Of a stretch of 64,000 nucleotides of DNA, positions 1-64,000 are shown in pieces. The position numbers and the translations under genes are program-made. The first letter of the stretch is position 1. Each line of letters opens with the position of its first letter. This stretch comes from Malania oleifera (lineage: Eukaryota > Streptophyta > Magnoliopsida > Santalales > Ximeniaceae): assembly GCF_029873635.1 (NCBI RefSeq), contig NC_080419.1, forward strand, positions 63,895,040-63,959,039, read 5' to 3'. Under the pieces are notes generated by a model that did not search any database, was not told the origin of the DNA, and was given only the letters and a program-made list of their open reading frames with translations.

Positions 1-199
1 GGAGCATATATTTCGCTGCTTTACCAATCTAAACTTCCAAAATCTCCAAGAGAGGCGCAAAAACGATTTAGAAAACAGAACTCGAAGTCAAACCAAAACC
101 AAAAGCCAGAAGTTTCCGAAAACTTGTTCAAGAACAGAAAACACAAAACAACATCACGAATAGCAAATGCAGGTTGCTATGTGGTTAGAAGAATCTCAC

Positions 200-259
200 C
201 TGACCGCCTAGAGAAATTGTCTCCATATCTAGGGAGACGGAATCTCTAGAATCTCCCAT
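200..259 (-). CDS. First coding exon of an NDL-like (NDR family) host gene, partial
   Basis: Read on the minus strand, an ATG at 259 opens a 20-codon frame, MGDSRDSVSLDMETISLGGQ, that ends exactly at a CAG|GTGAGA splice donor (exon end 200). The pattern DSVS-D-METISLGG is what I recall of the N-terminus of plant NDL1/NDL2 proteins, alpha/beta-hydrolase-fold NDR relatives that act with G-protein beta in auxin transport. A TATA box, a GA-rich leader, an ATG and a consensus donor in the right order make a real first exon likely. The remaining exons lie to the left, outside the window. Family assignment rests on 20 residues and is tentative; that this is a gene start is firmer. Confidence 0.6.
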
Positions 260-278
260 TGCCCCCGCCCTCTCCCTA

Positions 279-301
279 GCTCTCTCTCTCTCTCTCTCTC
301 T
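279..301. repeat. (CT)n microsatellite in the 5' leader
   Basis: An almost uninterrupted CT run on the plus strand (GA in the transcript) between the TATA box and the ATG of the minus-strand gene. GA-rich leaders are common in plant housekeeping genes. Confidence 0.85.
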
Positions 302-350
302 TACTGTGAATTTGCCAATTTGGAGATACTTTGGGATTTGGCTCGCGTAG

Positions 351-362
351 CTTATATAAATC
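351..362 (-). promoter_or_regulatory. TATA box of the NDL-like gene
   Basis: On the minus strand this reads GATTTATATAAG, about 95 bp upstream of the ATG at 259. It predicts a transcript start near 320-330 and a leader of about 65 nt that contains the GA repeat at 279-301. Confidence 0.6.
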
Positions 363-560
363 TCTGTCCCTTGGCTTTAAACTTAACCAAGGCACCGACG
401 CTCCTACGCGTAGGCTCCCGAAGGGTCCGTACTAACCGGGGTAGAGCCTGAGACCATGGTTAAGTTCGAGCCGACAGAAATGTGAAATTACCAGAATATC
501 TCTGGACATTGACTGGCTTTGTTTTCGTTTTTATTTATTCTATTTTGTTTTATTTGTAAG
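363..560. other. Upstream flank of the NDL-like gene
   Basis: Non-coding DNA between the TATA box and the Copia LTR. I see no ORF, repeat or further promoter motif, so regulatory sequence of the host gene is the simplest reading. Confidence 0.4.
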
Positions 561-823
561 TAAAGAATTAAAATGCTATGCTGAATTTGTATGATCCTCT
601 CTCACTTAGAGAGAGAGATAGAATTGTATTTGTATTTATAGGTAAACAATATTTAGTTACACGAAAATTCAAAATACAAAATTCAAACTTTCAAAATAAA
701 AAATATAAAAATGAAACAAACATAGCCAATGAAAAGTTTGTTTGAGGTGTGAGATTCGGTTGCTGCAGGCTCGTTGAATATGGACTTGTTGTGACTGACT
801 TTGAATTTAAACATTCGTTATTA
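561..823 (-). mobile_element. 3' LTR of the interrupted Copia element
   Basis: This segment recurs with a few percent difference at 26262-26522; both begin TAAAGAATTAAAAT and end GTTATTA. A minus-strand purine tract GCAGGGGAG (824-832) abuts it on the coding side, and reverse transcriptase/RNase H lies beyond, so it is the 3' LTR of a minus-strand element. It does not carry the usual TG...CA ends. No matching target duplication is visible next to the two LTRs. Confidence 0.85.
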
Positions 824-832
824 CTCCCCTGC

Positions 833-1884
833 AAGCTGAATGGGGCAGAAGTAACATTTAGCTTGTCCCGAAGAAATTGAAAACGTGCAAAGGGCAGAGG
901 CTTAGTAAGAGCATCAGCAATCTGATCACGGCTTGAGAGGAACCGAACATCCAAGAGTTTCTGTTGCACTTTTTCATGTACAAAGTGATAGTCAATCTCC
1001 ACATGTTTCATCCGAGCATAAAACATAGGATTAGCATAAACGTAAATGGCACCCACATTATCACACCACAAAGTCAGAGGAAAGGACAAAGAAATGTCGA
1101 GTTCACAGAGCAAAGACATGACCCACGAGGATTCAGCAATGGCATTAGCAATTGATTTGTATTTAGCCTCAGTGGACAAACGTGCAACTGTAGGTTGCTT
1201 CTTAGAAGACCAAGAAATAAGGTTAGAGCCAAAGTACACACAGTATGCCCCAGTAGACTTACGATCATCAGTGCAACCCGCCCAATCAGCATCCGAGAAA
1301 ACAAATAAGCAACATGAGGAATCCCGACTGAAGAAGAGACCATAAGCAATGGTGCTTTTGAGGTAGTGAAGAATTCACTTAATAGTTGACCAATTATTAA
1401 CCGTAGGATGATGCATGACACACCTTATTGACAGCAAATGAGATATCACAACGGGTTAAAGACAAATATTGTCAGGCCCCAATAAGTATAACGTGAAGTC
1501 AGAGAAGATCGTGCTATCAAGATTTGAGAGTTTAGCTGTGGATGACATAGGAGAAGAAATAGGCTTAGCTTCAGCCATTTTAGTCCTCTGAAGGAAATTA
1601 TAGATGTATCAACGTTGACATAAGAAAAAGCCAGAAGTGGATCGGGTAGCTTCAACGCCCAAAAAATAATTGAGAAGACCCAAATCCTTAAGAGCAAATT
1701 CCTGATTGAGGGAAGTAATAAAGTCTGCAATGAAGGCCGCATGAGATCTTGTAACAATAATATCATCGACATATACTAAAACAAACATCTAAACCCTATG
1801 ATGATTATAAATAAAAAGGGAGGTATCGGATTTTGAGATAGTAAAACTATAATGTACAAGATAGTCATGAAGTCGAGCATACCA
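833..1884 (-). pseudogene. Copia reverse transcriptase C-part and RNase H, decayed
   Basis: On the minus strand from 1884 downward: a W-Y-A-R-L start typical of the Copia RT segment after APRA, then the catalytic VYVDDII near 1755-1785, a 'YFLGVE' segment, the RNase H SDADWAGC-D-RKST block near 1250-1300, STEAKYKSI, and DQIADALTKPL near 890-940. Frames change at least twice (about 1240 and 1440), so it is not functional. The upstream RT half is missing because of the gypsy insertion at 1885. Confidence 0.9.
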
Positions 1885-1913
1885 TGTAATAACCCAAGGA
1901 ATTTTTCAGCATC

Positions 1914-2079
1914 TCGTCGACGAACACAAGGGTTTCGTCGACGAGGGTTCTTGAATATATCGTCGACGAAGGCACATCTCGTCGACGAGAGGATACCAAG
2001 AGGGGGCTTCGGAATATCTGAAATTCATCGACGAGAAGAGAAGGTTCATCGACGAACTTTCTATAGGATTCATCGACGA
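1914..2079 (+). repeat. Palindromic TCGTCGACGA array in the U3 of A1
   Basis: Seven 10-bp units start at 1914, 1935, 1960, 1979, 2025, 2046 and 2070. The first four are the perfect palindrome TCGTCGACGA; the last three are TCATCGACGA. The array stops about 10 bp before the TATA box, so it occupies the position of an upstream promoter element. The same array is present but more decayed at 9094-9280 and 23833-24025. Confidence 0.85.
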
Positions 2080-2086
2080 ATCTGGC

Positions 2087-2097
2087 TTTATAAATAG
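2087..2097 (+). promoter_or_regulatory. LTR TATA box of A1
   Basis: TTTATAAATAG directly after the palindrome array and 40 bp before a long CT-rich leader. Equivalent boxes occur at 9290-9298 and 24030-24037 in the other LTRs of the family. Confidence 0.7.
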
Positions 2098-4048
2098 TGC
2101 AAACTCGGATTTTTGATATAATTTTCAATGCAATTACCCTCTCTCTCTCTTCTCTCTCTCTCTCCCTCTCTCTCTCACTCTCTCCCCTCTCCTCTCTCTA
2201 CCCTCCCTCAGATACTCCCTAACCGTCTCTTCTCGATTCTCCTCGCTCTCTAACTTACTCCTCCCCTTCTTCTCTCTTCATTTCGGTCGGCCCGTTTTTC
2301 TCGCGGATCGAAATCTGAGGCCACCACGACGCTCCTGGTGAAGTTCTCTGCAAGATTGCTGGAATTGATTGTTGGTGGAAGTGGTTTGGAATTCATCCCA
2401 AATTCAGGATAAGGTGTTTTATTCGGAATATACTTTCCCTACAGTTAAGAAATGTTGTATGCAGGAAAATACTGATGTTTTGTTCTGGGGGATGTCGTTT
2501 TTAGGGTGTTGAGTGGATAATTTTGCGGGTGTAGGGCCAGAGTACGAAAGGGGATTTTTAGAAACTAGGTAAGGGAAATATTCACTGCTTGATGATTTTA
2601 CAATATAGCAGAGCATTTTATTAATACTCGTTTATTCTGTCTTTTAAAGATAAGAGTTTCAACGCTTGTGTGGCCCTAATTAGAATATTTTCTTTGATAT
2701 AGTACTTATATAGCTTTTTAATTACAGGCATATCATACTAGACATATACATATAAAGATTGATGTATAATCACAGTCATATTTCAAAACAGTTTATATAG
2801 ATGTTATCCAGTCAGTATACATAACAGAAGTTTATATTCCGATTTAGTAGAATTTCAGTTATTCAGAATGATTACGTTACAATTTTAATACATATAATTT
2901 ATACAGTATGTTACGTATGTCATGTTTTCCTAAATGCCATAACCTCAAGTATACAGCATATTATACAGACAGAGTATACAGACAATAATAGCAAAATTAT
3001 ACAGTCTAGGCATCAATTTCTATTTTTCATATTACAATATTCAGGTAGAATTTAGTGTTATTGTTATTTGAAACCTATGAAACCTTACCAATTAGTATCC
3101 TAGTATAATTCGTATCAGATCTATCCCTGTGAACGATTACAACAAATAATAATCATAATACAGAGCACGGTAACGATTGCTAATACATAGATTGCACCAC
3201 ATATCTCGAAATAGTGTGTGGGTACCGTCAACTGTTGCTCGCGAGGAGTGCAACTCCCCAGTTCGCTGGGTGAGGGGTCCCATTTGACGAGGTTAGCATC
3301 TAGTCCCCTAGCCGAGGGTGATGCAGTTGGTCGTTCTACGTAGTGTAGGTATATGACTTACCTGAAGGGCCGACCAGGTTAAGTCCCCCTATATGCCTCA
3401 CAACCCTGTCATGAGGGGTCAAATTCAGGACATATAAGAGTTCCGGGAAAACACAGTTATGTATACATATACATTTTTACCAATATTTGATAAAGTATAG
3501 TATGATATTAACACGTATGAAAAAGTAGAAACTCAGAACATACAGTTTTATGTTTAAACTGCGCAAAGTAAGCATATGCTTTACAGATTTATATCATTTT
3601 ATTACAGCTCGATGTTTTAATAAATAATATGTACTTATAAATTATTCGTCACACATAGCAATAGCATATTTCCACTTACTTGCGTCGTCTCACAGCCCTA
3701 GTAATTCTATATTTTTTCAAGTGAGCCAGTTATGCGAAGCATTCAAAGGCCGGGATACGAGATTTCGTGGTACCCTAGTGTCAGGGTAGTTGGACAGGGT
3801 TTTGTATTTTGGGGTAGATTTGCTAGAAAGAGATGTATTCTATCGCAGAGTTTAGAATCAGATTCCTGGTAATTGTTTGTATATTGGTTGTATGACTTTG
3901 TTTTCTACTACTGCGTAAGGTATGAATCATTGTATCCAGGAATACCCCAGTGCCTTTGGAGGCCTTAGATTTCATAGTAGGGGTATCAAGAGTAGTCATA
4001 TGTATTTATAAAAAAATGAATGAGTTAATTTGAGGTCATTACATTTTT

Positions 4049-4060
4049 TTGTATCAGAAC
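4049..4060 (+). other. Primer-binding site of A1
   Basis: TTGTATCAGAAC, five bases after the LTR end, matches the initiator Met-tRNA primer site TGGTATCAGAGC at 10 of 12 positions. It fixes the start of the internal region. Confidence 0.75.
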
Positions 4061-4351
4061 CTAGTTGTTAGGTTCTGGAGACTCCGAATGCTGTGGGAAA
4101 CAATACCAAATAATAAACAGGAGTTGGATGTTTGTGGTGGTCTAATACGATTTTCGTGGTGGTTTCTGTGTTTTTCTTGGAGGTGACGATTTCATGGGAA
4201 AGTCATAGCAACTATCAACAGTTCGGTGTGGGTTACAGATTGCATCTTGGGATTCAGATTAGATGGGGATTGTTATAAGGATTTGAAGTTTTGTTTAAAG
4301 TGGAATAGGTTGGTCTGTATGGGAAATAGTTCTGAACGGGGTCTATATATT

Positions 4352-5650
4352 TGCAGGATATGGACCCAGGAGGTAGATCGCTCACGCCAGTGGTGATGAT
4401 GGAGTGCGGGTCCTTTCTGGCGCATGAGGTGGAGATTCAGAAGGCTGTGCTACGTAGTGTGGATCAGCAAGTTATACTGAGATACATGAGGTCTAAAGCA
4501 TGGAGGTCCCATCTCCATTCAGGATGTCCATAATGAAAAATTTATGAGATTAAGTTTGCAATCTTTTCTGGATCGGGCTGACCCTACAGTGTTGAGATTG
4601 GTTGTATGAGGTGATAAGATGCTGAACATATTTACTGCAACACCGATGAGCAAGAGTTCTATACCTACGTAGAACTGGCGGGGGCTGAAGATGGTTGGGT
4701 AGCCCCAGATATTGTAAGAGCACATTAGTCCTATTCATCTACTTACCTGGGAGGGGAGCTCGTTCAGAGATCTATTCTTCTCTATATACTATCCGCCTCA
4801 GTCAAGAGCTTGAGTCGAAGTTTCTGAGTCTGCCCCAGGGGTCATGACAGTCATCTACGCGGCTAATTTATCGAGCTCTCGCATTCTAACCCCTATATTG
4901 TCCTCAGACAAGTGAAAAACGGGCCAGAAGTTTTAGAGGATCTGAGGCGGATAATTTTAGGAAGGTGCATATTAGGATCCAGTTTTGCGGAATTGGTTGA
5001 CAGGTCGATATAGAAGGGAAGTCTAACTGAAGGGGGAGAATTGAATTATAGATCAAAAGACCGCACCCCTCGTTATTTTTCGGTGGTCCCAGTTGTAGGC
5101 CCCTTGAGAGGAGGTGAGATTTGGTGGAGGAGGCCAAGACAAATGGTTGAGTACGTGGATTTCAGGGCAGACCACTTCCTACATTTGTCCTAGATGCGAA
5201 TGGAGACATCCGGTGATGTCGGATGGGGAGATTTCTTTTATCGCTGCAGGAGCGCGGTCATTATGGCTCGATGTGCTGCAGTGTCGTCGAATTATGTCCT
5301 CGGCTCCAGACCCCCTTTTTCGAGGTGGATTATCAAGCCGCCTCGTGAGGTCAGCAGAGAAATACTCTACACATGAGGGTTTTTGTTACGCCGGTAGACA
5401 TTAGACGCTGAGACGTGATCACCGGCTACTCTTACTGCTTGTTAACTAATAAAATTATTGTTTGTTTGATACAGGTTCACTTATTCCTTCATCTCGGCGT
5501 GATAGTGTAAGAATAACCGAGTAGAGACCCAACACCATTATATGTGAATTTCTGTGGACCTACGCCATTGTATCTGTGGTAAAGTTGCAGAAAGTGCCTT
5601 TGGAATTTTTTCAGTAGTATTCAGGAGAGAGTGCCGGTAGCGATTTGTGT
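4352..5650 (+). pseudogene. A1 gag and protease, decayed
   Basis: Reading frames broken by stops and frameshifts still show a gag start (MDPGGRS at 4361), FMRL..QSFL.RADPTV (about 4545-4590), a FRDLFF.IYYP block (about 4770) and YAANLS..R (about 4860). A possible zinc-knuckle remnant, GHYGSMC, is near 5255-5275. The protease region is suggested by VITGYSYCLLTNK followed by a damaged LFD-GSTHSFIS equivalent near 5400-5500. Structural and maturation functions are lost. Confidence 0.65.
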
Positions 5651-5889
5651 GTCTGAATATCCGGGTTTGATGGATATCTGGCTGAATTGTCTAGCACCTC
5701 AGCACGCCATATAGACAGCACCAGAGGTATTGCTTTTTAGACCCCCCGGTGAACAAGAGTACAAATTTTTGGGTTCACCCGCTACGTGCCACGCACGCGG
5801 GTTTCCAGTATTCAGTGAGGAAGGTTGACTACATGGGTGAGAGTTGCCGGTGTGTCACTACATAAAGATTGCCAAAAGAGGAATTAACA

Positions 5890-7240
5890 AACAGCTGACA
5901 TACAGTAAGTGAGAGAAGTCCCCAAGTTTGTTTTTCTGGAGGAGTTGTCTGGCTTGCCATCAAACCGAGAAATTGAGTTTATTGTAGATATGTTGTCAGG
6001 GTCAGCACCAGTATCTAAAGCACCATATCGTATGGCTCCGATTGAATTGAGAGAATTGAAGGAATAGTTATAGGAATTGCTAGATAAAGGTTTTATCAGG
6101 CCCAGTGTGTCGCCCTGGGGAGCGTCAGTTCTGTTTATGAAAAAGAAAGACAGAACCATGAGGTTGTGTATCGATTATAGGGAGATAAATAAACTAACAA
6201 TCAATAATAAATACCCTCTCCTTAGGATTGATGATTTATTTGATCAACTCCAAGGGGATCCAGGTTTATTCTAAAATTGACCTGTGGTCGGATTACCATC
6301 AAATGAAAGTTAGAGCAGAGGATATTTTGAAGATTGCATTTGGAACTAGATATGGGCATTACGAGTTTTTAGTGATGCCATTTGGGTTGACTAATGCACT
6401 AGCAGTATTTATGGACTTAATGAATCGGGTGTTCCATCAATATTTAGATCAGTTTGTGGTTGTGTTCATTGATGACATACTAGTCTATTCGAGAAGTTTT
6501 GAGGAGCACGAGCATCATGTGAGACTGGTGTTACAGGTATTAAGGGAAATAAAATTAAATACAAAATTAAAGAAGGGTGAGTTTTGGTTAAGGCAGGTTA
6601 CCTTTCTGGGCCATGTGATCTCTGAAGCAGGAGTATCAGTTGATCCGAGTAAGATAGAGGCTGTAGTGAGTTGGGAAAGGCTGGGAAATATTCAAGAAGT
6701 CATAAGTTTTCTAGGATTGGCAGGCTATTACCGACGCTTCGTGGATGGCTTCTCCAAGTTGTCTGGTCTGTTAACACAACTTAAGAGAAAAAATGTCAAG
6801 TTTTATTGGACCGACGACTGTGAGCAGAGTTTTCAAGAGTTAAAGCAGCGGTTAGTTTCAGCTCCAACATTGGCTATTCCTTCAGTGGATGATGGATTTG
6901 TAATATACAACGATGTGTCCCTGAAGGGACTTGGGTGCATGTTGATGCAGCACGGTAGAGTTATTGCGTATGCTTCTAGACAGCTTGAAGAATATGAAAA
7001 GAATTATCTCATGCATGATTTGGAGTTAGCAGCTGTTGTATACGCTCTTAAGATCTGGAGGCATTATTTATATAGTGGGAAGTGTGAGATTTTCATGGAT
7101 CACAAGAGCCTAAAATATATCTTTACCTAGAAAGAACTAAATATGAGGCAAAGAAGATGGCAAGAACTCATTAAAGATTACGACTGCACCATTAGTTACC
7201 ACCAAGGGAAAGCGAATGTAGTAGCAGACGCTCTGATCAG
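5890..7240 (+). pseudogene. A1 reverse transcriptase and RNase H, frameshifted
   Basis: RT copies the RNA genome and RNase H removes the RNA strand. Visible blocks: the ELPGLP-D-EIEF lead-in at about 5940, [12 protein letters not shown] (6090), the [10 protein letters not shown] block (6270), MPFGLTNA (6375), the catalytic FIDDIL, here [10 protein letters not shown] (6450-6480), [11 protein letters not shown] (6710) and RNase H from about 6890. There is a frameshift near 6265, a stop at 6067-6069 and an in-frame TAG at 7128-7130, where the related A2 copy has CAG. The family is the Tekay/Del chromovirus type by its GLAGYYRRF and C-terminal sequence. Confidence 0.9.
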
Positions 7241-8798
7241 GAAAACAGGGGGTCCAACACTGACAGCCATGGAGATTTCGCATTCAATTTTGGTGGATTT
7301 GGAGTGGCTCAGCATAGAGTTAATAGAGGAGAGTCCTCAGGCAGTCATTACCAGTCTAGTGGTTCAGCCTACGCTATACGAGAGGATTAAAACAGTTCAG
7401 AGTGATGATGCAGAGTTGGTAGAGGTAATGGCTAGGGTACGAGATGATCAGGGTGAGGAATTTAGCATATTAGATGATGGAACCCTGCGGTTCTGTACTA
7501 AGCTCTGTGTTCTTGCAGATACCGAGATTAGAAGAACTATATTGGAGGAGGCTCATAGATCCCTATACACAGTCCATCCCGACAGTACTAAAATGTATCG
7601 GGATCTACGAGAATATTTTTGGTAGAGTGGAATGAAGAAGGAGATAGTTGAGTTTATACAGCAGTGCTTGACTTGTCAGCAGGTTAAAGCTGAGCACCAG
7701 AGACTGGTAGGGCAGTTGCAGCCATTGTATATTTCATAGTGGAAATGGGATCATGTTTCGATGGATTTCGTTACGAGATTACCATTGGCACAACGGGGGT
7801 TGAATGCGATTTGGGTGGTTATTGACCGTTTGACGAAGATCGCTCATTTCATTCCGATTAAAGTCGGTTATTCCATAGACAGATTGACAGAAATATATAT
7901 TCAAAAGATAGTTCGCATCCATGGTGTGCCAATATCCATAGTTTCAAACCGAGATCCTCGGTTTACTTCATGATTTTGGAAAAGTTTTCAAGAAGCTATA
8001 GGTACATAGTTAGCTTTCAGCACTACTTTTCACCCCAAGACAGATGGACAAACCGAGAGGACGATCCATACATTAGAAGATATGCTTTGTGTTTGCGTAC
8101 TAGATTTTGGGGGTAACTAGACTCAGTTTCTACCACTAGTTGAATTTGCTTATAATAACAGCTACCAAACTAGTATTGGCGTGACCCCGTACGAGGTATT
8201 ATATGGTAGGAGGTGTCGTTCACCTCTTTTCGGGGATGAGGTAGGCGAGAGGCGAGTTTTGGGTCCAGAGATTGTTCATCAGGTGTATGAAAAGGTCCGA
8301 CTAATTAAAGAAAGAATCAGTGTTGCACAAAGTCGATAGAAAAGCTACGCAGAAACTCGACGTCGAGAATTAGAGTTTGAAGTGGAAGACCGAGTATTCT
8401 TGAGGGTGGCTCCTCTGAAAGGAGTTATGAGGTTTGGGAAGAAGGGCAAGTTGAGTCCTAGGTATATTGACCCTTTTGAGATACTAGAGAAAGTAGGGCC
8501 AGTTGCCTATTGGCTAACTTTACCACCAGCTTTAGTTAGAATTCATGACGTGTTTCATGTTGCTATGTTGAGAAAATACGTTCCAGACCCGTCCCACATC
8601 ATAAGCTATGCAGAGATAGAACTTAAGGATTCGTTGGCTTATGAAGAAGTACCGGTACAGATCTTGGATAGAAAAACACAGACACTGCGCATAAAAGAAA
8701 TTCCGTTAGTAAAGGTTTTGTGGGAAAATCACGCTATAAAGGAAGCTTCTTGGGAACTCGAGGAGCAGATTAGACAGAAATACCCACAGTTGTTCTAA
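7241..8798 (+). pseudogene. A1 integrase and C-terminal chromodomain-like end, with stops
   Basis: Integrase inserts the DNA copy. The H-H-C-C zinc-binding region runs from HRSLYTVH (about 7555) to CLTCQQVK (7670). The catalytic D-D-E is seen as MDFVTRL (7760), SNRDPRF (7945) and ERTIHTLED (8058). The tail VKVLWENH..KEASWELEEQIRQKYPQLF (about 8710-8795) is the chromodomain-like end of plant chromoviruses. In-frame stops occur at 7623-7625 (TGG to TAG relative to A2), near 7738 and at 7971-7973, so the protein is not made whole. Confidence 0.9.
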
Positions 8799-9051
8799 AA
8801 GATTACTGATAGCAAGTAAAGTATAAGTAATTAGATAAAGTTTCTTTTGCTATTACATGTATTGAATTAGTTAGTAGGTGGTCTTTTAGTTTTATATGTG
8901 TAATCTCCCAGAACTTAGATTATAACCACGGTATTCCTCCGTCATAAGTGAGGGTAAGTAATAAAATAAGTAGACCATTTACTTTTATGGGATGATAGAG
9001 TGTTTAGATGGTGTCCAACCCAGATAGTAAATTTTGAGGACGAAATTTTAT

Positions 9052-9064
9052 AAGGAGGGGAGAA
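9052..9064 (+). other. Polypurine tract of A1
   Basis: AAGGAGGGGAGAA sits immediately before the TGTAATAACCC start of the 3' LTR. The preceding GAGGACGAAATTTTAT is also found before the tracts of A2 (23791-23803) and element B (19757-19768), which ties these elements together. Confidence 0.9.
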
Positions 9065-10916
9065 TGTAATAACCCAAGGAATTTTTCAACATCTCGTCGA
9101 CAAACACAGCGATTTCATCGACGATGGTTCTTAAATGTCTCACCAACGAAGGCACGTCTCGTTGACAAGAGGATACCGAGAGGGGGTTTTGGAATGTCTA
9201 AAATTCGTCGACGAGGAGAGAAGGTTCATCGACGAACTTTCTATAGGACTCGTTGACGAGGTAACGTGTCTCATTGATGAATCCGACTCTATAAATAGTA
9301 AAAACTGGGATTTTTGATAGAATTCTCAGCGCAATTACCCTCTCTCTCTCTAAAATGCACCCTTCCCCTTCTCTCTTTGACTTCGGACCCGTTTCTCGCC
9401 AGATCGAAAATTCGAGGCCACCACGACGCTCCTGGTGAAGTTCTCTGCAAGATTGTTGGAGCTAATCATTGGTGGAAGTGGTTTGAAAGTCATCCCAAAT
9501 TCAGGGTAAGGTGTTTTTATTCAGAATATGTCTTTCCTGCAGTTATAAGAAATGTTGTATGCAAGAAAATACTGATATTTTGTTCTGGGAGATATCGTTT
9601 TTAGGGTGTTGAGTGGAGAACCCTACGGGTGTAGGATTAAAGTATGGAAGGGGATTTTCAGAAACTAGGTAAAGGAAATATGCTATGTTAGGAATTTTAC
9701 AATATTAGCAGAGATTTTATATATACTAGTTTATTATTTAGCTTTTAAAGAATAAGAGTTTTCAATGCTTGTGTGGCCTAAGTAGATATTTCTTTGATAT
9801 AGAACTTATATAGCTTTTTACAGCATATCATACTATACAATATTTACAGATAAAGATTGATGTATATCACAGTATATTTCAGAACAGTTTATTATGGATA
9901 TTTATCCAGATCAAGATACATATACAGAAGTTTATTCAGATTAGTATATTATAGTTTATTCAGAATCAGTACGTTACAATTTTTATACAGATCAGTTTAT
10001 ACAGTATTTACAGTATGTCATGTTTTCCTAAATGTCATAACACTCAGAGTATACAGACAGATTATACAGACAGAGTATACAAACAGATTATACAATATAG
10101 CATCAAGATGCTATAGTTATTCAGATATTACAGTATTTACAGTACAACATTATAGTGTTATGGTTATTTTGGAAACATGATGAAATCAGTAAAAGAGTAT
10201 ATATGTATATATATAGTATAAGATCCCTGTGAAAAGATTACAGACAAATATAGATACATAATACAGAGCACGGTACCATTGCTAATACAGATAGAGTGCA
10301 ACCACATATCTCAAATAGTGTGTGGGTACCGTCAAACTGTGCTCGGAGAGGATGCAACTCCCCAGTTCGCTGGGTTGAGGGGGCCAGTTTGACGAGGTAG
10401 CATCTAGTCCCGAGCCTAGGAGTGGATGCAGTTTGGTCGGGCTAAGGTAGTGTAGAGTATAGTGACTTACCTGAAGGGCCGACCAGGTTAAGTCCCGCCT
10501 ATAGGCCGCACAACCCTGTCATGAGGGGTCAAATCATGACATATAGAGTTCCAGGGATAAAACACAGTTATGTATACATATACAGTTTTACAATATTTGA
10601 TAAATATAGTATGATATTAGCAGTATGAAAAGTAGAAAAACTCAGAACATACAGTTATATTTTAAACTGCGAAAAATGTAAGATATGCTTTACAGATTTA
10701 TCATTTTATTACAGCTCAGATGTTAGTATATGTTACTTAGTCGCCACACACTAGTCATAGCATATTTCCACTTACTGTGCGTCGTCTTACCCTATTATTC
10801 TAACATTTTTCAGGTGAGCCAGTTAGGCGAACAGATCAGGCTCGCGGATAGAGATTTCTTGGTTATCCTAGTTTCAGGGTAAGTTGGTGCAGGGTTTTGT
10901 ATTTTTGGGGTAGATA
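9065..10916 (+). mobile_element. 3' LTR of A1, 3'-truncated
   Basis: Aligns with the 5' LTR through the palindrome array, TATA box, CT-rich leader and the GTGTGGGTACCGTC segment, but stops near 10916, about 200 bp before the expected LTR end. Directly after it Copia integrase resumes on the minus strand, so one deletion removed the LTR end together with part of the host Copia. Confidence 0.85.
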
Positions 10917-11420
10917 TTGGTTAGAAAAAGGAAAATATTTTTCATTAAATAAGACATGTCGGGTGATGAAATTTTTTTTTGAATTGAAATCCAAACACTT
11001 GAGCCCCGATAAGAAGAACTATAGCCAAGAAAGATACACAACCTAGACTTGTAATCCATTTTATGTTTATTGAAAGGTCGAAGAAAAGGCCAACAAGCAC
11101 ATCCAAAAGTGCGGAGAAGTGTATAATTGAGAGTGTGATTAAATAATTTCTAAAAAGGACTTTGCATACAAATAGATGTGCTAGGAAGATGATTGATTAA
11201 ATAGCAAGCGGTAGAAAAAGCATTAGCCTAATATAAGTGAGGTACATCCGAGTGAGAAAGGAGAGATAAATTGTTGACTTTTTAAGTCCTGTCTCATTTT
11301 TTATAATGACAAATATAAGGTATTTAATGTTTGTCGAGTTTGTGTGCAGGATCAAATTAGCAAAATCATATGATGACACGAGATGACTTGAAGAATAAAC
11401 ACCCAGAATAGTCATTTATT
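10917..11420 (-). pseudogene. Copia integrase C-part, block 2 of the interrupted Copia
   Basis: On the minus strand: ACYLINHLPS (about 11190-11210), LNYTLLRTFGCACWPFLRPF (about 11080-11140), then MDYKSRLCIFLGYSSSYRG (about 11000-11059) and a worn SRHV-FDE-VFPF equivalent. These are the linker motifs between Copia integrase and RT. Frames shift repeatedly; the part above 11220 is only weakly recognisable. It sits between the A1 and A2 remnants in the order expected for one Copia split twice. Confidence 0.75.
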
Positions 11421-11439
11421 GTATTTTATATTAAGTTTA

Positions 11440-11928
11440 ATTCGGGTCGATAATAGTAAAGTAGGAATGGTCTGTAATAATTGATGTGCATCATGTATGT
11501 AGGGATTATAAGTTCAAGACCATAGAGCTGACCTTAGGGATCACCCTTCGGTCGACCGACGCTAGGTTTTTAGGCGTACTTTCAAAGACCTTAGAATGAC
11601 CATAGGTCCTTACACTTACACGTAAGATTGTCCCCAAAATCATATATAAATAAGGGGAATCCATTGGATTAAAATAGGACATAAAGGACTAAAAGAATAG
11701 GGTTTCGGGTGACCAAACCTTGGTGTTCAAAACACCTCGATTGATTGAACCGTTGAATGGTCAAATAGTTGACCTGACTTTGGGCGACCAAATCAAAAAG
11801 GACTTCACCGTCCTTGGTCAACCGAACGTATACCCTTACCTTTTCCACCAACTCGGGCGTCTGAACTTTATTTTCAAAATAACCCTGAGCGACCGAATGT
11901 TCAATCTCGGGGGATGGTGTTTTAGATC
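11440..11928 (+). repeat. LTR-like fragment with a GCGACCGAA-type motif array
   Basis: No coding sequence. It contains CGGTCGACCG (11552-11561), a TATA-like TATATAAATAAG near 11644 and, downstream, repeated units such as GGGTGACCAAA, GGGCGACCAAA, GGTCAACCGAA and GAGCGACCGAA up to 11900. This resembles the motif arrays in the other LTRs here but matches none of them closely. Probably an LTR remnant of another element; no ends or duplications identified. Confidence 0.45.
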
Positions 11929-12807
11929 CCAGTAAGGTTGATGCGGTGGTGAATTAGGCCAGACTAAAGAATGTTCAAGAAGTTAGAAGTTTCTTGGGAC
12001 TGGCAGGTTCTTACCGACGATTTGTGGAGGGATTTTCAGCCTTATCAGGACTTCTCACGCGTTTGACCAGGAAAAATGTCAGATTCATGTGGGGTGAAGA
12101 ATGCCAATAGAGTTTTCAGGATCTAAAGCAGCGGTTCGTCACTGTACTAGTACTGATGATTCCATCAGGAGGTGATAGGTATGTGATTTACAGTGACGTG
12201 TCTTTGAAAGGGCTCGGTTGTGTACTGATGCAGCATGGTAAGGTGGTGGTGTATGTGTCCAGGAAGTTGAAATAATATGAAAAGAACTACCCTACTCACG
12301 ATCTGAAATTGGCTGCGGTTGTATACGCCCTGAAGATCTGGAGACATTACTTATATGGTGAAAGATGTGAAATATTTTCTGACCATAAGAGTTTAAAGTA
12401 TTTTTTTACACAGAAAAAGTTGAATATGCGGCAAAGGAGATGGTTAGAACTCATTAAGGATTACGACTGCACCATCAGTTACCACTTAGGTAAAGCAAAT
12501 GTGGTAGCTGACGCACTGAGCCATAAATCAGAGGATACAGTGCAGGTAGCCACAGTAGTTCAGCACCCAATTCAAATGAACTTGGAAAGACTCGGCGTGG
12601 AGCTAGTGGAAGATAATCCTCGGGCGCTTATTGTCAGTTTGGTTGTACAGCCTACACTATATGAAAGGATAAAAGCTGCTCAGGGGAATGATCCAAAATT
12701 AGTAGAGGTGATAGTCAGAATACAAGATGGTCAGGGAAAGGAATGCAACATTTTTTACGATGGGGCTTTGAGATTTCGCACTAGATTGTGTGTGTCTATG
12801 GATGACA
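11929..12807 (+). pseudogene. A2 reverse transcriptase end and RNase H (left half of A2 pol)
   Basis: Starts abruptly with DPSKVDAVV, continues with VQEVRSFLGLAGSYRRFVEG (about 11968-12030), then RNase H ([25 protein letters not shown]) and the linker [11 protein letters not shown]. It is close to A1 but has different stops (for example TAG after DAVVN). The upstream part of A2 (5' LTR, gag, protease, RT catalytic part) is missing. The frame runs into the TGACA target site of element B at 12803-12807 and continues at 22258. Confidence 0.9.
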
Positions 12808-13040
12808 TGTGATGACCCAAAAATATATATATGATTAAAGTACAATAATAATAAAATAATAAAAATGGTCATTGAGTTAATATCAATACAGAAATGTTTT
12901 TCTGTAGGATCCTTGATTCCATGTTTGATGCCTAAGAAAGACCTTGTCTAAGCGAGTGCTCAGAGACCATTGCGGCTTAGTCGTTCCCTGGAGGTCGGTC
13001 TGGTCAAAATGAAATTTCATAGGATAAACAGGATTGATAC

Positions 13041-13335
13041 TGTTTGTACACGTAAATAAGTATATATACATAAAATAGTGTTTTGACAAATATAATTTGT
13101 AGAAATACATAATAAGATGATAATAATATAGGTATCATATGTGGGGCCCATAAGACTATGTGGGGTCCACATGAGTCCCGGAGCCACAAGACACTGTTTA
13201 TATACGTAAATAAGTACATAAAATAATATTTTGACTGATACAATTTGTAGAAATATATGATAAAATAATAATAATATAGGTATCCTATGCGGGGCCCACA
13301 AGACTGTGTGGGGCCCACATGAGTCCCGAAACCGT
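13041..13335 (+). repeat. Direct duplication with GGGGCCC palindromes in LTR B
   Basis: Two tandem units (13041-13194 and 13195-13335) each run from TGTTT..TACGTAAATAAGT to CATGAGTCCCG. Each contains two TGTGGGGCCCACA-like dyads (13141, 13160, 13289, 13307), with further ones at 13430 and 13449. The same pair is at about 20006-20299 in the 3' LTR. It lies 470-760 bp upstream of the LTR TATA box. Confidence 0.8.
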
Positions 13336-14534
13336 ATGGAGGTTTACACGAGTCTCAAAGCTATGTAGGATGCATAAAATCGTATAAGAGTTATTCGAGC
13401 TACGTAGGATCCATTCGGGTCTCGAAGTTGTGTGGGGACCACAAGACCATGTGGGACTCACATGAGTTTTCAAAATTTAAATTTAATTCTTGTTCAAAAA
13501 TAAATAAATACTAAAAATAGTTTAAAAGTAATAACAATGATAATAATAATGATAATAATGATTAAGAAAAATAATAAAATAACAAAATAATTAATTAACT
13601 AATTGATTAATTAATTAGGTAAGTGGTTAATTAAAAATTTATTTAATGGGAATGATGGCAAGCACTCCCACATGACCTCCATCCCCATCCCATACTCAAC
13701 CCATACCTTGCCCATCATTTGCCCATTTTTTAATTTTTTAAAAATTATAATTTCACCCATCTCCCCACACTTTTATAAATTTCATTTATTTTCCAAAATT
13801 TTCCTATAAATAAGGAGCTCTCAACCTTCATTTTTCACAACAATTTTCCAAGGAAGAGAAGAATTAGTGAGTGAAAGAAATTGTGGTGGAGAGAGAATTT
13901 TTGAGTAAGTTCTCAATCACCCACTCTTTCCGATCTCATTTCTTAGAGATAGTTACAGTGTTCATAAGGAAGAAGGTAAGTAAATTTTGATTATGTTAGT
14001 TTTTTTTTTATTTAAAATTCATACCCGAGTTTATTTTATAAGTAAATTTCAATTATGTTAATTAGTTCCACAAAATTTCCATAGGTTTATTTTTACGCGT
14101 ATTTAATTATATCAGTTCTATCTTTAATATACTTGCATCTATTTTTGGGTTAAGAAATGTTTTAATCCCCTCGGATAAATTTTCAGCATTTTTTTCTATT
14201 CAAAAATAAAATTATATATATTTTTAACACAAAAATTGTGTGGCATGAGTTTATTTCTATGTTACATTTTTTTTATGAAAATATGAGTAAAGATGAGATT
14301 TTTATGATATTATTTTAAATTGCATAAATTATAATAAGATAATTTTAAAACCCCTTATGACAACGAAAGTTCAAAGTTACAGATGCTCGGTACCGCAGCT
14401 TAAAGTTTATACAGATCAGAGTACACCCACACTGTTTACAGAGTGGTTATGTATGTTAGTGGATTTCTCCTGAGTGCACACCTGGTTCCGGACCAGGACT
14501 TAATAAGGAAAATCTCACTTAAAGTTTACGTACG

Positions 14535-16141
14535 TGATTACGCACCGAAACTGCGTAATTGGACGTTTAACCCGAGCTTTACGGTTTATATTTTTAATTA
14601 AATATCTAAAATTGTCCAATATTTTAATAAAATGCCAAAATCATCATTCTTGAACTTTATTGCACTATTTATGAAGTTTTGGTAATTTTTTGTACCAAGA
14701 AAATTCTCGGGAATCAAAACCGACACCTGTTCGTATTTTGTACATAACTTTTCCGTCCAAGCTCCGATTAAGACCATTCAAATTTATGGAGAAAGAGGAA
14801 AGGATTATCTACAACTTTCGTATTTTGAGTTTTGTGAGATACAGGCTCCAAAAGAGTCAGATTTGCGATGAACAGAGAATGAAAAAAATGAAAAAAATAT
14901 AGCAATTCGGGTTTCCTATTCGGGTCTAGGGCTTTTCCCCCTATCCTATTTAACCCTTCTCTTTCTCTTCCTGCGTAGGCAGCCCCCATGGCTCCCCATT
15001 CTCCTCTTCTCCTTCTTCTTCTTCTTCTTCTTTAGTTTGTTTTTTTTTGTTCTTTTCAATTCTGCTTCTCTCCCCTTGTCTCTCTTCCTTCCCTTTGTCT
15101 TTCCTCCCTCACTCTCCCCCTTTCCTCTATTTCTCTTGGCCTCCTCAGCCCTCTTGCAGTACGGCCAGCCTCCTCCACCATCTTCAGCAGTCCCCAAGCA
15201 CAGCAGAACACTAGCCGACTCCATAGCAGGACCACCAAAGCGCAGCAGCAACTTCTCCAGCACAGCAGCAACTTCACGGCTTCGTGGATTTGTTTCCCTC
15301 TCTCTCTTTTTCCTTTCTTTCTTTCTTTTATTTACTTTTCTTTGAATCTTAGAATATTGAAGAAGTTTTAGTTTTTTTTAATGTTATTGGAGTTTTCTTT
15401 CTTTTTGTTTAAGTTGAGTAATGTTGAGTATTTCATTATTGTTAAATTAATCTCTTTGTTTATCTAATTGATAGTTATTTTAATTTAGCATTCTTAATTA
15501 AATTCAGATATTTTTTTTTGTCGAAATTCGATTTAGTTAGGGTCTATGATTAGTAAAGGTTGTGTTTTTATTGTGTTCCGTTATTGTTTACGTTTTTTAA
15601 ATTTCCGTTGAATTCACGTTTGCATTTAAATTGTGAGTCTTGATTTGATCTCTTAATTGTGCTAAAGGTTCGATTTTTAGTAGGTTTGGTTTTTTTTTTA
15701 GTATGTGTCTAGTTTAGTTTCCATTGTGTGTTTTTAATTCCATGTTCTAGGTTGCCATTTTTAATTAACGCGTGTCCCAGTGTTTCCTTAAGTAGACTAG
15801 GGTTTTCATTATTATTATTTTAATTCCATGTTTAAAGTTTCCATTTTTAGTTAGTATGATCTAGTATTTCCTTAAGTAGACTAGGGTTTTCATTATTGTT
15901 ATTTAATTCCGTGCGTGATAGTTTTAGGACTTTAATTTGTGTTTTCATTTAAGTCTCCACAATCTTGAAAACACGAATCTGAACTGAGTTCAGTACCTTT
16001 TTAATTTCAATTGGAAGAAAGTAAAATCTGAGATTAAAACGCATTCCCTGAGGAGACGATCTAGCCCTTGGGCTTAATATTACACGATAGAACTCCTATA
16101 CTTGGGATAGCTTCTGAGCTGCTCATTTTTCGAGTGAGTCA
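14535..16141 (+). mobile_element. Solo-LTR-like insertion inside LTR B
   Basis: A 1607-bp segment present in the 5' LTR of B and absent from the 3' LTR. It begins TGATTACG, ends GTGAGTCA (TG...CA) and is flanked by the duplication GTACG (14530-14534 and 16142-16146). It contains a TATTTAACCC promoter-like site near 14945, a long CT-rich leader and a CCCTGAGGAGACGATC segment near 16048. No coding remnant is seen, so a solo LTR left by LTR-LTR recombination fits best. Family not identified. Confidence 0.8.
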
Positions 16142-16903
16142 GTACGTTGATTTAGTTTGGTCGGCCAGCCAGCTAAGTCCAGTCTTCGGACCGCACAACC
16201 CAGTCATGGGGGTAAACATGACTTACGGCAAACAGGCCTAAATGTGGTTTTTACAATATATGTTTATACATATTTAGTTACGTGTACAAAGTTACTGATG
16301 ATTTGAAGGAAAAGTATAAGTTTACATGAAAATGATCATTTTAGTGCTTAAATGACGATCTAAAGAAAACGTATAAAGAAAAGTATATGTATATTTATCA
16401 TTAAATATTTATATAGTTTTAAAGTTAAAAGTTTAATTTAACAGTTATAGTATATGATTTTAAAATTTTACTGTTATAGTTTATGGTAAAAGTTTTATGT
16501 AGAAATTTTTAAATTTATATTTATTCTAGAGACAGTTTTGAAGTTATAATGTTAAATATTGTTTTACGAAATTTTTAAAAAACTCATTTTTACCACACAC
16601 TAATAATAATCTTATTTACTTACTGAGCGTCGTCTCACTCCAATCATATTTTTATTTCAGAAGGGCATATCGGAAATCAGGCTTAGCAAGCATGCCGGTG
16701 AGGATTAGAAAAATAAAGATTTATTAGAAATATTAGTATGATGCCAGATATTTATGATTATGTAATTTTCTTTTTTTAAAATAAGTGATTGTAATATGGA
16801 TAATTAGCGCTCTGATTTAATTAAAATTGAGTTTATTTTGCTTCCGCTGTAAATCAGTAGTTAAAAGTTAATATCCCAGGCCCCTCGGGATCGAGGTGTT
16901 ACA

Positions 16904-16918
16904 TTTAGTATCAGAGCA
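16904..16918 (+). other. Primer-binding site of element B
   Basis: TTTAGTATCAGAGCA directly follows the 5' LTR. TAGTATCAGAGC matches the initiator Met-tRNA primer site TGGTATCAGAGC at 11 of 12 positions. Confidence 0.85.
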
Positions 16919-17133
16919 CTAGGTTATAAGTTCTGTAGACTTTAAGAAATAATTTACCAGAGCATAGGATATAAGTTCTGCATACTCTAATATATAAATT
17001 TTACCAAAGCTTAGGTATAAAACATGATTTGGATAGGATTGGGTAGTTTAGAATATTTATTTTAGTTTGTTATATTATTATACGTTAATAATATATTTAT
17101 GATTTTAAAATAACATTTTATTATTATTTAAGA

Positions 17134-17250
17134 ATGGATCCTAAAGATAGTAGCATTAGAGGAAATGAGATTTACGTGAAGGGCTCCCAAGGACAGGTAA
17201 TAATTATGAATTCTCTAAGAAAAATAGTAGTATTATTGAAGACACGTTAA
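17134..17250 (+). pseudogene. Probable gag stump of element B
   Basis: A 38-codon frame starting MDPKDSSIRGNEIYVKG and ending at TAA 17248-17250. It sits 230 bp after the primer-binding site, the position where A1 gag also starts with MDP. No gag domain remains. A GTAATA that could serve as a splice donor follows CAG at 17197. Reading it as a gag remnant is inference. Confidence 0.4.
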
Positions 17251-18033
17251 TTAATTTAAATATGTTATTTATGTTTGTGGAAACACGTACCCATATTGAT
17301 AATTCATAATTAATTGTCAAATGCATTAATAATTTAAAATTTATATATATAAATATAATAATAATATCTGAGATTTAATTATTTTTGCTGTTGTTATTTT
17401 CACTAAATATATAAGAAATAACCCATTAGACCCTACTGAATTTAGAAGTGCTACATATACAAATAGATATGAACAAACGGTCTATTATGAAATCTGAATT
17501 CAACCAAAATTTTTTTGCATGTATAAGTTGGATATGAATATGTATTTTTATATTACATATTCAGTTATCAACAAAACATTCAAGCTTAATTTAGGAATAT
17601 ATATTTTGACAAAATCTTTAATTTTTATTTTGTATTAGTATATAAGGAATTGAATATCATTTAAATATTACTTATTATATTTAAATTCAAAAAAAAAAAA
17701 ATCCCTTAGCGTGTGCAAGTTAAATATGTATATCTATTTTTGTTTTTTTTTCATTGCATATTCAATTTCCATCAAGTATCCAAGTTTGATTTAGTAGTAC
17801 AAATTTTGACAAAATCTTAAATTTTGTATAAATTTATAAAAGTTAATACAACTTAAAATTTTCTATATAAAAAAAAAAAAAAAACTTTATATAGTAAAAA
17901 TTTCATTAATGAAAACAATATAAAAATTAACTAATTTCCTTCAAATAACTAACCAATGTCAAATCTTCAATCGGCCAAACATGCCCAACATATATTTGAT
18001 ATAATAATAACAACAACAATAATAATAATAATG

Positions 18034-18037
<4 letters not shown>
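17251..18037 (+). other. AT-rich spacer in element B
   Basis: Low-complexity, poly-A-containing sequence without coding content. No RT, protease or integrase motif was found on either strand. Confidence 0.6.

Positions 18038-18079
<42 letters not shown>
18038..18079. repeat. (AT)n microsatellite
   Basis: About 20 uninterrupted TA dinucleotides, directly before the tail of the SINE. Confidence 0.95.
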
Positions 18080-18081
<2 letters not shown>

Positions 18082-18087
18082 GGTACT

Positions 18088-18252
18088 CTTGCAGTTAAAA
18101 AAAAAGGGGGCCTCATGGATGGAAATCATCGGCTATAGCTCACTTACCCCCGAAGCAAGGCCAGGTCATGAGACCACTTGGGCGTAGTGGGGACTCGAAC
18201 CCGCGATCACATGGATGCACAGTCGGTTCCTTACCACTAGGCCACCCACCCA
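18088..18252 (-). mobile_element. tRNA-derived SINE
   Basis: On the minus strand the sequence has a tRNA-like RNA polymerase III promoter: box A TGGCCTAGTGGTAA (18244-18231) and box B GGGTTCGAGTCC (18202-18191), spaced as in tRNA genes, then a non-tRNA body and a T-rich tail at the low-coordinate end. It would not fold as a tRNA: there is no acceptor stem. No clear target duplication seen. Confidence 0.7.
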
Positions 18253-18340
18253 ATTGGTGATCTAAGGATGAAATTAATTATAGTTAAAGCATTAATAAAG
18301 ATGTAAAAACATAAAAAGAACCTAGAGTCTGCAAATTTTG

Positions 18341-18664
18341 TAATACGTGTCGCTGACTCAATTTCCGCAACACATGTCGCTATCCCTCGATTTGTGCAAA
18401 ACGCGTTGCTCAATATTCGTGACACGCGTCGCTCTCTCTCGATTCTCGTGACACACGTCGTTCTCCCTTGATTTGTGTAAAACACGTTAATCGATATCTG
18501 TGACACGCGTCACCCCCTCTCAGTTCTCGCGACACACATCGTTATCCCTCGATTTGTGCAAAATGTGTTCCTTGATATCTGTGACACGCGTCGCTCTCCC
18601 TCGATTCTCACAGTACACGTCGCTCTCTCTCGATTTCCACAAAACGCGGTCATTCCCTTATAAA
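18341..18664 (+). repeat. Four 81-bp repeats upstream of the WOX-like ORF
   Basis: Copies begin at 18341, 18422, 18503 and 18584. Each 81-bp copy has three sub-units of 29, 30 and 22 bp that share the start ACACGCGTCG or AACGCGT. The fourth copy runs directly into the TATA box, so the array ends where a core promoter begins. It is non-coding. The ACGCGT core is palindromic and CpG-rich. Likely an upstream activating or silencing element of the homeobox ORF. Confidence 0.85.
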
Positions 18665-18667
18665 AAG
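18657..18667 (+). promoter_or_regulatory. TATA box of the WOX-like ORF
   Basis: CTTATAAAAAG ends the fourth 81-bp repeat and lies about 125 bp before the ATG at 18785, predicting a leader of roughly 95 nt. It suggests the ORF has its own promoter besides the LTR. Confidence 0.65.
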
Positions 18668-18784
18668 GGTACGCCCTCCTCAAACTCTAAGCATCACAGT
18701 TTTCTACCATCTTGAACAACCACATTTCGGTTTGAAAAGATTAGTTCTTCCCAACTTTTCTCTTGGTTGTCTCATTACTCAAAA

Positions 18785-19477
18785 ATGTTGCCAAATCACC
18801 CAACTCCTCAAGCTGCTGAGAGCAGCACTAGATCGCTAATCCAAACATGGAAACCTAGCAAGGCACAGCTGGAGATTTTAGAGGAGGCCTTCTGCAGCAG
18901 TCAAGGGGAACTCTCATTTGTGGAACAAACTATCTTACTTGCAGCACAACTTCGAAGGTATGGTCCAATCGAGCCGAGGAATGTGCACTTTTGGTTTGAG
19001 AACCGTAGGCGTAGGCGGGAATCAGTTGGAGAAGCCACTATCCCAACTACTGCCCCATCGATTCTCCATATTACCTCCTCTACCACTACCGACCCGAGCA
19101 GTGCCCCTGCCATTCTTCCAACCCTCTTCCCTATCAAGAATATTCCGACTATGAAACTTACAACTAATATCACACCAATGGGTCATATCCCTTACAATGG
19201 CAATATCGCAGTCACCACACTAAGGGTTTCGGATAATGCTGGCCTACTTCACCATTGCAAGGAAATCCGATTCGCATTGAGACTCATACACGGGCCACCA
19301 ATAACTCAGGAAGAGGGCAGCTCTTCCTCCCTCGCCGAACAAACGGGCGTTCTCTCCCTTTTTCCAACCCAAGCTAGCGACATTATAACAGGTCAACTCT
19401 GCCAAGAAAGAACCCAGGCGGTTAGCAGTGACACCGCTAGTACTGCGATAGATATTGACGTTGATCTAAGGCTCTAA
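18785..19477 (+). CDS. WUSCHEL-related homeobox (WOX)-like protein inside an LTR element
   Basis: A 230-residue open frame without stops. Residues about 19-80 form a WOX-type homeodomain: TWKPSKAQLEILEEAF (helix 1), QLRRYGPIEPRNV (helix 2 and the start of helix 3), and the recognition helix NVHFWFENRRRRRE, where WOX proteins have NVF.WFQN. The Q-to-E change falls at homeodomain position 50; the DNA-contacting N at position 51 is kept. Residues 189-194, VLSLFP, resemble the WUS box (T-L-x-L-F-P), and the protein ends DVDLRL, an EAR-like L-x-L repressor motif. Such proteins are nuclear transcription factors that control stem cells and embryos. No intron interrupts the homeodomain. I chose ATG 18785 because it is the first ATG in frame. 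The ORF lies between primer site and polypurine tract of element B. WOX sub-clade is not decided. Confidence 0.75.
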   Translation: MLPNHPTPQAAESSTRSLIQTWKPSKAQLEILEEAFCSSQGELSFVEQTILLAAQLRRYGPIEPRNVHFWFENRRRRRESVGEATIPTTAPSILHITSSTTTDPSSAPAILPTLFPIKNIPTMKLTTNITPMGHIPYNGNIAVTTLRVSDNAGLLHHCKEIRFALRLIHGPPITQEEGSSSSLAEQTGVLSLFPTQASDIITGQLCQERTQAVSSDTASTAIDIDVDLRL

Positions 19478-19756
19478 AGGCCAAATCTCGTATATTTTTA
19501 ATTTATAGGACATGTATAATATATATACATATATATAATTATCCTTTTCCACATCTTCTGAATTTCTTTTCCATTTCAACCTCTATTAGACCGACGATTC
19601 ACACTTCAATTCCTAAAATAAAATATTTCGCCAAATTGACTCTCAATCTATTCTAAGACTTAGTCAAATCGTTAATCAATATACTCTTTTAAATAGCGCA
19701 ACCAATTATACAGTACTCATTTTAAATTAGCAAATTTCGAGGACGAAATTTTTATA
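19478..19756 (+). other. 3' region of the homeobox ORF up to the polypurine tract
   Basis: AT-rich non-coding sequence with AATAAAATA near 19616 that could act as a polyadenylation signal. It ends in TTTCGAGGACGAAATTTTTATAAGGAGG, the 3' internal end shared with A1 and A2, so the captured sequence joins retroelement DNA somewhere between 19478 and about 19730. Confidence 0.5.
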
Positions 19757-19768
19757 AGGAGGGGAGAT
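19757..19768 (+). other. Polypurine tract of element B
   Basis: AAGGAGGGGAGA followed by the LTR start (TATGATGACCC here, TGTGATGACCC in the 5' LTR). Confidence 0.85.
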
Positions 19769-22252
19769 TATGATGACCCAAAAATATATATATATATGAT
19801 TAAAGCACAATAATAATAAAATAATAAAAATGGTCATTGAGTTAATATCAATACAGAAATGTTTTTCTGTAGGATCCTTGATTCCATGTTTGATGCCTAA
19901 GAAAGACCATGTCTAAGCGAGTGCTCAGAGACCATTGCGACTTAGTCGTTCCCTAGAGGTCGGTCTGATCAAAATGGAATTTCATAGGATAAACAGGATT
20001 GACATTGTTTGTACACGTAAATAAGTATATATACATAAAATAGTGTTTTGACAGACATAATTTGTAGAAATACATAATAAGATGATAATAATATAGGTAT
20101 CATATGTGGGGCCCATAAGACTATGTGGGGTCCACATGAGTCCCGGAGCCACAAGACACTGTTTATATACGTAAATAAGTACATAAAATAATATTTTGAC
20201 TGATACAATTTGTAGAAATATATGATAAAATAATAATAATATAGGTATCCTATGCGGGGCCCACAAGACTGTGTGGGGCCCACATGAGTCCCGAAACCGT
20301 ATGGAGGTTTACACGAGTCTCAAAGCTATGTAGGATGCATAAAATCGTATAAGAGTTATTCGAGCTACGTAGGATCCATTCGGGTCTCGAAGTTGTGTGG
20401 AGACCACAAGACCATGTGGGACTCACATGAGTTTTCAAAATTTAAATTTAATTCTTGTTCAAAAATAAATAAATACTAAAAATAGTTTAAAAGTAATAAC
20501 AATGATAATAATAATGATAATAATGATTAAGAAAAATAATAAAATAACAAAATAATTAATTAACTAATTGATTAATTAATTAGGTAAGTGGTTAATTAAA
20601 AATTTATTTAATGGGAATGGTGGCAAGCACTCCCACATGGCCTCCATCCCCATCCCATACTCAACTCATACCTTACCTATCATTTGGCTATTCTTTAATT
20701 TTTTAAAAATTATAATTTCACCCATCTCCCCACACTTTTATAAATTTCATTTCTTTTCCAAAATTTTCCTATAAATAAGGAGCTCTCAACCTTCATTTTT
20801 CACAACAATTTTCCAAGGAAGAGAAGAATTAGTGAGTGAAAGAAATTGTGGTGGAGAGAGAATTTTTGAGTAAGTTCTCAATTACCCACTCTTTCCGATC
20901 TCATTTCTTAGAGATAGTTACAGTGTTCATAAGGAAGAAGATAAGTAAATTTTGATTATGTTAGTTTTTTTTTATTTAAAATTCATACCCGAGTTTATTT
21001 TATAAGTAAATTTCAATTATGTTAATTAGTTCCACAAAATTTCCATAGGTTTATTTTTACGCGTATTTAATTATATCAGTTCTATCTTTAATATACTTGC
21101 ATCTATTTTTAGGTTAAGAAATGTTTTAATCCCCTCGGGTAAATTTTCAGCATTTTTTTCTATTCAAAAATAAAATTATATATATTTTTAACACAAAAAT
21201 TGTGTGGTATGAGTTTATTTTTATGTTACATTTTTTTTATGAAAATATGAGTAAAGAGATTTTTACGATATTATTTTAAATTGCATAAATTATAATAAGA
21301 TGATTTTAAAACCCCTTATGACAATGAAAGTTCAAAGTTACAGATGCTCGGTACCGCAGCTTAAAGTTTATATGGATCAGAGTGCACCCGCACTGTTTAC
21401 AGAATGGTTATTTATGTTAGTGGATTTCTCCTGAGTGCACACCTAGTTCCAGACCAAGACTTAATAAGGAAAATCTCACTTAAAGTTTATGTACGTTGAT
21501 TTAGTTTGGTCGGCCAGCCAGCTAAGTTCAGTCTTCGGACCGCACAACCAAGTCATGGGGGTAAATATGACTTACGGCAAATAGGCCTAAATGTGGTTTT
21601 TACAATATATGTTTATACATATTTAATTACGTGTACAAAGTTACTGATGATTTGAAGGAAAAGTATAAGTTTACATGAAAATGATCATTTTAGTGCTTAA
21701 ATGACGATTTAAAGAAAACGCATAAGGAAAAGTATATGTATATTTATCATTAAATATTTATACAGTTTTAAAGTTAAAAGTTTAATTTAACAGTTATAAT
21801 ATATGATTATAAAATTTTACTGTTATAGTTTATGGTAAAAGTTTTATGTAAAAATTTTTAAATTTATATTTATTCTAGAGACAGTTTTGAAGTTATAATG
21901 TTAAATATTATTTTACAAAATTTTTAAAAAGCTCATTTTTGCCACACACTAATAATAATCTTATTTACTTACTGAGCGTCGTCTCACTCCAATCATATTT
22001 TTATTTCAGAAGGGCATATCGAAAATCAGGCTTAGCAAGCATGCCGGTGGGGATTAGAAAAATAAAGATTTATTAGAATTATTAGTATGATACCAGATAT
22101 TTTTGCTTATGTAATTTTCTTCTTTTAAAATAAGTGATTGTAATATGGATAATTAGCGCTCTGATTTAATAAAAATTGAGTTTATTTTGGTTCCGCTGTA
22201 AATCAGTAGTAAAAAGTTAATATCTCAAGCTCCTCGGGGTCGGGGTGTTACA
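19769..22252 (+). mobile_element. 3' LTR of element B
   Basis: Matches 12808-16903 without its insertion. Contains the GGGGCCC duplication (about 20006-20299), a TATA box near 20770 and the terminal GGTGTTACA. Followed directly by the duplication TGACA. Confidence 0.9.
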
Positions 22253-22257
22253 TGACA

Positions 22258-23540
22258 GTATCAAGAGGACGATTCTAGAAGAGGCATACAGATCTCTATA
22301 CACTGTTCATCCTGGCAGTACGAAAATGTATAGGGATTTTCGGGAGTATTTCTGGTGGAGTGGTGTGAAGAGAGAAATAGCAGAATTTGTAGAGCAGTGC
22401 TTGACGTGCCAGCAGGTTAAGGCTGAGCACCAGAGGCTGGCAGGTTAGTTGTAGCCACTTTTCATTTCGGAATGGAAGTGGGACCACGTATTCATGGATT
22501 TTGTTACTAGGCTACCGCCGGTGCCGCATGGTTAGAATGTCATTTGGGCGGTGGTTGATAGGTTGACAAAGATAGTGCACTTTCTGCCCATTAAGGTTAG
22601 CTACCCTATGAAAAGGTTAACAGAAATTTACATACAGAAGATTGTTCAACCCCTTGGAGTGCCAGTATCCATGGTCTCGAACCTTGATCCACGTTTTACA
22701 TCGCGGTTCTGGAGGAGTTTGTAAGAGGCACTGGGGACTCAGTTATCATTCAACACAGTTTTCCATTCTCAAACAGGCGGTCAGACAGAGAGAACTATTC
22801 AAGTACTTGAGGATATGTTGCGGGTGTGTGTATTGAATTTTGGGGGTAGCTGGACTCTGTATATCCCATTGGTGGAATTTTCCTACAGTAACAGCTATTA
22901 GGCTAGTATAGGCATGGCTCCTTATGAAGCACTCTATGGTAGGAGGTGTCGTTCCCCTTTATACTGGAGTGAGCAGGGTGAGAGGCGAGTTTTGGGGCCA
23001 GAGATAGTCCAGCAGGCGTACGATAAAGTTTGACTCATTCGAGATAGGATCAGTGCAACACAGAGTCGGCAGAAAAGCTACGTGGATACTCACCACCGGA
23101 AATTGGAATTTGAAGTGGGTGATTATGTATTTCTAAAAATAGCAACCATGAAGGGAATCATGAGGTTTGTGAAGAAGGGTAAGTTAAGCCCTAGGTTTAT
23201 TGGTCCATTTGAGATACTCGAGAAGATTGGGTCAGTTGCCTATCGGCTAACTTTACCGCCGTCTCTATTCAGGATTCACAACGTGTTTCATGTTTCTATG
23301 TTAAGGAAAAAAGTCTCAGATCCTTCCCATATCATTAGCTATATAGAATTGGAACTCAGCGGTGATCTAGCATATGAAGAAGTTTCAGTACAAATGTTAG
23401 GTAGAAAAAAACAAGTATTGTGCAGTAAGAAGATACCGGTAGTAAAAGTCCCGTGGAGGAATCACACAATGGAAGAAGCTTCTTGGGAGCTTGAAAATGA
23501 GATTAGACAGAAATATCCCCACATGTTTAGTGGGTTATAG
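22258..23540 (+). pseudogene. A2 integrase and chromodomain-like end (right half of A2 pol)
   Basis: Resumes the A2 frame after element B. H-H-C-C: YRSLYTVH ... CLTCQQVK (22290-22420). D-D-E: MDFVTRL (22494), SNLDPRF (22680), ERTIQVLED (22790). C-terminal VKVPWRNHTMEEASWELENE and KYPHMF end at 23540. Stops (for example TAG at 22446-22448 and TAA/TGA further on) and a frameshift in the middle inactivate it, but the last 150 codons are open. Element B entered the linker just before integrase. Confidence 0.9.
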
Positions 23541-23803
23541 CAGTGATGTGTAAATTAAAGTAGTGGCAATTTTGTTTTGTACAATGTAATTATAATGTAA
23601 AGTCTAGGATAGATAGTATTTTGGTTTTAGGGGAATTTTCTTTTAATAGTTGTAATCTCTCATAACTACCCATGTAACCACGGTATTCCTCTACCATAAG
23701 TGAGGGCAGATAATAAAATAAGTAGACCATTTGCCTTTAAGGGATGATAGAAGGTAATATAGATAGTAAATTTCGAGGACGAAATTTTATAAGGAGGGGA
23801 GAA
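23541..23803 (+). other. A2 3' internal end with polypurine tract
   Basis: Non-coding tail equivalent to A1 8799-9064, ending AAGGAGGGGAGAA (23791-23803) against the 3' LTR. Confidence 0.85.
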
Positions 23804-25149
23804 TGTAATAACCCAAGAAATTTTTTCAGGCCTAGTCGACGAATACAAGAGTTTCGTTGACAAGGGTTCTTTAGGATCTTGTCGACGAAGACCCGTCTCA
23901 TTGACGAGAAGATACCGAGAGGCTGTTTTCTAAGCTCTGAATTTTGTTGACGAGAAGATGGTGTTCATCGACGAACCTCCTTCGTGGCCTCATCGACGAG
24001 ATGACGTGACTCGTCGATGAAGCTCATAGTATAAATAGTGTTAAACTCAGTTTTCTTGCACAGAAAACTCACCGAAACCCTCTCTTGTCTCTCTCTACGT
24101 CTCTCTACTCTCTCTCTTCTATTTCGGCTCTGTTAGTCACCGGATCGAACGTCTGAGGCTACCATGACGCTCCTGGTAAAGTTCTCCCTAAGTCTGCCAG
24201 AGCGGATCGCTGGTGGGATGAAGTTGGATTTCATCTCAAATTCAGGGTAAGGTCTTTTTGTTGAAATTTGACTTTTTAGCAGTTGTAGGAAATGTAGTAG
24301 ACGTAGAAATAATAACATTTTGTTTTGGGATTTATGATTTTTAGGGTGTTGAGTGGAAAGCAGGGTGCAGGACTCATCACAGTAGGGGGATTTTAGCAGA
24401 AATCAGGTAAATGATATATGCTATGCTAGGCAGTTTTAGAATGATTTTCAGTATGAAATGTATATTTTTTTACCAGGTTATTATTAATAGCAGAACTTTA
24501 TAATACACTTTATCAATTATAAATAATATGTTTTAAATTACAGTGTGGCTTGAGAATATAAATATAGTACAGAAACATGTTTTACAGTATTTTTCAGAGT
24601 TATGTTTTCCAAAATATACAAATAGTGGATATGTTTTATAACAATTACAGAATACCATGATTATACAGTTTACAGTACCATGGCATATAGATTTATAGTT
24701 AATTTCAGAAACACGATTGATATAGATACAGTTTACTACAGCATCATGATTAAATACAATTATTATAGAATCATAATAAAACAGATAGTTGTATGTAAAG
24801 ATGTATTATATAGTATCAGACCTCGATGGACCATTATAGATACAATTTACGGAGCACGGTACTGTTGCTATATATAGAATAGAGTGCAACCACCTATTTA
24901 GATAATATGTGGTAAGTAGGTTGATCGTACCCACGTGTGGACAGGCTCCCCATCATATATGGGTTGAGGAGGGCTGATCAGACTGATGGAGTATAGTGAT
25001 TTACCCTGGTCGACCAATCAAGTTACATCCCGCCTACGGGCTGCACAACCCTATCATGAGGGGTTAAATCATGACATACAGTTATCCATCCAGTGAAGTT
25101 TTCAGTTATTATTATGTATGTACAGTTTCACATAAATAAGGATTATACG

Positions 25150-25180
<31 letters not shown>

Positions 25181-25726
25181 TATTATGTATAGAAACCTAA
25201 AACACAGATATATTAAGCAACATGGTAAAAGGTGGTGGTTTATATTACTTGTACTGTATTTACAGATTCAGTTATACATGATTATATAGAAACAGATTTT
25301 CATAGTATTGTAACTCATTTGTCACGCACTAGCAATAGCATATTTCATCTTACTGAACGTCGTCTCATCCGATTAAATTAATATTTTTCAGGTGATCTAG
25401 CTAGGCGAGCAAATCAGGCTCGCAAGTAAAGGGGTTTCAATACCGCCCTATCAGTAGAGTGAGTATTTTTGGGAGTATTTCTGTATAGCCCTAGCCTAGT
25501 TGAGGGTATTTTGGAAAATAGTCATATATGTATAGTTTGGGAACACTATAGCTCTCTGGTATTGTACATATTTATATATATGGTGGTAGTTATGTGATTT
25601 TAGCTTTTGGCTACTTAGGTAGATGGTTAGTTTTATATATGAAGGTATCACAGCAATGGAATTTCACAATAATTGTTGTAAAAAAAAAAAAAAAAAGAAA
25701 CTCAGTTAATTTAGTAGGTCGTTACA
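23804..25726 (+). mobile_element. 3' LTR of A2
   Basis: Begins TGTAATAACCC and ends GGTCGTTACA. Carries a decayed palindrome array (about 23833-24025, for example CTCGTCGATGA), TATA box TATAAATA at 24030-24037, an (AT)n run near 25150 and a poly-A run at 25680-25696. More diverged from the A1 LTRs than these are from each other. Copia gag resumes at 25727. Confidence 0.9.
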
Positions 25727-26200
25727 ATTATTGGCTGACTTCACCTTCTCGAAGTAGTCAGAGACAGAGGAGCCTCCTTTCTTGAGGGTAAAAAGTTGCT
25801 TACGAATTTGCAGTAGTTTGGCAAGAGAATGAGAAGAGAACATTCTCTTGAGGGTGTTCCACACCTGAAATGAGGTCTCAATACCCACAACTTGAGTTAA
25901 AACCTCTTTAGAGAGAGAAGACATGAGAGCACTAAGTATGAGTTGATCTTGGTCAACCCAGAGTGCAAACTCAAGATTAGGTGTTTGGGTAGCGGGCATA
26001 GTAGATGTGCTGGCAGAAGCAAGAAATTGAGGGGGATAGGGATGACTACCATCAAGATAACCAAACACTTTTTGACCTTTGAAATATGGAACAATTTGGG
26101 TCTTCCATAGAAGATAATTAGCCTTGGTGAGTCAAATAGTCACCACATGATAAAGACTCACTGGAGTAGGAGAGGATGAAGGAACAGTGGAATTAGACAT
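25727..26200 (-). pseudogene. Copia gag N-part, block 1 of the interrupted Copia
   Basis: On the minus strand an ATG at 26200 starts MSNSTVPSSSPTPVSLYHVV, then a stop replaces the R of the usual T-x-R-LTKANYLLWK, followed by GYLDGS, WVDQDQLILSALMSSL, VWNTL and RKQLFTLKKG..SV..YFEKVKS. This is a UBN2-type Copia gag. It breaks off at 25727 against the A2 LTR. The remaining gag, protease and front of integrase are missing. Confidence 0.85.
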
Positions 26201-26248
26201 GATAGTATTGGATGAGGTAATGGGCATAAGGGAAGGCTTTTGTCGTGT

Positions 26249-26261
26249 GGCTTTGATACCA
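26249..26261 (-). other. Primer-binding site of the interrupted Copia
   Basis: On the minus strand TGGTATCAAAGCC follows the 5' LTR end directly; it matches the Met-tRNA primer site TGGTATCAGAGCC at 12 of 13 positions and orients the element. Confidence 0.85.
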
Positions 26262-26522
26262 TAAAGAATTAAAATACTCTGCTGAATTTGTATGATCCTC
26301 TCTCACTTAGAGAGAGATCGAGTTGTGCTTGTATTTATAGGTAAACAATATTCAGTTACACGAAAATTCAAAATACAAAATTCAAACTTCCAAAAAATAA
26401 AATTAAAAAATGAAACAAACATAACCAATCAAGAGTTTGTTTGAGGTGTAAGATTCGATTGCTACAGGTTCGTTGAATGTGGACTTGCTGTGACTGACTT
26501 TGAATTTAAACATCTGTTATTA
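26262..26522 (-). mobile_element. 5' LTR of the interrupted Copia element
   Basis: Partner of 561-823. Lies next to the primer-binding site, so this is the 5' LTR and the element runs right to left over about 26 kb including its nested insertions. A (GT)n run (26523-26544) abuts it and may have obscured a target duplication. Confidence 0.85.
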
Positions 26523-26544
26523 GTGTGTGTGTGTGTGTGTGTGT
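26523..26544. repeat. (GT)n microsatellite
   Basis: About 11 GT dinucleotides directly outside the Copia 5' LTR. Confidence 0.95.
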
Positions 26545-27445
26545 TTTATTTATTTTTTTTTCTCCAAGTTTCAAAGAATAAAATGGTGAGTTATAAGGTT
26601 TAAAGCTTTGACCATAATAGTGACTTTATGCTAATATATATAGATATATTCATATATAATTACTTTATACTTAAATATATTAAGTTTTTTAAAATGTTAA
26701 ATTGTTAACTTTAATGATTGACATATTAATATGTGGACACATGTAAACTTATAATAACATATTTCTTTTTTCTCAATCACTTTCCTTTAATTTTGTATTT
26801 AATGTTCACCAAGCTCCCACCCTCTTCAAATCAGATCTTCATTTATTTGTCTCTTAAGTCCACTTTTAAAATATTTTTTTTATTTTTAAAATTTATTTAT
26901 CTAATAATCAAACTTAGCCCAATTCCACAAACTAAATCTTATTAATTTTTATGAATTTAAGTTGTGCCTAAAGTTTCATATAAATTGATAATTAACTAGA
27001 TAACTTACCACACTATGCTAAATAAGAGGCGATCGCTTAATTAAATTTAAAGAAAGAGGACACCTTATTTGTACATCCATTGAGCATTAGATGCCCAAAT
27101 CTACATATCATGGTTGTTTGGCAACTTCAAGGAAATTCTAAGAATTGGGCCAAAATAAATATGTTATCAACATCAACTTTAGATGGTTCATTTTAGTTGC
27201 CAACAATTTTATGAGTTAATAAAACCAAAATAAGTAAAATGAACTAAACTATTAGTTATACTACTTACCCATTTGTTTATAAATGGAATCGCCATTTCAT
27301 TTTAGTTTTTGAGAAGGTAAACTATAGTAAAACGTTTTTCAAATAAGGGATCTGGTGCGGGAGTACCATTATAAATAAGGAAGGTAGACTTTTAAATCTT
27401 CTTAAAATAAGATTTAAAAAATATAACACCCTAAAGCGCTCATTC
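26545..27445. other. AT-rich intergenic DNA
   Basis: No gene or recognisable element seen on either strand. Homopolymer tracts and short chance ORFs only. Confidence 0.5.
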
Positions 27446-27694
27446 AAAGAATGGTTATTGCACCCCCAGGGTGTGGTTTAGGTGGTAGTGTGGGTTGCGG
27501 GAGTGCCTCTCATGAGGTCAGATGTTCAAACCCTCCTGAACTCATTTCCACCCCTGAACTCCTGAATTTACCCTCCCTTTGGAGTTGTGGAATCAACTTC
27601 AAGGGGCGCAGAATTTGTCACGTGAACCGTAAAACGGACACGTGAATACCCGGTGCGTAATCTAAAAAAGAAAAGAAAAGAATGGTTATTGCAC
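27446..27694 (+). mobile_element. tRNA-derived SINE with 18-bp target duplication
   Basis: AAAGAATGGTTATTGCAC occurs perfectly at 27446-27463 and 27677-27694. Between them is a body with box A-like GGTTTAGGTGGTAGTG (27475-27490) and box B-like CAGATGTTCAAACCC (27519-27533), ending in an A-rich AAAAAAGAAAAG tail. Long direct duplications and an A-rich 3' end are marks of LINE-mediated retrotransposition. A perfect duplication suggests a young insertion. The ORF that crosses it is an artefact. Confidence 0.85.
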
Positions 27695-29029
27695 TTATCT
27701 TATGTGCATATATGTGTCTCCTGTTTTGAAGTTTAATTTTTGAGAAAAAAAAATGTGAAAATCAGTGAAAAAATAAGCTTATGCCAGTTGACTATCTACA
27801 AAGGGCAGTCGATTGCTTCCTACAAATTTTTTTATTTAATTTCTAAAAATTAAACTTCAAGTCTTCAAATCCTTTTGAAAAGACTTTCATAGAATTCATG
27901 CAAAGACATTTGCCCCATAAAAGTTCTACTACTTTGGGGTAACTTTTCCAAATCCTTATAAAATGCGCACAATCAATGAAAGGAGATTAGAAGAAGGGAG
28001 GAAAACTTAGTTTTCAAAGTTGTAGCTAAATCTATCGAAGTATATTACCTATATATCCTCCATAAAAGGAATCAAGCCACTATAGTTCATCAAAATATTT
28101 TTAAAATGAATTTTTAGAAAACATTTTGATGATTTTAGAAAACACTTGAATCCTTTCGAAACCACTTGAAATTTACATTGTTTTTTTATTAGAAAAATAA
28201 TCTTTCAATGAAATGTCTATAAAATAGAGGTTAAAATCAAGTTAAACTTCAATAAGAACTCATTTTTCCACCTACAAGCCACTTCATGGGTGATTGATTT
28301 GAAAAATATTATTTTACCTATTAAACTTGAAAAAGTGTGGATTTTTAGTGGGAGAACTACAAACCCATCTTGAAATCTAGTTTGAAAAAGTTTGGGAAAA
28401 CATTTAAAAGTCGCATCATGGATGTGTAACTCCAAAATTTTATTTGAAACTTTACAAAACTTGAAAACCTTTTTCAAAAATTCATATGAATTATTATTAT
28501 TATTATTTTTTTATGAAACCCACAAAATCCTTAGTAAAAACAACACCCAAACTCAACCAAATACCCTTTAATGAGTGTATAGATTCAATAATTCTTAAAA
28601 TCTTGAAGAAAATCATGAAGAAATGCAAACAATATGCACTTTCGAGATCTAGTGGTCAATCATCTAAAGGAGGCAGTTAATCATCTAGTAGCCCATGACT
28701 ATTTTTTCGAACCATCAAAGGGGCAGTCGACAACGCTTGTAGGCCGGTTGAATATCTACACGCAAAAATTGATAAAACATGCATTTTTAGACTTCTTAAT
28801 TATGTTTTTTTTCCCATGATGGATGTAGGTAAATGGAAAAATCATAAAGAATCAAATTTGTACATTCCAAAACATGCAAACATAATTTCCCAAATGAAAC
28901 TTACATAAACCTTTGAATATGGATGGAGTAGAAGGTTAGGCATTCTAAAACATACCAACATGATTTTCCATACAGAACTTACATAAACCTTTGAAAATAA
29001 ATAGAGTAGAGGGTTAGGCTTTTACCTTA
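27695..29029. other. AT-rich DNA with scattered GTCGA-type motifs
   Basis: No gene identified. Contains GGGCAGTCGATTG (27804) and GGGGCAGTCGACAACG (28720) like the arrays in LTRs of this window, so an old LTR may be involved, but no ends, TATA box or coding remnant could be fixed. Confidence 0.35.
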
Positions 29030-30035
29030 TTGAAGAATATTAGGAGTGGGGCTTGGGCTGGACAGGTTGAAAATGGGTCGGATCATAAACAGGTTAGCAG
29101 GCCGAGGTTAAATGGGTCACAACCCTATAAATTCCAACCCGCCCATTAATAAATGGACAAGTCGCGAATTATCCCTTTAAAAAAATAATTTAATTCTTTT
29201 AAAATTTTAAAGCAAAAAAATTAAATTATTAAAGCTCTATCTCTCATCTCTCTTATAATTTTAAAGCAAAAAATTAAATTATCAAAGCACATCTCTCGTC
29301 TCTCATCTCTCGTCAAGGAGGAGGAGAAGAGGAAGAAGGGGTTTAAACCTTCATGCTGGACAGACTGGGGCTGGCCGGAAGGCATTCGCTTGGCGACGAT
29401 ACGACTGATGAAGACGATGAACTCCTTGACGCTTGACCTCTGGAAGTAGCCGAAATGGCTGACGTCCGCTGGGTTTGCCAGGATAATCGAATCCAATCCG
29501 CCGTCCGGACTGCATTTGTGGAGAGTATGGTCTATGGAGCTGGGGGGGCTGATTATTGAGGAGCCTTTTAACAGCAACAGGAGTTCCCTTAATTAGATTA
29601 TTGGAGAGTGGAGAGTAGTCTTTGGAGTTGGGGGACCTGACGCCTATGGAAGTGTGGAGGAGACGATCAGACAAGGACTCGAGCTCAGCCGCTCGGGGAG
29701 TGGATCGCAGCAGTGCACCAGCAGGAGGCAGCCAGAGCTGCGACGCCACAGGAATTTAATTAGACATTTAGGGTTTTATGTTTGATCTCTCAACACAGCA
29801 GTCGGCAGGGTCGGTTGGGTTATGTGCGTTACGGTAGCAGGCGAGTAGGGTTATCGATTAATAGGTAATTTATAAGCCAAATAAACTGGGTGACAACCGG
29901 TTTTATCCATTTATAAACAGGCGGGTCACAGGTTGACCCGTTTATAAACAAGTTGATTTTTATGTACCCGAACTGTCTTAATCGGACGGGTCACAAGTGA
30001 CTTGTGGGTCATGACCTATTTTAATATAGTTTTGT
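29030..30035. mobile_element. Possible non-autonomous DNA transposon carrying host-gene sequence
   Basis: Both ends are rich in inverted GGGTC/GACCC motifs: ATGGGTCGGATCATAAACAGG and AACCCGCCCATTAATAAATGG on the left (29074-29160), and TCCATTTATAAACAGGCGGG, GTTGACCCGTTTATAAAC and CGGACGGGTCACAAG on the right (29907-30000). Such subterminal repeats are typical of plant hAT-type elements. The GC-rich middle holds a YKT6 exon fragment. I could not define terminal inverted repeats or a target duplication, so type and borders are uncertain. Confidence 0.4.
29349..29517 (-). pseudogene. YKT6 SNARE exon 1 fragment
   Basis: On the minus strand: KCSPDGGLDSIILANPADVS followed by HFGYFQRSSVKEFIVFISRI and VAKRMPSGQPQSVQHE. 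This matches the longin domain of the R-SNARE YKT6, which in plants reads SHFGYFQRSSVKEF..FVGRTVA.RTPP.QRQSVQHE. The frame ends at an intact donor CATGAAG|GTTTAA (29349/29348), where I expect exon 1 of YKT6 to end. The first codons (MKITALLVL) are not recognisable and no second exon follows. A fragment of a host gene, probably captured; a diverged working gene is unlikely. Confidence 0.7.
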
Positions 30036-31391
30036 AAAATAAGTGAAGGACACTCTCACTTTGATTTATTCCCCAAATACACTAATAATGAATAATGAGA
30101 GAGATGGGTTTCTCCCTTTAAACATTCAACCCCTTATTTATCCCTAAGAAAGTGCACAAAAACACTGAAATTTTTCTCTCCACACCCTCACTTGAACTTG
30201 CCCTCATTTTCTCTCAAGAGTTTTATTTATAAACCTCTAATGGATGGAGGGAAAAAGACTTTTGGAATTTGAATTTTAAAAATTTAAATTCAAATTAACG
30301 ATTACTAACTACCAATGTCATCGCCTTAGATATGGCAACTCTAGGGCACGTGGCATACCCAAATCTCTCAACCCATTATGAGCAAATAATACAAAAATTA
30401 AAAAAAAAAAAAAAATTGGACCAATCAACCACTTGTATGAGTCGATCGACCACCTATTGATAGCGCATAAACAATAAAAGGAGGGAAAAGAGTCGATCCA
30501 ATGCTTAAAAGTGATTGATCGACTGCCCTATACGACCTTTTGTTTCCTTGTGCTTTTTTACCTAACTTTTCATATGTTTAGCTCATTCTTTATTTTATTT
30601 GGTAAAAAAAATGACTATTGCCAACTACTCTTCTTTTACTAACATTTTAAGTGTAAAATGTTAGGAAAAGATAGAGATGTCATTTTTTTTAACAATTCAA
30701 TGAAAAAAGTAATAAGTATATTAAGCTTTCCTATTTGGTATCAATCATTACTTGAGCTAGAATTTAGTTGCAACTACCATTTTCTTTCATGAACTCCTTT
30801 ATCCAATTCACTTTTTTGATAATTTGTACCATTAAAAAGCAAATTTTGCTGAACAAGCTTGATATTTGGTTGGAAATGGTCTGAAAAATAAGTTTAAGAT
30901 TGTCATGGATAAAAGTGAAATCATCACTGATTGCATTAAAAGAAACATTTTATTTTTCCTTATGATAGAAAACATATTTTTTTTAACCATTAAGAATGCT
31001 TTTAAGAAACTTTCTGAAAACATTTTAAAAAATTACCCCAATGTCAATGTCTTAAAATCTTAACCAAACAATAACTAATTGAAATCATTTACACAAGTTT
31101 ATCCTTAGTCTTTCATTAACCTAAAACCTTTGTTTTTATGCAAGTTGTTTCCTCTAAAAAACCTAGATTTGTGATTGTTTGGTTGAACTTATTGTTGATA
31201 ATCATTTTTTACCTTTTAAAAATAAAGGTCTTTTCGATATGTGAAAGTGGGAAGCAAATGAAAATGAGAAGAGAAAATAAGTTAAAGGAGGTTGTGCCAA
31301 ATTTGATTTTTGTGACTTGTATTGATGTGATTGGCTAGAGATTCTTGGCCAACCACGTGTCCTTTAAATCCACATGTCAGATGTGACAGGA
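30036..31391. other. AT-rich intergenic DNA
   Basis: No gene recognised. GTCGATCGACC (30442) and GATTGATCGACTGCCC (30516) again resemble LTR motif arrays. Otherwise chance ORFs in AT-rich sequence. Confidence 0.4.
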
Positions 31392-31637
31392 ATGGTGAAT
31401 TCCCAATTGGGGGAGGGGGTGAATTGGGTTTTAAAAACTTTTTGACTAAATTAAATTTATGTCGATTCGCCACAAATCATATCTCATTCAAAATACAAGC
31501 GTGTATGTAAAATAATTAAACTATGAATATAAATATACCCGCCTAGAACATATCCCATTTAAATTAAATGTGTGTATGCAAAATAATAATAAATAAACAA
31601 GAATACATGTGTGGAAATTAAAGTGTAGAAATTAAAT

Positions 31638-31677
31638 GTGTGTGTGTGTGTGAGAGAGAGAGAGAAAAAAAAAAAAA
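31638..31677. repeat. (TG)n(AG)n(A)n microsatellite
   Basis: Compound simple repeat inside the minus-strand LTR. Confidence 0.9.
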
Positions 31678-31766
31678 GATTTGTTATCGAGATTCAGCCA
31701 ATCCTACCTACGCATTGGGCTAACCACCCAAGGATTCCACTACTTTGCTCACTTAACCAGGTGGAG

Positions 31767-32002
31767 CAACACCGTTTACAATATCTCCTTACAAGGCAGA
31801 GTCTCCCTAACTCACTTACCTGGTGGAGCAAAACTAGTTCTCCTTATGGGGCGAAGTCTCCCCAGCTCAATTTACTAGGCTGAACCAAATTGGTTCCTCC
31901 TTATAGGGCAAAGTCTCCCTAACTCAATTTATCAGGTTGAGCCAAACTGGTTCCTCCTTATAAGGCAGAGTCTCCTTAACTTAATCACCAGACTAAGCCA
32001 AA
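31767..32002. repeat. Four tandem repeats of about 57 bp
   Basis: Units start near 31767, 31831, 31888 and 31945; each contains CTCCTTAT..GGC.AAGTCTCC and CTCAATTTA-CAGG-TGAGCCA. Unit 3 is 57 bp and unit 4 is 56 bp. Located in the transcribed part of the minus-strand LTR. Confidence 0.85.
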
Positions 32003-32129
32003 CCGGTACAAATAATATTTTTTGTACAAAATAAATGCTTCTCAAATAAGCAGAGTTGTACACATTGAAATACTATATGCACTCTCATATGATGTTAAAA
32101 TGAAGCTCTATAGAGTTTATAAAAAACCT

Positions 32130-32930
32130 CCCAAAATATTTTTTAAATAAATCGGTGAGAGTATGGAAAATGATTTCTTCTTTTCAAATGACCTTTAAAT
32201 TAAAAACAAAAGGCTACCAAGCAAAATATATGACTTTGAATATATGCTCTAGCTTTTCTCAAGAAACTTTTCAAGCAAATATTTATCAATAAAGCTTACT
32301 TGAATACCTCAAAAATTTTCTCCAAAAAGTATTTTACAAATCAAAGAATAGGATAAACTAGAGATTTCTTTCTCAATATGATTGACCTTCAAATAAGAGA
32401 AACCTTCTAAGCAAGAATATATGAAATAAATATGTTGCTCAAGGCTCTCAAGGATTTACTTAAAAATTTTCTCCAAAAATATTTTTTCAAATAAAAGTGT
32501 AGAGAATTTTTACCTTTGATACATAAAAGCACAAGTAGAGTCACAAGCAATATAAATATATATGGATGTAAGATATATGCTCAAGCCATACTTGGATGAC
32601 AAAGATATTTCTCCAAAATTAATTTTTCAAGAGAAGAGTAAGGGAGAAATTTGGTCTTTGTAAAACAATAAAAGAAGATGACTTCAAGCAATATATATAT
32701 ATAAGATATAAGCTAAAGCCTCTTAAAATATATAACCCCAAAAATATTTCCCCCAAAAATGATTTTCAAGAAGGAGTAGGAGAAATATTTCCTTTGAAAG
32801 TATAAAAGAAGATGACCATCAAGCAATATATATGTATGATATATGCTCAAACTTCTTCACATAGAAACCCCCAATAGTATTTTCTCCCAAAATGATTTTC
32901 AAATAAAAGAAGAGTAGGAGAAAAATGAGA
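32130..32930. repeat. Diverged tandem array of about 110-135 bp units
   Basis: About six degenerate units, each with TTTCTCCAAAA.TATTTTTTCAA, AGAGTAGGAGAAA, AGAAGATGAC and CAAGCAATATATAT..GATATATGCTCAA. Copy borders are approximate. Non-coding. Confidence 0.65.
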
Positions 32931-33236
32931 ATTTAAAGAACAACTAGCATATGGAAATGGGAGAGAATTAAAAAAGGAATAAAAACTTTAAAATTTTTCA
33001 AGTCAAATGGGCTTGTATTTATAGGCCAAAAATAGATATAACCGTTATATGGCCGTTGGGACCTTAAAATATCATTTTTATTTGAAAACTAGCAGTTTTC
33101 CGGCCGTTGGAACTCTTTGCCGAGAGGGTTGGTTGACTGAGACCAAGCTTTGGTCAACTGGGGCTTGAAATCCGCAAGCTTTGGCTGGCTAGAGTGAAGC
33201 CCCGATCGACAAACCTCAGGTTTTTTGCGTAGACAC

Positions 33237-33572
33237 CTGTCAGTGTTTTGGCCATAACATTTTCTATATAACTCTAATTTGGACATTATTGGTATCAACC
33301 GAAAGCTAAGAGAAAATCCCACAACGTTAATGTTGAACACCTTTAAAGATAAGAAGTTATGGATTGAGAAAAACTTCCATCAATGAGACAAAAGAAACAT
33401 GAAGGGAAATTTTCTACTACGAACACTTTTCAGTGTTTTGGCCATAACATTTTCTATACGACTCCAAATTGGATGTTCTTGGTATCAAAAGAAAGCTAAG
33501 GTAAAATATCACAATTTTCATGTTGAACATATTTTAAGATAAGAACGAATTGATTGAGAAAATTTCTTATCT
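33237..33572. repeat. Tandem duplication of about 190 bp spacing
   Basis: CAGTGTTTTGGCCATAACAT begins both copies (33240 and 33429), each continuing to a GATAAGAA..TTGATTGAGAAAA end. A third, more diverged relative, TTTTGGGCATAAATTTTTCT, lies in the solo LTR at 34606-34710, so the two LTRs are related. Confidence 0.8.
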
Positions 33573-33794
33573 CTACTGTTCGATTGATTGCCCAGTCGAC
33601 CGACCCCTTTGTAAAAATTGGTGTTTCCCTTCTTTTAACTTCAAAACCATTTTAGACCTTTTGGTATAAGTTTAAATTTGAAAAAAAAAAAGGTTTTTTC
33701 ATGAAAAAATCGTGGTTCCTAAGGTCAATCTAAGGTTAGTAGACCTTCAATTTAAATTAGATGATATGCATGCACAATTGAAACCTATTAATAT

Positions 33795-35567
33795 TGTTAG
33801 CCCTGTCAGTTACACTATCTTGGCTTATATGTTTTGATGATATTAACCTAGTTGTTGTTTCTAGTATTTTCCATCCTTGTAGATCTTATCTAATATAGGT
33901 ACATAGTGTCAGATACACAGAGGTACCAAATCAGAAGCAAAGATCGGACCTAGTAGACATCAAATAGAAAAGATCAGAAGGACACTGACTCAGAAGCATC
34001 AAAGCACATCCCAGAGTTTTTATTGTGTATAAATTAATTGTAATAAGGGTTGTGTGAATGAGTGTGTATTATAACTCTTACGGTGTGTGTCTTACATGAT
34101 TTTCTGAGTAAGAGTTGAGCCATTGCATAAGCATACTAGGACACATGAGTTTATAGGATTGCACTAAAGACATAAACACAAACTCACATTTCATGGCTTT
34201 CTAAGTTAAAATAAAAGTTTGTCAAATGAATCCTAAAACTCAAATATGTTTTCAAAGGGACAAGTTTTTAACATCTTAATTTTAAAAACGTTTTTTTACT
34301 TAGTCCTGATTGTATTAAAACAAGTTTAATGTCCTAAAGGTTCAAAGAAAGTCATGTATTTTTACAAAAGGACATACTAAGCATATAAGATATCAAAATG
34401 AGTTTTCAAACGTGTTTTATTAATTAAAATATCTTATATTCAAAAGTAAACTCATTTGGATAAGTTTTAATCTTCATTAGATTTAATATATTTCATATAA
34501 TTTTGTCCAAGAATGTTTTGAGTCATTAAAATACTTTTTGACAAGAAAAAACAAAATAATCGTCACTGCCATAGTGCAGTCTTGAGTCCTGAATACCTTA
34601 AGGTATTTTGGGCATAAATTTTTCTATAAAATTCCAAATGGGACGATCTTGGTGTCCCTAGAAAGTTAAGACAAAATGCCACAACTTTCATTTTGGTGAC
34701 TTTTTCTGATTCAGGGACCTCATCGACGAAATTCAGAGAATTTAGTCGACAAATTCAATGGGCGGAAAACAGCTAGTTTGCCAAATAAAATATTTTTTCT
34801 GAATTTTGTCGACGAATTCAACGGGCAGAAGCGCTCCAATGGGCGGAAAACGGTTAGTTTTCCAAATAAAATATTTTTTCTTTCCCCCAACTGCTAGTTA
34901 ACGGCTCCTAAGGTTTTTGGGCTATAAATACAAGCTTTTAGACTTGTATTAATATGGTTTTAAGCATTGTTGATCAGATTTGTGAAAAATATCATTTTAT
35001 CCAAAACTTAAGCACTTTGCACTTTGCATTTTAGTTATTCTTCACAAGTGCTCAATCATCTCTTGCTCACTTATCTTGTAAGATTCATTCCTTGAGAGAA
35101 TAGAGTAAGGATTTGGTTGTGTTTCATATTGGCTCATTTAAGGAGCATTAAATTGTATTTCCAATCTCTTGTAAGGTTCTTTGTGAACCATTGTTGTAAG
35201 GTTCTTTGTGAACCAAAGCGAAGGCTCTTGATGAGCGCGGTAGGGGTTTGTTCCCAAGTGTAGGGATTTGTTCTCGAGTTGTAAGGCTTCTCCGTCGGTG
35301 AAGGAGTATCTTTAGTGGATTGTGGAATCCTTGGCTTGGTGCTAAGGCGTGGACGTAGACTTGGTGCCGAACCACGTAAAAGTACCGTTGTTGTTCTGTC
35401 TCTCCTTTACACTCTTTATTTTATATCTTGTGCATGATTTATATTTATATTGCGATATAATTTTTTGTATCTTGTCAAGATTTATTTTGTAGAAAAATAC
35501 GTATTCCGCAAAAAGAGTCTATTCACCCCCCCTCTAGACTATATATTCCGGGCTGGGACTCCCAACA
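33795..35567 (+). mobile_element. Solo LTR with AATAT target duplication
   Basis: Begins TGTTAGCCCTG and ends GACTCCCAACA; AATAT occurs on both sides (33790-33794 and 35568-35572). The start resembles SIRE LTRs (TGTTGGCC... TTTTGATGA) and the C-rich end ATTCACCCCCCCTCT does too. It has ATCGACGAAATTC and GTCGACGAATTC motifs (34722-34820) about 100 bp before the TATA box GGCTATAAATAC (34919-34930). No interior sequence, so LTR-LTR recombination removed the rest. Confidence 0.85.
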
Positions 35568-35785
35568 AATATTACAATTGAAAAATAAATAAAATCTTCA
35601 TGTTTCCGCTCCTTAATACGTCATGGAATACGCTAAGGTATGATCATCTAAGTGCTGATACGTCTTCCATTTTCCATGTGTCATTCATGCTTACAAAGAT
35701 ATAAACTTGTTCATACACTAAACACACAGATAAAATACTGTGGTTTGTCATAATCAAAACAGGGATCAAACTTAAAAAGTCAACA

Positions 35786-36965
35786 ATTTCCCCCTTTTTG
35801 ATGATGACAAACGTAGGAGCAAAATTAAGTTCCCCTAACAAGACTCTCCCTCACAATATGCATAATTTAAAAAGATATTCAATATAAACAATCATATACA
35901 AACATAAAGACTTTAGAATTTTTCCAAGTTGAACATTTACATACAGTTCTAGTCAATGTGCATTTTATGTATTGAAGCTTTTTTTTAAGGAAAATATTCA
36001 ATTAAGCACATCTATCATTTTCCAGTTTTGAATACAAAAGCAAGGAAAGTACTAAATGAGAAGGAAAAAGAACTTTGAATTTCACTAAAAGACATCTTCC
36101 CCTTTTGTCATTAGCAAAAGGGCCAAAATAATCTCTTCTTTGACAAGAAGACTATTTAAATTCCAAAGCCCTTAAGATTTTAAAATTTTCATGACACAAA
36201 AAAATTTAGATACTAAATGGTGCACATCATGAATGCTTTTAAGCTTATAGGCAAGAAAAAAAAATATATATATATATCCTATAAAAGTTCAGTTCTTGCC
36301 AAAAATAATTTCCCTACTCTTGCAAAATGGTTGAGTCAACCTCATGCTTCCAAGGTTACGAGTGATCACTCCTTAAAAGAATCATAAAACTGTGTTTTAT
36401 TGATCATAGTTGGTTTATTCTCCATGAGTACTTTTTGCATATAAAATTATATGCAAATTATAAAGCAACTTTCCAAATATGGTTAATTGATGTGGACCTT
36501 CGCATGAAGAAGATGACCCCCTTTTAATTATCATTATGTACTGTCATATATATCTCAAATTGAGGAGATGGGGTGAGATTTTTTAACACAAAGTCAATGA
36601 AAGGTCAAAATTTGCATGCAGTGGTTCTCACAATTATTCATAGAAATTTAAACCAACTTTTGAAAACTTAGTTTAGCATAAATTTTGTATGAACATAATT
36701 TTTAGTTATAGAAAATTATGAGTAGTCCATTTGTTTTTAATAAACTGACTTTGTGAAAGTTGTTAAAGCTTGCATTCAACAAATTTACATTTCTACTAAT
36801 TAACGTGAACTTATGGAGCAAAAGTATAACGGAAACATCAAAACATACCTTTATATTTGGGATATAGACTTACAATAACAAAATATAACAAAAATAACAT
36901 AAGAAATTAATCCGTTTTGTTGTAACACTAATCCTCATCAAACATGACGTGTCAAATTCGCAACA
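35786..36965 (-). other. 3' internal end of the minus-strand SIRE-like element
   Basis: Non-coding. On the minus strand it shows repeated purine tracts (AAAAAGGGGGAAAT at 35785-35799, AAAAGGGGAAGATG near 36087-36100, AAAAGGGGGTCATC near 36507-36520), a pattern known for SIRE elements, which often have several polypurine tracts before the 3' LTR. Confidence 0.45.
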
Positions 36966-37259
36966 CTAACCATTAGAAATAGAAGCAACAACTTCCTTCC
37001 AGCTACCACATATCGTAGAAGTCATAATGGAGTATATTCTCTCAAAACGATCAATATCACACATACGATTGTTCTCCTCTCGTATCATGTTCAATGCTCG
37101 TCTCTTCTATAAGTAGTCATCCCGTGGAATAGAAATTGTCTTGCACTTAGAGATGACAACATTCAACTACAGTAACTGCTCTGCCAAATTCTCCACCTCT
37201 TGTAGTCGATATTCCCACTCTGCATCCATAGTTGACAAGGCACGTACAAACTCAATGTC
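36966..37259 (-). pseudogene. Unrecognised coding-like segment, two in-frame TAG stops
   Basis: One minus-strand frame of 98 codons reads IEFVRALSTMDAEWEYRLQE ... SIPRDDYL ... ALNMIREENNRMCDIDRF ... GSWKEVV with TAG after EQLL and DDYL and at the end. The composition is protein-like and partly coiled-coil. It lies 1.2 kb inside the 3' LTR of the minus-strand element, where SIRE elements carry their env-like ORF, so it may be the end of one; I do not recognise the family. Confidence 0.4.
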
Positions 37260-37530
37260 ATGATAGTTTAATGAATAATAAAAATAGCCCCCTAAGTTGC
37301 AATATCTCCCCATCGAAAAAAAAAAAAGAAAAAAGAAGTCACTAGGAGTTTATGAAACTAGTGAGTCGAAAGTGGTGTCGACATTTATTTAGAATTCCCC
37401 ATATTTTGAAGAGCTCATCTTTCCACTTGCAAGTAATAACTAGGAAGTGATGAAAATGTGCCACTTAAATTAGTTTTCCCACCATATATACATACATTTG
37501 TAACATTCTTAATTTTCTTATTTTAACAAG
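37260..37530. other. Spacer without recognised content
   Basis: Contains a poly-A tract near 37318-37335. No gene or repeat identified. Confidence 0.4.
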
Positions 37531-37676
37531 GTTTTGCGCATAGCAGCAACAGTTGGCCTAAGAGATCACAATCTCCCAACACCTTGCAGAATAACGGGCT
37601 GTCGAAGTATTTATCATCAAAACTTCAGGAAATTGAAAGAAGGGAATTTACTGGAAGTGAATATGAATTCAAGCAG
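37531..37676 (+). other. Exon-like open segment bounded by splice sites
   Basis: An open 48-codon frame, FAHSSNSWPKRSQSPNTLQN then NGLSKYLSSKLQEIERREFT and GSEYEFKQ, is preceded by a pyrimidine-containing TTTTAACAAG acceptor (AG 37529-37530) and ends in CAG|GTATGG. It is less AT-rich than its surroundings. I do not recognise the protein. It could be an isolated or captured exon of a host gene. Confidence 0.35.
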
Positions 37677-38280
37677 GTATGGTGTTTTTTAAATATTTCA
37701 AAAGTACTGGAAAGACTGAAAATCATGTACTCTTGGACCTATAATCCAATAGCTCATTTGACATTAGTAAGAAAATATTAATACTTCCAAGGCACTCCAA
37801 GGCTTGCCAGATCGATATCAATATTTCATAGCCTTGACATATTATATTTATGCAAAGTACTATTATAAGACTCAAAATACAATTGTTCTGTTATTTTTTT
37901 TTTCTTTGGATTAAATTAGTCTATCTTTAAGAAAGCGCATTTCATGAAACTTAAAAGTAGATGAGAAGTAGTATTTGTTTTTAGCAACAACTAAAAGTAT
38001 CACCCCTTTGTTAGATTAAAATTTGTTGATTTGAAGCATTTTTCCTAACCTAAGAATTAAAAATCTATCTTTTTTATAGTGAAACTAGAGAGAAAGAAAA
38101 CAAAGAATGATGCCACAATCTTCGAATGTCCGCACAATCAATAAAGAATTCTTTCATCTTAGTAAGCTTTGGTTGCCTAGGTACAACATCAATTGATAAT
38201 GACGAAAATGAACTTCTTTATAATGTAAAATAGAAGAATCATCAAAACATACTTTTTGATAGTCAATTTTACGTAACGGT
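37677..38280. other. AT-rich DNA
   Basis: No gene recognised; probably includes the start of the LTR-like sequence whose promoter is at 38341-38579. Confidence 0.35.
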
Positions 38281-38340
38281 GTAACGTTGCACGCTTGTAA
38301 AGTAAAACTATTTTTTGAATGGTTGATTTGCACTATGTAA

Positions 38341-38554
38341 ACTGACTTTCCATAAGTCAGTTCCACTTCACATAAACTTTAACATGTTGCATGCACGAGA
38401 GCATAATAAACTTATGGAAAGTCAGTTCTTTCAACAAAAAACCAACTTTCCATAAGTTGGTTCTGCTTACGCCATAACAACCTATCATTTTAGATGAAAT
38501 CGACTTTTGAAAAGTCAATTTTCGTTGTAAGAACCGCCTTTCCATAAGTTGGTT
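38341..38554 (+). repeat. Array of imperfect palindromes before a TATA box
   Basis: Five dyads: ACTGACTTTCCATAAGTCAG (38341), ACTTATGGAAAGTCAGTT (38410), CCAACTTTCCATAAGTTGG (38442), CGACTTTTGAAAAGTCAATT (38501) and CCGCCTTTCCATAAGTTGG (38534). The third is a perfect 7-bp inverted repeat around TCCAT. The array ends 17 bp before the TATA box, as in the LTRs of this window. No LTR ends found. Confidence 0.75.
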
Positions 38555-38569
38555 CACTTTAACAAAATC

Positions 38570-38579
38570 CTATAAATAA
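38570..38579 (+). promoter_or_regulatory. TATA box of an LTR-like promoter
   Basis: CTATAAATAA just after the palindrome array. No coding sequence follows that would identify the element. Confidence 0.5.
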
Positions 38580-38589
38580 TTTCCCTACC

Positions 38590-40295
38590 ATCATACAATT
38601 ATATTCTTTTTATTTAAATATAAATACTTTTGTAAAAAAATTCACTAAGGCTAGTTCTATGACCAACCATACAGTGAACCTAGTATGTTAACCATGTGAA
38701 GTCATAATAAATGAACCCAACCCGTCAACCTATTATCTAAGATAGGTTTATTTTATGGAGATATCAATTGTTTTTTATTTGCAAGGGATTTTTAAAATTT
38801 AAGGGATGCTTAGTTACTATTTAACTTAAATATTGAAAACTAAGCAATATTTTTGTCTAAGATTTTTTTTTTTTTAAAATTATAATTTATAATTTATAAT
38901 TTTTTATTTTTTTGAATTATCTAGAAAAAAGTGTTGTCAGAAATAGCTGGAAAATAAAAATTTATATGATGGGTTCTGGAGTAAATTCTTCATATTTTCC
39001 ACTACAAAGGAAAACCTACAGCTAATTTGGTAGGAGCTGGAGCCAACTTGAACTTGGAATTTTCTGGGTAGAACATGAAATTAATCTGGAAGCAATAAGT
39101 TTGGCTTTGTTCCAAGTCAAACCTTTCTCAAAGTTGGCTCCAAAACTAAAAACTTTCAGAATCAGTATCCACATGAACTATTTTCATCCTTATCAAACAC
39201 AAATATTTGTAAATTTTTATTAAAACTAAAATTAAAAGTTCAAACCTAACCTCAGTAACCAAGGCTTGTTATGCGATAGATCGGTTTTGATATTTAACTA
39301 CGCATCAAAGAGCAAAATATACATAATCAAAAATTATTTCTTTTAAACACAATGATGAAAATTGATTAATTAATACATTATTAACACAATATAAAACTCA
39401 ATTCAAGATTTAAAAGTATTTGGCTTATTATGTTTCAAAAATTATTAATGATTTGGCATTTTGTGAGATATAATTCACGCAACTTCCACACATCAAGTTC
39501 ATTAGTACAGTCAACAAAGGTAGACGCAATTGTGCACAAGCTCAGTTGCAATGTCTTAATACTAACTTGGCAAGGCATGCAAATTGTAATTTGGACGAAC
39601 CATCCAAATGTTCATGGGTAAAAATGCCTCCAAGATTATGCATGTGTCAATCAAATAATGAGATTCTCACATACCTTTTCCCCATATTTTCTCAACCACC
39701 AAACAAAACACGAGCCTATGTATCTTGATGTGTATGTTCACATGTCACAGAAACAGAATTCCTAATCAATTCAATATTTTGGGGGAAAAAAAAAATCTCA
39801 CAAGCCCTTTAAAATTTTTGAGCTGTTCTAAATCACTACGTCAGTCCCATGAATGATTCTCAAACCATTACCACATCAACCTCATAAGTGATGGTCCCAC
39901 ACCCAAAATGCAGCAACTAATATTGAAAAATGACTATATTTATATAGGTGTTGGTTCAAGATCTTTCATAGGATTGACGTAGTGAGCAACGAGAATCGCC
40001 AAAAAAGTTCTCAATTCAATCCTATGATCACCCCACCGCCATTCCCACAAAAAACTCCAAAAAAAATAAAGGGAAGCCTAATATATTACCTATTCCTTTT
40101 AGTTCTGCAACAAGACACTCCCCATAATCGCACCCCCAGTGTGTTGTGTGCACGAAAGGGAGACTGAAAGAGAGAGACACAAGAATTGAGGCATATTAAA
40201 ACTAATACATATGAATAAACTGAATAGAGAGAAAAGGGTAGCTGCCTGGGCAGAGAAAAATGACAAAAAAGCAATCCTTGAGAATAACTAAAATA
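38590..40295. other. AT-rich DNA, including the 3' flank of BIO2
   Basis: No coding sequence recognised. The part next to 40296 is presumably the 3' UTR and terminator region of the minus-strand biotin synthase gene; no single polyadenylation site stands out. Confidence 0.4.
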
Positions 40296-40604
40296 TCAAC
40301 CAGAACTGGAAAGAGCTTCCTCCCAAGGTTCTGCTTCAGAAGCCTTCACTCCATCATCCGAAAAACTGGGAGCTTTGGGAATTAGTCCAAGCACCTTGAA
40401 CATGAGTTGATCTGTGTCAAAATCATTGTTGGGAGTTGTCAACAGCTTCTCACCGGTGAAGATAGAGTTTGCACCAGCAAGAAAGCATAATGCTTGCTCA
40501 GGCATGGAAAAACGAACTCTGCCAGCCGATAACCTGACCATTGCTTTTGGCATAATAATGCGGGCAGTGGCGATCATCCTAATCATCTCCCATATTCCAA
40601 CTGG
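40296..40604 (-). CDS. BIO2: Biotin synthase, last exon
   Basis: Biotin synthase is the mitochondrial radical-SAM enzyme that inserts sulfur into dethiobiotin, the last step of biotin synthesis. The minus-strand frame from 40604 to the stop at 40296-40298 encodes the C-terminal 102 residues: [72 protein letters not shown], ending EEALSSSG. This matches plant BIO2 closely. A consensus acceptor TTGTTCAG lies directly upstream (40612-40605). The exon has no stop or frameshift. The radical-SAM cysteines and the other exons should lie to the right but are not found up to 64000; the space is filled with transposons. Either the last intron is very long or this is an isolated exon. Confidence 0.9.
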
Positions 40605-41258
40605 CTGAACAAGGTGATAAATACAACTGTTAAAAAGCCACCTAAGCCTCAAACCAAGATAAATCAAATTAATTTAGTGACAATAGTGAAAAAAAAATAT
40701 ATTAAAGCAATAATTAATACAAGGTCTGTGTGGGATTCTTTTTTGATTTGTGTGTGCGTGTGCGTGTGAGAGAGAGAGAGAGAGAAACAATTCCTAGAAA
40801 TGATAGTGGGTGACTCCATTGACTTTTACAGACAATTAACAGTTTATCAATATTTTTTGCCTTTTCTCCTCTCCTCTTTATGTTACAAGATTCAACTACA
40901 GTAATTGGGAACCCACTCAAGCCCACTCTCTTTTCTATAAATAATGGGTAACATCTCCCAATAAATAATTCAGGCAACTCATGCTTCTTGATCAAGCATT
41001 TCTGCGGCAAACTCAAGGAATGAAGCACATTTATTCAACATGATGTTTTCAATGGGCTTTTAGTCATCTCCAAACTAGGTTACATTTGGTTCCCAGAATA
41101 CCTATTCCTAAGATGATGGAATAAAATGACAGAAATAATTACAAAGAATTCACTCATGCAGAAGTTTATTATGTTATTCCATCCAACATGAAATAGGAAA
41201 GGAATAGAAATTACCATTGTGAAATTTGGGAAATTATCCCTTGTCTATTCTTTATTAT
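40605..41258 (-). other. Intron sequence upstream of the BIO2 last exon
   Basis: Starts (minus strand) beyond the acceptor TTGTTCAG. Contains a (GT)n(GA)n repeat at 40749-40785. No further BIO2 exon is visible. Confidence 0.55.
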
Positions 41259-41436
41259 GTGTTAGAAGAAAATAGGCTATTTTAGTAATTCTGTAGTGTA
41301 AAGGGAGACATTTTTGTCTTTCATGCCCTTTATTTATTATTAATATATAAGAAGGCAGGCCTGAAGCTGATGTAAGGCTCTAGGAAACTGCTGAGGCAAT
41401 CCTCTCTTCTTCTCCTCTCCATCTTTAACTTTACAC
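41259..41436 (+). mobile_element. 5' LTR of a decayed Copia element D
   Basis: A short LTR candidate starting TGTTAGAAGAAAATAGG and ending CTTTACACA, with TTAATATATAAGAAGG as TATA box near 41340 and a CT-rich leader. It is followed by a primer-binding site (41440-41450, TGGTATCTGAG). Short LTRs of this kind are common in Ale/Retrofit-type Copia. Start position approximate; no 3' LTR found. Confidence 0.55.
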
Positions 41437-42214
41437 AAATGGTATCTGAGGACTGATCTCTAAATCATTTATCCGAGTTGATTTTGAACACTTTTTTGTT
41501 TTGGTTTTTGTTTTTGTATCTTTATCAAATCTTTCCCCAATCAGTTACCAAATCTGATTTTCTGTTTGGTTTTGAGAGTCATTTAAGAACACTCTTCTTC
41601 TCAGACTTGTGCAGCTTGATTGCATGCTGTGTATTCATGGAAGGTTGCTGATGTGAAGTTAGTTGTACTCTGTTTCGAGTAGACTTGTTTGCTGTTCTGA
41701 TGTTTGCTGGTTACAGCATGATGAGACTGTTTTGATGCTGCGTGTTTGCGAGTGATCGCTAGCAATCTTATATCAGTTGGTTGGTCTCTATTGATCTTCA
41801 ATGATTCCTGTTCTCGCCTGCACTCACTTCTAGTTGCTGCCAGCCATAATACCTACAGCTGCTGCCACATGGTTTATTAAGTGCATGTAGTGCTTTGTTG
41901 TGGTCTCCCCTCTTCTACATGATCAAGTGATTCCTCCTAAAATATTCTGACTTCAATTCTATGGTCATAGCTGCCCTTGAAGTTCTGGATATTTGAAATT
42001 TTGACATGTTGTCTGTGCTAGTGTTTTATGCTGTTCATTCTTGATACTGGTTCATGCTGATTATCGTGTATTGGGGGTGATATACTCTGAACGTACATAT
42101 CGCAGCCATCAAATTGGTTCGATCCTCCAATTACCTGTCATGGTTTCAGGCAGTGCGACCATATAAAACTCAAAAGGGCTTAAGTATCTGCTGATTCTCC
42201 TTCGTCTCTAGACT

Positions 42215-42655
42215 CCCAAGGATTATGAAGACTGGATGAAAGAGAATGACATATTGCTTGCATGGTTGTGGAATAGCATGGAACCATGAATTGCTGTTAA
42301 CTTGATGTTTCATAGAACTGCCAAGGCTGTATGGGATAATTTCCATAAAAGCTTCTCACAAAGTAAAAATCAAACTCACGTTATTACCTATATGAAGAGC
42401 TTTTCAAATATTAGTGATTACTGTAGCACTCTGAAGGGCATGTGGGAAGAACTTAACATCCATCAATTTAATTTTGGTGTTGAGATGATTAAGAGGCAAA
42501 GGTGGAGTTCTTAGCTGTCAAGCTTCTGTCATGGTTGAGTCTTGACCTTCAACACATCCAGGATCAGATTCTTGCCGGTAAATTCACACCAACCTTGAAT
42601 GAAGTACATGCTAGAATCATCACTAAAGATGGCTCTTGGTCTTCTTCTTAGGCTC
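42215..42655 (+). pseudogene. Copia D gag remnant
   Basis: Visible in shifting frames: DYEDWMKENDILLAWLWNSM, FHRTAKAVWDNFHKSFSQSK, TLKGMWEELN, KLLSWLSLDLQHIQDQILAG and TLNEVHARI, the order expected for a Copia gag of the UBN2 type. Several stops and frameshifts. Confidence 0.75.
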
Positions 42656-43329
42656 CTGCTTGTGGTTGTTCAACAATGGTGAGCACTATGTTTAACCATG
42701 ATCAGAGAAGTGTTAGAGAAAATAGAGGAGGTTTGGATGGCGATCATGGCAGACAAGCAGAGGAAGTGACAAGAAAAGGAGTTTGTCATGGAAATTCTCG
42801 TATTTGCACACAATTGTGACAAGGACAATCATATTCATTATCTCTATTGGGATCTCCATGAGAAACTGACTTTGATCAGTAAGTCTATTAAGAAGGGTGA
42901 TTCTACTATTGACACTTTGCACAATTGCCCACTCCACTTGGGAGTTGAGTACATCTGCTGTGTCCTGAGAGAAGTATAAAAACTCCAAACCCAATCTTAA
43001 ACATTTAGCACTACTGGGCCAATTCAAGTACAACCGGGTTTCTTACCTCTTTATCCGCCTCACCTTGGTTTATCAGTTCTAATGCCTCCACCCATATGAC
43101 AGGTAGTCCTAATTTATTCTAGTCTGTGAAACCTACTACTTTACAATCTAAGGCTGCCCTTGTTGATGGTTTGGTTACATAGGTTTCTCGTTGTGGCTAT
43201 ATTCTTTCTTACCTTCTATCCTTATTTTCACTGTGGTATATGTGCCTAAACTTCCCTTGAACCTATAATCAGTTGGTCAATTAACTGTATCTTATAGTTC
43301 CCTCACTTTCTTTCCTTCTCATTTTGTTA

Positions 43330-44290
43330 TCTAGCAGGGCATGAGAAGGATGACCTATAATATTTTGATAGTGGTGGTTGTGGATCCAGTTCTTGTCATA
43401 CAACTTCTTCAATTTCTACTTATGGTGTTTCTCTCGATTAGTGGCATGCTCATTTGGGTCATTCATCCCTTCAAAAATTGCAAGAAGTTTCTCAAGTCTA
43501 TTTCTCATTTTAAGTGTTCTATGCATCAATTAGGAAAGCATGTCATATTTTCCATCTAGAGTCAAGTCTCATCTCGTAGTAAATCATTGTTTTTTCTTAT
43601 TTATCCAAGTATCTACGGTTCGTGTAGAGTCAAGCATTTGAAGAATCGCCAATATTGTGTCCTTTGTGGATGACTTGGATCTATCTCTTAAAAAACAGAT
43701 CTAAATTTCTTAATGTATTTACTCAATTTTATTAACCAATAAAAACTCAATATAACATTAGTATTCAATTTGATAATATGCTTGAATTCATTCAAAATGA
43801 GGTTTAGTCTTTTTTCATGGCCGAATTAATCATGAAACATCACATGTACATACCACTAAAGAGAATGAAGTAGGAAAATCAAAAAATAGACATTTACTTG
43901 ACATAGCACCATCTCTACTCTTTCACATGCATATGCCCAAGACCCTTTGAATTTGAACTGAAACTCTTACTAAGCTTTATCATCTGCTCAACAAGATGCC
44001 TTCCAATTTTCTCAAGGGACAAGCTCCCTTCTTTATCATGCACCTGAAAACATCTATGTTCTTTGTTATACCTTGTGTCTTCGGGTGCACATATTTTGTT
44101 CACATTCCACACACATTCAGAACAACATCTTTCCCCTTGTCATTAAAAAGTGCTTTTGTTGACTGCTCAAGGACTCAAAAATGATATAGATGTTATAATC
44201 CCCACACTCAGCAGAAATATGTTAGTGCATAAGTTTACATTTTCTGAGGGGACATTTATTTCTCTAGCGCTTGGTTTTTCTTGGATGAAT
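43330..44290 (+). pseudogene. Copia D GAG-pre-integrase and integrase remnant
   Basis: WHAHLGHSSLQKLQEV (about 43438) is the GAG-pre-integrase motif. NRHLLDIAPSLLFHMHMPK (about 43883-43940), LKGQAPFFIMH, VFGCTYFVHIPHTFR (44088-44125), SAFVDCSRTQK and YRCYNP (to about 44205) are integrase C-part motifs. Stops are frequent and the catalytic core is not recognisable. Confidence 0.8.
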
Positions 44291-44459
44291 ATATTTTGAC
44301 TCCATCAATGATTTTTTTTCCCCTTGTGCGTTGATCCTCCTGTCCCTACCCTTATCCCTTTGGAGAAAACTTCCACTCCGCTTCTAACTCCATCAATTAC
44401 TGACCTAAAGAAATAATTGAGGGTTTATGAATGACAAAAAGCAGGCAAAGACATTGCTA

Positions 44460-44790
44460 CCACCATGTAGCTCCCTCTTCTACCCTTCACTATTTAAACT
44501 ACTAGTTCTAGAGACCCATCTCAACATGATTGGATTTACCGATTGCTCACAAGAAAGGTATGCACTCATTAGTCCTTAATTGCGTATCCTATTGCCCATC
44601 GTGTTTTAGCTCTTAACCTTCCTAGTCCTATGTGTTCTTTTGCCTAATTTATTTCCTTTATCTCTTCCTTATATGTTGAAGCACATGTTGGCCATAGGTG
44701 GAAGAAGAAATGGATGCCTTGGCGTCATGGGCTGAACACTTGGCACTTTGTGAAGGGTTGTGCAACACTAGGTGAAGCAATTTTGCTTAA
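44460..44790 (+). pseudogene. Copia D fragment before reverse transcriptase, truncated
   Basis: Highly decayed; a W-KKKW or VEEEMDALASWAEHLALCEG stretch (44690-44760) corresponds to the 'A..EEM.AL..N.TW' segment at the start of Copia RT. The element ends here without an RT catalytic core or 3' LTR. Confidence 0.5.
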
Positions 44791-45180
44791 CTAGTCAGTC
44801 GAAAATATACCACAGTTTACAAAAATAATGAATTCACAACCATAGAATTCAAAGTAAGCAGAAGCAATAAACAATTATGTAAGAAAATGAGAATCACATG
44901 ATAAACTTTAAAGCACACAATTCATTAACAACACCTTTGTAGGTAGCATGTGTTTAATGAGGGAGGTAAGTAAGGTAAACATGTTTACAAACGCTAGTGA
45001 GTTTTACATTGACTGATGAACGCTCACCCTCTACTAAAGAACTTTCTATGCTATTCTGGCTCTAAAAATATGAAACATAAATTTGACCGATGAGTTATAC
45101 TCCCATTTTACACAAGGCATAAACACACTCAATGAATAAATCCTATATTGCTATTTACATTATGGTTACTTATCCTATGT
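44791..45180. other. Spacer without recognised content
   Basis: AT-rich, no coding or repeat signal found. Confidence 0.4.
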
Positions 45181-45448
45181 ACATAAAGCAAAGCGTGATG
45201 GGCACCATGGTGGACCGAGTCTTAAAGATCCCTTGCAAGTTCTAGATAAGCAAATCACAGGGTCAAGAGCTAAGATCAAGGAAGCAATGCAAGTATTGGT
45301 GCAGTCAACTTGGGCCGAGTTTGCAAATTTATTGAGCAAGACCCCAACATTCAAGATGGGCTTGAAAGAAGAAGAACCAGCTTTAATCCATATTATACAA
45401 GCCACAGAGAAGGCGGGCCGGGGGGGGGGGGGTGGCGGCATAGCCTAG
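45181..45448 (+). pseudogene. C-terminal tail of a gypsy pol, upstream copy
   Basis: The frame KDPLQVLDKQITGSRAKIKE followed by AMQVLVQSTWAEFAN and EEEPALIHIIQATE corresponds to the tail after integrase in plant Ty3/gypsy elements (compare DPLQVP.GPITR.RAKKIKEAL). It ends in a glycine run from a poly-G tract (45421-45432). It lies directly before the LTR of element C, so it is the 3' end of a second, 5'-truncated copy, probably of the same family. Confidence 0.6.
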
Positions 45449-45928
45449 TGGTTTAGTGTAGACTCTTTATTTCATTAAGTATAGGCGTGTGGGCCTGTTT
45501 TATGTTTCTAAGGTTGTAGGCATGTGGGCCTATTTAATTCATTAAGTGGACTTCTTTTATTAGCTATAGGCGTGTAGTTTAGGGTGTTTTGGGCTTTAGA
45601 TGTTCAGCCCATGTCTTTTAATTGATGTAGGCCATAGTCGGCCCTAGGGTTTCATGGAGGGGTTAAAAAAAAAACTTGTAGCCGCATTCTTCATAAGATG
45701 AACGTGAATGAAGTTTTCTTCATAGAGAAATTTCAATTTTCTCTACTTGTTCTTGATTGAACTAAGAACTTATCAAAGGCAAACCCTTTGTGATGTTCTC
45801 ACCGAATGTAGGTTCTTGAAACAAGATTTCAATGGGTGTAGATCATCTTGACTTGATTCTTGGCTTTCTTGGGTAAGTTTTCAATTTGTTTGGGGTTCAA
45901 GGGATTTCGATCCCACGAGTTCACATCA
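45449..45928 (+). mobile_element. LTR of gypsy element C
   Basis: The right end TTCACATCA is fixed by the primer-binding site TGGTATCAGAGC (45931-45942). The left end is not certain; it may be TGTAGACTC near 45457. Because pol tail precedes it and leader and gag follow it, it served as 3' LTR of one copy and 5' LTR of the next, or is a recombinant. Confidence 0.6.
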
Positions 45929-45930
45929 TT

Positions 45931-45942
45931 TGGTATCAGAGC
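45931..45942 (+). other. Primer-binding site of element C
   Basis: TGGTATCAGAGC is a perfect match to the initiator Met-tRNA primer site. Confidence 0.9.
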
Positions 45943-46801
45943 TCAGGCTCCAAATCAAGTCTGATTTATCCTTTTTAATTATTGCATTTGGGTTTTGTCA
46001 TAGGCATGTTCTAGGGATTTCTATTCTGATCTGCGATTCCTTCTTCATTCTAGTTAATTTCGTGTGTTTGAATTCAGATCTATGATTTTCACAATTGATT
46101 ACTCGTGTACTTGATTCAAGAATTTAGATCTATGATTTCTTCAATTGAGTACACGAATCTTTGTTTTAATTTCCCGATCTATAATTTCCAAATTTGTAAT
46201 CTTTGCTTTGATCCCTTCTATTTCCGTTTCTTGTTGAAATCACATCAATTTTTTTTCGGAAATTGCACTTATTGTTGCTGCTTGTGACCGAATTTGCATT
46301 AAAAATAAATAAATAAGAAAAGACAGTGTATTCAAAGGTTGCTGCATAGTTATAAAATAAATGCAAAAAATTTTAAAAAATAAAAAAGAAATTTCGGAAA
46401 TGGTTGTTTGATATACTTTGTAATCCGAAAATTGAAGCGATTTGATATTGATTGATCATTATCTTCAAAGGGGTCGAATATATCATCTTTAGTATCTTGT
46501 TTCCTAATTGCTCTTTTCCTCGTACAAATTCCTTGAGACCCATGTCATTTTATTCCTTTCTTGTTTCCTGAATCTATTGTTGGTTGGAATAATACAAGGT
46601 CGTGTCTTGATTTAGTTCAACTAGTTCTTAAAGAACTTGAAAGGAAAAATAGGTGAGGTAAAAGGCAAGAGTGAGTGAGAATAGTATTGAAAAAGACCAA
46701 AAAGAGTGAGACTTGAGTGGAGTGACAATATTTGAGCATAAACACGTAAGGGAGTGTGTGAGGTTTTACCGCTAACATTCTTGTTTTGCAATGCATTAAA
46801 A
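45943..46801 (+). other. Leader of element C
   Basis: Long untranslated region between primer site and gag start; no conserved motif recognised. Confidence 0.6.
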
Positions 46802-48135
46802 ATGTCTCAAAAGAGTGACTCAACACCTAAGGAGGAGGCAGATAACTCATTTTTTGTGTTGTGGGCCATGCAACAACAGTTTGAACAGTCGAATTTGGTG
46901 TTGGGTGAGGTGAGGGATAGGGATGGATCAACAATAGGTATTGATTAGAAATCTGCAAGGTGGGCGAGATAGGAGGAGACGTGAGCCTAGCATTGAAAAT
47001 GAGTATGAGAACAAAGAAGATGTAAGGATGAGGAAGACATAGCATCTGAAGTTGGAATGGGTGGAATGGGCAGACCTAGAGGAGGTAGGCGTGGAAGAGG
47101 ACCAAGGAGAAATCCAAGGGGTAGAGATGGGGTAGATAGGAACCTTCGGAGCATCAAAATGAAAATACCATCTTTTCAAGGTAGGAATGACCCTGGAGTC
47201 TATTTAGAGTGGGAGAAGAAAATAGAGTTTATTTTTGCTTTTCACAATTATTCAAAGGAGAAGAAGGTGAAGCTGACGGTAATTGAGTTCACTAATCATG
47301 CAATTATTTGGTGGGATCAATTAGTGACCAATAGGAGGAATCATGGGAGACTTGTAGAAACATGGGGTGAGTTGAAAGCTCTCATGAGGCGGAGAATTGT
47401 ACCTAGAAACTACCATAGAGACCTCTGCCAAAAATTACAAAAGCTTACACAAGGGTCTAGGAGTGTAGAGGATTACCATAAGGAGATGGAGGTGGCAATG
47501 ATTCGGACTAATGTAGAGAACGATCGAGAGGCCACAATGGCAAGATTTTTAAGTGATTTGAATAGGGACATAGCCAACGTAGTTGAGTTGCAGCATTATG
47601 TGGAAGTAGAAGACATGATGCACATGGCTATGAAGGTAGAGGGGCAGTTAAAGAGAAAGGGGGCAGCAAAGTATACTTCAGTTTCTAGCACTCCTTGGAA
47701 ACCAAAGTGGGATAGAACTGATCAAGCTGTAGTAAAGGGGAAGGCCAAACCACCTAAGGGAAAAGATGAGGGAACTAGCAAGAACAAACTCAAGGTAGAT
47801 TTCCAACCTTCAAGGAATAGAGATATTAAATGTTTTAAATGTTTGGGCTCAGGGCACTTCATGTTTCAATGTCCAAACAAGTGCGTGATGGTTATGCGTG
47901 ACAATGGGGAGGTGATGACTGAGAGTAGGGACGATAGCGATGACATGCCCGAGTTGGTCGATGCTAGTGATGATGATGGAGTGGAATATCCCATAGAAGG
48001 CGAATCTCTTGTTGCCAGACGTGCTCTCAATACACGAATCAAGGTAGATGAAATGGAGCAACAGAGAGAGATCATATTCCATACTAGATGTTATGTAAAC
48101 AACAAGGTGTGTAGTATGATTATAGATGGGGGGAA
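46802..48135 (+). pseudogene. Gypsy C gag with zinc knuckle, nearly complete
   Basis: Starts MSQKSDSTPKEEAD at 46802; a stop and a frameshift near 46945-47050 separate it from a long open frame (ATG 47057). The latter has an R/G-rich segment, then IKMKIPSFQGRNDPGVYLEW, IEFTNHAIIWWDQL, RNYHRDLCQKLQKL and VEDYHKEMEVAMIR, the retrotransposon gag capsid-like domain, and a CCHC knuckle CFKCLGSGHFMFQC (about 47830-47871). The FHTRCYVNNKVCSMIIDGG segment joins gag to protease. A frameshift in a G run at about 48128-48134 ends the frame. Confidence 0.85.
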
Positions 48136-48960
48136 GTTGCACCAATGTAGCTAGTAGCACCCTAGTTGAGAAGTTGAGCTTACCTTCATTGAAGCATCCT
48201 AGACCTTATAAGTTGCAGTGGTTGAATGAATGTGGGGAGGTCAAGGTCAATAAGTAGGTTTTGGTAGCTTTTACCATGGGGAGGTATAGTGATGAGGTGA
48301 TTTGTGATGTAGTTCCTATGCATGCTAGTCATATTTTGTGGGGAGGCCGTGGCAGTATGATAGAAGGGTGATTCATGACGGGTTTAGGAACATGTACAAC
48401 TTTGTAAAGGATGGAAAAACAATCAAGCTTGCTCCCTTAACCCCAAAACAGGTCTATGAGGACCAACTGAAGCTAAAAAGTGAGATTGAGCAAAATGAAA
48501 GGGTGAGGCCGAAACACAAGAAAGAAAAATGAGAGAAAATAAAAATGAGGGTGAGGCCGAAACCTCAAGAAAAAGAGAGTGAAAAAGAAAATAGAGGTGT
48601 CTGAGAATAAAGAAAAGAGAGTGGAGCCACGAGAGAAAAAAGAAAGAGAACCTGCAGAGAGAACAGGTTTGACAAAGATGAGTTTTTATGCAAAGGAGAG
48701 TAAGGTTAAAAGGATCTTCTTAGCAAACCAGCCTATGATTTTTCATGTTTATGAAGAATTTTATCTTATTCTAGATGAAACAAACCAATTTCTTCCAAGT
48801 TTGGATGTTTCTTTGTTGCAGGAATTCGACAATGTATTTCCGAAGGAGATGCCAAGTGGGTTGCTGCTCATTAGAGGCATTGAGCATCAAATTGATTTCG
48901 TACCTGCAACCATCATTCCAAACCAACCAACCTATAAGAGAAATCCAGAGGAGACAAAGG
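48136..48960 (+). pseudogene. Gypsy C protease and linker, frameshifted
   Basis: After a frame change: SCTNVASSTLVEKLSLP, HPRPYKLQWLNECGEVKV, then another shift and GRPWQYDRRVIHDGFRN, LTPKQVYEDQLKLK. The aspartic protease site is read as IIDGG-SCT across the first frameshift. A charged K/E-rich linker (48480-48650) leads to RT. Confidence 0.75.
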
Positions 48961-49253
48961 AGCCTCAAAGGCAAGTTAAAGATTTGATGAGCACGGGATA
49001 CGTGAGAAAGAGCATAAGCCCATGAGAAGTACCAATGCTACTAGTGCCATAGAAGGGTGGGACTTGGAGGATGTGCGTTGATTGTAGAGCAGTCAACAAT
49101 ATTACAGTAAAGTATCATCATTCCATTCCAAGATTAGATGATATGCTTGATGAATTGCATGGCTCTTGTATTTTCAGCAAAATAGATCTTTAAAGTGGAT
49201 ACCATCAAATTAGAATGAATAAGGGAGATGAATGGAAAACTACTTTTAAGACT
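48961..49253 (+). pseudogene. Gypsy C reverse transcriptase, left part
   Basis: Visible: LMSTGYVRKSISP (48985-49023), [15 protein letters not shown] (about 49075-49115), [11 protein letters not shown] and the stop-containing SKIDL*SGYHQIRMNKGDEW (about 49180-49230). It stops at KTTFKT, where the SIRE LTR begins at 49254, and resumes at 63031. Confidence 0.85.
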
Positions 49254-51062
49254 TGTTGGCCTAACATGACTTTCGAGTCTCGTTTTGATGACAACAAATG
49301 AAGGTTGATTTAATATGTGTTGTTAAGTGATGATGTTTCAAGAATGCCTAAATGGCAAAGTTCAAAATATCAAAGGAAAAGCAAGTTCAAGATCACCAAG
49401 GACCACAAAACCACACTTATCTTTAAAGTGATCCAAAGGAAGCTCAAGTGGACCAAAAATGATTTGGAAACCTAAAGTTGACTCAAGCTCAAAATCTCAG
49501 AGGACTCAAAGCAAAACTCATATGAAGACTTCAAAGCTTAGAGTGTTTAAGGTTTTAGGATGAACTATGTGAGTACTTCATATTCAAATATCATGTGAAA
49601 TGGTTTGAAGCTCTTTACGGTTTGTCATTGTCTTGGACTTAGAGACCTTGTTTTAAAACCTTAGCAAATATTTTTATAAAGTAACAAAGCAAGAGAGCCA
49701 AGTGTTTTTGAAAAATAACCTGAAAAATAGAAAATTGGTCTGTTCAGGCGACTGAAGTGTAAGCTCAGGCGACTAAAGAATAAGTTCAGGCACCTGAAGA
49801 ATTTCCTGATGAATTTCTGAAGAGGCAGTGTAACCTCAGGCAACTGACCGTTGTCACCTCAGGTGCTTCACCCTATTTTCAGTTCAAAAATTATAGTTTT
49901 AAAGAACCTCAGGCGATTGAACACTGTTAATGGCTATATTTTTAAAAAAGTTTTAAAATTTTAAATTAAGTTTCTTGTGCCCCGTATTTTGTAAAAACTT
50001 GGGAAATACTCCAAGTAAACTTGGGCAACATGAATTAAGCTTTATGAGCCTATAAATATATGTTTTCCCGAATCAAACATATACCAAGCAATTGAAAAAT
50101 CTGCTCCTAAGCTGAAAGCTCACTTATTCTCTCAAAGCTCTCTCTTGCTCACTCTTTCATTCTGAATTGCTGAGATATTCTGAAGCCCTGATCACTCTTC
50201 TCTGAGCTTTAATCATCTAAATTGCTGATTCCTTGTCAAGAGAAGTATTCCGGTGAAATTGTTCTTGAGCTTCAACTCTATTTCGTTTGGTATTTGTTAT
50301 TGAAGCATATAGCACTTTCAATTGTACTAACAAGCTCTATCTAAGAGCATTCTTTGTACAAAAGAAATTGTTTTCTTGTTTCTTGTTTCTTTGACGGTTT
50401 AGGTATTTGGATCGCTGTAACCGAGCGTGGGGTACCACTTGGAGAGGGGGCTCCACCCTAAAGGAAGGTTGTAATCGGTTTGTTCCACCCGGAAAGGAAC
50501 GAGCTAGTGGAATCCTTAGGTGGTCTTGCCTAAGCCGAGGACGTAAGCTGGGTAAGCCGAACCTCATAAAAAATCTCGGTCTCACTCACTCTACCCTTTT
50601 CTATTTAAATTTCAGCATATACAAATCGTGTTTCAAAGTGCAAGTTTGCTGAAAATCTGAGATTGAGAAGACCTTTTAATCTAAGGAAGTACGTTCGTTA
50701 ATACTTTGTGGAAACCTTTAAGGGAGTACGTTGATTAACCGCTTACGGAAATCTTGATTAAAAGGAGCGCATAAAAAAATTCATTCATACAGGGCTATAA
50801 ACTGAATTCTTGCAAACGCTTAAAAAAAAAAGGTGTTGCAGCTCTCACAAAGTTGGCTAAGTATTGTGTAGTTGGGTGATTGTTTATTATTTGATTTGTG
50901 ATTGATTTTTGTGAGTGTGGTTGATTTGTTTGAGTATTTAAAATTAACAACTTCCTTGTGTATTTGATTAAGTCTATAAAAGCTGAAAATTGGTAATAAA
51001 TCTAAAAGAGATTTTTATAAACCCAATTCATCCCCCCTCTTGGGATAACACCTTAACTTTCA
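49254..51062 (+). mobile_element. 5' LTR of a SIRE-type Copia element
   Basis: Begins TGTTGGCCTAAC and ends CACCTTAACTTTCA, directly before TGGTATCAGAGC. The partner is at 61369-63030. The U3 carries a CAGGCGACTGAA array (49743-49922), followed by TATA box TATAAATATA (50051-50060). The lineage follows from the env-like ORF after RNase H and from gag and RT motifs. Confidence 0.9.
49743..49922 (+). repeat. CAGGCGACTGAA motif array in SIRE U3
   Basis: Units TCAGGCGACTGAAG, TCAGGCGACTAAAG, TCAGGCACCTGAAG, TCAGGCAACTGACC, TCAGGTGCTTCACC and TCAGGCGATTGAAC over 180 bp, about 130 bp upstream of the TATA box. The 3' LTR has a fuller set at 61858-62028, including the palindromic TCAGGCGCCTGA. Confidence 0.85.
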
Positions 51063-51064
51063 AT

Positions 51065-51076
51065 TGGTATCAGAGC
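51065..51076 (+). other. Primer-binding site of the SIRE element
   Basis: TGGTATCAGAGC, a perfect Met-tRNA primer match two bases after the LTR end. Confidence 0.95.
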
Positions 51077-51119
51077 CTAGTTATAGCAAATCCTAATTAG
51101 AAGCTATATAATGGTCTAA

Positions 51120-52880
51120 ATGGCACACCTAGGTGTTTCCCCATTTGCTGAAAGTCGATCCTTTACTAGACCGCCTATCTTTTGTAGTTTAAACTATACA
51201 TTTTTGAAACAAAGAATGAGGATATATATTCAAATCATGGATTGGAAAGCATGGAAGGTTGTCACACATGGTGACTACATTCCCACTAAACTCGTAAATG
51301 GTAAAAAAGTCCCTAAAGAGGAAAGAGACTTAACCAACAACGATTATAAAATAATGCAAGTAAACTCTAGTGCCATGAATGCACTATATTGTGCTTTAGA
51401 TGTTAATGAGTTTAATAGGGTCATGACATGTAAGTCAGCCAAAGAAATTTGGGACAAGCTAAAAGTAACTTACGAAGGAACTATAGATGTTAGAGATAGT
51501 AGAATCAACATGCTCACAAGCGAATATGAGGCTTTCAGGATGAACCCGGATGAAACCATCACTAGTATGTACACTAGGTTTACTCACATAATAAACTCCC
51601 TCAATGCCTTAGGGAAAAATTACTCAACTAATGAAATGATCTGAAAAATACTTAATGGACTACCACCAATTTGGGAACCTAAGGCCACTGCCATTACGAA
51701 AGGAAGAAATTTGAAAAACACCTCCCTAGATGAATTAATAGGTTCTCTACTCACATATGAGATGACAATGAAAGAAAGAAATTCAGAGAACAATAACAAA
51801 AACAAGAAATCAATAGCCCTTAAGGCTAGAAAAGAAAGCTCTAGTGATGAGGATGAAGACAATGAATTAGATGATGAAGAATTAGCCTTTATCACTAAAA
51901 GACTCGGAAAATTTTTCAGGAAGAATGGAAAATTCCCGCAAAAGTTTAAAGGATCAAAAACAAACAAAGAAGAAACAAACACAAAGCAAACTAAGAACGA
52001 TCCACCGACATGTTATAATTGTAAGAAGTTTGGACACATTAAACCCAATTGTCCACAGCTGAAGAAGGACAAGAAGACGAAAAAGAAGGCAATGAAAGCT
52101 ACGTGGGACAACACAAGCTCAAATGAATCAGAAGATGAATCAAGTGAACAAGAAGTTGCCAACATGTGCTTTATGGCACACAATGCTGAGGTAAATTCTT
52201 ATTATAGTTCATCGGAAGGATCTAGTGGAGAGTCTAGTAATAATTCATGTGATACTATGCCTTCTTACAAGGAAATCCAAGCTAAACTGTTCAACTTACA
52301 CAATAGGTTCATCAAAGTGTCTAAAAGAAACATAGCCTTAAAAGAACAAAATGAAAATCTTAAGAATCAAGTAGAAAGTTCTAAATCGGATGAAAAAGAA
52401 AAAGATTCTCATATTTTGATGATCTAATGAAGAAAATTAACAATACGTCTCAAGAATTAGTAAAACTACAAGTAAATGATGAAAGCAAGAAAGACCTAAA
52501 AATAAGTGATCTTAAAAGCAAAATTGAAGATAAAGATAAAATCATTTACAATTTTCTAAAGGAAAAGAAAATTTTGAAAAGATGGTTGGTCAACAAAGAA
52601 TTATAAGTAATAAAGAAGGAATAGGCTACAATGGAATAGAAAACAAAAAGAAGAAAAATTTATTTATGGGATATTTTGTTAAAGAAGCTAAATACTATGC
52701 AAGCACATCTTCTACAAATATACATGAAAACACTACTTGCTACTTGTGTAGAAATAAGGGACATATAAAATTCAATTATCCACTTAAAAAGAAATATGTC
52801 AAAATCAAGAATGAATGGAAAGTAAACACTAAAACTAGGAATAATTTAAAAAGGATTAAGAAGGTTCGGGTTCCAGAAGT
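51120..52880 (+). pseudogene. SIRE gag with two zinc knuckles, lightly damaged
   Basis: ATG 51120 opens a frame with the UBN2-type gag domain (NYTFLKQRMRIYIQ, MNALYCALDVNEFNRV, AKEIWDKLKVTYEGT, INMLTSEYEAFRM). One stop (51642-51644, where relatives have arginine) interrupts it, then the same frame continues to 52427 through KRLGKFFRKNGKFP and the CCHC knuckle CYNCKKFGHIKPNC (52012-52053). A one-base frameshift near 52415 leads into a coiled-coil stretch and a second knuckle-like CYLCRNKGHIKFNY (52738-52779). Gag would form the particle and bind the RNA. Confidence 0.85.
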
Positions 52881-52934
52881 AGCACCATGAATCCTTCCTT
52901 GTAGGTATGCTTTAGGACTACTTTATCAAAGGAA

Positions 52935-53302
52935 AAATGGTACTTGGACAGCAGGTGTTCAAGACATATGATGGGAGATAGAACAAAGTTCACGTCCCTA
53001 GTTTAGAAAGATGGAGGCTATGTGACCTTCGGTGACAACGCCAAAGGAAAAATCGTCGGCATAAGTAAAATTGGTAAGGAACCCTCACTAACTATAGATG
53101 ATGTTTTGTTAGTTGATGGATTAAAATATAACCTTTTAAGTATAAGTCAACTTAGTGACAAAGGTCATGACATAATCTTTAAGCAAGATAAGTGTATAGT
53201 TCAAAATCCTAGAAATCATGAAATTCTATTCACAGCCTATAGAGTAAACAATGTATATTGTATAAATCCTGAAAACTTAGTCTCTCAAGAAGTAACATGC
53301 TA
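52935..53302 (+). pseudogene. SIRE protease
   Basis: KWYLDSRCSRHMMGD (52936-52980) matches the Copia protease site WYLDSGCSRHMTG, with the G after S changed to R. After a stop near 53004 the frame continues GGYVTFGDNAKGKIVGI, LLVDGLKYNLLSISQL to 53302. The R replacement and the stop make it inactive. Confidence 0.85.
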
Positions 53303-53309
53303 GGTTGCC

Positions 53310-54312
53310 ATGAATGAAGCTAGTTGGTTGTGGCATAGAAGACTAGGACATGCAAGCATGAACCTATTATCAAACCTATTTAGAAAGAACTTAGTTAAAG
53401 GCTTACCAAATACGAAGTTCATAAAAGATAAAATTTGTGATGCTTGCCAACTTGGAAAACAAATCAAAACAAGTTTTAAAAAAAAAGAAACATATATCTA
53501 CTAGTAGACCCTTAGAACTTATACATTTGGATTTGTTTGGTCCTAATAGAACCCAAAGCATAGGAGGTAAGCAATATGCCTTTGTAATAGTTGATGACTA
53601 TTCTAGGTTTACTTGGGTATTGTTTTTAGCCTCCAAGCATGAAGCTTGTAATATGTTGATAAATCTATGCAAGAAGCTTCAAAATGAAAAAGGATATAAT
53701 GTTTCAAACATAAGAAATGATCAAGGAAGAGAATTCAACAACAAAGATGTTGACAAATTTTGCAATGAACATGGAATTAATCATAATTTTTCATCACCTA
53801 AAACTCCCCAACAAAATGGAGTTGTTGAAAGAAAGAATAGAGCACTTCAAGAAATGGCAAGAACAATGTTAAATGAACATAATCTACCAAAATATTTTTG
53901 GTCTGAAGCTGTAAACACTGCATGCTATGTAATAAATAGGGTTTCTATAAGAACAAATTTGAATAAAACTCCCTATGAACTTTGGAAAGGTAGAAGGCCT
54001 AACATCTCTTACTTCCAAGTCTTTGGTTGTAAATGCTATGTATTGAATGATAAAGATGATTTAGGCAAATTTCATGCAAAAGCTGATGAAGGGATATTCC
54101 TAGGATATTCATTAAAAAGCAAAGCCTATAGAATATACAATAAAAGAACTCTTACAATCTTAGAATCAATTCATGTAACCTTTGATGAAGAAAGTCCATT
54201 CAACAAACCAATAAAAATTGAAGAAGTACAAACTACTCAAAAACAAGAAGACTTAGACATAGTGGAAGCAAAAGAAGAAGAAAAACCAAATGATGCTGTT
54301 GAAAATACTTAA
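53310..54312 (+). pseudogene. SIRE GAG-pre-integrase and integrase, one frameshift
   Basis: LWHRRLGHASMNLLSNL starts the GAG-pre-integrase domain; CDACQLGKQ ends its zinc-binding part. A frameshift in an A run (about 53478-53489) separates it from the integrase core: LIHLDLFGPN (D1), NDQGREF (D2) and PQQNGVVERKNR (E), then FGCKCYVLNDKD and GIFLGYSLKSKAYRIYN. All three catalytic acids are present. The end is followed by an acidic K/E-rich linker and TAA 54310-54312. Confidence 0.9.
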
Positions 54313-55850
54313 CTACCAAAAGAATGGAAATATATAAGAAATCATCCAAAAGATCAAATAATAGGAGAACCATCAAGAGGAATAACTACAAGACCCTCTT
54401 TGAAAAATTTATGCAATCACTATGCTTTCTTATCTCAAGATAAACCAAAGAATGTAGAAGAAGCTTTAAGTGATGACTCATGGATAATTGCCATGCAAGA
54501 AGAGTTAAAATCAATTTGAAAGAAGTATGAAAATTAGTTCCCAAACCGGATAATCATTCAATTATAGGAACTAAATGAGTATTTAGAAATAAAAAGGATG
54601 AAAATGGAATTGTAGTTAGAAATAAAGCTAGACTTGTAGCTAAAGGATATAACCAAGAAGAAGGGATAAAATATGATGAAACATTTGCTCCCGTAGCTAG
54701 AATGGAAGCAATTAGGATGCTCTTAACTTATGCATCTCATAAGGAATTTAAATTATATCAAATGGATGTAAAGAGTGCATTTTTAAATGGTTATATTAAT
54801 GAAGAAGTATATGTAGAACAACCACCAGGCTTTGAAGACATACAAAAACCTGAATATGTGTACAAGCTAACTAAGGCCTTATACGGTTTGAAACAAGCCC
54901 CTAGGGCTTGGTATGAAAGACTTAGTGGATTCCTACTGGATAAAGGTTTTTCTAGAGGTAAGGTTGATAGTACATTGTTTATCAAATCTAAGAAAAATGA
55001 TATGCTCATAATCAAAATTTATGTAGATGATATTATTTTTGGTGCAACTAATGATAATCTATGTAAAGAATTTTCCAAATGTATGCAAGAGGAATTTGAA
55101 ATGTGAGTATGATGGGAGAGTTAAATTACTTCCTAGGTTTACAAATCAAACAAGCAAAAAACGGAACTTTATAAGTCAATCCAAATACATAAAAGATATA
55201 CTTACGAAATTCGATTGGGAAAGTAGTAAGCCCATAGGTAGCCCCATGAGCACTTCCATAAGCCTTGATAAAGATGAAAAAGGGAAACCGGTAGACATGA
55301 AATATTATAGAGGTATGATAGGAAGTTTGCTATAACTAACAGTTAGAAGGCCCGATATAATGTTTAGTGTTTGCATGTGTGCATGTTTTCAATCAGTACC
55401 TAAAGAATCATATCAAATAGTTGTAAAAAGAATCCTAAGGTACTTGATAGGAACAACTGATTTAGGACTTTGGCATCCTAAGGACACCGGATTCGAAATG
55501 ATTAGCTATTCAGATGCCAATTATGCAGAGTGTAAGATAGATAGAAAAAGCACAAGTGGGACTTATCATTTTCTAGGACGATCTCTAGTGTCTTAGTTTT
55601 CTAAGAAACAAAACTCCGTAACATTATCCACAGCTGAAGCTGAGTATGTAGCAACTGGGAGTTGTTGTGCACAAACTTTATACATAAAACAACAATTAAA
55701 GGATTACAATTTAGAATATTTCACTATTCCAATTAAGTGTGATAACACCAATGCTATAAACATCTCTAAAAATCCTATATCACACTCAAGAACAAAACAC
55801 ATTGATATAAGACACCACTTTCTAAGAGATCATGTTCAAAAAGAAGACAT
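54313..55850 (+). pseudogene. SIRE reverse transcriptase and RNase H, left part
   Basis: GEPSRGITTRPSLKNLCNH precedes RT. RT motifs: [73 protein letters not shown] and the catalytic [12 protein letters not shown] (about 55017-55052). Then YIKDILTKF, MIGSLL and RNase H with SDANYAECKIDRKST, STAEAEYVA, KCDNTNAINISKNP and HIDIRHHFLRDHVQKEDI. Scattered stops and frameshifts (54520, 55105, 55334, 55594) disable it. The LINE interrupts RNase H after 55850. Confidence 0.9.
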
Positions 55851-58800
55851 AAACAACAAAACCAAGCCTTAGTCCCACTAAGTGGGGTCGGCTATATGAA
55901 TCCTTTTCCGCCAATTTATGCTATCATGGACCATTTCTTTTGATAGATTCAAAGATATTAAATCCTTACTCACTATTTCCTCCCAAGTTATTTTAGGTCT
56001 ACCCCTACCCCTTCTACTGCCCCCCAAAGTAACTAAGTCACTCTTCCTCACAGGTGCACTATAAGGCCTACGTTGCAAGTGTCCATACCATCTGAGTCGT
56101 CCTTCCCTTATCTTATCTTCTATAGGAGCTACACCTAATTTACCACGAATATGTTCATTCCTCAATTTATCTTTCAATGTTATACCACCCATCCATTTAA
56201 GCATCCTCATCTCGGCAACTTTTACTTTTTGGATATTATGTTTCTTCGTCGCCCAACATTCTGATCCATATAACATAGCTGGTCTTATAGCTATACTATA
56301 AAACTTCCCTTTCAATTTTAAGGGTATTCTAAATCACATAGAACACTTGAAGAACATCTCCATTTTACCCAACCTGCTTTAACTCTATGCATTACATCAT
56401 CTTCAATTTCTCCTTCAGCTTGCATAATAGATCCAAGGTATTGAAATATACAAGTGCTATTTATTTCTTCATCATCAAGTTTAACTTTGTCTCCAATATT
56501 CCTCCTATCATTACTAAAATTACATTTCATATATTCTGTTTTATTTCTACTTATCTTAAAGCCTCTAGACTCCAAAGCTTCTCTCCATAATTCTAACTCA
56601 GCCTCTACTCTATCCCTAGTTTCGTCAATTAATACAATATCATCTGCAAACAACATGCACCATGGAACCTCCTTTTGAATACTCTTAGTCAATTGGTCCA
56701 TCACTAAAGAAAAAAGATAAGGACTCAAAGCAAATCCTTGATGTACACCTATGGTAATTGGAAATTCTCTAGTTTCTCCATCTATAGTCTTTACACTAAT
56801 CATTACTCTATCGTACATATCCTTAATGACATCGGTATACCTACAACATACACCCCTTTTTTCTAAAACCCACCATAGAACTTCCCTAGGTATCCTATCA
56901 TATGCTTTCTCAAGGTCAATAAATATCATATGCAAGTCCATCTTCTTTTCCCTAAACTTTTCCATTAATCTTCTTAAAAGATAAATAGCTTCTGTGGTAG
57001 ATTTCCCAGGCATAAAACCAAATTGATTTTCTGAGATCTTCGTTTCTAAACTTAATCTTTGTTCAACTACTCTTTCCCATAGTTTCATCGTATGACTCAT
57101 AAGTTTAATTCCACGATAGTTATTACAATTTTGAATATCTCCTTTATTTTTGTATATAGGTATTAAAGTACTTTTCCTCCATTCATCTGGCATTTTCTTA
57201 GTTTTTACAATTGTATTAAATAAATTAGTTAACCATATAATTCTGTTATCACCCAAGCATTTCCAAACTTCAATTGGGATGTTATCTGGTCCCATAGCTT
57301 TCCCATTTTTCATCTTTTTTAGTGCAAACTTAACTTCGTTAACTCTAATTTTTAGAATAAATCTTATATTTTTGGTCTTTTCCTCATTTGACAATTCTAA
57401 ATTTAAGCCTTCTATTTGGTTTTTGTTAAACAACTTACTAAAGTAACTTCGCCAACTTTCTTTAATATCTTCGTCCTTAACCAAGACAATATCATCCTCA
57501 CTTTTTATACATTTTACATTTCCTAAGTCCTTGTTCTTCCTTTCTCTAGCTTTAGCAAGTTTAAATATATCTCTTTCCCCTTCTTTTGTACCTAATCTAT
57601 CATACAAACTATTAAATGATCTATATTTAGCTTCACTAACGGCCCTTTTTGCATCTTTTCTTGCCTCCTTATATTTTTCAAAGTTATCGTTGTTTCTACA
57701 TTTTTGCCACGTTTTATACCAAATTCTTTTTATCTTTATGATTTTTTGTACATCTTTATCCCACCACCAACTTTCTTTGCTATTTGAGAATCTTCCCCTT
57801 GATTCGCCTAAAATCTCTTTTGCTATCTTTTTAATAGAGCTAGCTAATCTATTCCAAAGAGTATTTGAATCTATCCCATCCTCTAAGGTCCAATCCCCAT
57901 CTTTGATCATTTTATCTTTAAATTTTATTATATTTTCTCCTTTTAGGTTCCACCATCTAGTTCTCCTACACTGGTTTATTTTATCCTTTTTCTTCCATTT
58001 TTTAACGCATATATCTAACACTAAGACTCTATGTTGTGTGGTTAGACTTTCACCTGGAATAACTTTACAATCCTTGCATGATACACGATCTACCCTCCTA
58101 GTTAAAAAAAAATCTATTTGACTTATATTTTGTCCACTTTTAAAGGATATTAAGTGTTCTTCTCTCTTCTTAAAGCAAGTATTCATTATACTAAAATCAT
58201 ATGACATAGCAAAGTCTAAGATCATCTCCCCAGACTCATTTTTGTCTCCATATCCATATCCTCTATGTATCCTTTCATAATTTTTATTATCTCTTCCAAC
58301 GTGTCCATTCAGATCTCCTCCTATAAATATTTTCTTAGTCCCTGGTATGCCTTGTATAATACTATCCATATCTTCCCAAAATTGTCTCTTAAGATTTTCT
58401 GCTAAGCCAACTTGAGGAGCATAAGCACTAATGATATTTATTATCTCTTGTTCTAATACCATTTTGATTTTTATAATTCTATCCCTTACTCTAATTACAT
58501 CCACAACTCTATCTTTTAAGTTTTTGTCTATAATAATGCCTACTCCATTCTTATGGTTTTCTTTTCCAGTGTACCAAAGTTTAAAACCTGATTTATCGAT
58601 TTCTCTAACTTTCTCCCCCACCCACTTAGTTTCTTGAAGGCAAATTATATTAATTCTTCTTCTAATCATTGTATCCACAATTTCCATGCTTTTACCCGTA
58701 AGTGTCCCTATATTCCAAGTTGCTAATCTAATCCTAGTTTCCTGAACTAACGTCTTTACCTGCCCACGTCCAGAATGATGCAGGAACCCTCGCATATTTG

Positions 58801-59072
58801 ACACCATACTCGGGCGCCGACACGGCGCGTCGCTTCGGGGCGACGACATAGCCCACCCTCGCCCACTTTTCGCTACACCCGGATGGTTCAAGTGCAACGC
58901 GTCGCTCGTAGGGGACGCCCCAGCAAATATTCGGTAAGGATTCATATCATAGTGATCTGACAAATTTTACGCTGACTGTCAGCTACCTAACGCAACCCTC
59001 CTCCTTAACCCGAGCTTGGGACCGGCTGTGTGTGAAAAAATTAGGACATTTAAGTGCATCATAGGCGGAGTT
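55851..59072 (-). mobile_element. RTE-clade LINE, apparently full length
   Basis: 3222 bp flanked by AAAAGAAGACAT at 55839-55850 and 59073-59084. The minus-strand 5' leader contains GCCGGTCCCAAGCTCGGGTT and the 3' end reads GGGACTAAGGCTTGGTTTTG then a TTGTT tail, both typical of plant RTE elements. Full length, a 12-bp duplication and a single frameshift point to a recent insertion. Confidence 0.95.
55878..58945 (-). pseudogene. RTE LINE ORF: endonuclease and reverse transcriptase, one frameshift
   Basis: From ATG 58945 (the next upstream candidate is not an ATG) the frame runs 875 codons to 56318, then continues after a one-base shift (ACCCTTAAAATT, near 56310) to 55878, about 1,020 residues in all. 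Order: AP endonuclease-like domain (LATWNIGTLTGKS, CLQETKW, YAPQVG, GGDLNGHVG, SQIDFFLTRR, TTQHRVL), a linker, RT (GPDNIPIEVWK, LIPIYKNKGD, NNYRGIKLM, ENQFGFMPGKSTTEAI, FIDLEKAYD, GVHQGFALSP and catalytic FADDIVLI), and the C-terminal ECWA, MLKWMGG..KDK.RNE and GRLRWYGH. The LINE nicks the target and copies its RNA there. The frameshift separates only the C-terminal domain. Confidence 0.92.
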
Positions 59073-59205
59073 AAAAGAAGACATCATACTTGAATTTATA
59101 AACACAAAAGACCAATGAGCGGATATCTTTACAAAACCTCTCTCCGAAGAAAGATTTATATCCATTAGAAGAGAACTTGGGTTGTATAGCAGGGAAGTGA
59201 TTTAG
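59073..59205 (+). pseudogene. SIRE RNase H end, after the LINE
   Basis: Continues the frame interrupted at 55850: EDIILEFINTKDQ, a TGA in place of W, ADIFTKPLSEERFISIRREL, then the pol stop TAG 59203-59205. Confidence 0.9.
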
Positions 59206-59252
59206 GTAGGTTTCATATTGAACAAATTGAGAAAATTAAGAAATTAGGGACT

Positions 59253-59463
59253 TCAGGCGACTGAGCTTGGAAGCTCAGGCGACTGAGCACTGTAGACTGG
59301 TGGCTTAGGGGCCTGAGCCAGCAGACCTCAGGCGACTGAGGTACTACTGCCTGTTGAGATTCCAATTCTGTAAATCTTCAGGCGACTAAACTTAATCTTC
59401 AAGCGCCTGAAGTTACGGGATCTATATATTTAACACGCAAAAACCCTAACCTCAGGCTACTGA
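59253..59463 (+). promoter_or_regulatory. Internal promoter-like block before the env-like ORF
   Basis: TCAGGCGACTGA occurs at 59253-59264, 59275-59286 and 59328-59339, with relatives GGGGCCTGA (59308), TCAGGCGACTA (59378), GCGCCTGA (59403) and TCAGGCTACTGA (59452). A TATA-like CTATATATT is at 59422-59430, about 180 bp before the env-like ATG. Motif and layout copy those of the LTR U3, but the surrounding sequence is not an LTR copy. Confidence 0.65.
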
Positions 59464-59603
59464 CTCCTACTCCATCACTCACCCAAAGCTCCAACCTTTG
59501 GTCTTCCTTGCTCCCTCACTCAAAATCCCTCGAATCAAAGCCCTAATCTCCTTCTCCTACACTCTTTCTCTCGGATTCTAGGGTTCCATTATCCAAGAAT
59601 ACA

Positions 59604-60842
59604 ATGATGCCTCGCACTAAGACCACAGCGAACCAAGGCTCCTCTTCCGGAAGGGACAATAACAACATCAAGCAATGGTTAGTCACTCCCCAATCTAAGC
59701 TCCGATATCATTCTACTCTCCGTTCTACAGACCCAATCTTTGGTCAGGTGATCAACACCACCTTTTTTGATTCTGAATTCCCTGAAATACTGCCTATGTT
59801 TCGGAACATCAGTTGGAAAATTTTTGTTGTTTTTCAAGCCAAAGGAATGTACCCCACCAACGTTGTAAAATTTTTTTATGCCAACATGATTTCTGGAGAA
59901 AGTGTTCTCACTACTGAAGTTAAAGGCAAGAAAATAGTTTTGACTCCTAAAATACTAGCTCCCATTTTGCACATCACTCCGGATGAATTTGAATGTCCCG
60001 CCTTTGCTCAATCTTGGATTCTAGCGCAAGGCTTTAAGCCCGAAGAATTTTTGCCTCTAATTATTGTAAATGAACTCATATACTTTGGCCATCCACCTAT
60101 GAATAAGCAATTGAACCTCCAGGCCTAACTTCACAAAATCATCTCCAATAACATCCTACCTAAGGGCGGATCTTATGATCATCTCTCCTACGTCAACTGT
60201 TTCGTTTTATGGTGTTTACTAAAGGGTAAAAAGCTTGATCTCTCCAGTCTCATTTTGAAATGGATGTGGGCTAAGTTGGAAGCCACTCGTGTCACACTTC
60301 ATTATGGAGGTGTGTTAAATGTTATCTTTGCTCAGCTTGACATTACCACACCTTTTGAGTTATTCATCAAACATACCTGATATGATCTCTTCACCTCCAC
60401 AACCCTCAAGCAAATGGGCTATGAAAAACACGATCAGGGTTGGTTCTTGAAAGGAGGTAGACCTCAAAGAGCGCCAGCATCTGTACCTCCTCCTCCAGCT
60501 CAAGACCAAGGACCTCCTACTGATACGCCTTCTTGGTTCATTCCCTTTCATCATAAATTCTCCACCTTCAGCAGAGACATGAGATCAGGACTTCAATCCC
60601 TTCGAGAGGATATGTCTTCACTTCACACTACCTGTTCCTCACTTGATCAACGCCCCACTCATATTGAGAAGTATCAAGCTAGCTCATCCCGCGGTGTTGA
60701 TCCTATGGACACTAATTCTGCTCCTCGAAGTAATGATGAAGAATCAGAGAAAGGCAATGAAGAAGGTGATGAAGAAGAAGGTGATGACGAGGAAGGAGAT
60801 GAAGAAGAAGCTGAAGAGGAAGATGATGATGTTGATAACTGA
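59604..60842 (+). pseudogene. SIRE env-like ORF, two in-frame stops
   Basis: A single frame of about 412 codons from ATG 59604 to TGA 60840-60842, broken by TAA 60126-60128 and TGA 60378-60380. The N-half (KQWLVTPQSKLRYHS, DSEFPEILPMFRNISWKIFV, GMYPTNVVKFFYANM, ILAPILHITPDEFECP) resembles the 'putative plant transposon protein' domain found in SIRE and related elements. The C-half has a proline-rich stretch, a helical segment (RDMRSGLQSLREDMSSL) and an acidic tail of E, D and G. No clear signal peptide or membrane segment is visible, so an envelope role is only a name by position. Confidence 0.8.
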
Positions 60843-61368
60843 TTTAGTATGTCATTTTGTGATGTATTAAGCACTCTCTATGTATTAGTTATGTTTTATG
60901 ATGCTTTGTTTGTTTTTATTTTCAGTTTGACTTGTACCCTCTATTACTTGTAACCTTTTTGTAATATGACTGCTCTTAAAATTCCTATGCTTTTAATGTG
61001 CTAAACCACTTTGTGTCTATACCCCTCAATTCTTTTTGAATGATGTCAAAGGGGGAGAAATTTTTGAACAAACATGAGCAAACATGAATGAAAAATAAGA
61101 ATATGGCAAATATATAAAGCATATAAAATCTTGGCATATAGCAAGGGGGAGTAAAAGCTGTAAAGAACATGAAAACTATAATGCAAATATGTACATGATA
61201 TGAGCTATAATGAAATATACTCAATTGTGCCTTATTTTTGAACTTACTCATACTTGAAATCATAATTTTCCATATTTGTTTTAAAAGCATGTTTATTGTA
61301 AAGGGAAGCCATTTTTTAAGGATCTGTTATTTTTGCTCCTTATTTGTCATCATAAAAAAGGGAGAGAT
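60843..61368 (+). other. SIRE 3' internal region with several purine tracts
   Basis: Non-coding. Purine tracts CAAAGGGGGAGAAA (61047-61060), GCAAGGGGGAG (61141-61151) and AAAAAAGGGAGAGA (61354-61367). The last abuts the 3' LTR and is the primary polypurine tract. Multiple tracts are characteristic of SIRE elements. Confidence 0.8.
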
Positions 61369-63030
61369 TGTAGGCCTAACATGACTTTCGAATTTCGTTT
61401 TGATGATAACAAATGAAGGTTGATTTAACATGTGTTGTTAAGTGATGATGTTTTAGGAATACCTAAATGACAAAGTTCAAAATATCAAAGGAAAAGCAAG
61501 TTCAAGATCACCAAGGACCACAAAACCACACTTATCGTTAAAGTGATCCAAAGGAAGCTCAAGTGGACCAAAAATGATTTGGAAACCTAAAGTTGACTCA
61601 AGCTCAAAGTCTCAGAGGACTCAAAGCAAAACTCATATGAAGACTTCAAAGCTTAGAGCGTTTAAGGTTTTAGGATGAACTATGTAAGTACTTCATATTC
61701 AAATATCATGTGAAATGGTTTGAAGCTCTTTACGGTTTGTCTTTGTCTTGGACTTAGAGACCTTGTCTTAAAACCCTAGAAAATGTGTTTATAAAGTAAC
61801 AAAGCAAGAGAGCCAAGTGTTTTTGAAAAATAACCTAAAAAACAGAAAATTTGTCTGTTCAGGCAACTAAAGTGTAAGCTCAAGCGCTTGAAGAATTTCC
61901 TCAGGCGACTGAAGAATAAGTTCAGGCGCCTGAAGATTTTCCTAATGAATTTCTGAAGAGGCAATGTAACCTCAGGCGACTAACCCTTGTCACCTCAGGC
62001 GACTGACCTCAACTCCTCAGGCGACTGAATACTATTAACGACTATATTTTTAAAAAAGTTTTAAAATTTAAAATTAAGTTTCTTGTGCCCCATATTTTGT
62101 AAAAACTTGGGAAATACTCCAAGTAAAATTGGGCAACACGAATTAAGTTTTATGAGCCTATAAATACATGTTTTCGTGAATCAAAGATACAAGAAGCAAT
62201 TGAAAAATCTGCTCTTAAGCTGAAAGCTCACTTATGCTCTCAAAGCTCTCTCTTGCTCATTCTTTCATTCTAAATTGCTGAGATATTCTAAAGCACTAAT
62301 CACTCTTCTCGGAGCTCTAATCATCTGAATTGCTGATTCCTTGTCAAGAGAAGTATTCCGGTGAAATTGTTCTTGAGCTTCAACTCTATTTCGTTTGGTA
62401 TTTGTTATTGAAGTATATAGCACTTTCAATTGTACTAACCAGCACTATCTGAGAGCATTCTTTGTACAAAAGAAATTGTTTTCTTGTTTCTTGTTTCTTT
62501 GACAGTTTAGGTATTTGGATCGTTGTAACCGAGCATGGGGTATCACTTGGAGAGGGGGCTCCACCCTAAAGGGAGGTTGTAATCGGTTTGTTCCGCCCGG
62601 AAAGGAACGAGTTAGTGGAATCCTTAGGTAGTCTTACCTAAGGCAAGGACATAGGCAGGGGATAAGCCGAACCTCATAAAAAATCTCGATCTCACTCTCT
62701 CTCTACCCTTTTCTATTTAAATTTCAGCATATACAAATTGTGTTTCAAAGTGCAGGTTTGCTGAAAATCTGAGATTGAGAAGACCTTTTAATCTAAGAAA
62801 GTACGTTGGTTAATATTTTGCGGAAACCTTTAAGGGAGTACGTTGATTAACCGCTTGCGGAAATCTTGATTAAAAGGAGCGCATAAAAAAATTCATTCAT
62901 ACAGAGCTATAAATTGAATTCTTGCAAACGCTAAAAAAGGAGGTGTTGCAGCTCTCACAAAGTTGGCTAAGTATTGTGTAGTTGGGTGATTGTTTATTAT
63001 TTGATTTGTGATTGATTTTTGTGAGTGTGG
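61369..63030 (+). mobile_element. 3' LTR of the SIRE element, end deleted
   Basis: Begins TGTAGGCCTAAC and follows the 5' LTR closely, including the motif array (61858-62028) and TATA box (62159-62166), up to GAGTGTGGTTG. The final roughly 140 bp found in the 5' LTR (50930-51062) are missing and gypsy C RT resumes at once. There is no 5-bp duplication as a result. Confidence 0.9.
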
Positions 63031-64000
63031 TTGGTTAGTCCATTTGGAGTTACAAATGCGCCTAGTGCTTTCATGAGATTAATGAACCATGTATTGCGTG
63101 CGTTCATAAGCAAATTTGTAGTTGTGTACTTTGATGATATCCTAGTGTACAACAAGAACTTAGATGAAGATATTGAGCATTTGAGATTTGTGTTCGATGT
63201 GTTCAAATGTGAAAAGTTGCATGCCAATTCTAAGAAATGTAACTTTTGTATTGAAAAAGTTTTTTTTGGTTATGTTGTTAGTACAAAAGGTATTGAGATG
63301 GATGAAGAGAAAGACAAGGCCGTCAAGGAGTGGCCAACGCCTAAAGGCATCACTGAGGTAAGAAGCTTTCATGGTTTAGCTAGCTTTATAAGTGTTTTGT
63401 TAAGGATTTTAGCACCATTGCTGCACCACTCACTGAAATAATTAAAAAGAATGTTGGATTTCATTGGGGGATTGATCAAGAGAATGCATTTGCTACTATT
63501 AAAGAAAGGTTATGTGCTGCACCTGTGTTAGCATGACTTAAAACAAAACTTTTGAGATTGAATGTGATGCTTCAGGAATAGGAATTGGAGCCGTTTTGAT
63601 GCGGGATAGGCGACCCATAGCTTTCTTCAATGAGTAGCTATGTAGGGCGGCCCTGAATTACCCCACTTTTGACAAAGAACTTTATGCTCTTGTTCATGCT
63701 CTAAAGACGATGCAGCACCACCTTTAGCCTAAGGAGTTTGTGATCCACACTGATCATGAATCATTGAAGCATCTCAAGGGTCAAGGTAAATTAAATAAGA
63801 GACATGCTAGATGGATGGAATACATTGAGACCTTCCCTTATGTCATCCGTTACAAGCAAGGTAAGGAGAACATTGTTGCTAATGCTTTATCACACAGGGA
63901 TGTACTTCTTACTTCTATGAGTGCTAAAATGGTTGGGTTTGAATGTGTGAAATACGTGTATGCCAATGACGCTGATTTTTCTTATGTGTATATGGTGTGT
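63031..64000 (+). pseudogene. Gypsy C reverse transcriptase right part and RNase H, cut by the window end
   Basis: Continues from 49253: [20 protein letters not shown], catalytic [12 protein letters not shown] (63121-63156), [29 protein letters not shown]. Then RNase [54 protein letters not shown] and [16 protein letters not shown]. Stops (for example TGA near 63535 and TAG in FFNE* and HHL*) show decay. About seven residues (the RFGLYE region) were lost at the junction with the SIRE LTR. The motifs fit a chromovirus; the clade is not decided. Confidence 0.88.

Follow-up and report, generated by a model that had tools for sequence, protein, structure and literature searches.

WOX-type homeodomain proteins are regulators controlling plant stem cells, and the pickup of gene pieces by plant LTR elements is already known. 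According to portions of a review, the maize element Bs1 took up segments of ATPase, xylan endohydrolase and glucanase genes, none of them a full-length ORF, and the review goes on to describe a new chimeric gene (PMC13317346). In the accessible sections of two further papers, the TRP28 ORFs of Retand elements are nearly always antisense and are located between pol and the 3' LTR (PMC7264820, PMC11963269); the string "homeo" occurs 0 times in the main text of either paper. A full-text literature search, including sections of PMC13317346, PMC7264820, PMC11963269, PMC6377399 and PMC10199050, found no description of an LTR element that carries a WOX gene. According to excerpts of the paper on the first Malania genome, an element had to have a complete gag-pol to be counted as intact (PMC6377399), a rule that would leave WOX-carrying elements uncounted.

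The window analyzed here is a 64-kb stretch of Malania oleifera NC_080419.1, in which an LTR retrotransposon with a homeobox cargo had been predicted at 16904-19768. The element itself is borne out: the paired LTRs with TG...CA ends, the 5-bp TGACA duplication, and the primer-site-like sequence and polypurine tract (PPT) adjoining the LTRs are those of an LTR retrotransposon, and the 230-codon ORF is open (Table 1). As for the span, it corresponds to the internal region alone, between the two LTRs, and the borders of the whole element are wider, 12808-22252. The primer-site-like sequence presumably matches initiator tRNA-Met. The 5' and 3' LTRs are 97.2% and 95.5% identical in two blocks (K2P divergence 0.0295) and differ at their starts, TGTGATG in the 5' LTR versus TATGATG in the 3' LTR. 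ARAGORN reported no tRNA in the SINE-like stretch. The window copy does not carry inside it the gag and pol of an autonomous Ty3/gypsy element, no further ORF of at least 100 codons being present between its LTRs. Large non-autonomous derivatives (LARDs) have, by definition, an internal region without coding sequence, and the 230-codon ORF sets the element apart from them.

Table 1. Features of the WOX-carrying element, in window coordinates
Feature	Position	Strand	Remark
Target site duplication TGACA, left copy	12803..12807		border comparison
5' LTR	12808..16903	+	interrupted by nested insert 14535-16141
Nested 1607-bp TG...CA insert, solo-LTR-like	14535..16141		own GTACG duplication; missing in 3' LTR
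Leader	16904..17260	+	
Primer-binding-site-like TAGTATCAGAGC	16906..16917	+	TGGTATCAGAGC in many other copies
tRNA-like/SINE-like stretch	18106..18260	-	by eye; 90-95% identity in 20/20 fetched copies
81-bp tandem array	18366..18648	+	3.5 copies, ACACG[TC]-rich
TATAAAA box	18659..18665	+	126 bp 5' of ATG
Cargo ORF, open	18785..19477	+	230 codons plus stop
WOX-type homeodomain	18839..19024	+	ORF residues 19-80
VLSLFP, taken as degenerate WUS-box	19349..19366	+	ORF residues 189-194
C-terminus DVDLRL, taken as EAR-like	19457..19474	+	ORF residues 225-230
Polypurine tract AAGGAGGGGAGAT	19756..19768	+	
3' LTR	19769..22252	+	2484 bp
Target site duplication TGACA, right copy	22253..22257		border comparison

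The cargo ORF occupies the place of gag-pol in sense orientation. Its Pfam homeodomain match (E 1.7e-5, 25 bits) lies above the cut-off of 22.9 bits, and WUSCHEL and STENOFOLIA matched at 2.4e-7 and 8.8e-8, respectively. In the profile search of solved structures, these two were the only convincing matches of the homeodomain (8.2e-13 and 5.8e-12, respectively; next homeodomain 0.055). Judged by these profile matches, the homeodomain is of the WOX kind, nearer to WOX than to other homeodomains. NCBIfam contains no family for the cargo ORF, a search of a plasmid collection, used as a negative check, gave no match, and the structure predicted for its protein from 16 sequences (mean pLDDT 36.7) was too poor for a fold search.

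The recognition-helix W, F and N are present in 43/43 ORFs. The WUS-box is defined as T-L-x-L-F-P, and the host WOX loci carry TLQLFP (L034, L037), TLELFP (L036) and TLLLFP (L039). In the element, VLSLFP shows L in 42, S in 42, L in 40, F in 43 and P in 30 of the 43 ORFs, and the final L of the tail is found in 39/43. The two motifs of the original prediction are thus largely kept; the WUS-box is degenerate, however, and DVDLRL is only EAR-like, and both names, including an EAR function, are our assumption. Residue 72 of the ORF is E in 42/43 copies versus Q in the 11 compared host WOX homeodomains, so DNA binding may differ from that of host WOX proteins. The cargo protein is a putative DNA-binding transcription regulator.

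The homeodomain 36-mer was found at 446 genome places, the PPT/3' LTR junction motif at 642 and the family leader 43-mer at 295, with 0 for the controls in each case. Among the 69 perfect leader matches listed, only 4 precede a listed WOX ORF; a WOX ORF lies upstream in 83 of the 100 PPT junctions listed (71 by script, 12 more by hand). The 150 candidates scored, the best of 1028 in the genome, are 83-100% identical to the ORF, which indicates that it did not arise by chance. Paired repeats flank 19/20 fetched copies, and a perfect 5/5 duplication was noted in 13/20 as well as in the window copy. LTR-ORF-LTR copies, anticipated at several sites, thus exist at many, with duplications that differ from site to site. 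LTR divergence (K2P) ranges from 0.0004 to 0.0506 in 19/20 fetched copies (in one over 363 bp only), and some insertions are recent. At another site, an apparent 1069-codon fusion was discarded, being a frame that runs through a run of N. With a probability of roughly 0.8, the family is a high-copy, non-autonomous Ty3/gypsy-type LTR retrotransposon in which gag-pol was replaced by an intronless WOX-type homeodomain gene with a promoter-like region.

A potential partner element was found on C5. Its LTR core is 92% identical to that of the WOX element over 1101/1101 positions, and its leader matches the family 43-mer at 43/43. Gypsy elements have the domain order reverse transcriptase then integrase. 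The same order is seen in the partner, where an RVT_1 match (8.5e-40) in an open 250-codon frame is followed downstream, near the 3' end, by a Tf2-1-like, integrase-type SH3 domain (7.4e-13), both between matching LTRs; a match to Integrase_p58_C was below the cut-off. The partner sequence covered comprises two pieces of 751 and 241 bases. The partner may resemble the Tekay/Del chromovirus lineage, which is marked by a reverse transcriptase clade of its own and a chromodomain; no Pfam chromodomain was detected in the 80 partner residues scanned. Since the partner shares LTR and leader with the WOX-carrying element and encodes an integrase-type SH3 domain in addition to reverse transcriptase, mobilization of the WOX-carrying element in trans is likely, with the partner supplying the proteins.

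On internal branches, omega of the whole ORF was 0.67 (p=0.0015), versus 1.20 and 1.18 in the shifted-frame controls, and that of the homeodomain was 0.60 (p=0.019). On these branches, the C-terminus (0.85, p=0.33) showed no purifying signal; p=0.008 was also reached by one regional control out of frame, and for the homeodomain certain young pairs lie above 1, e.g., two young lineages that differ by 8 N and 1 S. These values indicate weak purifying selection on the ORF along internal branches, in a set of copies that were all chosen by protein similarity and are thereby biased towards conservation. The dN/dS comparison between copies, proposed with the original prediction, is favorable there and weak on terminal branches, where omega was 0.89 (p=0.067). 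When the window copy is compared with the seven youngest ones, homeodomain DNA is 86-89% identical, similar to the tandem array (84-91%) and 17951-18105 (83-91%), whereas identity is higher, 91-98%, in the 5' UTR, 3' UTR, SINE-like stretch and leader. That homeodomain DNA falls below several noncoding flanks points to mosaic descent or relaxed constraint.

The ORF would be transcribed from the internal TATA box, which belongs to its promoter-like region; control by the LTRs, as first suggested, is conjectural. The protein of the ORF may be a DNA-binding regulator retained for its benefit to the element, such as a window for transcription that it opens in cells of the meristem or germ line, a possibility placed somewhat below even odds. 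A fuller version is more tentative and clearly below such odds: the structural genes would have given way to a homeodomain gene of the WOX type, equipped with its own promoter and kept under selection through the subfamilies because the protein sets a cell state or transcription that lets the element and its partner copy in stem or germ-line cells, i.e., a selfish transcription factor. A competing explanation, likewise rated somewhat below even odds, is that a captured WOX-like ORF spreads by LTR copying alone, its product being useless to element and host. The weak selection and the lower conservation of homeodomain DNA fit this, as do the stops counted by eye in 39 of the best 150 matches (111 have no internal stop) and the lack of enrichment, in LTR, promoter or internal region, of any of six WUS-type or G-box sites; ACACG[TC] is enriched in the element because of the tandem array. 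Against useless cargo stand the internal deficit of N relative to the whole-ORF out-of-frame controls and the invariant helix residues, together with a TATA box at -124 to -140 in 45/48 fetched copies. The ORF is also encoded by subfamilies about 30% apart in protein, and it is open in 7/7 fetched copies at K2P under 0.01 and in 7/12 at 0.027-0.051.

As for the origin of the ORF, it was presumably acquired in the distant past, by capture of a WOX gene from a plant. The best homeodomain identity of the five element rows tabulated to the 11 host WOX homeodomains was 37-40%, with L034 as the best host match, so the homeodomain is far from the host WOX genes compared. In a tree without an outgroup, the 16 element rows grouped in a separate clade whose branch measures 1.15 changes per site. 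The WUSCHEL/STENOFOLIA profile match agrees with membership in the WOX family, and a position nested within that family is hypothetical; "complete WOX factor" and "stem-cell regulator", as first proposed, are too strong for so separate a clade. The low identity and the long branch could also point to transfer from another plant lineage or to a lost WOX subfamily instead of ordinary host capture. This is unlikely, as fast evolution in a retroelement accounts equally well for the branch, and when some 5.8 billion proteins were searched by profile, the only match was one Malania protein, with no relative of the ORF outside Malania. NCBI annotates one diverged copy as gene LOC131144967, which, together with the WOX-type homeodomain and degenerate WUS-box, would fit a protein acting mainly on the host, its expressed copies antagonizing WOX proteins or acting as sources of silencing in meristems, or one copy being domesticated. 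We consider such a host role quite improbable: in LOC131144967 the C-terminus is missing and residues 1-58 bear no relation to the ORF, so the annotated gene may be a product of gene prediction, and the E at residue 72 may alter binding. The chance that a WOX gene was already resident next to LTRs unrelated to it, or that the assembly is at fault, is negligible; both are refuted by the same architecture, with paired repeats and differing duplications, at many sites. Most of the checks proposed with the original prediction were favorable. Neither a single copy with a non-homeobox ORF nor solo LTRs beside a resident gene, the outcomes named beforehand as contradicting the prediction, holds.

As far as the literature search in the accessible sections shows, no earlier account exists of a family in which an open ORF of the developmental-regulator type is retained instead of gag-pol across hundreds of copies. 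It would be a natural test case of whether a mobile element profits from a stem-cell-type regulator, and would allow a test of how the host deals with numerous additional WOX-like genes. With WUSCHEL and STENOFOLIA, the ORF shares the homeodomain profile, the W-F-x-N helix and a WUS-box-like motif; it differs from the WOX family in its low identity to the compared host genes, in E for Q before the invariant N, and in being mobile, with homeodomain and box in one frame. According to the portions of the sources available, Bs1 and other gene-transducing LTR elements likewise contain host coding sequence (PMC13317346), whereas in the Malania element one open regulator-type ORF is kept across several subfamilies and hundreds of copies. 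Additional ORFs between the LTRs are shared with other plant elements, and Retand also has short tandem repeats and a domain predicted to bind DNA, according to the same kind of excerpts (PMC7264820, PMC11963269); in contrast to TRP28, the Malania ORF is sense and at the gag-pol position. Tomato Rider with the sun locus, in the review sections available, is likewise a case of a retrotransposon-moved segment, one that alters development, but a single locus was transduced there, whereas in Malania a whole family propagates (PMC13317346).

The window corresponds to C3:63895040-63959039 of the Malania oleifera assembly (1.494 Gb; contigs are designated C1, C2, etc.). The two LTRs and the 5-bp TGACA duplication of the original prediction were recovered, and the WOX-bearing retrotransposon that they delimit (WOX element; coordinates in the table) was found to be nested within another, pol-bearing element. 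Identity between its LTRs was 97.2% (1735 aligned bases) and 95.5% (777 aligned bases), and the insert splitting the 5' LTR is probably a solo LTR of a different element. The WOX-type ORF stands in place of gag-pol, as had been predicted. ARAGORN detected no tRNA in the SINE-like stretch upstream of it. Elsewhere in the window, a second LTR-like repeat pair (49249-50923 and 61365-63033, 92-94% identity) encloses ORFs of Copia and LINE type (types by eye).

Coordinates of the WOX element, neighboring features and the candidate partner element (window positions unless a contig is named)
Feature	Position	Strand	Remarks
WOX element	12808-22252		TGACA duplication on either side
Pol-type ORF upstream of WOX element	12309-12812		assigned by eye
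Pol-type ORF downstream of WOX element	23082-23540		assigned by eye
Insert splitting 5' LTR	14535-16141		1607 bp, TG...CA, own GTACG duplication
WOX-type ORF	18785-19477		sole ORF >100 codons in internal region
SINE-like, tRNA-like stretch	18106-18260	reverse	in 20/20 fetched element copies
Partner element	C5 97.095-97.104 Mb		two LTR matches, 92%, 1101/1101

According to Pfam, the ORF contains a Homeodomain (1.7e-5, passing the cut-off). Its predicted WOX type was borne out by a 16-copy profile compared with 177,635 distinct solved sequences, which selected WUSCHEL (8.2e-13) and STENOFOLIA (5.8e-12), the next homeodomain appearing at 0.055. The recognition-helix residues W, F, and N were present in 43/43 element ORFs examined; immediately before this N, 42 of the ORFs have E and one has K, whereas 11 host WOX homeodomains have Q. 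As for the predicted motifs, VLSLFP and DVDLRL are present, but are only WUS-box-like and EAR-like, respectively. No relatives of the ORF beyond Malania were found in the protein collection or in a profile search of about 5.8 billion proteins. The single protein relative found was M. oleifera LOC131144967 (C1:79445174), a diverged element ORF inside an NCBI-annotated gene, whose initial 58 residues are unrelated to the element ORF.

A phylogenetic tree was constructed without an outgroup for 16 element sequences and 11 host WOX homeodomains (15 host WOX-like matches listed, 12 fetched; L032, with an in-frame stop, and three unfetched WUS-like matches were left out). All 16 element sequences grouped together with 100/100 support, and the branch bearing this clade has a length of 1.15. 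The host locus closest to the five element sequences with printed identities was L034 (37-40%), which presumably resembles WOX1. In L034 and three other host loci (L036, L037, and L039), inspection by eye showed a WUS-box following the homeodomain in a different frame or past a stop, so an intron probably separates the two; in the element ORF, by contrast, homeodomain and box share one frame. L039 is itself a divergent WOX-like homeodomain with TLLLFP (WUS-box-like) in another frame. In addition, C1 carries at least five WUS-like homeodomain copies, two with TAG, and others lie on C13 and C435 (copies include C1:44.656-44.686 Mb and loci L030, L031, L032, and L033); WUSCHEL-like paralogues may thus have been amplified in Malania.

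The predicted existence of several LTR-ORF-LTR copies was confirmed. The best 150 of 1028 candidates in the genome protein search all had E <=4.3e-120 and 83-100% identity, 39 of them with internal stops (by eye). The NCBI protein (LOC131144967) as query gave 2318 candidates of an older subfamily, and many of the 150 scored carry stops. Pattern searches (<=3 mismatches; reversed control 0 for each) counted 446 homeodomain matches, 642 polypurine tract (PPT)/3' LTR junction matches, and 295 leader matches (the leader being the region just inside the 5' LTR). Paired repeats >250 bp flanked the ORF in 19/20 copies fetched at 10 kb (only ~365 bp in L015); the exception, L021, lacks an LTR pair within the fetched stretch, and its ORF is open. 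Identical 5-bp duplications were found in 13/20 copies, the script choosing the best of nearby offsets, and 12 of these 13 also have perfect termini; L011 and L016 match at 4/5 positions. LTR divergence was 0.0004-0.0506. With the rate adopted in PMC6377399 (1.3e-8 substitutions per site per year), insertion ages are 0.02-1.95 million years, and 1.13 for the window copy. The ORF is open in 7/7 copies with LTR divergence <0.01 and in 7/12 older ones; of the remaining five, three are interrupted by a stop (L011, L015, L016) and two have lost the start (L012, L022). Spacings of ~5.3-5.6 kb between WOX-element ORFs or PPT junctions at C1:68.24, C2:65.97-66.00, C6:84.61-84.62, and C8:100.64 Mb resemble those of tandem LTR-internal-LTR-internal arrays arising via recombination.

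Selection was assessed with parsimony counts and expectations from a mutation spectrum including CG and CHG context. The window copy and 48 fetched ORFs, picked by protein similarity, made up a set of 49, of which 43 were analyzed and six excluded for frame breaks or truncation. Internal branches had 143 nonsynonymous and 103 synonymous changes versus 165.8 and 80.2 expected (omega 0.67, p=0.0015; shifted-frame controls 1.20 and 1.18; 0.65-0.68 in ten alternative reconstructions). Terminal branches gave 0.89 (p=0.067), and pairwise values spread widely, exceeding 1 for the homeodomain in some young pairs. Regional values were 0.60 for the homeodomain (p=0.019), 0.62 for the middle (p=0.011), 0.85 for the C-terminus (p=0.33), and 1.66 for the N-terminus (16 changes); since one N-terminal shifted-frame control reached p=0.008 and the homeodomain controls gave 2.31 and 0.81, no region is reliable by itself. 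When the window copy is compared with the seven youngest copies, several noncoding flanks are better conserved than the homeodomain DNA. These results point to weak purifying selection, short of proof.

TATAAAA lies 124-140 bp upstream of the start codon in 45/48 fetched copies (at -28 in L068; none in L041 and L058). In the window it is preceded by a tandem array (81-bp unit, 3.5 copies), which recurs in fetched copies with 74-94% identity and 84-100% coverage (39% in L022). The window array is rich in ACACG[TC], a motif that occurs seven times in 18261-18690 versus 0.81 expected (0/200 shuffles). Judged from sequence, TATAAAA and the array look like a candidate internal promoter with an enhancer-like array. 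No enrichment of WUS sites was found in the element LTR, promoter, or internal region.

A listed WOX ORF lies <1.3 kb upstream of 71 of the 100 PPT junctions listed, and 4/69 listed perfect leader matches precede a listed WOX ORF; both are lower bounds, since the ORF lists compared covered 149, 21, and 25 rows only. Homeodomain-pattern positions paired 12 further junctions with a WOX ORF. The low leader fraction suggests that the leader is common to another element. The C5 partner has LTR matches flanking about 4.5 kb (coordinate arithmetic) and the leader (43/43), with no WOX ORF inside among the matches listed. It is known from two pieces: 751 bases with a single open frame (RVT_1, 8.5e-40), and 241 bases near the 3' end with a Tf2-1-like SH3 domain (7.4e-13), which we take as the integrase C-terminus and which shares 63% identity with the pol-type ORF starting at window 23082. 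Partner-type elements, perhaps of the Tekay/Del lineage, probably supply proteins to the WOX element in trans.

A full-text literature search found no published description of such a WOX-bearing LTR element. The closest known systems are gene-transducing LTR elements such as Bs1, as well as the extra ORFs of Retand-type elements. Compared with these, the WOX element forms a large family, and its ORF is in sense orientation, regulator-type, often open, and replaces gag-pol.
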